Source of the DNA: a virus
DNA: 43,053 bases
Virus record (IMG/VR): IMGVR_UViG_3300037129_000178
Span: 1-43,053 of that record
Strand: one strand, 5' to 3'
Position 1 is the stretch's first letter; the number at the start of each line of letters is the position of its first letter. A program made the position numbers and the translations under genes. Of this stretch, positions 1-43,053 are shown in pieces. The notes below the pieces were generated by a model, which saw nothing but the letters and a program-made list of their open reading frames with translations, was not told the origin of the DNA and did no database searches.

Positions 1-10
1 CTATTCAAAT

Positions 11-23
11 TTGTAGCTACAAT
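11..23. promoter_or_regulatory. Palindromic operator-like site upstream of the methyltransferase
   Basis: The sequence TTGTAGCTACAAT contains the perfect palindrome TGTAGCTACA. The same 13 bases recur at 39724-39736, just upstream of the gene at 39762. In both places the site sits 25-45 bases before a start codon. A dyad repeated in front of two genes suggests a binding site for a dimeric regulator. That function is inference; no bound protein can be named. Confidence 0.35.
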
Positions 24-66
24 ATTTATTTTTTACCTAATATGCCACGTCCTTTCAGAGCTGGGA

Positions 67-933
67 ATGATGAACCATATTGCAAGTGTTAAGGGTAGTA
101 AGGCAAGTATTAACCTTAACACACTAACCATGCAACAAACAACATTAAAGACACCTATCAGTTACTATGGTGGTAAACAAAAGCTATGCAAGTGTATCAT
201 TCAATTGATACCTAAACACAATCTTTATTGTGAACCTTTCATTGGAGGCGCTGCCGTATTCTTTGCAAAAGAACCATCGGCAGTTGAAGTGATTAACGAT
301 ATCAATAGTGAACTGATTAACTTCTATCGTGTAGTACAGAATGACTTTACCAGTCTTGAAAGAGAAGTGCGTATATCATTACATAGTCGTAGGTTACATA
401 AGGATGCACAAGTCATCTATGATAACCCTCACATGTTTAGTGATATCAAACGGGCATGGGCATTATGGATGTTAGCAAATCAAAGCTTCAGTTCTATGTT
501 GGACGCATCATGGGGTTATGATATAAAGAAGAAATCAACCTCAGTTAAGATACACAATAAACGCGAGGCATTTACTGAGGACATCGCAATACGCTTACAA
601 AATGTACAGATAGAATGTACTGATGCTTTACGTATTATTAATAGTAGAGATAAACCTGATTCTTTCTTTTATTGTGATCCACCTTACTTTAACTCTGATT
701 GTGGCCACTACAATGGCTATACTAAAGAAGACTTTGAATCCTTGTTACAACATCTATCCAAAATTGAAGGTAAGTTCTTATTAAGTTCATACCCCTCAGA
801 TATGTTAAAGCAATATGTTGAAGCTAATGCCTGGCATCAAAAAAGCTTTGATATGGAGGTGTCTGTGAACAAAGGCAATAATGGCGGAAAACGTAAGACA
901 GAAGTATTAACAGCAAATTTTGAGATAAAATAA
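67..933 (+). CDS. DNA N6-adenine methyltransferase (D12/Dam class)
   Basis: Predicted to transfer a methyl group from S-adenosylmethionine to adenine N6 in DNA. The AdoMet-binding motif EPFIGGA lies near residues 56-62, after the family-typical YYGGK segment, and the catalytic motif DPPY lies near residues 204-207. At 288 residues it has the usual length for this class. An internal ATG at 130 (MQQTTLKTPIS) begins right before the conserved core and may be the true start, because the first 21 residues look unlike the family. It stands alone ahead of a non-coding spacer, with no restriction gene beside it, so protection of phage DNA against host restriction is the likely role (inference). Confidence 0.9.
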   Translation: MMNHIASVKGSKASINLNTLTMQQTTLKTPISYYGGKQKLCKCIIQLIPKHNLYCEPFIGGAAVFFAKEPSAVEVINDINSELINFYRVVQNDFTSLEREVRISLHSRRLHKDAQVIYDNPHMFSDIKRAWALWMLANQSFSSMLDASWGYDIKKKSTSVKIHNKREAFTEDIAIRLQNVQIECTDALRIINSRDKPDSFFYCDPPYFNSDCGHYNGYTKEDFESLLQHLSKIEGKFLLSSYPSDMLKQYVEANAWHQKSFDMEVSVNKGNNGGKRKTEVLTANFEIK

Positions 934-938
934 GAAGG

Positions 939-1066
939 GGGTCTGGACCTGAAAAATTGACGATTCTCAAAACACTAAAAGCCATACTTTCGTACAGCTT
1001 CACTAGTGCGTCCAGACCCTTTATCTTAGGGTAATAAGGCCTGAATTATGTTTTGAGAATCGTCAA
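939..1066. repeat. Interleaved perfect inverted repeats (possible pseudoknot or DNA site)
   Basis: Two perfect inverted repeats interlock in the 199-base spacer between the methyltransferase and the next gene. The 10-base arm GGGTCTGGAC (939-948) pairs with GTCCAGACCC (1010-1019). The 18-base arm TTGACGATTCTCAAAACA (957-974) pairs with its exact complement at 1049-1066. Because the order is arm 1, arm 2, arm 1', arm 2', both stems together would form an H-type pseudoknot in RNA; in DNA they would form alternative cruciforms. No open reading frame explains the conservation of the arms. Function is unknown; a structured RNA, a terminator, or a packaging or replication site are all possible. Confidence 0.75.
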
Positions 1067-1132
1067 AGGCAAAGATATGAATTTTTTAACGGTGTCCTTT
1101 AGTTTTTGATCCCATCTAAGCACCTTTACTTC

Positions 1133-1378
1133 ATGATCCATCTAAGTGCATTACATATACTGAGCGAACTTAAAGGTAAAAATGGCGACCTTGTTGAATT
1201 TGCGATAAAATACGTGGCAAAGTCAACTGGTCAAATTATTTCAGGTGAACGGTGTATATGCACATCCAGCAACTTTGAAAGGCGTACCAGAAAAATAAAA
1301 TTCATGGAATCTGGCGAAACCCGCACTTTCATTAATGTATTAATCATTGAATTTAACGGACAACCTGTATTCTTATGA
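1133..1378 (+). CDS. Small conserved phage protein of unknown function
   Basis: Encodes 81 residues from an ATG at 1133; a TTG nine codons upstream (1106) is a weaker alternative. The protein opens with an amphipathic helix (SALHILSELKGKNG), and the rest looks like alternating beta strands with a CTSSNF motif and a hydrophobic end. I recognise the general pattern as one that precedes portal-like genes in Bacteroidota phages, but no function is known to me. Its TGA overlaps the ATG of the next gene (ATGA), so the two are probably translationally coupled. Confidence 0.65.
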   Translation: MIHLSALHILSELKGKNGDLVEFAIKYVAKSTGQIISGERCICTSSNFERRTRKIKFMESGETRTFINVLIIEFNGQPVFL

Positions 1379-2769
1379 AGAAAAATGACGATATTATTGA
1401 TTTAGGCGAAGGATTTGCCTTTTTATCAAAAATAAAAACTGCGGTTGTCCCAATCACTGATACTACACGTATTCTTGCTGACCCGGATGTAATGTGGAAA
1501 ACAATTTCTGTTAAGGATGTACCAATTCAATACATCCCTTGGGGCAACAACGATAACATCCCATCGCAGATCATTAACAATGTTTACAAAAACCCTTCGT
1601 TAGCTACAGGTTTAGAATTTAATGTAATGTTAGGTTATGGCGACGGCATTATGCCTGTACGAAAAACACTTGAAAATAACCAATTGAAATTAATCCCGGT
1701 ACTGGATAATAAAGAGATCAATACTTTCTTGGACGATAATGATATTAATGGCTATTTTCTTGAGCAACTGACCGATTTAAAATTTATCTATAACGTTTTT
1801 CCTGAAGTAATTTTAAGCCGTGCAAAGGACCCTGCTAAACGCAAAGTTGTTGAAATTAACCACAAGGAAGCCACTTTTTCTAGGCTCCAGCGCATGGATC
1901 CAAATGGTATTATCCAAAATCATCTTTATTGCTCAAAATTTGGTAGCACATTAGCCATTAAGCCCGGTGATGTGACTATAACACCCATGTTGGATTACAA
2001 AAATCCTATACTTGATTTAAAGCGAAAACTTGGTTTATCGCCTCGCTTAAATGGCAAATATATATCTGAAAATCAATATCGGTACATTGTTCCAATGTAC
2101 CTTCCAACCCCTGGGCATTTCTATTATCAACAACCTTACTGGTGGAGCATATTTGAAAGCGGTTGGTTTGATTATGCTTGTGCGATCCCTAAATTCAAAA
2201 AAGCACTTCTCCAAAATCAAATGACCATCAAATATATGGTATACATTATGCCGGAATATTGGGCTGAACTATATACTGCCGAGGGTATCACCGATGCAAA
2301 GAAAAAGAAAGCCCGTATGGACCTGGAATATCAGAATATACAGGATTTCTTGTCGGGTGAAGACAATACAGGTAAGGCTGTAATTTCAAAAATAACCTAT
2401 CGGGATGGTAAAGAAAACCCTTACATTAAAATAGTGCCCATCGAAAACGCTTTCAAAGGTGGTGAATATATTGAGGATAGCCAGGAAGCTTCCAATATAA
2501 TTTCTTTTGCCCTTGGTGTGCATCCGGCAGTTATAGGGGCTGATAATAAAAGTGGGTCAATAAATGGCACTGAAGCCCGCGAACTATTTATTATCAAACA
2601 AGCCCTTATGAAACCTATCCGCGACCGCTTATTGCGCCCCTTGTATTTGGTAAAGGCTATTAACGGTTGGCCGGATGATATCCATTTCACTATCCCCAAT
2701 CTCGAACTTACTACGCTCGATGCGAATACCGGCGCAAAAAAAGTGATTTCTCAACCTGCTTTAAATTGA
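1375..2769 (+). CDS. Portal protein (putative)
   Basis: The 464-residue product has portal-like features: an N-terminal IPWGNNDNIP segment, a helical core, and a C-terminal part with SGSINGTEARELF followed by an IRDRLLRPL segment, as in portal families of Bacteroidota phages. Portals form the dodecameric ring through which terminase pumps DNA into the head. Context fits: connector-like genes and the tape measure follow, and the terminase genes would directly precede this block if the window is circular. The match is by general resemblance, so the call is probable rather than certain. Confidence 0.7.
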   Translation: MKKNDDIIDLGEGFAFLSKIKTAVVPITDTTRILADPDVMWKTISVKDVPIQYIPWGNNDNIPSQIINNVYKNPSLATGLEFNVMLGYGDGIMPVRKTLENNQLKLIPVLDNKEINTFLDDNDINGYFLEQLTDLKFIYNVFPEVILSRAKDPAKRKVVEINHKEATFSRLQRMDPNGIIQNHLYCSKFGSTLAIKPGDVTITPMLDYKNPILDLKRKLGLSPRLNGKYISENQYRYIVPMYLPTPGHFYYQQPYWWSIFESGWFDYACAIPKFKKALLQNQMTIKYMVYIMPEYWAELYTAEGITDAKKKKARMDLEYQNIQDFLSGEDNTGKAVISKITYRDGKENPYIKIVPIENAFKGGEYIEDSQEASNIISFALGVHPAVIGADNKSGSINGTEARELFIIKQALMKPIRDRLLRPLYLVKAINGWPDDIHFTIPNLELTTLDANTGAKKVISQPALN

Positions 2770-2773
2770 TGCT

Positions 2774-3730
2774 ATGCTTATAAAAACCCTTGATGAATTT
2801 CAGCAATATGTCCGCATAGTTGGCATATTTCCCGTCGAAACTTTAATCGCTTCAGTTCCGGATACACAAGCTAATTATTTTCCTGATGTCTTAGGTGATG
2901 AATTGCTTAACGATTTAGATGCCTGGTATGAAATTGGTGATGATAAACCCGATATCCCCCGTTATTCTGCATTACTCCCTTATGTTCAGAGGGCATTGGC
3001 TCGTTTTACAATTTTCATGGCATCGCCGGAACTGGATGTTACCATTACCGGCTCCGGTATCGGTGTAATCATGAACCAAAATATTGCCCCGGCTTCAGCC
3101 GATCGGGTTAAAAAATTCGACAATGCCAATGAGGAACGTGGTTGGGACAATATTGAAACATTGCTTATTTTCCTGGAAGATCATTTGAGCGATTATCCTG
3201 AATGGGTAAACTCGCCTGCCTATACGATGGATGTCCGTAATCTTATTAATTCGGCCATCGATTTCGATTTCTTCTATAATATCCAACGCTCACGGCTTAA
3301 ATTCAAATCACTCCGCCCGGTGATGGATAATATCGAAATGCTCAAAATTAGAAAGGTAATCAGTGATGAACTCTTCGATCGGATCCTAAATGAAATTAAA
3401 ACAGGCAGTATCACCGATCCAATTAAAAAAATCCTAAAAAAGCTGCAATTTTCGGTTGCGAATTACACCATGGCCGATGCTATGGATGGGGACAAATATC
3501 AAGGCCATGACCAAACAGTGAATGAGAATCGGTTTAACCGTGATTTGGCCTTATTTTTAAGCAATGGTGATAAATACCTTGCTGATGTAAGGACCACAAT
3601 CGATACTAATCCTGATGATTATCCGGAATATGTTAATTCTCCAATTTACATTGGAAATACTAATTATGGATTTACGAATGCTAAGGATAATACCATTTTT
3701 GTTTTTGGAGGGTCAAATGCATCAAATTAA
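2774..3730 (+). CDS. Head-tail region protein, DUF6712-like
   Basis: A soluble 318-residue protein with two internally similar segments: DYPEWVNSPAYTMDVRN near residue 140 and DDYPEYVNSPIYIGNTN near residue 280. It resembles a protein family found in Bacteroidota phages just downstream of the portal (I think DUF6712; not verified). Position and size suggest a connector or completion role in the virion. The 14-base overlap with the next gene suggests co-translation. Confidence 0.6.
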   Translation: MLIKTLDEFQQYVRIVGIFPVETLIASVPDTQANYFPDVLGDELLNDLDAWYEIGDDKPDIPRYSALLPYVQRALARFTIFMASPELDVTITGSGIGVIMNQNIAPASADRVKKFDNANEERGWDNIETLLIFLEDHLSDYPEWVNSPAYTMDVRNLINSAIDFDFFYNIQRSRLKFKSLRPVMDNIEMLKIRKVISDELFDRILNEIKTGSITDPIKKILKKLQFSVANYTMADAMDGDKYQGHDQTVNENRFNRDLALFLSNGDKYLADVRTTIDTNPDDYPEYVNSPIYIGNTNYGFTNAKDNTIFVFGGSNASN

Positions 3731-4562
3731 TATAAACGACATAAAATTAGAAATACCGGGGCATTGGAATGAACTCACCCGGGAACAATTACTCACTTTA
3801 GCCCGCATCGTCCGGGAAGAAATGGAATTGGAAGAATTAAAACTGAGGATGCTTTTTTTATTTACTGGCACCAAGGTTATTCGATGCCCTTCTGTATTGG
3901 TAAATGAAACGGAACGCTTTTTAATAAGGAACAAAAAACTGAAAGCACTGGTTTCAGCTCATGATTTAGCATTTATCACAACTCCTTTCCTTAAATTTTT
4001 TGTTGAAAAACCGAATAATCAGTGGTTACTTGGCTCAACGCTTACCAGACAGTTATTACCAATTATTAAAATTGGGCGTCAGGCACTCCATGGCCCGGCG
4101 GATGGTTTGTCAAACATTACTTTTCGCGAGTTTATTTTCACTGAAACATTTTTAAATGAAAATGCACATGATAAACTCATTGCGGTATTATATCGCCCTG
4201 CAGGAAAATCCAAACCCGGATCGCTTGATTATAATGGTGATATCCGCGAACGTTTTAATGACAATATCATTGATGACAGGGTTAAAGTAATATCCCGCAT
4301 GCCTGTTCATTTTAAAAAAGCAATAATGTGGTACTATGAAGGCTGTAAACAACACATTGCAGCTTTATTCCCTAATGTTTTTACTGAAGGCACTGGCGAA
4401 AAATCTACAAAAAGCACATTTGAGGCATTTATGGGCATTGTAGATGAACTCTCCAACAACCATCCGGCAGAACACGAACGTGTGCTCGATGTTTATTTAT
4501 ATTCAGCCCTACAATCACTTAACCAAAAAATTGAAAAACTAAATAAACATGTCGAAGTTTAA
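3717..4562 (+). CDS. Unknown protein of the head-tail module
   Basis: The start at 3717 is chosen because GGAGG stands seven bases before it and the product begins MHQININDIKLEIPGHWNEL. The frame opens earlier (3615), but that part lies wholly inside the preceding gene. The 281 residues are mainly helical and charged, without membrane segments. I do not recognise a domain; the gene shares 14-base overlaps with both neighbours, so it belongs to the structural operon. Confidence 0.65.
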   Translation: MHQININDIKLEIPGHWNELTREQLLTLARIVREEMELEELKLRMLFLFTGTKVIRCPSVLVNETERFLIRNKKLKALVSAHDLAFITTPFLKFFVEKPNNQWLLGSTLTRQLLPIIKIGRQALHGPADGLSNITFREFIFTETFLNENAHDKLIAVLYRPAGKSKPGSLDYNGDIRERFNDNIIDDRVKVISRMPVHFKKAIMWYYEGCKQHIAALFPNVFTEGTGEKSTKSTFEAFMGIVDELSNNHPAEHERVLDVYLYSALQSLNQKIEKLNKHVEV

Positions 4563-5073
4563 TTTTACCGGTTATATACATGATATCGCAACAAAATTAA
4601 AGGATGTGGCGCACGTGGACAATGATTCTGCCAGGCAACGTTTTTATAGGGTATCGTCTATCCAGGCACTGGAAGAATTTATTCAAACTTTGCCCGAATT
4701 CAAGGGCTTTGCATTGGCTGTTGAAGACAATGAAGAGGGCAATTATCTGTTAAATGGGGCAGGCACCCTATTTGATGACCAACATTGTGGGTTTTTCCTG
4801 TTAACAAAAGCAAAACTGATGAACGCCGAGGATCGGGGCGATAAAATAAGGGAAGCCGAATTGGTAATGCGCAAGATACTTTCTAAAATACGAAAGGATT
4901 ATCACACCGATAATCAATTAAAATCTGATATTGGCCTTAAAACATTGGATTGGAATACAGTCCATTATTTTTCGTTTGGCCCGGTCCTGGACAATTGCTA
5001 CGGCGTTTATTGCAATTTTATACTTCCTACTATTCAAAACTTCATATACAATGAAGGAGACTGGCTCGGATAA
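4549..5073 (+). CDS. Unknown protein of the head-tail module
   Basis: A 174-residue acidic protein with no membrane segment. Proteins of this size and position in Bacteroidota siphophages often act as neck or tail-completion proteins, but here that rests on position alone. The FILPTIQNF segment near the C terminus is the only hydrophobic stretch. The gene overlaps the preceding one by 14 bases and the following one by 23 bases. Confidence 0.6.
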   Translation: MSKFNFTGYIHDIATKLKDVAHVDNDSARQRFYRVSSIQALEEFIQTLPEFKGFALAVEDNEEGNYLLNGAGTLFDDQHCGFFLLTKAKLMNAEDRGDKIREAELVMRKILSKIRKDYHTDNQLKSDIGLKTLDWNTVHYFSFGPVLDNCYGVYCNFILPTIQNFIYNEGDWLG

Positions 5074-5437
5074 TGTTGACTTAAATAGTCTGGTAGATGG
5101 ATGGAGCAAAGTAGTTGTAAAAGTACTCCAGGCAAAAATTGCCAGAATGAACATACACCATACGGGTTCGCTATTTGACAGCCTAAATTTTAATATAAGT
5201 GGCCAGGGTTTTTCATTTCAGATTTACTTCACTTATAATATATACGGTGTATTTGTAGACATGGGCGTAGGAAGGAACAGGAAAGCAAATAAACGTAAAG
5301 AGTGGGAAAGCCGTATTTTCTATGCACAAGTGATGACACTAGGCGAACTCGCCCGAAAACAATGTGGCGAAATGGCTGCAAAAAAAATTGTATCAACGTT
5401 AAATGAAATTTATGATTTAAGGTCCCGTCGGGCATAA
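5051..5437 (+). CDS. Head-tail connector/tail completion-like protein
   Basis: The ATG at 5051 gives 128 residues, reading MKETGSDNVDLNSLVDGW. A longer frame from 4931 only adds residues overlapping the previous gene. The central motif YGVFVDMGVGRNRKANKRKEW resembles the glycine-rich loop of small tail-completion proteins (HK97 gp10-like) that act on the DNA-filled head or the tail terminus. Position directly before the tape measure gene supports such a role. Identification is moderate. Confidence 0.6.
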   Translation: MKETGSDNVDLNSLVDGWSKVVVKVLQAKIARMNIHHTGSLFDSLNFNISGQGFSFQIYFTYNIYGVFVDMGVGRNRKANKRKEWESRIFYAQVMTLGELARKQCGEMAAKKIVSTLNEIYDLRSRRA

Positions 5438-5469
5438 TCAGTCCTTTACTTACACCTTCATTCTTTTAA

Positions 5470-5501
5470 TCTTTGATTAATAATAATCATTGAATCAAAG
5501 A
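5470..5501 (+). promoter_or_regulatory. Hairpin just upstream of the tape measure start
   Basis: TCTTTGATT (5470-5478) and AATCAAAGA (5493-5501) form a perfect 9-bp stem with a 14-base loop. The right arm ends three bases before the chosen ATG at 5505 and would cover the ribosome landing site in the mRNA. A possible TTG start at 5490 lies in the loop. Translational control or a transcript-processing site is plausible; neither is shown. Confidence 0.45.
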
Positions 5502-5504
5502 ATC

Positions 5505-8456
5505 ATGAGCAATAACATAGTTGATCAGGCTAAAGTATATGTTGCCCTCGATGGTCGCGATGCTGAAACTGTGGTATCCGAATTAACTGCCAAAACCGAA
5601 CAATATACGGAGGCATTAACAAAGGCTTATCAGGCAGGCGACAAAATAGGCATGAAAAATGCCCTTAAGGACCTGAAGGATACCGAAAAAGAGCTTGCTA
5701 ATGTTAAGAAGCAAACCTTTGATGTAACAAATGTTATGAAGGATTTAAACGGCTCAAGTCTGGGTGATTTAAAAAAAGCCGAAAAGGAAATCACAGCGGA
5801 ACTTGCCCTAATGAAACGCGGTACCGATGAATATACCGCAAAAACTAAGGATTTACAAAAAGTATCAAGCGAAATAAACAAAGTTAAAGGCGAGATGTCC
5901 GGCGTTACCGATAAAAATGTCGGTTTTACAAATTCGTTTACAGGATTAATCCAACAGATGGGGCTTGGCAGTACCAGGATGGGGCAATTTGCACAATCAA
6001 CAGCTTCAGGTTTGGAAACTGGGGCTGAGAAGGTCAAAGGATTTGCAGGTGCATTTTCAATAGTAAAAACAGCGATCGCAGCCACAGGTATCGGTTTTTT
6101 ATTGATTTTAATAGCCTCCTTATTCGCATGGTTCGAGAAAACCACGCAAGGTTCCAAAACCCTTAAAATGGCGATGGCTGGGGTTGGTGCCGTTATTGAT
6201 GTTATAACCGGTTTATTCGCAAAACTTGGGGGTTTTATTGCCGATGCCTTTTCTCACCCTGTTGAATCTATAAAAAAATTATGGCAGGTTATACAAGATC
6301 AAATTGTAAACCGGATTACAGGTGTTGGCAAAATATTCCAGGCTTTAGGTAAAATTATAATGAGTGGTTTTACTGATGGTTACAAGGATTTAGGCAATGC
6401 AGTTATTCAAACTACATATGGGATAAAAGATGGTTTGGATAAAGCAGCCCAATTGGCAGAAAAATTAAAACAAATAGCCAAGGACGCCTATGACGCTGCT
6501 GTTAAAGCCGCCGGAATTGCAGAACGGGAAGTTAATTTGGCAATAGCTAAACGTAAAGCAAAAACCGATGAAGCCATTCTTGAAAGGCAAATAGCACAGG
6601 CGCGTTTTGATGCGGCTGATAAAACAAAAGAAAAAGAGGACCGGGTAAATAGCCTCACAAAAGCCTTACAATTAGAAACACAGCTCGAAGAGGAACAAAA
6701 TAAGATTGAAGCTGCTAATAACAAAATCCTGCATGACAAATATGACTTGAAAATGAAGGCGGGCGTGAAAGCTTCCGATGACGAAAAAGAAGCAATGTCC
6801 GAATCGGATGCGCAAATGATCCGGATTGAAACCAATAGGCTAAACCGTACCCGTAAAATGAATACTCAGTTACAAACTTTAAAACAACAGATGTTAACTG
6901 AAGATTTAAAAGAGATTGAAACCAATTTTGCACAACAGGAAGCTATTCAAAAACAAAAATTAGCTGCAGGCGAAATTTCCGAAAAACAATATAATGCCAA
7001 TATTTTACAACTTAATATCGATCAGTTAAATGCAAAGAATAAAACTTTAGAAGATTTTAAGGCCAAATATGCCCAGGACGGCATTGATCTTACTGACATC
7101 GATAAACAGATTGCGGATAACAAGAGCGCCATTGAGGATGAAAACTTAAAGAAGCGCAAACAAGACCTTGATGATTTGCTTAAAGTCGCCGAACAAAATG
7201 GCCGGGATATTATAAACCTTCGGAAAGAACAATATCAAAGGGATTTGACCGATGCTGGCAATAATGCGGCATTAAAAAAATCGATAACAGAAAAATACAA
7301 TGGGGATATTTTAACCCTCGAATTGTCCAATTTATTGGCTCAAGAACAATTTTTGAAGGCTCATGGCCAAAAAACTGTTGAAATTGAGAAACAAATAGCC
7401 GATAAAAAAGCGCAAATCATTGAATATGGTTATCAGTTAGAAGATCAGAAGCGAAAAGACCGAGAAGCAATCCGCAAGCAATACAATCTTATTTCCCTTG
7501 CCGAGGAAGAAAAGCTGGAGTTAGACGCTTTAAAGGAAAAATATGCACAGGAATTAATCAGCGACGAAGAATATGCCCAGGCCAGCCTGGCAATAAAAAT
7601 GAAGTACGTCACTGAATATGTTAGTAAGGCAGAATCGATACTTAACAACATGAGCAATGCTGTTAAAGGTTTTCAAGATGCTGAATTAACTAACCTGCAA
7701 ACTGCCAAACAAAAAGAATTGGCCCTTGCAGGAGATGACGCTAATAAAAAGAAGGCTATTGAAGATAAATATGGCAAGGACGAATTACAAATAAAAAAGA
7801 AGTATGCTGATAAAATGTTCATCATGCAAGTGGCTCAAATTATTGCCAGTACTGCCAAAACCGCAATTGAGGCATACCAGGCTATGGCGGGCATACCTTA
7901 TGTTGGCCCGGCACTTGGGATAATTGCTGCCGGGGTAGCGGTTGCATATGGTGCCTCACAGGTTGCACAGGCAAAAGCCCAACGCGATTCGGTAAAACAA
8001 TTAGCATCTGGTAAATATGATGTGATTGGGAACCAGGACGGTAAATTGTATAAAAATGTGCCTTATGTTGGCAAAGCGTCTACCGGTCTTTATAAGGGGC
8101 CAACTTTAATAAGTGAACAAGATGATGAAATAGTTTTATCAGGGTCCCATACGCGTAACCTTCGCATGAATTATCCAGTTTTATTGTCCGCTTTAATGGC
8201 CACACGGGTTCCACAACGCGCTGAAGGTAATTATCCGGTTTATCCTGCTAATGCAGATAGCAACCAACAACAACAGCAACAAAATTCAAAATCTGTCAAT
8301 GTTGATCAATTAACAATGTTGATGGCCGCAAATGTTCAAGTTTTAAACCGGCTCGATTCCAAACTTGATAACCTTTACGCAAAACTGGTTATGGATGAAT
8401 TTAAAAAAGCGGAATCGCAATGGGACTCACAAAAAACGGATGTCACAAAGTTTTGA
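5505..8456 (+). CDS. Tail tape measure protein
   Basis: At 983 residues this is one of the two longest genes, in the classical tape-measure position. It is mostly long alpha-helical coiled coil rich in K, E, Q and A. A strongly hydrophobic segment near residues 190-215 (IGFLLILIASLFAWF) and a second near 760-800 (YVGPALGIIAAGVAVAYGA) interrupt it, as in other tape measures, which set tail length and cross the host envelope during DNA injection. A Q-rich tract lies near the C terminus. The ATG at 5505 (MSNNIVDQ) is preferred over a TTG five codons earlier. The length implies a tail of roughly 140-150 nm by the usual 1.5 angstrom per residue rule. Confidence 0.9.
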   Translation: MSNNIVDQAKVYVALDGRDAETVVSELTAKTEQYTEALTKAYQAGDKIGMKNALKDLKDTEKELANVKKQTFDVTNVMKDLNGSSLGDLKKAEKEITAELALMKRGTDEYTAKTKDLQKVSSEINKVKGEMSGVTDKNVGFTNSFTGLIQQMGLGSTRMGQFAQSTASGLETGAEKVKGFAGAFSIVKTAIAATGIGFLLILIASLFAWFEKTTQGSKTLKMAMAGVGAVIDVITGLFAKLGGFIADAFSHPVESIKKLWQVIQDQIVNRITGVGKIFQALGKIIMSGFTDGYKDLGNAVIQTTYGIKDGLDKAAQLAEKLKQIAKDAYDAAVKAAGIAEREVNLAIAKRKAKTDEAILERQIAQARFDAADKTKEKEDRVNSLTKALQLETQLEEEQNKIEAANNKILHDKYDLKMKAGVKASDDEKEAMSESDAQMIRIETNRLNRTRKMNTQLQTLKQQMLTEDLKEIETNFAQQEAIQKQKLAAGEISEKQYNANILQLNIDQLNAKNKTLEDFKAKYAQDGIDLTDIDKQIADNKSAIEDENLKKRKQDLDDLLKVAEQNGRDIINLRKEQYQRDLTDAGNNAALKKSITEKYNGDILTLELSNLLAQEQFLKAHGQKTVEIEKQIADKKAQIIEYGYQLEDQKRKDREAIRKQYNLISLAEEEKLELDALKEKYAQELISDEEYAQASLAIKMKYVTEYVSKAESILNNMSNAVKGFQDAELTNLQTAKQKELALAGDDANKKKAIEDKYGKDELQIKKKYADKMFIMQVAQIIASTAKTAIEAYQAMAGIPYVGPALGIIAAGVAVAYGASQVAQAKAQRDSVKQLASGKYDVIGNQDGKLYKNVPYVGKASTGLYKGPTLISEQDDEIVLSGSHTRNLRMNYPVLLSALMATRVPQRAEGNYPVYPANADSNQQQQQQNSKSVNVDQLTMLMAANVQVLNRLDSKLDNLYAKLVMDEFKKAESQWDSQKTDVTKF

Positions 8457-8523
8457 TTTTGTCCTTTAGAAAAAAGGTATAAAAGGGCATTTTTGATCAT
8501 CAGTTTATTCACAACTCATTAGC

Positions 8524-9279
8524 ATGGAAAAAAAATATTATGGTTGGGTACCACAACCCATAGATGAAAGGGACCATCAGTTTTTCTCAGTATTCCCAAA
8601 TGCAGGGGATTTGCCCAAATCAGTGGACTTGAGAAACCCTAATCTTCCAATTGTCAACCAGGGCAGGGTAGGTTCGTGCGGGGCTAATGCATCGGCTAGT
8701 ATATTCCTTTTTGAAGAATTGAAAGGAGGCGAGGCAGATATTAATTTTAAGTCCCGCCTATTTATTTATTATTATGCCCGCCTATTAATGGGCACGGTCA
8801 AGCAAGACTCTGGGGTTGATAACCGCACCCTTATGAAATCATTAAGCAAATATGGCACCTGTGATGAAAGCCTATGGCCTTACGATATTAGTAAGTTTAA
8901 AACAAAACCGTCAAAAGTGGCAATCAATGCCGCAATCCATAAGCTCAAAGAATATTTATCACTGCAACAGACTTTATTTGATTTAAAATCTTCACTGGCA
9001 CAAGGACATCCTTTTATGTTAGGTTTTAATGTGCCGGAATCCTTCGAGTCCGCTGAAATGGCCAAGACGGGGATCATGAAAATGCCAAAATTCAATGAGC
9101 AAATTATTGGAGGTCATGATGCTTATTCCATCGGTTACGATGATTATAAGCAAATATTTATGATCGGCAATTCGTGGGGTGAAGACTGGGGCCAAAAAGG
9201 GTACTTTGAAATGCCCTATGAGTTCATTCAGGATCCGAAATGGGTACAAGACTTTTGGTCATTTCGCCTTGTCAGCTGA
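8524..9279 (+). CDS. Papain-like (C1 family) cysteine peptidase
   Basis: All four active-site elements of papain-like peptidases are visible: the oxyanion glutamine Q46 (NQGRVGSCGA), nucleophile C52, H198 in GGHDAYSIGYD and N216 in GNSWGEDWGQKGYF. The length of 251 residues equals a mature catalytic domain without propeptide, and there is no signal peptide. It lies between the tape measure and a membrane-protein/amidase module. A virion-associated role (maturation or host-surface digestion) or a role in lysis are both possible; the sequence does not decide. Confidence 0.88.
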   Translation: MEKKYYGWVPQPIDERDHQFFSVFPNAGDLPKSVDLRNPNLPIVNQGRVGSCGANASASIFLFEELKGGEADINFKSRLFIYYYARLLMGTVKQDSGVDNRTLMKSLSKYGTCDESLWPYDISKFKTKPSKVAINAAIHKLKEYLSLQQTLFDLKSSLAQGHPFMLGFNVPESFESAEMAKTGIMKMPKFNEQIIGGHDAYSIGYDDYKQIFMIGNSWGEDWGQKGYFEMPYEFIQDPKWVQDFWSFRLVS

Positions 9280-9399
9280 TAACCTCATATTGATCGAAAA
9301 CACAATCCTTTCTGATAGTCTAACGCTTGTCAGGAAGATCATTAAAAGGCAAAATATATTGATTATCATAATTTTAATTCAAACTAAAAAATCAAAAAA

Positions 9400-10128
9400 A
9401 TGAACAATTTAAAAGACACAATTACAAATTATTGTGCAATAGTAGTAAGTGTTTGCCTATACATGTTAACTATAGGCATTCCGGGTATAACATTACCAGC
9501 TTGGACACATACAGCATTCCTTGCCATTTCTGGAATTTGTGGAATTATCACAATGGTCTTAACTGGTAAAACACCTGATGGTAAAACTAAAACCCCCGAT
9601 CAGGTGGCCTCTCAAAATGCTCCAACAGGTACGGTTATTAAAACATTGGCCTTATTAATTGGATTATCACTTATATGTAATTTCAGTCAGGCTCAATCTC
9701 CTTTTAAAGGATTCTTTACTCCTGTCAAACAGTTAGAATTGAATAAAAATCTAAAAAGTGCAGGTGATGTGATTTTAACACCAACCAATTGGATATTTAG
9801 ACCTGCTATATCGGTTAACGGAATTGCCTTGCAATATGTAGGAGGCAATAAAGTATTTCAGGCTAGTGGATTTTCAATAGCTGGTTTTGGCTTATCGTAT
9901 CAAAAAATGAAGGTTGTAAATGAAGTAAATTATTGTACGTTGGGTATTAATATCCTTGCGACTGTTAATTACGATATTCAAGGGGTTGAACCAACCCGCG
10001 CCGGGATATTTGCTTCGATAGGGGTTTACAATAACATAATTCAGCTAGGAATAGGATACAATTTTAATGAACCAATACCGGTTTCAAACTGGCCTTACCT
10101 AGGTGTCAATCTTCAATACCCATTTTAA
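9400..10128 (+). CDS. Holin-like membrane domain fused to a secreted beta-rich domain
   Basis: Residues 1-58 hold two membrane segments (CAIVVSVCLYMLTIGIPGI and FLAISGICGIITMVLTG) followed by TGKTPDGKTKTPDQV, a pattern I know from small holin-like proteins of Bacteroidota phages. Around residues 78-97 a third hydrophobic stretch, TLALLIGLSLICNFSQAQS, looks just like a signal peptide with an AQA-type cleavage site. The remainder is beta-rich with aromatic strand ends, ending in PF like outer-membrane barrels. The gene may therefore be a fusion of two proteins or contain an internal start. Context (amidase three genes on) fits lysis. Confidence 0.6.
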   Translation: MNNLKDTITNYCAIVVSVCLYMLTIGIPGITLPAWTHTAFLAISGICGIITMVLTGKTPDGKTKTPDQVASQNAPTGTVIKTLALLIGLSLICNFSQAQSPFKGFFTPVKQLELNKNLKSAGDVILTPTNWIFRPAISVNGIALQYVGGNKVFQASGFSIAGFGLSYQKMKVVNEVNYCTLGINILATVNYDIQGVEPTRAGIFASIGVYNNIIQLGIGYNFNEPIPVSNWPYLGVNLQYPF

Positions 10129-10135
10129 TAAAACC

Positions 10136-10167
10136 AATCCCATAGTGGCCATCGTCATTATGGGATT
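10136..10167 (+). terminator. Hairpin after the holin-like gene
   Basis: AATCCCATA (10136-10144) pairs perfectly with TATGGGATT (10159-10167), giving a 9-bp stem with a 14-base loop in the 52-base gap between two genes. Only a short T/A-rich stretch follows, so this may be a weak terminator or an mRNA-stabilising hairpin. Confidence 0.4.
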
Positions 10168-10180
10168 TAATATCTAAGCT

Positions 10181-10639
10181 ATGAATTGGGAAAGTATTTT
10201 CACTAAAAAGGCAATGAGCCATGTAATCACCGCCGTAAGTACAGCAGCAGTTGTGGGAGGCATTGCATGGATAATTGCTGTTTGGGTAACTGGCCGGGAT
10301 TATACTGAAAAAGAACAAAGCCAGGTTAATAAAGAGAATACCCAGGAGCATAAAAATATAATGAATGTGGTTAAGGCCATGGCGTTAAAAGTTGACCTTA
10401 TAAAAGGCGAGCAATCTAAAATTAACCAAACCCTTACCCTGGTGGTGAGCAATGAGAAAAAACTCACCAAGTCGCACATTGATTTGATTAGCGCAGTGAA
10501 GGTAAGTAATGAATTTTATCGACAATCATTGATTGAACTAGCCCCTATGTTGAATTATAATCCAACCACAATTGATAGTACACATTTTGTTTTCGATAAT
10601 GACAGTTTAAAAAAAAACCTCTGCCAATTTTTCAGATAA
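10181..10639 (+). CDS. Single-pass membrane protein with helical tail
   Basis: The 152-residue product has one membrane segment near residues 14-37 (VITAVSTAAVVGGIAWIIAVWV) followed by a charged, mostly helical region likely to form a coiled coil. This is the architecture of inner-membrane spanins or accessory lysis proteins. It lies between the holin-like gene and the amidase, so a part in lysis is likely by context. No family can be named from sequence. Confidence 0.55.
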   Translation: MNWESIFTKKAMSHVITAVSTAAVVGGIAWIIAVWVTGRDYTEKEQSQVNKENTQEHKNIMNVVKAMALKVDLIKGEQSKINQTLTLVVSNEKKLTKSHIDLISAVKVSNEFYRQSLIELAPMLNYNPTTIDSTHFVFDNDSLKKNLCQFFR

Positions 10640-10658
10640 TTGGTAAACATATGCAACC

Positions 10659-11099
10659 ATGACAGATGCAGAAAAGGAAGTTGAAAGGTTAAAAGATCAG
10701 AATATCCATCATCTGATCAGTAAGGTGATGGATCAATTAGCTGATCTAAAAATGCAAATTACGCAAACCAAGGGTAATTCTGAAAAGCAAGTGACCGAAG
10801 CAATTCAAACATTGAATTCATACATCCAAAATTTTATGCGGAAGGAATTCGATAAAATTGACAAGTATCTTGAAACACGTATCGCATCTACTCATAATTA
10901 CCTGTCCAAATCCTGTGATAATGTCGATCAGATCATTAATATTGATCAACGGCTCACTAAATTAGAAAAGAAAGTTGCCCGCATGGATCAATTATATGAT
11001 TGGTGGGACCGTCATGGCTATAAAGTTGCCATAGTTCTGACGATTATAATTATTGGACTTTTAACGTATATGGATTTTCATAAAAATGAACACTTATAA
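10659..11099 (+). CDS. Coiled-coil protein with C-terminal membrane anchor
   Basis: The first 115 of 146 residues are charged helices with heptad-like spacing (LEKKVARMDQLYDWWDR). A membrane segment, VAIVLTIIIIGLLTYM, lies near residues 122-138, so the protein is tail-anchored. It overlaps the amidase gene by 14 bases, implying coupled expression, and may help deliver or regulate the lysis enzyme. This is contextual inference. Confidence 0.55.
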   Translation: MTDAEKEVERLKDQNIHHLISKVMDQLADLKMQITQTKGNSEKQVTEAIQTLNSYIQNFMRKEFDKIDKYLETRIASTHNYLSKSCDNVDQIINIDQRLTKLEKKVARMDQLYDWWDRHGYKVAIVLTIIIIGLLTYMDFHKNEHL

Positions 11100-11592
11100 A
11101 TTCATACCTGCTAAAAATTATTTTGCCGGATGGCGCCAGATGCCAGTTTTAATCGTTATCCACTGGACTGCTGGTTCGTTCAAATCCGCGGTAGATACTT
11201 TTGAAAGCGGAATCCGCCAGGCAAGCGCCCATTTTGTTGTTGACATAAATGGCGAGGCTGTTCAAATGGTACAATTAAAAGATAGGTCCTGGCATGCTGG
11301 TGTTAGTAATTCTCGTTTTGGCAGCGGTGCCAATAATTATGCATTTGGGATCGAGCTTGCCGGGCCACCATCATTTGTTAACCAATCCTGCTGGAATATT
11401 GCCCAATTACACACGGCTGCTAATATCTGTAAGTTCATTGCCAGCCAATTCCCAACCGTAAAATTTATTACCGATCACAGTTTTATCTCTCCTGGTAGAA
11501 AAATAGACGTGCGTGGAAATACCGGAAAAGCCATCGATGTTTTTCCCTGGGAAGATTTCGTCAAAATGACTAGCCTGGAGGATTTGAAATAA
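11086..11592 (+). CDS. N-acetylmuramoyl-L-alanine amidase (endolysin)
   Basis: A 168-residue amidase_2/PGRP-type domain that hydrolyses the bond between muramic acid and L-alanine in peptidoglycan. Zinc ligands can be placed at H26 (VIHWTAG), H131 and D141 (DHSFISPGRKID). The catalytic-region glutamate E90 lies in FGIELAG, and H70 lies in SWHAGVS. It has no signal peptide and no separate wall-binding domain, so export must rely on a holin or another system, consistent with the membrane genes just upstream. Confidence 0.9.
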   Translation: MNTYKFIPAKNYFAGWRQMPVLIVIHWTAGSFKSAVDTFESGIRQASAHFVVDINGEAVQMVQLKDRSWHAGVSNSRFGSGANNYAFGIELAGPPSFVNQSCWNIAQLHTAANICKFIASQFPTVKFITDHSFISPGRKIDVRGNTGKAIDVFPWEDFVKMTSLEDLK

Positions 11593-11777
11593 TGGGTAAT
11601 AAAAAAATAACATATAACCCGGATGAGAATACAGTCAAGGACCGGCACGAAGGGAATTTTTTCAACGATGTGCAACAAATAATCGACATGTTGGAAGATA
11701 ACCCGGACAATAAATTAATGATTGAAGCCCTTAAAAATACTTTGAAACGCGGATATAACTTAGTAAAACTAGCATAA
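11592..11777 (+). CDS. Small hypothetical protein
   Basis: Encodes 61 charged residues with no cysteine cluster or membrane segment. Its start overlaps the amidase stop by one base (TAATG), and its own stop overlaps the next start the same way, so it is firmly embedded in the operon. The C-terminal half (IEALKNTLKRGYNLVKLA) looks like an amphipathic helix. Function unknown. Confidence 0.55.
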   Translation: MGNKKITYNPDENTVKDRHEGNFFNDVQQIIDMLEDNPDNKLMIEALKNTLKRGYNLVKLA

Positions 11778-12337
11778 TGGCCATTTACACAATAAATAAT
11801 TTATTAACCCGGATAAACCAGTTTATCAAACGGAACCTTAACCGGGAGATCACGGGGAATATCCTGCAAGGGATCCTGCATGACATAGTCGATTCAATAA
11901 TCGATTTGATCAACCAGGGTTCATCTTCTGGAATTATAACCCAATTAGGGGATGGCATGGTTTATTGTAATACCGTGAATATTTCATCTGCTCAAATCCT
12001 CGCGGGTGATGAAGTTGAACTGGTACCCGCCCCTGGAGCAGGCATAAGTATTTATCCTATCAATATAGCTGTAATATCCAGTCCCGGTACAATTTATGCC
12101 GAAAATGCGGATAACTACCTAAAGATAGGCACCGCACAAAATAAAACTTATTCGGATTTATATTTAGGGCTTAAAGAAGCTTTAGGCTCTATTGGTTACC
12201 TGGACCATCCTTTTGAAGGCACTCAAATATCAAATTATGATATAACAAACAAAAGCTTAAACATCGATTTTGCACCACACACAGCCGGCAATATAACCCT
12301 GAAAATAAAAATTTACTATTATAAAATAACCCACTGA
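11777..12337 (+). CDS. Tail-fibre type structural protein (putative)
   Basis: The N-terminal 45 residues form a helical module (INNLLTRINQFIKRNLNREI followed by ITGNILQGILHDIVDSI) that I recognise as a recurrent N-terminal module of fibre-type proteins in Bacteroidota phages. The rest of the 186 residues is beta-rich and may contact other fibre subunits or the host. There is no signal peptide, unlike the genes that follow. Assignment to the fibre module rests on this module and location. Confidence 0.55.
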   Translation: MAIYTINNLLTRINQFIKRNLNREITGNILQGILHDIVDSIIDLINQGSSSGIITQLGDGMVYCNTVNISSAQILAGDEVELVPAPGAGISIYPINIAVISSPGTIYAENADNYLKIGTAQNKTYSDLYLGLKEALGSIGYLDHPFEGTQISNYDITNKSLNIDFAPHTAGNITLKIKIYYYKITH

Positions 12338-12339
12338 TT

Positions 12340-12804
12340 ATGAAAAAATTAATCATTCTTTTTTTATTGGTCCCATTTGTGGTAAAATCACAAACCATAA
12401 CCCTTTCCAATAACCAATTAATGGAAATTAAAAGTACGGCAACCGGCAATAATATTAAAATAATTAACAGTTACCCTATTGCCAATATCACCGATACGCT
12501 TAAGGTTGAAATACCAAATTTGCAAATGTTTCATTTAATTGAAATACAGGTTGACTGGAAGGGATTAACCGGCACATTGAATTCAAAAATTATGCTCCAA
12601 CAACGGGATGAAAGCTCGATGAACTGGGTATGTATCCAACCTGTTGAAACTGATCCGGGCAATATGGTAGAAACCATTACGGCAACCACAGGAAGTTATC
12701 CATTCATTTTATGGGCCTGGTGTGCTAGTGATTTGCGGATTTTATTCATCCGGAATGGGGTTACCGGAGGTTATTTAAATACAAGTATTGGCATAAGGAG
12801 GTAA
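12340..12804 (+). CDS. Secreted beta-rich protein of the fibre module
   Basis: The first 18 residues (MKKLIILFLLVPFVVKSQ) are a typical Sec signal peptide of Bacteroidota ending before a Q. The mature 136 residues are beta-rich with several W residues. It is the first of several consecutive genes in this block that start with signal peptides. The product may be exported to the periplasm or cell surface, or the leader may be retained in the particle; the sequence cannot tell. Confidence 0.6.
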   Translation: MKKLIILFLLVPFVVKSQTITLSNNQLMEIKSTATGNNIKIINSYPIANITDTLKVEIPNLQMFHLIEIQVDWKGLTGTLNSKIMLQQRDESSMNWVCIQPVETDPGNMVETITATTGSYPFILWAWCASDLRILFIRNGVTGGYLNTSIGIRR

Positions 12805-12806
12805 TT

Positions 12807-13658
12807 ATGAAAAAGATATTGATTTTATTATTGTTCATGGCCCCGGTTATAGGGAGTGCGCAGAGTTCAATTTATCCACCTTTGGGCGGTGGCGGGAATA
12901 ATTTCGATGGGAACAGGACAGTAACCCGGTCAGGTATTGCCCAGGTGAATGCCGGGGGTACTACCATTGTTGAATTTTTAAATAATTATTTTTTCCCGAG
13001 CACTTATCCAGGAGCTTCAATATCGGTTAGTGGGGGCATCTCCAGGGAATTTATGTCAACCGGGGCAAATTTAACTACAAATATTACCTGGACGGCTTCC
13101 AGGCCATCAGGCTGCTTGGCCATTTCCTCTATTGTGGTTAATTCGATTTCTCAAACGCTTGATAACCCATTTGCGGAGGGCCATACCCAATCAGGGGCAT
13201 TAAATAGCCAAAGCCTACCCAGAAATACAAATACTTCCTATAATATTACGGTATCGTCATCTGATAAAGCAACTAGCACTGTTGCAACTATAACATGGTA
13301 TTGGGGTAGGTATTGGGGGGCGTTTTCTTCGGGAGTGCCACCAACCGATGGCAGCTTCACAATTTCTAATGCACAAATTTTGGCACTAACGGGTGCCGGT
13401 GTGGGGACTGGTTATGAGCTTTCCACTACCATGGCCAAAACCTATAACGGAATAAATGGGGGCGGTAATTACCTGGTGTTTGCTTTTCCAACCTCTTGGG
13501 GGACGCCTACATTTGTGGTCAATGGCCTTACATCCTCCGCGTTTACACTGGTAAGGAATAATACATTCACGAATGTTTCCGGAGGCTCCACAACCTATTC
13601 GGTGTGGGTCTCAAATACTACCCAATCAAGTGCTATATCACAATTTCAAATCCAATAA
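12807..13658 (+). CDS. Secreted fibre-type protein, glycine/serine/threonine-rich
   Basis: Starts at an ATG preceded by AAGGAGG, one of the few strong ribosome binding sites here. The 283 residues begin with a signal peptide (MKKILILLLFMAPVIGSAQ). The mature part is rich in G, S, T and N with the motif FDGNRTVTRSG followed by VEFLNNYFFPSTYPG, which resembles repeating domains of Bacteroidota phage fibre proteins, and it contains no cysteine except one. Likely a receptor-contacting or decorative protein. The signal peptide is unusual for a virion protein. Confidence 0.6.
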   Translation: MKKILILLLFMAPVIGSAQSSIYPPLGGGGNNFDGNRTVTRSGIAQVNAGGTTIVEFLNNYFFPSTYPGASISVSGGISREFMSTGANLTTNITWTASRPSGCLAISSIVVNSISQTLDNPFAEGHTQSGALNSQSLPRNTNTSYNITVSSSDKATSTVATITWYWGRYWGAFSSGVPPTDGSFTISNAQILALTGAGVGTGYELSTTMAKTYNGINGGGNYLVFAFPTSWGTPTFVVNGLTSSAFTLVRNNTFTNVSGGSTTYSVWVSNTTQSSAISQFQIQ

Positions 13659-13659
13659 T

Positions 13660-14475
13660 ATGAAAAAGACCCTAATATTTTTCTTCAGTGTATTATTTTC
13701 AGTTCAGATATTTGCCCAGGCAACGTCGGGTACAAAGGTGACTGCACCCATCGTTCCTAATGATGCTAGCGACGTTTATCCCACTCACGATGCAAAGTGG
13801 GGCAAAGATGGTTACCGGTCCGTTATTCGCATTACCGAAAGGGATTCTATTAAAACAGGATTGAGGACTGAAGGGATGCAGGTATATGTTAAAGCGGATA
13901 GTTCAATATATCAGCTGCGTGGGGGTTTAACAAATAACAATTGGGTTAAAATCCCATCGTTTGTAAACATTGCAACAACTTCAACACCAGATTATATATT
14001 AGTTTTAGATGGTGATGTTGCCAAAAAAATAGCAACATTAGATTTATCGATTGGTTATTCTGTTAAATCTTATGCGGCGGGAACTGTTTATTCCCTTACC
14101 AATACATCTGCATTATGCCATTTTGGGACTACCGATCCCGCTATTGTTTTAGATAAATTCGGCACTTATGCAATTTATTGGGGTGCGGCTGCAAGGGATA
14201 ATGCAGCTACATTTGCGGCCAGCCAAACAGCCACATTTAAATTACGCCGGACTAATAATACCCCTACCGATTTACCAGGGGCTACAGGTTTTTTCACCTT
14301 ACCTATCATGGCCACTTTAACTGATCATGCAGGTACGGTCCCTTCCCCTCCAATAATCTATTCAACTTTAAATACAACAGATATCATCCAATTATGGGGC
14401 ATGGTAAGTGCTGCCACAACATTCGGGAGCGTTGATGTCAACCAGGCATGGATAGTAGCTATAAAATTGTATTGA
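13660..14475 (+). CDS. Secreted fibre-associated protein
   Basis: The start at 13660 is chosen because it gives a clean signal peptide (MKKTLIFFFSVLFSVQIFAQ); the frame extends upstream only into the previous gene. The segment SDVYPTHDAKWGKDGYRSV, then RTEGMQVYVKADSSIYQLRG, matches a motif common in fibre/adhesin proteins of Bacteroidota phages, where it forms a small domain near the N terminus. The C-terminal half is beta-rich. Product 271 residues. Confidence 0.62.
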   Translation: MKKTLIFFFSVLFSVQIFAQATSGTKVTAPIVPNDASDVYPTHDAKWGKDGYRSVIRITERDSIKTGLRTEGMQVYVKADSSIYQLRGGLTNNNWVKIPSFVNIATTSTPDYILVLDGDVAKKIATLDLSIGYSVKSYAAGTVYSLTNTSALCHFGTTDPAIVLDKFGTYAIYWGAAARDNAATFAASQTATFKLRRTNNTPTDLPGATGFFTLPIMATLTDHAGTVPSPPIIYSTLNTTDIIQLWGMVSAATTFGSVDVNQAWIVAIKLY

Positions 14476-14610
14476 AATCAATCTTTTGATGATTGGGTGA
14501 ATGTGTATTCCGGCTACCATACCGGCACAGTAACCCGCTTATCACTTTTACGGATAAAAACAATATCGGACCGGTTTGAGCAATCATGTCCGGGAATAGA
14601 AAAAATTAAA

Positions 14611-15042
14611 ATGTCAATTAGTAATACCAGTTTTAAAAAAGGTCACGAATCCTGGTGTAAAGGAAAAACCGGATTAGTTGGCAATTATAAGCCCAATTCT
14701 GGCAGTTTTGAAAAAGGGCATAATGCAAAGCCCATTGGGGCGGTCAAAATAAAAAAAGACACTTCGACTAAAAAGCTGTATCTATTTATTAAAACAGAAA
14801 CCGGATGGAAATTAGCCCACAAGCATTTATGGGAATTACATAAGGGGCCTATTCCATCAGGGACCGTGATCCGGTTCAAGGATGGAAATTCCCTGAATTG
14901 CTTTATAGAGAATTTAGAATTGAAGGCAAAGGTTGATGTTTTGCAGGAAAATTCATTCAATAATTGGCCACCTGATTTAAGGGAAATAGCCAACCTAAAC
15001 GCCCAATTATTAAAAGCCATCAAAGAATATGAAAAACTTTAA
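14611..15042 (+). CDS. HNH-type homing endonuclease with NUMOD3 motifs
   Basis: Two NUMOD3-like motifs (FKKGHESWCKGKTG and FEKGHNAKPIG) precede an HNH_3-like region (LAHKHLWELHKGPIPSG, then FKDGNSLNCFIENLEL). The start at 14611 is preferred for its A-rich leader and because it begins just before the first NUMOD motif; an in-frame ATG at 14497 is the alternative. The C-terminal helix (LREIANLNAQLLKAIKEYE) matches the second HNH gene at 24609, so the two are paralogues. The usual central His before DGN is replaced (RFKDGN). It sits between fibre genes without a visible intron, so it is a free-standing mobile gene. Confidence 0.75.
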   Translation: MSISNTSFKKGHESWCKGKTGLVGNYKPNSGSFEKGHNAKPIGAVKIKKDTSTKKLYLFIKTETGWKLAHKHLWELHKGPIPSGTVIRFKDGNSLNCFIENLELKAKVDVLQENSFNNWPPDLREIANLNAQLLKAIKEYEKL

Positions 15043-15052
15043 CTAACTGAAT

Positions 15053-15775
15053 ATGAAAAAACTAATATTTATCGGTTTAATCATTTTATGTGCTTATAAA
15101 CTAAGCATATCGTCAAATTATTCCAATAACACTATCTTAAGTGACACCATTAAATTTACGGATAACTCCACTTTGGTAAATAGTTGGTTAACGTCGCTTC
15201 ATATAACCTGTCGGAGCAATGCTTATAACACATCGGTCCCGGCCAATGGGATTGTTTACTTCTTAACCGGATATGGTACCGGGACTAACCTTGCCTGTTA
15301 TAAAAATAAAACAGCAAGCCCAATTGTAATTTCATCGTCTACAAATTATACTTTAACCGCCAGTTGGACAGTGGTAACCCCAACAAAAACCAAGGATATG
15401 TTTGTTGCCAAATATTCTTATTCTGATTTACTTAATATTTTGAATATAGATACATTGCTGTTACCTTCCCAGACATTGAACGCCGTTGATATTAATTACT
15501 TTGACGGTGCCCAATATACTTATTTGTGGAGTACCGGTGAAACAACAGCAAGTATCAATATTACTAATCCCGGTTGGTATAAAGTCACAGTCACAAAGGA
15601 TTTAAATAATTTTACACATACCCACAATTTTGGCATTGGACCAAATTACCGGCATTATGAAGGTAAAGATTCAATTGAAGTTGAAAGCATCAATGTACCC
15701 ATCCGGGTCAATGCGACAATCTTGATAAAGGATGGAAGCTTAATGATTTACAAAACATATGTGGGAAAAAAATGA
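15053..15775 (+). CDS. Secreted beta-rich protein of the fibre module
   Basis: Encodes 240 residues beginning with a signal-peptide-like segment, MKKLIFIGLIILCAYKLSIS. The region YTYLWSTGETTASINITNPGWYKVTV closely resembles the PKD/gliding-motility type repeats in secreted Bacteroidota proteins, where SYLWSTGETT.. is a recurrent phrase. This suggests a gene or domain borrowed from a host surface protein. The stop overlaps the following start (ATGA). Exact role unknown. Confidence 0.6.
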   Translation: MKKLIFIGLIILCAYKLSISSNYSNNTILSDTIKFTDNSTLVNSWLTSLHITCRSNAYNTSVPANGIVYFLTGYGTGTNLACYKNKTASPIVISSSTNYTLTASWTVVTPTKTKDMFVAKYSYSDLLNILNIDTLLLPSQTLNAVDINYFDGAQYTYLWSTGETTASINITNPGWYKVTVTKDLNNFTHTHNFGIGPNYRHYEGKDSIEVESINVPIRVNATILIKDGSLMIYKTYVGKK

Positions 15776-16509
15776 AAAAGGTTTTTTTATCCATTTTAAT
15801 AATAGCCTTGTCCCTACAATTAAAGGCTTCAATGTTTTTATTGCTTGCAGGGCCCTTTCAAAATGAATTAAACAGTTACAGGGCATATTTTGAAACACAT
15901 TATAACTGTAAAATATTCTACTCAGGACAAACGATCGATGAATTTGAGCCAGTTTACAAAACAATGCTTGATAATTCAAAACCAGGCGATACGATAATTC
16001 AAGTATGGGCCGGTCATGGAGGCTTGACCAAATATGGGAACCGTGGTGGTGGGTGCTTTGATTTATCGGTTGCAAGTATGGATAGTGTCCCTGAAGAAAA
16101 TAGGATATTTTGCATCGATGCAATGCAGTTAATGTCTAACTATTTGTCAAAAGTTTATAAAGTAAGGCTTGTTATAATTTTATTGAATTGTAGGGCTGGC
16201 CTATTGTGCAATAACTTTCCTATAAATGATAGGATAACCGTAATGACATGCTGTTCCGATAATCAATTGAGCTTTTCAATAGGAAGGGTGCCAAATAGCT
16301 ATAACTGGTTTACTTTACTCTTTCTGAAAAATATTAATAAAATTAAGGATTCCAGTGAACTAATTGAATTTATTAATAATGGATACCTGGACAAAACATT
16401 ATATTTTACGTTAACCATACCAACTGAAGCAGAAAAATATTTTGGTAAAGCAATTGATTATTATCCTCTTAAAGCTTTACATATTGGCCCTAACTTTAAT
16501 TTTAAGTAA
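15772..16509 (+). CDS. Secreted caspase-fold (clan CD) peptidase, putative
   Basis: After an 19-residue signal peptide (MKKVFLSILIIALSLQLKA) the 245-residue protein carries the two hallmarks of clan CD peptidases. The catalytic His motif is preceded by PGDTIIQVWAGHGG (H82) and the catalytic Cys lies at the end of a hydrophobic strand in VIILLNCRAG (C140). The later strand ITVMTCCSDNQLS matches the third core strand. Caspase-like peptidases cut after specific residues and are common in host programmed-death systems; one encoded in a phage fibre block with a leader is unusual. Substrate unknown. The length suits a single catalytic domain. Confidence 0.7.
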   Translation: MKKVFLSILIIALSLQLKASMFLLLAGPFQNELNSYRAYFETHYNCKIFYSGQTIDEFEPVYKTMLDNSKPGDTIIQVWAGHGGLTKYGNRGGGCFDLSVASMDSVPEENRIFCIDAMQLMSNYLSKVYKVRLVIILLNCRAGLLCNNFPINDRITVMTCCSDNQLSFSIGRVPNSYNWFTLLFLKNINKIKDSSELIEFINNGYLDKTLYFTLTIPTEAEKYFGKAIDYYPLKALHIGPNFNFK

Positions 16510-16510
16510 T

Positions 16511-18604
16511 ATGTCCAACATTGCCATAATAAAACAACCTGCACAACTTAATTTAACTGGTAACCCGATGGTTTTAAGGATAGCTGGTAAAAATGCATTT
16601 TCAGGCATATTAACAAAGGCGGTTGCCGGTTTAATAATATCCGGTTCTGGTACTTATTATGCAGATAATACAATTACGTTCACATGGGGCGGCAAAACGG
16701 TTACATACACAGTAAAGGAAAACGCTGCCGAAAACAAATTAGAAATACCAACCACTTTGGTTATTGCAACGGGGACCGATTTAATGCCCTATTTTTTGAA
16801 ATCGGCGGACCTCACTGGCGACTATGTAATAACCTGCGATGCTAACACAATAACATTTACGGCAAAAAAAGCAGGTTCGGATTATAACCTGGTAATTAGC
16901 GGAATGATGGTGAATACGCCAGGGCAACCTAATAGAATGGTTTGGCCCGATCAAAATCCAATAAATTCAACCAGTTCACTCAATGCAGGTTATAAAATTG
17001 GGATCAATATTGAGAAATCTGATGAAACCATTAAAATGGAATTTCCGGTCGATTATCTTTCAAATGATGACATTACAGCCGGTTTCGACCCCAATAGTTC
17101 TGGTGTGGTTGAAGAGGATATCTCGGAGATTTTAAAGGCCGAATCATTTGGCAATTTTACTTTTCCGGATCCAAATGTATTTTCGCGCATACACGACATT
17201 ATCAAGCAATTTAAAGTTTTTTTATATGAAAAGCCCGGCAATGTTGGGATTTATTCAGAAACTTATAAATATTTACAAGGCAAATTGCCCGATTTTGTAC
17301 AGGGAGAATTAAATTACCAGGGGAAGAGCGTTTATGACCTTATCAGGGAAAATAAAATGTTCCTAACCTTTGCACCACTTCAGAAAACAATTGATATATA
17401 TAGTCCCGAAAAACTCTATTTTTTATTCATCCAGGCCGGCACTTATAGCCTGGTAAGCAAAGAATATTTTTATGATGGTACCACATTAATAACAACACGT
17501 GAGAGTTTTACGGCCACCGATTTTGAAATACGCGAATTCTTTGTCAGTTATGCCAAAATCCATACAAACTATGACAAGCTTTTAAAATATGAAATTTACC
17601 TCCTGGACCAGGAAGGCAGTTCCGTTAGTGAAATCCGCACATTTGCTATAGATTACCGTTATCAAAATTACGCCAGGTATTTTATATTTGCCAATGATTT
17701 TGGCGTTTATGAAGTGCTCAGGACTATAGGCAAGGCAACTAAAACCCTCCAGGTAGATAAATCCTTTGTAAATATCCCGCTCCCATCGAACTTTACCGAA
17801 CTCTCCTGGGGCCAAAAACAAATTTCCGAGAGTGACCTGGCAACATATAAGGTTAACTCAGGTTATCTGCCAGACAAATATTGGGCTGACTGGATGAAAA
17901 CTTTTTTAAGGTCACCCGAAGTTTATTGGCTTAAAAAAGGGCATGCATATCCCGTTATTATCCTTCCTTCTAAGAACCCAACTGCCATCGATGGGGATTA
18001 CAACCCCTTTCAGGAGTTCGAATTGGTACATAGCATCCAGGACGATTTTACAGAAGAATTCGACGCACATTATCCAATATTATCAGGTGATTTCGATATC
18101 GACTTTGATGTCGATTTTGACAATGGCGACGACTTAACCTATGATGGTTTATTTGCCAGTGATTTCTCATCCTGGACCGATGGCATCCCGGATGGGTTTT
18201 ATTTCACACCCCACAGCGCGTATATCGAAAATAGTAATGACCAGGTAAAAATATCCTGTTCAAAAGATGTACAGCAGTCTGGAGGCCCCTTTGGCACAAT
18301 AGATAAATTGCTCGAATTTGGCAAAAAATACCGGGTTGAATTTGATGTAATAGACGTAAGCATTGTTTACGATACCATTCCTTCGATATACTGTAATTGC
18401 AGCATGGGTGGGTCAAATCACCAAGTTATCAGTGAAGCTGCCATGGAAAAAATCGATGTTGTTAAGCATTGGATCATGGAAGGAACAATAAATTTGGAGG
18501 GCGGCTCGGATTTTACCTTTAACATCCTAAATGAACTTGGGACCAGCCTTGCCGAAAATCCATTCATTATTATCGATAATTTACAAATTAATGAAATCCA
18601 ATAA
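16511..18604 (+). CDS. Large tail/baseplate protein
   Basis: The start at 16511 (MSNIAIIKQPAQ) directly follows the previous stop; an earlier TTG-type frame overlaps that gene. The 697 residues open with beta-rich Ig-like modules (residues 1-135), and the middle resembles tail-tip components. Near residues 530-560 there is an acidic tract (DFDIDFDVDFDNGDD), followed by a C-terminal segment (FSSWTDGIPDGFYFTP) that looks like a carbohydrate-binding jelly-roll module. The latter points to recognition of host glycans. Together with the next gene it forms the distal tail block. Confidence 0.6.
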   Translation: MSNIAIIKQPAQLNLTGNPMVLRIAGKNAFSGILTKAVAGLIISGSGTYYADNTITFTWGGKTVTYTVKENAAENKLEIPTTLVIATGTDLMPYFLKSADLTGDYVITCDANTITFTAKKAGSDYNLVISGMMVNTPGQPNRMVWPDQNPINSTSSLNAGYKIGINIEKSDETIKMEFPVDYLSNDDITAGFDPNSSGVVEEDISEILKAESFGNFTFPDPNVFSRIHDIIKQFKVFLYEKPGNVGIYSETYKYLQGKLPDFVQGELNYQGKSVYDLIRENKMFLTFAPLQKTIDIYSPEKLYFLFIQAGTYSLVSKEYFYDGTTLITTRESFTATDFEIREFFVSYAKIHTNYDKLLKYEIYLLDQEGSSVSEIRTFAIDYRYQNYARYFIFANDFGVYEVLRTIGKATKTLQVDKSFVNIPLPSNFTELSWGQKQISESDLATYKVNSGYLPDKYWADWMKTFLRSPEVYWLKKGHAYPVIILPSKNPTAIDGDYNPFQEFELVHSIQDDFTEEFDAHYPILSGDFDIDFDVDFDNGDDLTYDGLFASDFSSWTDGIPDGFYFTPHSAYIENSNDQVKISCSKDVQQSGGPFGTIDKLLEFGKKYRVEFDVIDVSIVYDTIPSIYCNCSMGGSNHQVISEAAMEKIDVVKHWIMEGTINLEGGSDFTFNILNELGTSLAENPFIIIDNLQINEIQ

Positions 18605-18606
18605 CT

Positions 18607-20988
18607 ATGGACGGAATTGAAGTAAACGGGGAATTTATCGATTTCGACGGCTCTTTGGCCATGGTACAGAATTCTTCCTGTTTTTCGGATCAAATATCTT
18701 ATTCCCTCCAGGGCACTACTCCATTAACACCAAAAAATTGTAGGATTTATGGATACCTGCATAAGCCTGAAATTTCTGATAATAAGTCGCGGGAATTTCC
18801 TTGTAAAATTCATTTTTGTACAATGGTTATTCCAGGCACATGGGTTGTTATTTATCAATCTGGCTCATTTTCTTGCTATTTTAAACAGGTTGGAGATTTC
18901 TGGAGTTCAATAAAGGATAAAAGCTTAAAGGATATCGATTTTAACCAAACAACATTCAACAATGGCACTGGTTACGCAGAAATAATAGAATTCGTTAGCC
19001 AACATCAGGAAAATTTTGATTTTGATTTTACTTTCCCGGTAATTGTAAATAAGACGACAGCTGAGAAATTTCCTTTAAAAACCGAGTGCTTTGATTTTAT
19101 AAATGTGCCCGCAGATCAAAATTCTTTTGTTTGCCCTATTATACCATTTATATACCTACGAACAGTATTTGAAGCAATATTTAAAGACTTGACAATCAAT
19201 AAAAATGCTTTTTCAAATTCATTTTTGAGAAAATTATGTATACCTAATAACTTCATGATCAATGAATTTGAACTTGATAAAACAGTAATATGGAGCGGTG
19301 ATGCATTCATTATACACATAACAAATGAAGCTAATCCTATTGTTACAACTGTTGTCCCTCATGGAATAAACAATTATGGATTTGTTAAGATAAGTAACAT
19401 CCCCGGAATGCCCATCGATGACAATATTTATCAGATCGAAAAGGTCGTGGATTCGGTTACTAATCCGGATGGAAGTACATCACAAGTAACAAGTGATGTT
19501 TCGTTTAAGCTTCTAAATGCCGATTTCTCAGCATATCCTGAATTTATACGACGAAGTTTTAGAACGTCTTCGCAAATAAAAGGAAGTGGCGACCAAGGTA
19601 GAAATGTAGATTTAACCATTCTTGGGGGGCCAATATCGTTAAACGGCATGGAATATGTTTATATACGTAGTGACGATTTCAATTTCAAGCCTGGTTATTT
19701 TGTCGCCTCTTGGGATGATCATCTTTATGTATACCCTGAAAACAACCAAACTCGCCCTGTTGAAAACAATTATGATGGGCATACCTATTCAAATGCAATC
19801 ATTTATGTAATGTCTAAATGGGAAAGCACAATTTATTTTGAAGGGACCTTAAAGATTTTGCCATCTACTTTAAAAAATTCTTTCAAAAGTATTGATCCCG
19901 CAAATCATGTTCCGAACATTACAATCATCGATTTTCTAGATCAATCCAAATGGTTACTTGGGTTAGTCTCATTTGTCAGGGCTTCTGGGGTAGACATTAA
20001 AACTTTTAAGGAAATACTTGTATCTAGCGATTTTACTGATATTTCTAACTTTTCGCAATTAATAAGTGATGCTTCAAATCCTGGACTGGATGGTTATCAA
20101 CTACAAATGTTGGCCGATGATAGCGATACGTTTTATAAATCTAAAGTCCCATTTCAAACTATTGATAAAAAATATACAGTAAAAAACTCGTTGGATTCCT
20201 GTGCATTTGATATAAATAGCAAACCATTGCTTGCTGATAGCGATAATTCCAACGATGTTGTATTGATTGAGAACAAGCAAATATGCATTGACACCCCGGC
20301 TGCAATCTTAACCGATAAAATAAATTCATTTTATGTTTTTAATAAAACAATTTTAAACGACAAAACTTGGAAATTTCTTTGTTATAATATGTTAGACAAA
20401 TTATTAGGCAAAGGGGATTTGAAAATATCCACAAAATTTTCTACCCTATTACATCATCCGGATATAATGTATGGATATTATGTGGAACCAGGTATAAGCG
20501 ATAAATATGCAATGAATGAGGTTTATCTGAGGCATGACGTTAATTGTAACTGTAAAAATTTTAATTCCGATACGGCATCAGGTTTGAAATTGATTATATT
20601 TTATGGCCGCCAAACTGTTACTATAAATCCTTATCCTTTTCATCCACCAACCACTAATTTTCCAGTTGGATACCAGATTATTTATTCAAGTAATGATATT
20701 TACGACTTTATGGGGCAACCAATTGATGGTGCTGAATTTGGACTGCGTTGGGATGGTGAAAATGGCTTATATGAAAAAGTTTGGAAAGAATATATAGACT
20801 GGCAGCTGAATGTCCGTAAGGATTGTATAGCAATAATCCAATGGCCTGTGAAAATGCTTGCCGATTTCGATTTCTCAAAAAAGTACCGGATCCGGGGTAT
20901 TGATTACCTTGTGAAGTCTATCAAATACAATCTCAACTTTAAAACCCGGAAAATCGAGTTTAATGAAACAGAGTTAGCGAAAGTTTAA
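18607..20988 (+). CDS. Large tail-tip protein
   Basis: The 793-residue product starts two bases after the previous stop and is the last gene of the late block. It is soluble and mixed alpha/beta, with a CNCKNF cysteine cluster around residue 650. The C-terminal region (FDFSKKYRIRGIDYLVKSIKYN followed by KTRKIEFNETELAKV) resembles the end of baseplate/tail-tip proteins that follow tape measures in Bacteroidota phages. Base composition between about 19.1 and 20.8 kb is more AT-rich than its neighbours, suggesting partial replacement of the receptor-binding part. Function by position. Confidence 0.6.
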   Translation: MDGIEVNGEFIDFDGSLAMVQNSSCFSDQISYSLQGTTPLTPKNCRIYGYLHKPEISDNKSREFPCKIHFCTMVIPGTWVVIYQSGSFSCYFKQVGDFWSSIKDKSLKDIDFNQTTFNNGTGYAEIIEFVSQHQENFDFDFTFPVIVNKTTAEKFPLKTECFDFINVPADQNSFVCPIIPFIYLRTVFEAIFKDLTINKNAFSNSFLRKLCIPNNFMINEFELDKTVIWSGDAFIIHITNEANPIVTTVVPHGINNYGFVKISNIPGMPIDDNIYQIEKVVDSVTNPDGSTSQVTSDVSFKLLNADFSAYPEFIRRSFRTSSQIKGSGDQGRNVDLTILGGPISLNGMEYVYIRSDDFNFKPGYFVASWDDHLYVYPENNQTRPVENNYDGHTYSNAIIYVMSKWESTIYFEGTLKILPSTLKNSFKSIDPANHVPNITIIDFLDQSKWLLGLVSFVRASGVDIKTFKEILVSSDFTDISNFSQLISDASNPGLDGYQLQMLADDSDTFYKSKVPFQTIDKKYTVKNSLDSCAFDINSKPLLADSDNSNDVVLIENKQICIDTPAAILTDKINSFYVFNKTILNDKTWKFLCYNMLDKLLGKGDLKISTKFSTLLHHPDIMYGYYVEPGISDKYAMNEVYLRHDVNCNCKNFNSDTASGLKLIIFYGRQTVTINPYPFHPPTTNFPVGYQIIYSSNDIYDFMGQPIDGAEFGLRWDGENGLYEKVWKEYIDWQLNVRKDCIAIIQWPVKMLADFDFSKKYRIRGIDYLVKSIKYNLNFKTRKIEFNETELAKV

Positions 20989-21003
20989 TTTTTATTAAAA
21001 ACA

Positions 21004-21035
21004 TTTGCATATATCAAAAATGATATGTAAATTTG
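21004..21035 (+). promoter_or_regulatory. Bacteroidota-type promoter for the early rightward genes
   Basis: TTTG (21004-21007), a 20-base spacer and TAAATTTG (21028-21035) match the -33 TTTG and -7 TAnnTTTG elements of the Bacteroidota primary sigma factor. It stands between the end of the late block and the first small gene and XRE regulator. The 341-base stretch 20989-21329 holds this promoter and the small frame below; nothing else is evident. Confidence 0.6.
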
Positions 21036-21090
21036 TAGCATGTTTGTTTAACTATAAAACTGGCGGCAACAGTAATACGGCATCAAGGCA

Positions 21091-21219
21091 ATGAAAACAA
21101 TAGCAAAATCACAAAAATTCAGTTTAAATCAAACTCTCGATGAAGTAAGCTATCAATATGTACAGGCTAGCTTCAAATTTGACATTTGCGATGATGGTAT
21201 AGTAGGTATGAATGCTTAA
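21091..21219 (+). CDS. Small open frame, 42 residues
   Basis: A frame of 42 residues (MKTIAKSQKFSLNQTLDEVS...) begins 56 bases after the promoter -7 box, with the GGCA-ATG leader seen at other small genes here (23077, 32337). In the +1 frame a further 20 codons (21212-21274) read on without interruption, so the gene could be longer and frameshifted near 21215. No homology is recognised. Confidence 0.35.
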   Translation: MKTIAKSQKFSLNQTLDEVSYQYVQASFKFDICDDGIVGMNA

Positions 21220-21329
21220 GGATGTGGTAGATTTTAATTCACATCAGGATGCAGTTGATTTTATAATATTTTAGCTATTACTACAACGGCAGAAATGATT
21301 AAAAACGCTTCAAAAAAACAGCAATTCAA

Positions 21330-21617
21330 ATGATTACTGAAGAAAAATACAGGGAAAGGAGCCGGATGGCTTGTCGCTATCTCTATGATTTAGCTAAAGA
21401 AAAAGGGATTACGCATGACAAAATTGCTGAAAAAACCGGATTTACTGAAAGTAATGTAAGCCGTATGCTTTCAGGTAAATACTCACCTACGTTTGAGAAT
21501 TTTTTAAAATTGTCAGAGGCCGTGGGTTGCTCTATTAAACTTGTAGGAAATTTAGAGGATGCCGACTTAATTGGAAGAATGATCCATCCATCAAAAACAT
21601 TAACCATCGAATTTTAA
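21330..21617 (+). CDS. XRE-family helix-turn-helix regulator
   Basis: The 95-residue protein is essentially one HTH domain: AKEKGITHDKIAEKTGFTE as the first helices and SNVSRMLSGKYSPTFENFL as the recognition helix and following turn. Such proteins bind operator DNA as dimers and act as phage repressors or antitoxins. It follows the early promoter and precedes a lipoprotein gene. A toxin partner is not seen, so a regulator of phage lifestyle is the simpler reading. Confidence 0.8.
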   Translation: MITEEKYRERSRMACRYLYDLAKEKGITHDKIAEKTGFTESNVSRMLSGKYSPTFENFLKLSEAVGCSIKLVGNLEDADLIGRMIHPSKTLTIEF

Positions 21618-21628
21618 AACATAAAACC

Positions 21629-22060
21629 ATGAAAACTATACTTTTAACATTAACAATAATAAGCTTTTTGGCTTGCGATAGATATAAAAATAATCCGATA
21701 GTGGACACAAGGTCTGTAAAATATCATGTTTACTGTTCCCGCAAAGGCTTCGATTTTGCCTTTGTCAATGCAGCCGGGCAAATCAATCACAGGGTTTTAA
21801 ACGATACAACAGATTGGGATACTACCTTTATTAATAATGCAAATAATGACCAATTGCACTTGGAAGCCAAAGCGCACGTAGTATTTTCCTATTTATCGGT
21901 TTCAATCCTTTATAATAAACGGATACCCGCTGCAAGTAATACAGATCATCAAGGGGGTAATCCAATTTGGACAGAAACCAGTGCTTCTTTGGATTTTACA
22001 GTTTCAAAGGAATGGGCTAAATATGTTCAGGAATTTGGAAGTATTTCGGGAACGCCTTAA
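21629..22060 (+). CDS. Phage-encoded lipoprotein
   Basis: The leader MKTILLTLTIISFLAC ends in a lipobox-type cysteine at residue 16, so the 143-residue product is probably a lipid-anchored envelope protein. The mature part is small, beta-rich and without known domains. Expressed next to the regulator and recombinase, it fits genes carried for lysogenic conversion or superinfection exclusion, which many temperate phages encode as lipoproteins; that role is inference from position. Confidence 0.6.
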   Translation: MKTILLTLTIISFLACDRYKNNPIVDTRSVKYHVYCSRKGFDFAFVNAAGQINHRVLNDTTDWDTTFINNANNDQLHLEAKAHVVFSYLSVSILYNKRIPAASNTDHQGGNPIWTETSASLDFTVSKEWAKYVQEFGSISGTP

Positions 22061-22065
22061 TTTCG

Positions 22066-22123
22066 GTAAGCTAACGTAACGGCTAGCTTACGGGTGCAAT
22101 TCGTTGTGAAACGAGTTGCACCC
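22066..22123. terminator. Two stacked hairpins between convergent genes
   Basis: GTAAGCTA (22066-22073) pairs with TAGCTTAC (22084-22091). Directly after it a 14-base arm, GGGTGCAATTCGTT (22092-22105), pairs with 22110-22123 with one mismatch around a GTGA loop, followed by T-rich sequence. The element lies between the convergent lipoprotein gene and the minus-strand recombinase gene and so probably terminates both. Confidence 0.8.
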
Positions 22124-22126
22124 TTC

Positions 22127-22789
22127 TTATTTTAAAAAACCGTTCAACATTTCCGGCCTAAAATTCAATATCTTTTCCGATTTATTACCAAAATGCCTAC
22201 GTACATAGGCGAGAGTACTTTCTACGTCCTTATGCCCTAAATGGGACATTACCTCGATGATGGTTGCCCCTGTTTCCAATAATTTTCCTGCCCCTGTGTG
22301 CTTAAATGAGTAAAATTTATAGGTAGTTGGTAATTTTAAGTCTTTACGGTAAGCTGCAAATTTACGTGAGAAATAGTTCTTCCCCAGGGCGATGGATCCG
22401 GGTTCCCCTTCCCTGGAAAATATGTAGTAATCTCGTTGATATTCATTCAATTTAAAACTCATGCAAATTTCTGTTAGTGCATCTGGCATTGTAATTTTCC
22501 GTTTGCCTGTTTTACCATCCTGCTGAGAAATATGAACTAGGTTATTATAGAAATCCAAGTCTTGAATTTTAAGTAGCCTAAGTTCATTACCAGGCCTGCA
22601 ACAAAGAAAGAATTGCATAAGAGATGCAAGGAACATTTGTTTGTCATTTTTCGCCAGGTATTCCAGGAGTGTTTTCATATCCGTTTCAGTCATCGGCCTT
22701 GCAGCGTTATCCTTAATTTTTAGAGGCTTTACAATATCTTCAACAGGAGTTTTGTCAATTAATTTTTTCTTTATAAAAAACTTGAACAT
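22127..22789 (-). CDS. Tyrosine recombinase (integrase), catalytic domain only
   Basis: Catalytic elements are visible: R65 (CCRPGNELRLL), lysines around 94-97, box II as YSFKHTG (K163 in place of the usual Arg and Y160 in place of His), H186 in HLGHKDV and nucleophile Y195 in STLAYV. The 220 residues begin at the end of what is normally the SAM-like core-binding domain (FKFFIKKKLIDKTPVE), which is missing; upstream in frame come only AT-rich codons and then a stop at 22853-22855. It may be a truncated or minimal recombinase. It is the only clear minus-strand gene and has its own promoter-like site. Its presence marks a temperate phage. Confidence 0.8.
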   Translation of the reverse strand: MFKFFIKKKLIDKTPVEDIVKPLKIKDNAARPMTETDMKTLLEYLAKNDKQMFLASLMQFFLCCRPGNELRLLKIQDLDFYNNLVHISQQDGKTGKRKITMPDALTEICMSFKLNEYQRDYYIFSREGEPGSIALGKNYFSRKFAAYRKDLKLPTTYKFYSFKHTGAGKLLETGATIIEVMSHLGHKDVESTLAYVRRHFGNKSEKILNFRPEMLNGFLK

Positions 22790-22812
22790 CTGGATAATAT
22801 TATCTATATTTG
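22781..22812 (+). promoter_or_regulatory. Promoter for the small early operon (divergent pair)
   Basis: CTTG (22781-22784, one mismatch to TTTG), a 20-base spacer and TATATTTG (22805-22812) resemble the Bacteroidota promoter and point rightward toward the gene at 22856. The site overlaps the 5' end of the recombinase gene and its promoter, so the two directions could interfere with one another. Confidence 0.45.
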
Positions 22813-22841
22813 TTCTATAAATAAATAGATAAATAAATAAA

Positions 22842-22872
22842 CAAATATAGAATTAATGGACACAATTTCAAA
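22842..22872 (-). promoter_or_regulatory. Promoter for the recombinase gene
   Basis: On the minus strand TTTG (22872-22869), a 19-base spacer and TATATTTG (22849-22842) match the Bacteroidota consensus exactly. Transcription would start about 45 bases before the recombinase ATG at 22789. This supports 22789 as a genuine start of a short protein rather than a random truncation. Confidence 0.55.
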
Positions 22873-23059
22873 TAATTTAACAAAAAGGCCAATTGCATCG
22901 GTTTTAAAAGCTATGCAAATAGATGGTATCGAGACCTTCCCATTAATCCAAATTGAATCTGTAAGAAATGCAATCACTAAACTTCAGCTTCTGGACCGGG
23001 TTAAAAAATTTACTACAAAAATTAATGACAATTCATTTACAGTAACTAGGTTATCTTAA
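22856..23059 (+). CDS. Small early protein
   Basis: Encodes 67 residues, mainly helical and basic (VRNAITKLQLLDRVKKFTTKI), resembling small DNA-binding or adaptor proteins at the start of phage early operons. It is divergent from the recombinase gene with only 66 bases between them. The first codons overlap the recombinase promoter. No family recognised. Confidence 0.55.
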   Translation: MDTISNNLTKRPIASVLKAMQIDGIETFPLIQIESVRNAITKLQLLDRVKKFTTKINDNSFTVTRLS

Positions 23060-23076
23060 ACTTAATCAATAAGGCA

Positions 23077-23217
23077 ATGAAAACACTAGCAACTAAAATC
23101 ATGCAACTAAAAGCGGAACTCGCTGCGATGGATGAATTAATTAGGGTTCAAAAAGAGCTTATAGAACGGAAGGATAGGCTAATTGAAAAGAATAAAAACC
23201 AGTTATTAACATACTGA
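23077..23217 (+). CDS. Small coiled-coil protein, 46 residues
   Basis: ATG at 23077 follows AAGGCA, the same leader as at the reverse transcriptase gene. The 46 residues (MKTLATKIMQLKAELAAMDE...) form one continuous charged helix with heptad spacing, so it is probably a coiled coil. Stop at 23217 lies two bases before the next start. Unknown function. Confidence 0.5.
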   Translation: MKTLATKIMQLKAELAAMDELIRVQKELIERKDRLIEKNKNQLLTY

Positions 23218-23219
23218 TC

Positions 23220-23453
23220 ATGAAAACACTAGAACAAATTACAGAAATACACTTTTTACATTGTGCGATGTCACAAGCCCAAAAAGATGATGTAATATTT
23301 TTCTTGGAAGAAAAGAAAAATGAAAAAAGAAAAAACTTTACCTATTATATTGATTATACATTTTTTAAGCCGGAAAATAGCGAATATGATCATTTAAAAC
23401 TATTAACTGACGATATGGACATAATCTTGATAATTGGCGCAATAATAGCATAA
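23220..23453 (+). CDS. Small acidic early protein
   Basis: Encodes 77 residues with a K/E-rich helical centre (FFLEEKKNEKRKN) and a hydrophobic C-terminal end (MDIILIIGAIIA) that could be a short membrane tail or buried strand. It starts three bases after the previous gene. Not recognised. Confidence 0.5.
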   Translation: MKTLEQITEIHFLHCAMSQAQKDDVIFFLEEKKNEKRKNFTYYIDYTFFKPENSEYDHLKLLTDDMDIILIIGAIIA

Positions 23454-23485
23454 ACCGCGTCCACCGACGCACTAAATACTAACCA

Positions 23486-23686
23486 ATGAAAGAACTACTA
23501 AAAAAAATGGACGCCCTTACCACTGAACTGGAGGCACAAGTCACAAAACGTGAGGAACAATTTGAAAGCCGTTCCGAAAAATGGAAAGATTCAGAAAAAG
23601 GTTAGGAATTTTCAGATCGTACCGATCGCCTCCGGGAAATGGCGGACGAATTGACCGACTGGCAATCCGAACTCTCGGAAGAATAA
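23486..23686 (+). pseudogene. Small coiled-coil gene with an in-frame TAG
   Basis: From ATG 23486 the frame reads 39 codons to a TAG at 23603-23605 and then, without any shift, 26 more sensible codons to TAA at 23684-23686. The two halves (EEQFESRSEKWKDSEKG and EFSDRTDRLREMADELTDW) join into one charged helical protein like small proteins I know from Bacteroidota phages, in which SEKWxxSEKG is followed directly by such a tail. The TAG is therefore a nonsense mutation, a sequencing error or a recoded codon. As it stands a 39-residue peptide is made. Confidence 0.6.
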
Positions 23687-23732
23687 AATATTACGCGGAG
23701 GGGCTTGGTGCTGCTGACGCAATAAAGGGGAG

Positions 23733-23761
23733 AAAGCCCCCAATTTCGGGGGCTTTTTTTT
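23733..23761 (+). terminator. Rho-independent terminator
   Basis: AAAGCCCCC, a six-base loop AATTTC and GGGGGCTTT form a perfect 9-bp stem ending in eight T residues (23754-23761). It closes the first small early operon, just 12 bases before the next ATG at 23773, so it may act as an attenuator for the genes that follow. Confidence 0.9.
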
Positions 23762-23772
23762 AAACGACTACT

Positions 23773-24000
23773 ATGTTGACACAATTGAAAATAAACGAAC
23801 TACGCGAGGAATTTCTACGCTCCGGGGGCACTTTCCTCCGGAGGGGCACAAGTAAAGAGGGCGAGCCTATTATCCTTCAAAAAAAATACGGGTTTAAAAC
23901 CTACAAACTACGGCTAACCTTTACCAAGGCCGAATTCAGGGACCGCACTTTCAAACATCTCATAAGGCAACATAAAAATCAATTTAAATCCGATGAATAA
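23773..24000 (+). CDS. Small basic protein
   Basis: Encodes 75 residues rich in K and R (GGTFLRRGTSKEGEPI and FRDRTFKHLIRQHKNQFK), probably nucleic-acid binding. It follows the terminator closely, and its end overlaps the next gene by eight bases. The family is not recognised. Confidence 0.5.
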   Translation: MLTQLKINELREEFLRSGGTFLRRGTSKEGEPIILQKKYGFKTYKLRLTFTKAEFRDRTFKHLIRQHKNQFKSDE

Positions 24001-24181
24001 TCCACAGCGTGAAAAGCGGGCTTATATAGCCTATCTCAGTGAATTAATGAGAAAACAATTTATCATGAAGGTTGATGAAGTCGATGGCAACCCCATTCAT
24101 TTTGAAATACAACAGGTTGAAAAGCATATCAACGACCTCGATTTTCTAATCCGGGTCAAGGAGTGCGAAATGGAAACTTAA
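23993..24181 (+). CDS. Small helical protein
   Basis: Encodes 62 charged residues predicted as two helices (REKRAYIAYLSELMRKQF and QQVEKHINDLDFLIRVKE). It overlaps the preceding gene by eight bases. No domain or motif is recognised. Confidence 0.5.
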   Translation: MNNPQREKRAYIAYLSELMRKQFIMKVDEVDGNPIHFEIQQVEKHINDLDFLIRVKECEMET

Positions 24182-24190
24182 ACCTAAAAT

Positions 24191-24499
24191 ATGGTCTCGC
24201 AGGAGCTATTAACCAGGGTGCAAAATTATATACGGCATTCTTTCATAGTTTATAGTTCAACGCATCCTGCATATCGCACAAACTTGCATTACGAGCATAT
24301 TATTGAACGTATTGCATGGTGCAAAAGCATCATCGATGGGCTAAACCAATATTCCGGCATTAACCAGATATGCCGGACTATTTTAACAATGAAAAAAGCC
24401 CTGGAAGAAATACTGCCCTGCGAGGCAAATAAAAGCTTTACCCACAGCTTACAAGAATACAAAGATATCGTCGAATTTTGCGAAAAATCGTTGGGTTGA
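24191..24499 (+). CDS. Small helical protein
   Basis: A 102-residue, all-helical product with two cysteines (ICRTIL, PCEANK). It has general similarity in size and pattern to the product at 26048 (NxCRxIL... versus a SCRRYLL end), but not enough to call them paralogues. I considered whether it could be an Avd-like four-helix protein of the retroelement and saw no supporting signature. Function unknown. Confidence 0.5.
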   Translation: MVSQELLTRVQNYIRHSFIVYSSTHPAYRTNLHYEHIIERIAWCKSIIDGLNQYSGINQICRTILTMKKALEEILPCEANKSFTHSLQEYKDIVEFCEKSLG

Positions 24500-24565
24500 T
24501 TAATAAATAGGTTTTCTACATTAGGTGTAACACCCGGCTTCCCCGCGAGGGCGCGCCGGTTATTT

Positions 24566-24597
24566 TAAAACTCAAAGAGGGAGTCGAACCCTCGCTC
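24566..24597 (-). other. tRNA T-arm-like hairpin, possible attachment site
   Basis: On the minus strand the sequence GAGGGTTCGACTCCCTC (24593-24577) is a canonical tRNA T-arm: a 5-bp stem closed by G-C and a seven-base TTCGACT loop fitting the TTCRANY rule. It is followed by TTTGAGTTTT. No tRNA body lies upstream of it on that strand. Phage attP sites often carry such 3' tRNA ends; the recombinase gene lies 1.8 kb away. Identification as attP is inference. Confidence 0.4.
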
Positions 24598-24608
24598 AAA
24601 ACAACTAT

Positions 24609-25277
24609 ATGACTAAAAGCAAAGGCATATTAAAACGGTTTACCACGGAAGAAGATCAATACATCATTGATCATTTTGAAAGCCAAACGCTCGACGAAAT
24701 GGCATTAAATCTCGGTAGGGCTATGGGTTCAGTTGCCGGACGTTGCAGAAAATTTAAACTTAAATTATCAACAGAAATTTGGGAACAGAGAAAAATGATT
24801 TGCATCCGGGCCGCTTTAAAATACGGCGAAAATACCCGATTCAAAAAGGGTCAAACATCTTGGAATAAAGGCTCAAAAGGCCTTACAAATTCTAATAAAA
24901 CAAGCTTTAAAAAAGGGAATTTACCCCATAATACCAAACATGACGGATATATAACACTACGGGAAATGTCCGGGAAAACAAAATCAAAACGGCCTTATTT
25001 TTGGATCAGCTTAGAAAAAGGGAAGTGGGATTTATTGCACCGGTATATTTGGCGGTTGTATTATGGCCAAATCCCCCGTGGCGCTAATGTTCAGTTTAAA
25101 GATGGCAATTCCCTTAATTGCAAAATCGAAAACCTCGAATTAGTCTCCAAACCTGAGAATATGCAGCGCAATACTATCCGGAATTTACCTGCGGATATGA
25201 GAGAAATAATCATTTTAAACCGTCAAATCAATAAAATAATTAAAGAATATGAGCAAGGATATGTCGCACGTCCGTGA
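24609..25277 (+). CDS. HNH-type homing endonuclease with SANT-like and NUMOD3 domains
   Basis: Domains in order are a Myb/SANT-like helix-turn-helix (residues 8-55, RFTTEEDQYIIDHF then GSVAGRCRKFKL), two NUMOD3 motifs (FKKGQTSWNKG, FKKGNLPHN), and an HNH_3-like core (LLHRYIWRLYYGQIPRG and FKDGNSLNCKIENLEL). It is the full-length paralogue of the gene at 14611. The usual His before DGN is again replaced (QFKDGN), so activity may depend on another residue. It occurs free-standing between small early genes, and its end overlaps the next gene by 29 bases. Confidence 0.78.
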   Translation: MTKSKGILKRFTTEEDQYIIDHFESQTLDEMALNLGRAMGSVAGRCRKFKLKLSTEIWEQRKMICIRAALKYGENTRFKKGQTSWNKGSKGLTNSNKTSFKKGNLPHNTKHDGYITLREMSGKTKSKRPYFWISLEKGKWDLLHRYIWRLYYGQIPRGANVQFKDGNSLNCKIENLELVSKPENMQRNTIRNLPADMREIIILNRQINKIIKEYEQGYVARP

Positions 25278-25578
25278 AGCGCTTTTCGATACCCTCGATA
25301 AGCTCCGGAACAAACAGATTGATATTGAAACGGCTAAAACTATAACCGGTGTATCTCAAAGCCTTCTTAATTCAGCTAAACTGGAACTAGATTTTTTAAA
25401 ACATTCCGATCAGGTAAGGAGTAAATTTTTCGATTCGGAGGAAGCTGCTAACGAACTTGAGCTTGCAAAAGCCAAACACAAACAAATCGTTGCGTCCAAT
25501 AATCCCGAACCTGAAGGAATAGACAAAACCCTAAAGGAAATTGAAGAAATCAATAAAAAACCTTACGAATTCAAATGA
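25249..25578 (+). CDS. Small helical phage protein
   Basis: Encodes 109 residues from ATG 25249 (MSKDMSHVREALFDTLDKLR); a second ATG at 25261 would give MSHVREALF, the more usual beginning for this type as far as I recall. The segment QIDIETAKTITGVSQSLLNSAKLELDFLK is a strongly conserved-looking pattern in small proteins near replication genes of Bacteroidota phages. Role unknown; it could be an adaptor or regulator. The stop overlaps the next ATG (ATGA). Confidence 0.6.
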   Translation: MSKDMSHVREALFDTLDKLRNKQIDIETAKTITGVSQSLLNSAKLELDFLKHSDQVRSKFFDSEEAANELELAKAKHKQIVASNNPEPEGIDKTLKEIEEINKKPYEFK

Positions 25579-25745
25579 CTAAAAAGCAATGGCATAAGCC
25601 GAAATTGACGGCAATAATTATGATATCACCAGGTGATCGATCCCGGATCCATAACTTGTCCAAACACTTTTTGACGGCAATTTTGGTAATCCGGAACAAG
25701 CTGCAGCAGTTAACCAGGTTAAAAAATGACGGCAATGGAAGATAA
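25575..25745 (+). CDS. Small frame formed largely by the dispersed repeat
   Basis: A 56-residue frame (MTKKQWHKPKLTAIIM...) begins at an ATGA overlap with the preceding gene. Its last 47 codons coincide with the 131-bp repeat element A. In element B at 40503 the same frame is also open and gives a similar phrase (DRTRSRNQAKHFL versus DRSRIHNLSKHFL). Translation is plausible because of the coupled start, but the repeat may be a DNA element that merely stays open. Confidence 0.35.
   Translation: MTKKQWHKPKLTAIIMISPGDRSRIHNLSKHFLTAILVIRNKLQQLTRLKNDGNGR
25605..25735 (+). repeat. Dispersed 131-bp element, copy A
   Basis: Three copies of the 10-mer TTGACGGCAA (25605, 25671, and 25726 as ATGACGGCAA) divide the element into a 56-base and a 45-base module. 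Copy B at 40503-40633 has the 10-mer at exactly the same offsets (0, 66 and 121). The first modules align directly, sharing GATCG, CCCGGA and AAACACTTT. The second modules match only after one is reverse-complemented. Confidence 0.8.
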
Positions 25746-26051
25746 GAAAAAATTCACATATCTCCCTGATGGCGAGACCGAGGAACTCCTTGAACAAGGG
25801 TTGAAAAAGTACAATATTACTGTATTAAATAAGCTCATAAACCTGCTTATTAAAAAGGCTATGGTTCAACAACCTAAAGAAATACAGGAGCTTAAGAAAG
25901 AAATAACTTCTTACAAAATCGGTTGAAGGAAGCTGAAGCCAATAAAGCCAAGGTTGAAACAAGGTTAAACCGGATAATTGAGGCTTTTAAAAGCATTGAA
26001 ATTGCCAGGGAATGGATACAAACGATAATCAAATCAACATCTATATCATGA
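25726..26051 (+). pseudogene. Coiled-coil gene with a one-base frameshift
   Basis: The first frame codes 65 residues (TYLPDGETEELLEQGLKKYN ... ELKKEITSYK) and hits TGA at 25924. In the overlapping frame the protein continues as NRLKEAEANKAKVETRLNRI up to TGA 26049-26051, a natural coiled-coil continuation. The restored stop overlaps the next ATG as ATGA, the arrangement used throughout this genome. Loss of one A from the A-run at 25915-25918 explains it. It may be a real mutation or an assembly error; no classical slippery heptamer is present. Confidence 0.6.
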
Positions 26052-26338
26052 ATCTTATCCAGTCTACCATAACCTTTCTGGACCAAGTAAATATGTTTTA
26101 CGAAGGTAATGACCGTGGTAATATTGAAAAACTAACCATTATCATCCAGGCACGGGAAGAAATTGAGGCAATAAAAGCCTGTAACGATTGTGAGCATCCT
26201 TTCCGGATTATCCAAATCCGCCGATTACTTGCAAATACGCTTCCCCATCACGGTTACGAACATCGCATTGAATTGGAAATCACTCTTAATAAATTACTCG
26301 AATCTTGCAGAAGATATTTATTAACTCAACCCAATTAA
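26048..26338 (+). CDS. Small helical protein before the primase
   Basis: The ATG at 26048 overlaps the restored stop of the frameshifted gene (ATGA) and is preferred to an in-frame ATG at 26012. The 96 residues are helical with cysteines in ACNDCEHPF and SCRRYL. It ends seven bases before the primase-helicase gene, so it may serve replication. No family recognised. Confidence 0.55.
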   Translation: MNLIQSTITFLDQVNMFYEGNDRGNIEKLTIIIQAREEIEAIKACNDCEHPFRIIQIRRLLANTLPHHGYEHRIELEITLNKLLESCRRYLLTQPN

Positions 26339-26345
26339 CTGCTTT

Positions 26346-29300
26346 ATGATTGAACAAACAGATATTGACAAGATTCTTGAACTAGATATTGTCAATGTAA
26401 TAGGTAAATATATTACGCTAAAAAAGAAGGGTGTAAATTACCAGGCTTGTTGCCCGCTTCATGGCGAAAAAACCCCATCCTTTAGTGTTTCTTCTGTAAA
26501 AGGTATTTTTAAATGTTTTGGATGTGGCAAAGGTGGCAATCTCATAACCTTTGTTATGGAAAATGAAAAACTATCATTTCCTGAAGCTGTAAAAAAAATT
26601 GCATCAGACCATCACATCTCAATAACCGAAAAAGAACCAACAGAAGAAGAACGAAGGGTTGAAGATCAACGCGAAAAATTATTGATTGCAAATGAAATAG
26701 CTTCAAAATATTTCATTGAAAATCTTTATGAGCCTTCAAATGCAAATGCCTTTGAATATGCATTGAACCGGTTTAAAAAGGAAACGCTCGAAGCTTTTGG
26801 GATCGGTTTTGCTATCGATGATTGGCATGGGCTTCAAAATCATGCACATAAAAATAATTTAAAGGACGAAGTTCTGTTAGGGGCAGGGTTAATTTCTAAA
26901 AGTAAAGAAAAAACCTTCGATTTCTTTAAAGGCCGCCTTATGTTTCCTATACATAACAGGTACGGCAGGATAATTGCCTTTTCAGGTAGGTCCCTAACCG
27001 ATTCAAAAGAAACACCCAAATATATCAATACACCTGAAACATTGTGTTATCATAAAAGTAATGCTTTGTATGGTGTTCATCTGGCTTTTAAAGCGATACG
27101 AACAAAGGATTCGGCAAACCTGGTTGAAGGAAATACAGATGTAATGCGGTTGCATGACATTGAAATTGATAATACTATTGGTACATGTGGAACTGCCTTA
27201 ACCCTGGAACATATTGAACAGATTAAACGGTTGACCCAAAATGTTACAATAATTTTTGATGGTGACAGACCTGGGGAAAAGGCAACCATACGGGCGGGTA
27301 AATTATTAATTGATGCGCAATTAAATTGCTTTGTTATCCGGCTTCCCATGGGGGAGGAAAAAACGGACCCGGATAAATATTTTGTTACGACAAAGGTTTT
27401 TGAAGAATATGAAAAACTTAACAAAAAATCTTTTATTATCTGGTATGCCAATATTTTAAATGAAAAATATGGGACTGAACCTGAAGGCCGTTCAAAATTT
27501 ATAAGTGAAGTGGCTGAACTTATCGCCAAGTTACCGAATGAAGTAATAAGGGACAGTTATGTCGAAAATATTGCCAAAAAATTTAAGATAAAAGAAAAAC
27601 AGTTAAAACAAGCTGTAGCTAAGTTAAATAAGATTGAGGGCGAAGAGGAAAAAGAAAGTAATATTCCTGAATATATCCTTCTGACCGATTATGAAAAATA
27701 TGGTTTTTACGAAGACCGCAATTGCTACTATTTTAAAGGAAAGTTTGGGTTTCCTGCCCAAGCAAGTAATTTCGTGCTACATCCCCTATTTCACATTGAA
27801 AGTGTTTTAAATGCCAAGCGAATTTTTGAAATTGTAAACGAGTTTGGCTATACCAGGGTTATAGAACTTTTACAACGCGATCTTATTTCACTCGGGGCAT
27901 TTAAAGTTAGGGTAGAAAGCCTTGGAAATTTTGTATGGTTAGGACAAGAGTCAGATCTCAACCGGCTAAAATCATATATATACGAGAAAACACAAACGTG
28001 TACCGAAATAGTCCAGTTGGGTTGGCAACCAAAATCAGGATTTTTTGCATGGGGCAATGGAATTTTTAATGGGGAATTCAATCCAATTAACGAATTGGGC
28101 ATTGTAACCCATAACGAAAAGAATTATTATATACCGGCCTATTCATCAATTTACAAAAACGAGGATAATCTATTTGTTTCAGAACGTAAATTCGTTCATA
28201 TCGCCGGTAAAGTATCAATCCATGACTATGTTAAACAATTAATGATTGTATATGATAACAATGCATTGGTCGGGTTTTCATTTTTTATTGCTACACTTTT
28301 TAGGGATTGGCTTGTACGTAAATTCAGTTTTTTCCCTATTGTAAATCTTTTTGGGCCAAAAGGGGCCGGTAAAACTGAAATGGCCCTTAGCCTTCTTCAA
28401 TTATTTGGCAAGCTGCCAAAAGGGCCCAATATAAATAGCACAAGTAAACCGGCACTAGCAGATCATGTTTCGCAATTTCACAACGCCCTATGCCATATTG
28501 ATGAATATAAGAACAATATTGAATTTGAAAAAATAGAGTTTTTAAAAGGTATATGGGACGGTACCGGAAGGACCAGGATGAACATGGAAAAAGATAAAAA
28601 GAAAGAAACTACGGCAGTAGATATTGGGTTAATGCTCACCGGGCAGGAAATGCCAACAGCAGACATAGCATTATTTTCACGGCTTGTTTTTCTAACTTTT
28701 ACCCAGATTGAATTTAGTGAGGAAGAAAAAGAAGAATTAGAGAAATTAAAAGCTATAGAACGCCAAGGTTTAACCCATATCACAGAATATATATTAAACC
28801 TAAGGCAATACTTCATTGATAATTTTGATAGTTCATATACGCGGGTATCAGAAGATTTGATCAAAGAGCTGGGGCAAGTAATTATTGAGGATAGGATTTA
28901 TAAAAATTGGTGCATTATCGCAACAGCTTTTGCAACACTGGAAATCCACTTAAAGTTGCCAATTCAATATAAGGATACTATAAAAATATTTGCCGCTCTG
29001 TTACTGCAACAAAACCGTGAAACAAAGAAAAGTAATGAAATAAGCACATTTTGGAATATGGTTGAATATTTATTAAGGGATGGGCTTATTGAGGAAGAAA
29101 TAGACTTCAGGATAGATTGCATTCATATACTTAAAACTGATAAGGCTGAATTTGAATGGAATGAACCAAGGGAAGTTTTATATCTCAACCATGCAAGGAT
29201 TATACCCCTTTACCGTAAGCATGGGCAACTGATGAAGGAAAATGTTTTGCCCGTGAAAACCCTTGAATATTACCTGATAAATGATAAACGATTTTTAGGA

Positions 29301-29447
29301 AGAAAGCTATCAGTGAGTTTTAAAAGCAAAGTATTAAAAGAAGTAATAGAATTGGGGGCTACTGTTCAAAGAGCAGCGCGAACAATAACAACAGCGATGG
29401 TTTTTGACTATAAATCCTTAGATATAAATTTAAGTAGTGAAATTTAA
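26346..29447 (+). CDS. DNA primase-helicase (DnaG-type primase fused to an ATPase)
   Basis: The 1033-residue protein combines three parts. Residues 1-100 form a CHC2 zinc-binding domain (C36-x2-H39 ... C57-x2-C60). A primase core and TOPRIM domain follow (E261 in VEGNTD, D305-G-D307), making RNA primers. The C-terminal half is an ATPase with Walker A GPKGAGKT (K676) and Walker B CHIDEY (D719-E720), probably the replicative helicase. Such fusions drive phage fork movement without host DnaG/DnaB. The gene is followed by the repeat-rich region proposed as origin. All key residues seen are intact. Confidence 0.92.
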   Translation: MIEQTDIDKILELDIVNVIGKYITLKKKGVNYQACCPLHGEKTPSFSVSSVKGIFKCFGCGKGGNLITFVMENEKLSFPEAVKKIASDHHISITEKEPTEEERRVEDQREKLLIANEIASKYFIENLYEPSNANAFEYALNRFKKETLEAFGIGFAIDDWHGLQNHAHKNNLKDEVLLGAGLISKSKEKTFDFFKGRLMFPIHNRYGRIIAFSGRSLTDSKETPKYINTPETLCYHKSNALYGVHLAFKAIRTKDSANLVEGNTDVMRLHDIEIDNTIGTCGTALTLEHIEQIKRLTQNVTIIFDGDRPGEKATIRAGKLLIDAQLNCFVIRLPMGEEKTDPDKYFVTTKVFEEYEKLNKKSFIIWYANILNEKYGTEPEGRSKFISEVAELIAKLPNEVIRDSYVENIAKKFKIKEKQLKQAVAKLNKIEGEEEKESNIPEYILLTDYEKYGFYEDRNCYYFKGKFGFPAQASNFVLHPLFHIESVLNAKRIFEIVNEFGYTRVIELLQRDLISLGAFKVRVESLGNFVWLGQESDLNRLKSYIYEKTQTCTEIVQLGWQPKSGFFAWGNGIFNGEFNPINELGIVTHNEKNYYIPAYSSIYKNEDNLFVSERKFVHIAGKVSIHDYVKQLMIVYDNNALVGFSFFIATLFRDWLVRKFSFFPIVNLFGPKGAGKTEMALSLLQLFGKLPKGPNINSTSKPALADHVSQFHNALCHIDEYKNNIEFEKIEFLKGIWDGTGRTRMNMEKDKKKETTAVDIGLMLTGQEMPTADIALFSRLVFLTFTQIEFSEEEKEELEKLKAIERQGLTHITEYILNLRQYFIDNFDSSYTRVSEDLIKELGQVIIEDRIYKNWCIIATAFATLEIHLKLPIQYKDTIKIFAALLLQQNRETKKSNEISTFWNMVEYLLRDGLIEEEIDFRIDCIHILKTDKAEFEWNEPREVLYLNHARIIPLYRKHGQLMKENVLPVKTLEYYLINDKRFLGRKLSVSFKSKVLKEVIELGATVQRAARTITTAMVFDYKSLDINLSSEI

Positions 29448-29467
29448 AAAACCTTCAAAGTATATAA

Positions 29468-29661
29468 AAAGGCAACTACATCAACTACAATAACTACAAT
29501 ACTAATAATTAATAATATAACACTAATAAAATTTAAAATTTACAACTACATAAAACTACAACTAACTACAATGAACTACATAAAACTACAACTAACTTCC
29601 AAATTAAACATATATTATATTATAGATCAAACATTTAATTTTTGTAGTTATGTAGTTGACA
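29468..29661. repeat. ACTACA repeat cluster, possible replication origin
   Basis: The 251-base gap between primase and the next gene is extremely AT-rich. It contains eight ACTACA hexamers in direct orientation (29468-29592) and two inverted TGTAGT copies near 29643-29655. A 24-base segment (29544-29567) is repeated perfectly at 29574-29597. Short iterons beside a primase gene next to an AT-rich stretch (29609-29642) suggest an origin or a binding array for a replication initiator. There is no spacer pattern that would suggest CRISPR. Confidence 0.55.
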
Positions 29662-29698
29662 AATGGTACCCTGTTTCAAAAAAATTAAAAAAAATGAT

Positions 29699-30019
29699 AT
29701 GATGAACATCAAAATTTCACAAGAACTGCCAAAACAAGATTTTTTCCTTTTGGCACAACCAAAAGCAACCTATCCGGAGAATAGGTCCAATCAATCGATA
29801 GTTACCATAACTGATCCATATTCAAAAAATGTTATCAAGGCTCAATTTTATGATATGTGGACAGTAGATGAACACGATTTTGATCATATGTCCGGCTTTG
29901 CTTTGCTGGCTTATGGCATAGAGCCTTTTAAACTAAAAGAAAAATTAATTGAGGATTATCCTCAGTTAAAGAAAAATTTCATAGTAGAATATTGGCTTTT
30001 AAAAAAAATACAATCATGA
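29699..30019 (+). CDS. Conserved phage protein of unknown function
   Basis: The start is 29699 (MMNIKISQELPKQ); a TTG- or ATG-initiated extension to 29663 would fall in the repeat region. The product of 106 residues has a pattern I know from Bacteroidota phages: a beta-strand region (VTITDPYSKNVIKAQFYD) followed by helices ending in FIVEYWLLKKIQ. Function unknown. Its TGA overlaps the ATG of the next gene. Confidence 0.55.
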   Translation: MMNIKISQELPKQDFFLLAQPKATYPENRSNQSIVTITDPYSKNVIKAQFYDMWTVDEHDFDHMSGFALLAYGIEPFKLKEKLIEDYPQLKKNFIVEYWLLKKIQS

Positions 30020-30627
30020 AATTACTCAGCAAACTTCCCTCTGGGACATTCACTTACATAGTTATTATTCTGGTCATGATCAATAACATTGAACATTTGG
30101 CCTGGGTGCATTACAATATTGCCCGGCATTGGTTTCAATACGATTGGATGAACCATCTGCATAGTGTCATAGTTGTTGTGATCATAGAACTATCCATAAT
30201 CGAACTAGTAAGGCGTGGTAAAATTGGCTTTGCGGGCTTTTATACCTTATGCCTTTTTATACTTTGCCTTATTTATTACCCACTCGCGGACTATAAGGAT
30301 AAAGCCGCTTGGGGTAACCTGATAGCAGCTATTATTTTCAGTCTCATGTTTACGATATCCATTTGGTATTTTTCCATTTTAGCGGCTGAGAAAAACGAGG
30401 AAAAAGAGGATGCCGGAAATTACCTGGAAAAATACAGTACTACAAAACGCTTGTTAACTGAAGCGGAGCGAAAACTTATACTATTTGATTCCCTGGGAAA
30501 AGAAGTTGAAGATTTACGGAAATTCAAAGCCCGCATGCAATCAAATTGTATATGCCCAAACTGTGGAAAGGAATTTGCCTCTGAATATGCTAAACGTGGT
30601 CATATGGCCAATTGTAAAAAATCTTAA
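30016..30627 (+). CDS. Four-helix membrane protein with a C-terminal C2H2-type zinc finger
   Basis: The ATG at 30016 overlaps the previous stop. The 203 residues contain about four membrane segments (FTYIVIILVMINNIEHL, HSVIVVVIIELSIIEL, FYTLCLFILCLIYY, LIAAIIFSLMFTISIWYF) and then a coiled-coil stretch. The end, CPNCGKEFASEYAKRGHMANC, is a single zinc finger of C2H2/C2HC layout. A zinc finger on a membrane protein could tether DNA or a partner at the membrane. No known family is assigned. Confidence 0.6.
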   Translation: MKLLSKLPSGTFTYIVIILVMINNIEHLAWVHYNIARHWFQYDWMNHLHSVIVVVIIELSIIELVRRGKIGFAGFYTLCLFILCLIYYPLADYKDKAAWGNLIAAIIFSLMFTISIWYFSILAAEKNEEKEDAGNYLEKYSTTKRLLTEAERKLILFDSLGKEVEDLRKFKARMQSNCICPNCGKEFASEYAKRGHMANCKKS

Positions 30628-30638
30628 ACTAAAACAAA

Positions 30639-30752
30639 ATGTCAAAAATAGGGAGGGCACCTTGTCAAGATTGTATAAATTCTTGTGAAGGATGTATATT
30701 TTACAAATTGAAAAAACTAACTAAAAAAAACATAGATGGTACTAGGGTTTAA
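30639..30752 (+). CDS. Tiny four-cysteine protein, 37 residues
   Basis: A 37-residue frame begins 11 bases after the membrane protein gene and contains CQDCINSCEGC, a C-x2-C-x3-C-x2-C cluster typical of a metal site. It overlaps the following gene by 17 bases. Short length limits confidence, but the clustered cysteines are unlikely by chance. Confidence 0.45.
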   Translation: MSKIGRAPCQDCINSCEGCIFYKLKKLTKKNIDGTRV

Positions 30753-31122
30753 AACAAAATTTAACGGCAAGTGTACTTATTTTATAAGGCATATCCAATC
30801 TGGAAGAAAAATACATTCAATCCGAAAAGGAAATAGATGGAAACCAGGGAATAAAATTCATTTTGCAACTGGTGTTAGAACAAAGAATTACGAATGTTTT
30901 AAAGAAGGCATATGTATTTCCGTTCAAAGCATTGTTCTCAATCAGGACGAGTCAACCGACAAAATGGTTGCCATTATTGACGGTAAAAAATTTGAAAATA
31001 TAGACATAATAAGGCTTTCTTATAATGACGGTTTTGACCATATGATTGATTTTGAATCGTGGTTTAAACCTGAACTCCCATTTATTGGCCAAATTATTCA
31101 CTGGACTAATTTTAAATATTGA
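30736..31122 (+). CDS. ASCH-domain-like protein
   Basis: The 128-residue product has the ASCH-type pattern: KIHSIRKGNRWKPGNKIHFATG, then a second half with YNDGFDHMIDFESWF. I know similar proteins from Bacteroidota phages. ASCH domains resemble PUA folds and bind RNA or modified nucleotides, so a role in RNA metabolism is likely by family. The gene is followed with a TGATG overlap by the first DGR target gene, so the two are translationally coupled. Confidence 0.65.
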   Translation: MVLGFKTKFNGKCTYFIRHIQSGRKIHSIRKGNRWKPGNKIHFATGVRTKNYECFKEGICISVQSIVLNQDESTDKMVAIIDGKKFENIDIIRLSYNDGFDHMIDFESWFKPELPFIGQIIHWTNFKY

Positions 31123-31715
31123 TGAATTGCCCTTGTGGATGGTCCGGTAAAATATCCGAATTGACTGTATTTACTACAACCTACGATGCTATCGATTTAA
31201 CATATTGTCCAAAATGTAACAAATATTTAGAACTTAAAACAACTAAAATTATGGAATTAAAAATTGAAGAAACAACGGCCAAAAAGCTGTATCCTGAAAC
31301 ACCAGGTTGGTTTCAGGATATCTTAATCGAAACGTTCGGTAAAAAATGTTTCAAGAAAAGGGATTTTAACAGCATCAAAACATTTGAAGATGCCTGTAAC
31401 GAATTGGACATTAATTGTAATTCAGTTATTTATAGCAATGATTCCTCTGATGAAATTGCCTATAAAAAGCTGAAAATAATTGTAAAAGCGATCAACCAGG
31501 GATGGGTTCCTAATTGGGATGATTCGGATCAACGCAAATGGTTCCCTTATTTCAATCTTTCGTCCGGTTTCGGTTTTTCGGTTTCGGGTTACTACTTCGG
31601 TCGCACGGTTACGACTGTCGGTTCCCGCCTTTGCTTTGAATCAGAGGGAAAGGCCACTTATGCAGGAAAGCAATTTCAGGATATATATGAAGAATTATTA
31701 ACCATTAAAAATTAA
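31122..31715 (+). CDS. DGR target protein 1 (variable protein with N-terminal zinc ribbon)
   Basis: The ATG at 31122 overlaps the preceding stop as TGATG. The 197-residue product has a zinc ribbon at residues 3-34 (CPC ... CPKC), then the body KLYPETPGWFQDILIETFGK, TFEDACNEL and NQGWVPNWDDSDQRKWFPYF known from small proteins of Bacteroidota phages. The variable segment is residues 146-171, and a conserved tail (TYAGKQFQDIYEELL) closes it. An internal ATG at 31251 would give the usual family start without the zinc ribbon. It has no secretion signal, so the diversified surface probably acts inside the cell or in the particle. Second target follows four bases on. Confidence 0.88.
   Translation: MNCPCGWSGKISELTVFTTTYDAIDLTYCPKCNKYLELKTTKIMELKIEETTAKKLYPETPGWFQDILIETFGKKCFKKRDFNSIKTFEDACNELDINCNSVIYSNDSSDEIAYKKLKIIVKAINQGWVPNWDDSDQRKWFPYFNLSSGFGFSVSGYYFGRTVTTVGSRLCFESEGKATYAGKQFQDIYEELLTIKN
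31557..31634 (+). repeat. DGR variable repeat 1 (VR1)
   Basis: These 78 bases match the template repeat 32157-32234 at all 57 positions where the template is not A. Of the 21 template adenines, 16 are substituted (nine to G, five to T, two to C) and five remain A. Similarity stops abruptly on both sides. This is the footprint of adenine-specific mutagenic retrohoming. Confidence 0.97.
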
Positions 31716-31719
31716 AAAC

Positions 31720-32121
31720 ATGGCAACAAAAACTAAAAAAACAACAAAAAAAGCGTTCGATTTCAGGACTATTAAAACCTTTGAAGATGCATGCAAAAAA
31801 TTAGGGCTTGACCCTTTATCTCTTCCTGCATTAACAGGCGAGTTCTTAAAACCAATCATTGCAGCCTATAAACTAATGGTCATTTACAAGGCTGTCAATG
31901 ATGGATGGGTACCAGATTGGGGAAACGATAACCAAAATAAATACTATCCTTGGTTTTGGGTTCTTTCGTCCGGTTTCGGTTTTTCGGCTTCGGATTTCCA
32001 CTTCGGTTACGCGCGTACGGATGTCGGTTCCCGCCTTTGCACTAATACTTCAGAAAAAGCAAGATACATGGCTGAACAATTTGAAAACGAGTATCGCGAA
32101 TATTTTCTTTATTCAGAATAA
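31720..32121 (+). CDS. DGR target protein 2 (variable protein)
   Basis: The 133-residue paralogue of target 1 lacks the zinc ribbon but shares TIKTFEDACKKL, KAVNDGWVPDW and the YYPWFWVLSSGFGFS entry to the variable segment (residues 82-107). The C-terminal region ARYMAEQFENEYREYF also matches. A basic leader (MATKTKKTTKKAFDF) replaces the N-terminal part. Paired targets behind one template suggest that the two products are diversified together or alternately. Partner and ligand are unknown; no signal peptide or membrane segment is present. Confidence 0.88.
   Translation: MATKTKKTTKKAFDFRTIKTFEDACKKLGLDPLSLPALTGEFLKPIIAAYKLMVIYKAVNDGWVPDWGNDNQNKYYPWFWVLSSGFGFSASDFHFGYARTDVGSRLCTNTSEKARYMAEQFENEYREYFLYSE
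31963..32040 (+). repeat. DGR variable repeat 2 (VR2)
   Basis: These 78 bases equal the template at all 57 non-adenine positions. Sixteen of 21 adenines are changed (nine to G, four to T, three to C). Three further bases upstream (31960-31962) also match the template. The substituted set differs from VR1 at many positions, so the two repeats were mutagenised independently. Confidence 0.97.
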
Positions 32122-32135
32122 TTAAAAAAGGTTGT

Positions 32136-32324
32136 ATGCTGCGGATGCTGTCAGTTCTTTCGTCCAGTTTCAGTTTTTCGGATTCGAATTACAACTACGA
32201 TAACACGAATACGAATGTCAGTTCCCACCTATGCGATATTTACAGCATAGACCGTGCCAACATGGCAAAAAACAAACATTTTAAAAGAGCGTTGGTAATT
32301 GCACTCAATGAAAGCGATCTTTAA
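32136..32324 (+). CDS. Open frame spanning the DGR template repeat
   Basis: A 62-residue frame runs through the template in the same phase as the target genes. Its centre reads SDSNYNYDNTNTNV, the unmutated ancestor of both variable segments. The rest (SIDRANMAKNKHFKRALVI) does not resemble the target tails. The frame may be a remnant of the gene from which the template arose, or it may be open only because the template avoids stop codons. Protein production is doubtful; the RNA is the functional product. Confidence 0.4.
   Translation: MLRMLSVLSSSFSFSDSNYNYDNTNTNVSSHLCDIYSIDRANMAKNKHFKRALVIALNESDL
32157..32234 (+). repeat. DGR template repeat (TR)
   Basis: The template contains 21 adenines in 78 bases. 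Seven codons have the AAY or TAY form (five AAY, two TAC), in which changing A positions gives many residues but never a stop. It lies 102 bases before the reverse transcriptase ATG and downstream of both variable repeats, the usual VR-TR-RT order. Its transcript is presumably copied by the reverse transcriptase with errors at A. Confidence 0.96.
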
Positions 32325-32336
32325 AAAGCAAAGGCA

Positions 32337-33296
32337 ATGAAAAGGATCAATAATTTGTACGAAAAGATATATAACATTGAAAACCTTGAATTAGCTGACC
32401 AGATTGCCAGAAAAGGCAAATCGGATCAGCCTGGGGTAATCCTGCACGATAAAAACCGGGAAGAAAATATCCAATCATTGTATAGGATGCTGAAGGATAA
32501 AACTTACAGGACATCGGATTACACAACGTTCAAAATATTTGAACCAAAAGAACGTATAATATTCCGGTTGCCCTATTTTCCCGACCGTATCACACACCAT
32601 GCGGTTATGAATATCCTTGAACCTATATTTGTAAACACTTTCACGGTTGATACATATAGTTGCATTAAAAAGCGGGGAATACATGCCGCTGCCAATGCTG
32701 TTAAATTAGCCTTAAAAGATACATCAGATACTCAATTTTGTTTGAAACTTGATATTAAGAAGTTTTATCCCAGCATTGATCACACTGTATTGAAACAATT
32801 GCTCCGGAGAAAATTTAAGGATAAAGATCTGCTATGGCTCCTGGATGAAATAATAGATAGCACAGATGGCCTACCCATCGGAAATTATTTGAGCCAATAC
32901 TTCGCAAATTTTTATCTAGCTTATTTTGATCACTGGATGAAGGAAGAAAAGCACGTTAGGTACTATTTTCGTTATGCCGATGACCTAGTAATATTATCAT
33001 CCAATAAGCCTTATTTACATGAATTGCTCGCTGAAATAAGGACTTATCTTGATGAAAAGCTTAAACTTACCATCAAACATACTTACCAAGTTTTCCCGGT
33101 TAATGATAGGGGTATCGACTTTGTTGGTTATGTTTTCAGGCACACCCATACATTGTTAAGGAAAAGCATAAAACAGAATTTTGCCCGGATGCTGGCATCA
33201 AACAAAAATAAACAATCTATAGCTAGTTACAGGGGATGGGCTTGCCATTGTAACAGCAAAAACTTACTAAAAAAACTACTACATGAACAACTTTAA
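32337..33296 (+). CDS. DGR reverse transcriptase
   Basis: The 319-residue protein carries the reverse transcriptase palm motifs LDIKKFYPSIDH (D139) and YADD (213-216). Motif 4 reads IGNYLSQ (181-187), the (I/V/L)GxxxSQ signature that separates DGR enzymes from group II intron and retron types and is linked to adenine infidelity. The thumb end FVGYVFRHTHTLLRKSIKQN is also typical. The length is near the family norm and there is no maturase or nuclease domain. It makes error-prone cDNA of the template RNA for transfer into VR1 and VR2. Its end overlaps the following gene by 14 bases. Confidence 0.95.
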   Translation: MKRINNLYEKIYNIENLELADQIARKGKSDQPGVILHDKNREENIQSLYRMLKDKTYRTSDYTTFKIFEPKERIIFRLPYFPDRITHHAVMNILEPIFVNTFTVDTYSCIKKRGIHAAANAVKLALKDTSDTQFCLKLDIKKFYPSIDHTVLKQLLRRKFKDKDLLWLLDEIIDSTDGLPIGNYLSQYFANFYLAYFDHWMKEEKHVRYYFRYADDLVILSSNKPYLHELLAEIRTYLDEKLKLTIKHTYQVFPVNDRGIDFVGYVFRHTHTLLRKSIKQNFARMLASNKNKQSIASYRGWACHCNSKNLLKKLLHEQL

Positions 33297-33588
33297 CCAA
33301 TTCAATATAAAAATTACCACAAAAAATTTTGAAGGCAACAAAATAAAGATGGCCAAAATATTAAACCGCGAAATTGTTGTATATGACTTTCGGTTGGATG
33401 ATTCAAAGTGCTTCAAGGATAAGGGTACAGGAAAATGCCTTCAATTGCAGATATCAATCAATAGTGAAAAGCATGTTGTATTTACATCTTCATCAGGCCT
33501 TATTGAAGCAATCCATCAGGTACCTGAAAGTGGGTTTCCCTTTACAACAACGATTATAGAAGAAAATGACAGGTTTAAGTTTACTTGA
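33283..33588 (+). CDS. Small protein coupled to the reverse transcriptase, possible DGR accessory factor
   Basis: The 101-residue product starts inside the last codons of the reverse transcriptase gene, implying coupled translation. It is beta-rich (NREIVVYDFRLDDSKCF, CLQLQISINSEKHVVFTS, PFTTTIIEENDRFKFT), looking like an OB-type nucleic-acid-binding protein. Similar small proteins occur in Bacteroidota phages. It is unlike the four-helix Avd accessory protein; no Avd-like gene is seen in the locus. A role in the retroelement is inference from the overlap. Confidence 0.6.
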   Translation: MNNFNQFNIKITTKNFEGNKIKMAKILNREIVVYDFRLDDSKCFKDKGTGKCLQLQISINSEKHVVFTSSSGLIEAIHQVPESGFPFTTTIIEENDRFKFT

Positions 33589-33639
33589 ATTTGACCTTTA
33601 TTAACAGCATTATTATTAATTAATTTACAAAAAACTACT

Positions 33640-34134
33640 ATGGATATAAATGAATCTCGTGTAATCCATTTATCACTCCGCAAACCGTTCCTTGAAAATT
33701 ATCTTCGCTTTGTTTTTAATTCTCAAGAAAAAGGGACTATTAAAATAACCAGGTGCGAGGAAATTGGTAAATATCTTTATTCCCGGGTACGTTATAGCGA
33801 TTATCCGCAACGCAAGCCTAAATCTCAATATTTATTGGAATTATTGCTCCCGGACCATCCCCTGGATGTAAGCCATAACCATTTTATCTATTTCACAGAG
33901 GACGATCAGGTAAGGATTAACGATTACATTGAGGCAATTGCTTATCTTGATTTTCGCACAACCGTTCAAGTTGGGTCCAGGGACTTAAAAGTTGACCGGA
34001 AAGTGGTCATAAATTTATTTTCCAATTTGGTTTTTGGAGAAGATAAATATGAAATGTTGAAAAAAGATGAGTACCGAAGACGTAAAAAAGTAGAAGATTG
34101 GCTATTAAAAAGTATTCAAGTATTTGGCTATTAA
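33640..34134 (+). CDS. Unknown protein downstream of the DGR
   Basis: Encodes 164 residues, charged and mixed alpha/beta, with the sequence RVIHLSLRKPFLENYLRFVF at the start and KKDEYRRRKKVEDWLLKSI at the end. There is no signal or membrane segment. It is the last gene before the hairpin and the structural module, so it may close the early/middle transcript. I do not recognise a family. Confidence 0.55.
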   Translation: MDINESRVIHLSLRKPFLENYLRFVFNSQEKGTIKITRCEEIGKYLYSRVRYSDYPQRKPKSQYLLELLLPDHPLDVSHNHFIYFTEDDQVRINDYIEAIAYLDFRTTVQVGSRDLKVDRKVVINLFSNLVFGEDKYEMLKKDEYRRRKKVEDWLLKSIQVFGY

Positions 34135-34150
34135 ATAAATAAAAAAATAA

Positions 34151-34187
34151 TCTACAAAATGTCCCCTGTCGGGGGACAAAACGTAGA
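34151..34187. promoter_or_regulatory. Symmetric hairpin between middle and late genes
   Basis: An inner stem TGTCCCC (34160-34166) pairs with GGGGACA (34172-34178) around a five-base loop. An outer stem TCTAC (34151-34155) pairs with GTAGA (34183-34187), with A-rich four-base internal loops on each side. No T-run follows. It may be an operator, a processing site or a weak terminator separating the late module from upstream genes. Confidence 0.5.
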
Positions 34188-34216
34188 TAAACCAGACAAA
34201 ATTTAATTATAAAAAC

Positions 34217-34693
34217 ATGAATAATTTCCCTGAATATAACTGCGAAAATTACGGTGGCCTTTCCGGCTTCAATTTTATACCACAATATGCCGTTGCTTCT
34301 ATGCCATCGTGTATAGGTAACCTGTTATCGGAAGTCCTTCCGGTTAAAACAGGTTTCGAATGGTTTATCGGGCTATCATTATATAACTCGCTTCAGTTTA
34401 CCGAAACGCCAAAACCTTCCGATCCTGGCGACTTGTATGAATATATTGTTAGTGGTATTTATCCAGGTCAGACCACAGAATTAGCCACCTTACTCGACGA
34501 AATGAAAGGTCAACCTTTTATCCTGGACATAATCGACAATAACAACCAACGTCGCTTACTTGGGTCGCTCATCAATCCGGTCATGTTCAAATATGCCTAC
34601 GCGTCAAAAGATCAGGTTGGGTCTCGTCCGGAATATACTTTTTCATTTACGTGGACATCTCAAAACCCGGCTCCTTTCTACAATCCGCAATAA
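34217..34693 (+). CDS. Virion-module protein of unknown function
   Basis: Encodes 158 residues with a beta-rich, aromatic pattern (GGLSGFNFIPQY, EYTFSFTWTSQNPAPFY). Similar proteins stand at the beginning of head modules in Bacteroidota phages. A tail-tube or minor structural role fits the beta content, but I cannot name the family. It is the first gene of the late block. Confidence 0.55.
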   Translation: MNNFPEYNCENYGGLSGFNFIPQYAVASMPSCIGNLLSEVLPVKTGFEWFIGLSLYNSLQFTETPKPSDPGDLYEYIVSGIYPGQTTELATLLDEMKGQPFILDIIDNNNQRRLLGSLINPVMFKYAYASKDQVGSRPEYTFSFTWTSQNPAPFYNPQ

Positions 34694-34755
34694 CCTAAAA
34701 GTCCTTTCTTTTAAGTTTATATACGAATATCATTGTATTGTTAACCTTAAATACA

Positions 34756-36141
34756 ATGAGCCGTCTAATAAATGAAATTCTTACATCGCAATGGCTTATC
34801 GACATTGATTACGCCCGCAGTTGTACGCCTTTACTAATGTCATTGGTAAAAGGCGAAAAACTCGACAATAAAGACTGGGGCCGCGCACGTTCGCTAAACC
34901 GCCCTTTTATTGTATCGAAAATAAAATGTGATGAAGATGATATCAACGGCGACGATGATGACGATTTTCCTATTCCATTACCTCCTGATGACGACGATGA
35001 TCAAGGCACCTGCAAAATGGATGATGATAATATTCCGGCAGGCAGTATTGCCGTTATCCCTATCCGGGGTGAGATAATGAAGTATGATGAATTTTGCGGC
35101 CCGGTTGGTACATTAACACTTGCCCGAAATTTCAAGGATGCAATTGCGAATGCCAATATAGCTTCTATAGTTATTGTAATGGATAGTCCTGGTGGCCAAG
35201 TTTCATATACAGACTTACTTTCCGATATCATTGCAAAATCATCTAAACCGATTGTAGGTTTCGTAGAAGGCATAGCAGCTTCCGGCGGATTTTGGATAAT
35301 CTCCGGATCCACAAAAATTATATGTTCGTCTGATATTGATCGCGTTGGTTCCTTCGGTACTATGACATCCTTCGCCGATTTACAGCCTTATTTTGAAAAA
35401 GAAGGCGTCGTTTTTCACGAATTTGAGGCCACAAAAAGCACGGATAAGAATGCTGACATCAAGGAAATCCGTGCCGGGAACTATGATAATTATCGCAAAA
35501 ACGTGCTCGACGTCATTAACGAAGAATTTTTAAGCGATCTCCAGGTAAACCGTCCGGGAATCGACAAAACAACCTTAACAGGTAAAATGTATTTTGCCCC
35601 TGATGCAATCAAATTAGGTATTATCGACGAAATAGGAACGTTCGAATACGCCATCCAGGAGGCAAACCGCCTCGCAAAAGTTCAATCAATCAATAATAAT
35701 TCAAAAAACTTGTCTATGAAAATTAAAGCGAATGGTCCTTTTTCTGCAATCATGGCCTTTTTCGGGTTAGATGCTGCAAAGGATAATGAGTTGACCGAAG
35801 ATCAACTTGCCCAACTAAATAACGAACTTCAAGCCCGGGGTGATAAGATTGCCCAGTTTGTTTCTGATGCCACCGCGCATGCAACCCAAATCGATACCTT
35901 AACCAAAGAAGTTTCAAGGCTCAACGGCGAAGTAACTTCACGCGATAAGAATATCGAAACCCTCACTACCCAGGTAAATGAATTATCCGATCTGCCTGGT
36001 GAAACTGAAGCTAAATTAAAAGCCGAAAAAGAAGCCAATCATGGCGATGTAAAAGGTGGTTTGGAAAAAGCCGTCGATTTCTGCCAGGAAAATGGCGACG
36101 ATATTAACGCCTGCCTGGCGCATCTCGACAAAATACTGTAA
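34756..36141 (+). CDS. S49-type prohead protease fused to scaffold domain
   Basis: The ATG at 34756 lies after a leader with CAATG; an earlier TTG-type frame is less likely. Residues 90-310 form an SppA/ClpP-like S49 peptidase with nucleophile S176 in EGIAASGGFW and a probable general-base lysine at K227, 51 residues later. An acidic linker lies at residues 58-90. The last 140 residues (QLAQLNNELQARGDKIAQF and on) are coiled coil and probably act as internal scaffold, as in lambda C/Nu3. It matures the prohead; the capsid gene follows 15 bases on. Product 461 residues. Confidence 0.85.
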   Translation: MSRLINEILTSQWLIDIDYARSCTPLLMSLVKGEKLDNKDWGRARSLNRPFIVSKIKCDEDDINGDDDDDFPIPLPPDDDDDQGTCKMDDDNIPAGSIAVIPIRGEIMKYDEFCGPVGTLTLARNFKDAIANANIASIVIVMDSPGGQVSYTDLLSDIIAKSSKPIVGFVEGIAASGGFWIISGSTKIICSSDIDRVGSFGTMTSFADLQPYFEKEGVVFHEFEATKSTDKNADIKEIRAGNYDNYRKNVLDVINEEFLSDLQVNRPGIDKTTLTGKMYFAPDAIKLGIIDEIGTFEYAIQEANRLAKVQSINNNSKNLSMKIKANGPFSAIMAFFGLDAAKDNELTEDQLAQLNNELQARGDKIAQFVSDATAHATQIDTLTKEVSRLNGEVTSRDKNIETLTTQVNELSDLPGETEAKLKAEKEANHGDVKGGLEKAVDFCQENGDDINACLAHLDKIL

Positions 36142-36156
36142 CCAATAATCCATACA

Positions 36157-37197
36157 ATGGCAGCAAATAAAACTATTAATGTCGATTCCCTGAAAAGGGT
36201 CTCTACCGATTTCGATCCCGTCCTCCGTTTCTTACCATACCGCAATTTGCAACAACGGATTGCCGAAATGAATATCCGTTTTCTCAGTTCCGATAAGGAA
36301 ATGGAAGAAATCCAATACCAACGCAATGGCCGTATTTCCAAGCCATATACGCCTGGCCAAACACCTGATGCCGATGCAAATTTGGGTAAAATCCGTCAGG
36401 CTAAGTTAAAACCTGATTGGGGTTACACTTCATTAGTTGAAAACATTATGAACTATGAAGCTGTCAATGTTGTTGGGAACACTCCTGAGCACGTTGATCC
36501 GGAAACAAAACGACATCCATTAGAGTTCCTTATTTTACAGGGTGTGATGCAGACAGTATCGGAAGATATTTTAGATGCACTTCACTTTGCAAAACGCGAT
36601 CCTGATGACAAATCGCCCCTGGGGTTATTTGATGGTTATAATGAATATATTGATCAATTGATCGCTGCCGGTGAAGTTTCTCAGGCTAAAGGCAACCTTA
36701 TCCCTACTGGGGCAATTACGGCACCTGTAAATGATTATGCCGTTTATACCACAGTTGTTAACTGGCTAAGGGCTTCGAATTGGAACTTGAAAAAGTCTTC
36801 GATCCTGAAGATTACCCAAACCGTTTATTTCCATTTGTTGGATGCGTTGGGTATAAAATTGAAATATACTGGACAGGTAACAATGGATATGCTTTTGCAA
36901 GCATTAAAAACCGATGCTGGTATTGGAAATCTCCAATTGAGTGTTGAACTTGAGATGGGTACTGGTGACCGTATGATCCTTACCACTGCTGATAATCTTG
37001 ATTTCAGTTTGTGGACAAATACGGCAACCCAATTTGTACAGGTACGTAACCCATTCATTGACCCCAATGACGTTCAATATTGGTGCCAATGGAAAGCCGG
37101 TGTACGTGTACGCGCTGTGCATCCAAAGAATTTCCAGATTAACGATGGCACACCTATCGGCAATCAATTGAGTGGTGATTATTTCGATATCTCCTAA
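36157..37197 (+). CDS. Major capsid protein
   Basis: The 346-residue protein directly follows the protease-scaffold gene, which is the standard place for the capsid gene, and is followed by a terminator. The sequence has HK97-like traits: an extended N-arm (RFLPYRNLQQRIAEMNIRFL), a central helix (PLEFLILQGVMQTVSEDIL) and a C-terminal beta region (WCQWKAGVRVRAVHPKNFQ). No delta domain that would be cleaved is obvious, consistent with the scaffold being carried by the protease gene. The call rests mainly on context and pattern. Confidence 0.8.
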   Translation: MAANKTINVDSLKRVSTDFDPVLRFLPYRNLQQRIAEMNIRFLSSDKEMEEIQYQRNGRISKPYTPGQTPDADANLGKIRQAKLKPDWGYTSLVENIMNYEAVNVVGNTPEHVDPETKRHPLEFLILQGVMQTVSEDILDALHFAKRDPDDKSPLGLFDGYNEYIDQLIAAGEVSQAKGNLIPTGAITAPVNDYAVYTTVVNWLRASNWNLKKSSILKITQTVYFHLLDALGIKLKYTGQVTMDMLLQALKTDAGIGNLQLSVELEMGTGDRMILTTADNLDFSLWTNTATQFVQVRNPFIDPNDVQYWCQWKAGVRVRAVHPKNFQINDGTPIGNQLSGDYFDIS

Positions 37198-37215
37198 GCT
37201 ACATATATATATAAT

Positions 37216-37245
37216 ACTGGGTCCCGTTAAGGGGCCCGGTTTTTC
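37216..37245 (+). terminator. Terminator after the capsid gene
   Basis: ACTGGGTCCC (37216-37225) pairs with GGGGCCCGGT (37231-37240), with eight Watson-Crick pairs plus G-T pairs, around a GTTAA loop. The stem is followed by TTTTC. Partial termination here would keep capsid expression above that of downstream genes. Confidence 0.75.
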
Positions 37246-37280
37246 TTAACTCTCTAAAAAAAATTCTTAAAATACTGATC

Positions 37281-38054
37281 ATGAAAATAGCTCACATCTT
37301 ATCTATCATATGCTTCTCGCTTATTTCTGCGATGGCTTTTTCGGTAGGGGCCGAAACATTTTTACAAATCCAAATACATCCGGCTATCATTGCTTATCCG
37401 GCTATCATTGCTTTGCCCCTGGCAAGCATTGGGATATCTGGATATTTTGGATTGATCCCATTCCCCCGAAATTCGCTTATGCTTAATTTTGGGTCCATAG
37501 CAAATATGGCTTTCCCGGAAATTGATGGGCGCGAGGCCATGGGCGGTTATACTTCAATAGCTTACCTTGGTTTTATTGCCGATATAGAAACCTTTCCCGG
37601 TGAACCGGATATAACTACAGTAACCGATGTTGGTGATGTTGTTAAGTTGATTGGGGCCTACATAATGAAACAAGGTAAATTCTTTTTTGAAGTCAAAGTC
37701 CCTCCTTTCACCTCTAAACATTCGCCTGTAAGCCAGGGGGAAGTGGGCGGTAAATCCTTCAAAAATACTGGTGAAATATACGTACCTGGTATCGATGCAC
37801 AGTCCATGGGTTTGGCGCGGATGCTAAACAACCGTTATGCAATTCTAATCCTTACCGATCCTGATGGTAAAACAAGGGTAGCACTTGGTTCAAAAAACCT
37901 TCCATTATATTTTATACCCAAAGGCGATTCGGGTGCCAAAGGCGTGGATAAAAAAGGGTTTACTTTCACATACGAATCGGAAAGTTTTGCCCCGGGTTGG
38001 GTATACGATGGCCCTATCCCATTGTCAGGAAGTGTAATAGAAGGTATTTCTTAA
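37281..38054 (+). CDS. Tail tube-like protein with hydrophobic N-terminal extension
   Basis: The 257-residue frame opens with a signal-peptide-like stretch (MKIAHILSIICFSLISAMAF) and a second hydrophobic stretch containing the tandem PAIIAYPAIIAL, encoded by a perfect 18-base duplication (37378-37395, 37396-37413). From about residue 67, an internal ATG at 37479, the protein turns soluble and beta-rich (YGGYTSIAYLGF-like core, FTFTYESESFAPGW end) and looks like a major tail protein. Either the leader is a fused hydrophobic domain or translation starts at 37479. Position after capsid supports a tail or decoration role. Confidence 0.55.
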   Translation: MKIAHILSIICFSLISAMAFSVGAETFLQIQIHPAIIAYPAIIALPLASIGISGYFGLIPFPRNSLMLNFGSIANMAFPEIDGREAMGGYTSIAYLGFIADIETFPGEPDITTVTDVGDVVKLIGAYIMKQGKFFFEVKVPPFTSKHSPVSQGEVGGKSFKNTGEIYVPGIDAQSMGLARMLNNRYAILILTDPDGKTRVALGSKNLPLYFIPKGDSGAKGVDKKGFTFTYESESFAPGWVYDGPIPLSGSVIEGIS

Positions 38055-38055
38055 C

Positions 38056-38286
38056 ATGGCAAAGTTTATCATAAGGGGCATAGCGCAACCTGGCCGGATC
38101 AATGTAAAAATTGATGGCCGGTTTAGGGACATCGAACTGCATAATGTTCCAGATGAAATACTCGATAAGCTCTATGCAGACAAATGCCCGTATGTTGAAT
38201 TGTCGCCCGAAGAATTTATAAAACAACAGGGTTTGGATACCATAAAGGTAAAGCCCTTAAAAATCAACAAACCAAAAGGAAAGTAG
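38056..38286 (+). CDS. Small virion-module protein
   Basis: Encodes 76 residues, starting two bases after the previous stop. The end is lysine-rich (IKVKPLKINKPKGK). The stop codon is TAG, the only one among the confident genes here. Small basic proteins in this place may assist head or tail assembly; no family recognised. Confidence 0.5.
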   Translation: MAKFIIRGIAQPGRINVKIDGRFRDIELHNVPDEILDKLYADKCPYVELSPEEFIKQQGLDTIKVKPLKINKPKGK

Positions 38287-38333
38287 TTAGTTAATAGGTA
38301 GTTAGTTTTGTTTAAAAATGACATGACAACTTG

Positions 38334-38367
38334 ATCCCCATTGCTGTTAAGCCCTGGGGATTTTTTT
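38334..38367 (+). terminator. Terminator before the glycosyltransferases
   Basis: ATCCCCA (38334-38340) pairs with TGGGGAT (38355-38361) around a 14-base loop, followed by a T-run to 38367. It separates the head/tail genes from the two glycosyltransferase genes, the first of which starts 15 bases later. Confidence 0.75.
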
Positions 38368-38382
38368 CAAAACGATATTAAA

Positions 38383-39114
38383 ATGAAAGTACCGGTAATA
38401 TTTAACATGGCCACCATGCCATCACGTGTCCGTCCATTAGAGGACACGGTCAAATCCATACTCCCACAATGTGATCGGTTAAATGTATACATGAATTTGT
38501 TTAAAATGCCTACGCCTGCTTTCTTGATACATCCAAAAATTACGGTTTACCGCTCCGAAATAGAAGCTGGTGATCTTGGAGATGTGGGTAAATTCTATAC
38601 CTGCGAGGATTGGCATGGTTGTTATGTGTTTACTATCGACGATAAATATATCTATCCACCGGATTATGCCTCCAGGATGATCGAAACAATAGAGAAATAT
38701 GGCCGTAAGGCTGTTGTTTCCTGCCATGGAAGGTTGATTAAACCGAACTGCACGAGTTATTATATGGACCCTGCCGAAATGTTTCTGCTTGGGGCCGCTG
38801 TTGAAACCGATACATTTGTACATGAATGTGGCACAGGTTGTATGGCCTTGCATACGGATACCGTTAAAGTCCCGCTGGAAATTTTCACGCATACTAACAT
38901 TACCGACATATTGGTTAGCCGGTGGTTGCAGAAACAAAAAATCCCAATCCTGATAATGCAACACCGGTATGGTTGGGTCAGGTTCTCACCCAAGGCCGAT
39001 CATGTTTACAGCATACATAATTTTTGCAACCGCGAAGATTCAATCCAAACGCAACTGGTCAATTCATTTAAATGGAAAATCAACACGTGTCCTGAAGCCC
39101 ATGCAATTCAATAA
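38383..39114 (+). CDS. Glycosyltransferase, GT-A fold (putative)
   Basis: The ATG at 38383 follows A-rich sequence; a TTG at 38341 lies inside the terminator. The 243 residues begin VPVIFNMATMPSRVRPLEDTV, the Rossmann-like start of GT-A enzymes, and have a putative metal/nucleotide-binding acidic motif in FTIDDKYIYPPDYA. A late motif, HECGTGCMALHTDTV, may line the acceptor pocket. It probably transfers a sugar to a host envelope glycan or virion protein. It overlaps the following glycosyltransferase by 14 bases, so both act together. Confidence 0.72.
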   Translation: MKVPVIFNMATMPSRVRPLEDTVKSILPQCDRLNVYMNLFKMPTPAFLIHPKITVYRSEIEAGDLGDVGKFYTCEDWHGCYVFTIDDKYIYPPDYASRMIETIEKYGRKAVVSCHGRLIKPNCTSYYMDPAEMFLLGAAVETDTFVHECGTGCMALHTDTVKVPLEIFTHTNITDILVSRWLQKQKIPILIMQHRYGWVRFSPKADHVYSIHNFCNREDSIQTQLVNSFKWKINTCPEAHAIQ

Positions 39115-39721
39115 ATATTTTGATGCCATCTTCCTGGTCAATTTAGATCGTCGCCCTGAGCGCTTAAAATCATCATGTGATGAACTTTCAAAACATAACA
39201 TTACTGATATCCTTCGTTATCCGGCCATTGATGGTAATGAAATAGAATATCACGGCAAATTAAATGCGGGTCAAATTGGTTGTACATTGTCACACCTGGG
39301 CATTGTTAAATATGCCAAAGAACAAAACCTCGAAAAGATATTCATCTTTGAAGATGATATATCCCTGGCCGATAATTTTAATGATGTTATGGCCTCCGCT
39401 TTATCTGAATTGCCTGATAATTGGGATATGTTCTATGCCGGTGGCAACCACTTAAAAAGCTTCAATCCGTTCTCCCATCACCTTGTTAAACTTAATGGCA
39501 CGTTAACAACGCATGCTTATGGCATCCATTCCCGTTTTTACGATACAATAATCAATACCATCGAGGCCAGCTTCAATGAAGTTATTGATGTTTATTACTT
39601 TATTTTGCATGCAAACAGTTCATCTTACTGCACTAACCCTAAAATTGCATTTCAAACCCCGGGTTATTCCGATTTAGAAAACAGGGAGGTTAACTACACA
39701 GTGTTAAACAATGTCCTTTAA
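39101..39721 (+). CDS. Glycosyltransferase family 25 protein
   Basis: The 206-residue protein has the family 25 pattern of LPS-modifying galactosyltransferases: FDAIFLVNLDRRPERLKSS at the start, KLNAGQIGCTLSHLGIVKYA in the middle and the acidic IFIFEDDISL motif. These enzymes add sugars to lipooligosaccharide in Gram-negative bacteria. In a temperate phage that could alter the surface receptor, or it may glycosylate capsid proteins. Start 39101 gives a perfect family start (MQFNKYFDAIF). The length equals a compact family 25 domain. Confidence 0.8.
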   Translation: MQFNKYFDAIFLVNLDRRPERLKSSCDELSKHNITDILRYPAIDGNEIEYHGKLNAGQIGCTLSHLGIVKYAKEQNLEKIFIFEDDISLADNFNDVMASALSELPDNWDMFYAGGNHLKSFNPFSHHLVKLNGTLTTHAYGIHSRFYDTIINTIEASFNEVIDVYYFILHANSSSYCTNPKIAFQTPGYSDLENREVNYTVLNNVL

Positions 39722-39723
39722 AA

Positions 39724-39736
39724 TTGTAGCTACAAT
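39724..39736. promoter_or_regulatory. Second copy of the palindromic operator-like site
   Basis: TTGTAGCTACAAT is identical to the site at 11-23. It lies 26 bases before the ATG at 39762 and three bases after the stop of the glycosyltransferase gene. The context upstream of a gene in both cases supports a shared regulator; this is inference. Confidence 0.35.
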
Positions 39737-39761
39737 CCTGACTTTTATATAAAAAAATTAT

Positions 39762-40502
39762 ATGTCAGTCAATCAAATACAAACATGGCTACAAAACCCT
39801 GATAGGGATTATGCCACCGGTTTAAATCTTTACAACAGTTACAAAATCAATAACAAGTACGATGCGTTTTTTGCACAGGTAACAGCCCCTCACCCCAATA
39901 GTATGCATTTTAAAATATTACTGGATAAAATAAAGGATATAAACCGGAAATTATTGGCCAATCCGTCGCTGGTAAAACCTGAACCTATAACCGTTAAACC
40001 CATCAACACCGATGAGTTAAAAAAAAAATACAACCAGCGGTCAAAAGCAATCGAACCAAAAAGGCCAACCATCGTCGATAACCCTTTGGTGGATGTCAAA
40101 GAACTTCCTGCAAACCTGCAAAAACTGTATTTTGAGAATAAAGATTTGGTTGTTAAGCGTGCCGGGCAGCATGAAAAAATGCGTTTGCTCGATCCATCCC
40201 CTAAATTTAATGCTGAACGTAAGGTATTGGCTCAGGAAATTATTCAATTCGATAACACGATAGCAGCGAATTGGCTTGAAATTGATACCTGGTGGAAAGG
40301 CCATACAACCATCAAGGCTGAAAAAAATTCACAAAAGGACATCGTTATGGAAACGCTGGCAAAGAAGCGTAAGGTTGAGAACCTGAAAATATATATCGCC
40401 CGGGAAGAAAAAAAGATCGCAGCGGATCCGGAACAGGAACTCAAACTTCGCCCCCGTATTGATGGCTGGAAAAAAGAACTTAATGAACTTATTGCAGAAT
40501 AA
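39762..40502 (+). CDS. Helical protein of the packaging region
   Basis: Encodes 246 residues, highly charged, with a long helical C-terminal third (IVMETLAKKRKVENLKIYIAREEKKIA). Similar proteins stand upstream of terminase genes in Bacteroidota phages. It may assist DNA packaging, but no motif shows this. It is followed by repeat element B, then the small terminase gene. Confidence 0.55.
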   Translation: MSVNQIQTWLQNPDRDYATGLNLYNSYKINNKYDAFFAQVTAPHPNSMHFKILLDKIKDINRKLLANPSLVKPEPITVKPINTDELKKKYNQRSKAIEPKRPTIVDNPLVDVKELPANLQKLYFENKDLVVKRAGQHEKMRLLDPSPKFNAERKVLAQEIIQFDNTIAANWLEIDTWWKGHTTIKAEKNSQKDIVMETLAKKRKVENLKIYIAREEKKIAADPEQELKLRPRIDGWKKELNELIAE

Positions 40503-40633
40503 TTGACGGCAAAAAGGAAGGCGCCAGCGGTCGATCGGACCCGGAGCCGGAACCAGGCAAAACACTTTTTGCCGTCATTTATGAACCTGGTCAGGATCTG
40601 CAGCTCGCTCCGGAACAACAAAATTGACGGCAA
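40503..40633 (+). repeat. Dispersed 131-bp element, copy B
   Basis: Counterpart of copy A (25605-25735). TTGACGGCAA occurs at 40503 and 40624 and in inverted form (TTGCCGTCAT) at 40569-40578, with the same 66- and 55-base steps. TGACGGCAAAAAG (40504-40516) and CTTTTTGCCGTCA (40565-40577) thereby form a perfect 13-bp inverted repeat. The segment 40579-40623, when reverse-complemented, matches the second module of copy A (TCCGGA, AGCTGCAG, ACCAGGTT). It is notably GC-rich and lies between the packaging genes. Confidence 0.8.
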
Positions 40634-40665
40634 CATAAAAGCATATAGCATTAAAAATTAAAAGG

Positions 40666-41340
40666 TTGGATAATCAAATCGATAACATCCTTCAGCAAAT
40701 TGAATCGCTTGAAATCTCTGAACAAAGTTCAATTTATGAATACTTACGCCGGAAGGAAGCTGAAACATTAGGCATTAAGCTGGCTACTATGCCCGATATT
40801 GCCAATGCGGAGTATTCGGTGTTTGACGATCGCAAGGTCGATAAGGTTACCCCAAAGGTTTTAGATATTCGCAAACGCAGGTATATCCTATTTGTTCATT
40901 ACTATTCAAACATAGATCGATCCGACGATGAGATGATCAATTTTATCCAGTTAAGTAACCCTATTTTATCATACGTCCAGGCTGTCCGCGATTTAAATAA
41001 TGTTAAACTGGTTATAGGCAATATGCCACGCGCCCGCAAGGAACTGCACCGGTATGCGGTTATTGAAATGCAAAAGAAAGCCTATAAAAAAGCAATGGAC
41101 GCAGGCAATATCGATGCCATGGTGGCCGCCGCAAATGGTTATGGACGTGCGGCAAACCTCGAAAAAGACGATGCCGATGGCATCAATTGGGATGAAATTA
41201 ACCCGCCAAATTTTGAACCTACCCACGATATCCAGGCACTTGGTGAAGGATGGGTGCCTAAAGAAAATATCGAATCCGATATCGAACGCCTGAAGAAAAA
41301 ATTCATGACCGATGATATTGAAGATGCCAAACTAGCATGA
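40666..41340 (+). CDS. Small terminase-like protein
   Basis: The only start that fits is TTG at 40666 (MDNQIDNILQQIESLEI); a TAA lies in frame ten codons upstream. The 224-residue product is helical with a KVTPKVLDIRKRRYILF region. It overlaps the terminase large subunit gene by four bases, the usual arrangement for the DNA-recognition subunit of the packaging motor. No HTH motif is certain, so the call depends on context. The TTG start may limit expression relative to the large subunit. Confidence 0.65.
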   Translation: MDNQIDNILQQIESLEISEQSSIYEYLRRKEAETLGIKLATMPDIANAEYSVFDDRKVDKVTPKVLDIRKRRYILFVHYYSNIDRSDDEMINFIQLSNPILSYVQAVRDLNNVKLVIGNMPRARKELHRYAVIEMQKKAYKKAMDAGNIDAMVAAANGYGRAANLEKDDADGINWDEINPPNFEPTHDIQALGEGWVPKENIESDIERLKKKFMTDDIEDAKLA

Positions 41341-42956
41341 GCGATATAAAGCAGATATACTTCCACAAAAAACAACTGGAGGCAATGGCCATCGGTGCCA
41401 GGGATGAATATATAATCGCCCCACGTGGATGGGGAAAGTCTGAAGGCATCGATGCCCCTCGTTTAATTCGCGATGTATTTGCAATGCCACGAAGTACAGG
41501 AGCTCTCCTTTCCCCTACATACGGCAAACTTTTGCGCAATACCCTTCCTGCACTTTTCAATGCCCTTTCCCGTTTAGGGTACCAACGCAACAAACATTAT
41601 TTCGTTGGCCGCAAAGCGCCGAAGGCATTAAACTTTAAAAACCCTTACATTGATCCCTTTGATTATTCTTATACAATACACTGGTTCACTGGTTCCATCC
41701 AAAACCTGATAAGTTTCGACCGGCCCATGAGCGCGAATTCCATGTCGCTCGATTATATCAAAGGGTTTGAAGCAAAGTTCCTGGACTATGATAAGGTTAA
41801 AAATGAGGTATTGCCAGCCAATCGTGGCAACCTGGACAAATTTGGCAACTGCCCCTGGCATCACGGTCAGAACTATTCTACCGATATGCCTACTAGCAAG
41901 GTAGGGTCATGGATTTTTGACAAGCAAAAAGAGATGGATACCGATCTAATCAAGGTAATTAAAGCCACCTATGCCGAAATAGTAAGGTTAAAAACGCATA
42001 ATATCAATCCACAACGCCTTGCAAAACTACAAAAGGAACTCAATTTCCTTCGCTCTAAAGCCACATTCTATGCCGAATACAGCCCTTTTGATAACCTGGA
42101 ACTACTTGGCGAGAAGTTTTACCGCGACATGAAGCGCGATTTACCACCCTTTATATTTCGCACTGCCATATTAAATAAACGCATCCGGAGAATTGAAAAC
42201 GGTTTCTATGCAGCACTTAACGAACGGGTTCACTATTACGATTCCTTTGACAACCACTACCTGGAGGGACTGGACTATGATTTAGTCAAAGCCCAGGAAA
42301 CTGATTGTCGCAAGGATGGCGATATGGATGCTAATAAACCACTTTACATAGCCCTTGATTACAATGCAAACATTAATTGGCTTGCTTGTGGCCAGCCCAA
42401 TTACGATGCAAAGTTTATGCGTACCCTCAAAACGTTTTATGTAAAAGGTGATAAGCGCGTCTATGAACTACTCAAAGACTTCCACAGTTATTATCAAATC
42501 CGGAGCAACCGGGATATCATTTATTACTTTGATAACACCGCGCAAACTGGAGCCTATGCAATATCAACCGAAACCTTTTCCGAATTCGTTACTGAAAATT
42601 TAAGGAAACTAGGGTGGAACGTAATGCCAGTATATATGGGTCAAGCCATGCGCCACGATCAAAAGCACCGTTACATCAATGATGCGCTACGAGGGTTAAA
42701 TCATTTATTACCATTATTTAACCGGGACAATAATGAAGAGCTGCTCACCTCCATGGAACAAACATCCGTTAAAATAGGCCCGGAAGGGTTTAAGAAAAAC
42801 AAGGATGGGGAAAAGAAACCCGAAACCCCCGAAGATCAATTGCAGTATCGGACTGATGTAACCGACGCCTGGGACACGCTTTGGATTGGTTGTACCTTCT
42901 ATCCATTTGAAACTGTAGTTGGCAGTATACCAACAAACAACTGGACTTCCCATTAA
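41337..42956 (+). CDS. terL: Terminase large subunit
   Basis: The 539-residue protein is the packaging ATPase/nuclease. A Walker A-like motif APRGWGKSEG lies at residues 28-37, an adenine-motif QLEAMAIG before it, and a Walker B-like stretch AKFLDYDKVKNE near residue 145. The C-terminal RNase H-like nuclease has acidic residues in YIALDYNAN (about 340), YYFDNTA (about 398) and VTDAWDTLW (about 510). It is the last gene in the window; the 97 bases after it hold no gene. The portal would follow if the genome is circular. Confidence 0.9.
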   Translation: MSDIKQIYFHKKQLEAMAIGARDEYIIAPRGWGKSEGIDAPRLIRDVFAMPRSTGALLSPTYGKLLRNTLPALFNALSRLGYQRNKHYFVGRKAPKALNFKNPYIDPFDYSYTIHWFTGSIQNLISFDRPMSANSMSLDYIKGFEAKFLDYDKVKNEVLPANRGNLDKFGNCPWHHGQNYSTDMPTSKVGSWIFDKQKEMDTDLIKVIKATYAEIVRLKTHNINPQRLAKLQKELNFLRSKATFYAEYSPFDNLELLGEKFYRDMKRDLPPFIFRTAILNKRIRRIENGFYAALNERVHYYDSFDNHYLEGLDYDLVKAQETDCRKDGDMDANKPLYIALDYNANINWLACGQPNYDAKFMRTLKTFYVKGDKRVYELLKDFHSYYQIRSNRDIIYYFDNTAQTGAYAISTETFSEFVTENLRKLGWNVMPVYMGQAMRHDQKHRYINDALRGLNHLLPLFNRDNNEELLTSMEQTSVKIGPEGFKKNKDGEKKPETPEDQLQYRTDVTDAWDTLWIGCTFYPFETVVGSIPTNNWTSH

Positions 42957-43053
42957 CGTTTATTCAAATATCAAAAATCTTAATTCAAAGTTTTAAGTAT
43001 TAATTTTTTATCGTTTTAAAACATCGATTTTTTTTGATTTTGGAAATATTGAG

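Follow-up and report, generated by a model that had tools for sequence, protein, structure and literature searches.

The DNA analyzed here, a virus record of 43,053 nucleotides (the window hereafter), very probably carries a complete phage diversity-generating retroelement (DGR), which is arranged in the order of target gene 1, target gene 2, template repeat (TR), structured RNA, reverse transcriptase (RT), and a gene for a 101-aa protein, which moves between phages as a unit, and in which homing would proceed as in the DGR of BPP-1, with the 101-aa protein most likely taking the place of Avd beside the RT. The parts of this cassette are as follows.

31251..31715, plus strand: target gene 1 (154 aa, phrog_11581), with VR1 near its 3' end and a relative in 99 of 109 loci
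31557..31634, plus strand: variable repeat 1 (VR1), from the TR/VR alignment
31720..32121, plus strand: target gene 2 (133 aa, phrog_11581), with VR2 near its 3' end and a relative in 96 of 109 loci
31963..32040, plus strand: variable repeat 2 (VR2), from the TR/VR alignment
32157..32234, plus strand: TR (78 nt), from the alignment and a pattern scan of the record
32166..32172, plus strand: 5' fixed TR/VR differences (TR adenines at 32166 and 32172, G in the VRs)
32220..32231, plus strand: 3' fixed TR/VR differences, read as IMH*/IMH-like (32220 and 32227, G in the VRs; 32231, T in the VRs)
32250..32332, plus strand: predicted structured RNA between TR and RT, similar to Rfam RT-17 (37.7 bits, E 6e-5; covariation)
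32337..33296, plus strand: DGR RT (319 aa), from RVT_1, phrog_1423, a PDB match, and a tree
33283..33588, plus strand: 101-aa companion gene (phrog_19665), a conserved candidate accessory factor overlapping the 3' end of the RT gene by 14 nt

The original prediction had placed the element at 31557-33296; this stretch indeed holds the core, but the full cassette is longer, beginning with target gene 1 at 31251 and extending through the conserved 101-aa gene to 33588. Among 109 non-redundant loci, the RT was found in 109, the 101-aa gene in 104, target 1 in 99, and target 2 in 96, whereas the other neighboring genes of the window recur in only 0-15 of the 109 and mostly at other places; the block is therefore considered to move as a unit. 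An ORF lying over the TR (32136-32324) was also considered as a gene but was set aside, because its similarity in 56 of the 109 loci is explained by the underlying TR and RNA.

The three 78-nt repeats align without gaps, and their positions, lengths, and counts proved to be exactly those originally predicted. The TR contains 21 adenines, 16 of which are changed in VR1 (9 to G, 5 to T, and 2 to C) and 16 in VR2 (9 to G, 4 to T, and 3 to C), while none of the 57 non-adenine positions is changed in either VR; realignment thus confirmed that all of the 32 differences fall on adenines (18 to G, 9 to T, and 5 to C). If the 16 mismatches were distributed over the 78 positions by chance, all of them would coincide with the 21 adenines with a probability of 1.2e-12 for each VR. 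When the TR was used as a pattern with its adenines read as any base, three places (TR, VR1, and VR2) and no fourth copy were hit in the 43-kb record. Thirteen adenines are changed in both VRs, eight of them to the same new base, and the TR adenines correspond to codon position 1 or 2 of both targets except for the one at position 75. In the family, a median of 78 nt separates the end of the VR from the stop codon, and the TR ends ~100 nt before the RT.

The RT encoded at 32337-33296 contains the predicted motifs, IGNYLSQ and YADD, and matches RVT_1 in Pfam as well as phrog_1423. Against solved structures, the best match was PDB 8ub7 (E 1.7e-42; the next best, 6e-17), an entry labeled "Reverse transcriptase" with 328 aa, the same length as the BPP-1 RT, and we take it to be the RT of the BPP-1 DGR. 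In a quick tree, all of the 56 DGR-type RTs including those of BPP-1 and ANMV-1 were split from group II intron RTs at a value of 100, although BPP-1 is on a long branch and its exact placement is unsure. The phylogenetic check proposed for the RT hence gave the expected answer; namely, the window RT falls among DGR RTs and apart from group II intron RTs. Taken together, the adenine bias between TR and VRs, the motifs, the similarity of the RT, and its position in the tree bear out the predicted identity, and the cassette is a genuine DGR. Indeed, the RT motif and clade, the adenine-only TR/VR differences, the VR near the 3' end of the target, the TR near the RT, and the IMH-like differences at the 3' end were all found here. 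Avd and a hairpin of the BPP-1 type are common in DGRs but were treated as non-defining; no Pfam match to Avd was obtained in the neighboring ORFs, no PF05635 in the 43-kb record, and no short GC-rich inverted repeat (BPP-1-type hairpin or cruciform) just after VR1 or VR2.

The idea that all of the 32 differences are products of random mutagenesis was, nonetheless, not borne out, because five of the TR adenines are sites of TR/VR differences that are fixed across the family. In 94 loci, a TR adenine was replaced by G in the VRs at position 10 (56/56), 16 (120/122), 64 (166/167), and 71 (154/155), while the core TR adenines appeared in the VRs as A (869), G (701), T (431), or C (256). At position 75, T was found in 115 of the 116 VRs whose TR has A and also in 9 of the 9 whose TR has G or C. 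These family-wide tables rule out chance as the source of the five shared substitutions, and positions 10, 16, 64, 71, and 75 are fixed TR/VR differences throughout the family but not results of random mutagenesis. The five sites account for 10 of the 32 differences, leaving 22 that may be taken as random (10 G, 7 T, and 5 C), i.e., 11 per VR. As a single TR/VR alignment cannot separate fixed differences from true mutagenesis, the family-wide comparison is required for this purpose. The core substitutions still differ between VR1 and VR2, and separate homing events are therefore needed for the two VRs, just as predicted.

In terms of their function, we read the 3' fixed differences as signals of the IMH/IMH* type, the IMH having been described for BPP-1 (PMC3240598); at least three fixed differences lie within 12 nt at the 3' end in 71 of 79 loci. 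It is also conceivable, albeit rather improbable in our estimate, that the G or T fixed at these five sites of the VRs results only from selection for residues of the targets (Gly, Gly, Gly, and Arg) instead of marking signals that distinguish a VR from the TR. The residues at these positions are indeed part of conserved target motifs (SSGFGFS and VGSRLC), G is already present at the 5' sites in some TRs, and the non-adenine positions in the flanks of VRs match their own TR. The change at position 75 (CTA to CTT) is, however, synonymous, and selection on the protein therefore fails to explain the T that is fixed there irrespective of the TR base; furthermore, the TR keeps A at position 64 in 77 of 79 cases, despite the almost invariable G in the VRs. 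Signals of the IMH/IMH* type thus remain our reading of the 3' sites, whereas the 5' fixed differences may reflect selection for glycine.

Comparison of close relatives shows that both VRs diversify in this DGR family. Between a viral contig (L061) and a Chitinophagaceae MAG (L092), 21 differences were found in 16,964 bases, all of which are at template adenines, with 11 in VR1, 10 in VR2, and none elsewhere. Another pair (L084 and L006) has 9 differences in VR1, again all at template adenines and with the 3' fixed sites unchanged, together with further differences outside the VRs. The L029-L032 group has a core adenine pattern like that of L061/L092 and unchanged 3' fixed sites, and the L029 group also has two VR2 differences at non-adenine sites and ~13 outside the VRs. 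A search for adenine-only variation had been proposed as a check, and as run on the relatives, it thus found variation in both VRs at template adenines.

For the window phage itself, we infer that homing takes place as well. The cassette could alternatively be an inactive remnant, in which the VRs record past homing only, and decayed cassettes do occur, as exemplified by a locus without most of the RT (L240). This is, however, highly improbable, given that the RT, the TR, the RNA, and both target frames are intact in the window and that drift at non-adenine positions is 0/57 in either VR, which is expected only with recent homing. By analogy with BPP-1, an active cassette would work as follows: the TR and the folded RNA downstream would be transcribed, the RT would copy the TR with misincorporation opposite adenines, and the resulting cDNA would replace VR1 or VR2, with the 3' fixed differences making the VRs, rather than the TR, its destination. 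One such event could rewrite up to ~16 core adenines, all of which are in codon positions 1 and 2, and would thereby alter a patch toward the C-terminal end in the two sister proteins, both of which are small. The 101-aa protein is proposed to work with the RT instead of Avd and may be a small protein that binds nucleic acids.

The two targets behind one TR had been regarded as unusual, but this was not borne out, as they are the usual arrangement in this lineage. In 124 related RT loci scanned for repeats, with the scan limited to TRs near the RT, TR/VR sets were found in 115 and at least two VRs in 105; several of the loci without a TR/VR set begin too near the RT to reveal repeats. Based on the repeat offset, 87 loci have two VRs, 16 have three, and 2 have four, where the latter two classes are slightly inflated by a few offsets that represent VR-VR matches. 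The order of VR1, VR2, TR, and RT with spacings of ~600 and 194 nt recurs among the related loci, those with multiple VRs mostly sharing one order, and the two target proteins are sisters with 47% identity over 114 aa. Multiple VRs were present in about a seventh of the DGRs in a 2012 set (PMC3521204), and phage DGRs with two targets have been published, namely, those of Bacuni phages (PMC8143477), the tentaclins of nd4/nd12 (PMC10743442), and Quimbyvirus (PMC8008677), in all of which one RT diversifies two genes as in the window. In contrast, the targets in these three examples have matches to C-type lectin or DUF1566, while those in the window are adjacent sister genes with no recognized fold; also, the Bacuni phages have Avd, but none was found in the window. 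In four loci (L042, L044, L063, and L121), extra VRs of the same TR lie 4 to 7 kb upstream, and the targets that hold them are again small sisters. In L240 (~2600-4300), both targets, the TR, and the RNA are intact, and the RT is mostly deleted so that its start is joined to the 101-aa gene.

As predicted, neither target resembles a known tail fiber in Pfam or PDB, and indeed, profile searches of the targets in Pfam, NCBIfam, and PDB gave nothing usable. An AlphaFold model of target 1 consists largely of helices, and its VR region, where the pLDDT is ~60, contains a short hairpin; compared with PDB, this model had no structure match, and it matched uncharacterized phage proteins only. Annotated VR regions were reported to be systematically C-type lectin folds (PMC8144416), which the present model does not contradict. 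By analogy, the patch altered by the changes in the VRs most likely serves to bind a partner that itself varies, e.g., a ligand on the host surface, and host attachment is the known or inferred role of most of the phage DGR targets to which a role has been given (PMC8144416, PMC10743442). These precedents speak against another possibility, on which we remain doubtful but which deserves some weight, that the targets act inside the cell (e.g., against host defense) and not as receptor-binding proteins of the virion. Consistent with an intracellular role, the targets have no match to tail or lectin proteins, the genes flanking the cassette are not conserved, a relative of the targets in phage Versailles (L164:7875-8456) is among genes for recombination and replication, in L106 a weak MazE-like match, which is below the cut-off, lies ahead of a related variable domain, and a DGR target of Quimbyvirus is within a defense-related island (PMC8008677).

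Regarding individual relatives of the targets, the protein of phage Versailles is annotated as a tail protein, and no RT match was found within the 16 kb examined. The target in L106 (6854-7789) has 313 aa, and its N-terminal MazE-like match (E 0.0022, below the cut-off) precedes the related variable domain.

Between the TR and the RT, the presence of an RNA structure is supported by covariation. Three helices are common to 54 loci, with 96.1% of the cells paired as compared to 35-46% in slid versions, and changes on both sides (compensatory changes) were found in 9 of the 11 pairs of the helices. The window RNA is like the RT-17 RNA of Rfam (RF03020) in its structure and its position between TR and RT, but its score (37.7 bits, E 6e-5) is slightly below the gathering score of 40.4; the RNA of another locus (L111) scored above it. 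For BPP-1, an interaction between the RNA after the TR and the RT complex has been proposed (PMC8867640), which suggests that the window RNA is likely to play the same role.

BPP-1 needs Avd for its DGR. For the DGR in the window, we consider that the 101-aa protein is most likely a candidate accessory factor of the RT in place of Avd, as judged from the association of the two genes. When viral loci were collected by the 101-aa family, the RT was directly upstream in 76 of 80 with a gap of -10 to +33 nt; as for the other four, three begin at a contig end, and one is L240 without most of the RT. Only 5 of 395 genomes of the same phylum (the seed included) have the 101-aa gene, each near a related RT, and in an annotated phage collection, the family had matches only in ANMV-1 and vir525, archaeal viruses with unrelated targets, where it directly follows the DGR RT. 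Furthermore, the RT and the 101-aa protein are fused in frame in L117 (421 aa), L132 (428 aa), and Bacteroides phage BT-TP2 (431 aa), and the RTs with a C-terminal 101-aa domain are located at L117:8001-9263, L132:8001-9284, and L165:1999-3294. The RTs of L132 and BT-TP2 group at a value of 99 in the quick tree, pointing to at least one, perhaps two, fusion events. The 101-aa gene is not universal, being absent beside most of the RTs below ~50% identity.

The DGR could be real and the 101-aa gene still an unrelated cargo, which stays next to the RT owing to the gene order of phages or to translational coupling and has no part in homing. The lack of any fold or family match for the protein and the lack of the gene in most distant DGRs would fit such a cargo; nonetheless, we regard this as unlikely, since the gene accompanies DGR RTs in phages of Bacteroidota, in archaeal viruses, and in an alphaproteobacterial element (upstream of the RT in the last) with different targets, shares a single reading frame with the RT in three elements as a fusion, and is almost never found without an RT. 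An accessory factor is thus the preferred reading, and in a broader and only tentative form, to which we would give somewhat less than an even chance, phrog_19665 would serve a large branch of DGRs, present both in phages of bacteria and in viruses of archaea, as an accessory factor, replacing Avd, sometimes becoming a domain of the RT, and forming a cDNA-making complex with the conserved RNA after the TR, where the targets served here would have a variable domain other than the C-type lectin.

No significant match to the 101-aa protein was obtained in Pfam, NCBIfam, and PDB in profile or structure searches. Its structural model (pLDDT 84) has an order of strands and helix that fits an OB fold (a five-strand barrel with a helix between strands 3 and 4), and the structure matches, all weak with E > 0.1, include TDRD3, RPA, and some further proteins that contain OB folds. 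No paper describing the family was found in the literature searched; a survey of DGR accessory genes by Wu et al. in 2018, which was outside this search, reportedly names some conserved hypothetical accessory genes. The bbp4 gene of BPP-1, which similarly overlaps brt, was compared as a possible homologue and rejected. The contig of L084 was noticed to have a second 101-aa gene (L176, G008:C92:64121-67423), which a different RT with 47% identity precedes by ~635 nt. In an alphaproteobacterial element, the 101-aa gene (L142:7176-7538) is upstream of the RT; a locus with the identical RT (L141) has no detected copy of the gene in its short contig, which begins near the RT.

Compared with the BPP-1 DGR (mtd, avd, TR, and brt), the window shares the RT clade and motifs, the adenine-only differences between TR and VR, the TR just upstream of the RT, the 3' TR/VR differences, and the RNA region after the TR. 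The window differs in having two targets, no Avd found, a short TR of 78 nt, ~75 nt of coding sequence after the VR with no GC-rich hairpin there, and, following the RT, a 101-aa gene unrelated to bbp4. The DGR of the archaeal virus ANMV-1 (PMC4372165) has an RT of the same broad clade and a homologue of the 101-aa protein 2 nt after the RT, but its single target, adtA, is unrelated to the targets in the window. Among the DGRs of crass-like phages (PMC7290462, PMC12386605), the RT is up to 60% identical to the window RT, and Avd is usually missing in the zeta group (PMC12386605) as in the window; unlike the window, however, their targets are tail fiber or collar proteins. The variable C-termini of their RTs could include the 101-aa domain in some cases, but this was not detected in crAssphage LMMB, whose C-terminal extension was unsupported as such a domain by HMM or profile comparison.

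As a DGR, therefore, the window adds one more member and is otherwise ordinary; less ordinary is the RT traveling with a 101-aa partner, to which it is sometimes fused. In viruses of both bacteria and archaea, a widespread group of DGRs appears to do without Avd and to keep instead a small gene that follows the RT; the 101-aa gene is hence a concrete candidate, open to testing, for what enables DGRs to function without Avd.

The record encodes an integrase, a DNA primase, and a head maturation protease, and the window phage thus looks like a temperate tailed phage. The RTs closest to the window RT are in Prolixibacteraceae MAGs and uncultured viruses, which suggests a host in Bacteroidota. No near-identical record of the phage was found in the collections searched, and a search of further viral contigs for its TR pattern found none. 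Elsewhere in the window, two HNH endonucleases of one family (phrog_1891) are encoded at 14497-15042 and 24609-25277, and an integrase-like ORF of 220 aa on the minus strand (22127-22789) matches phrog_1, a longer profile, in its C-terminal part only.
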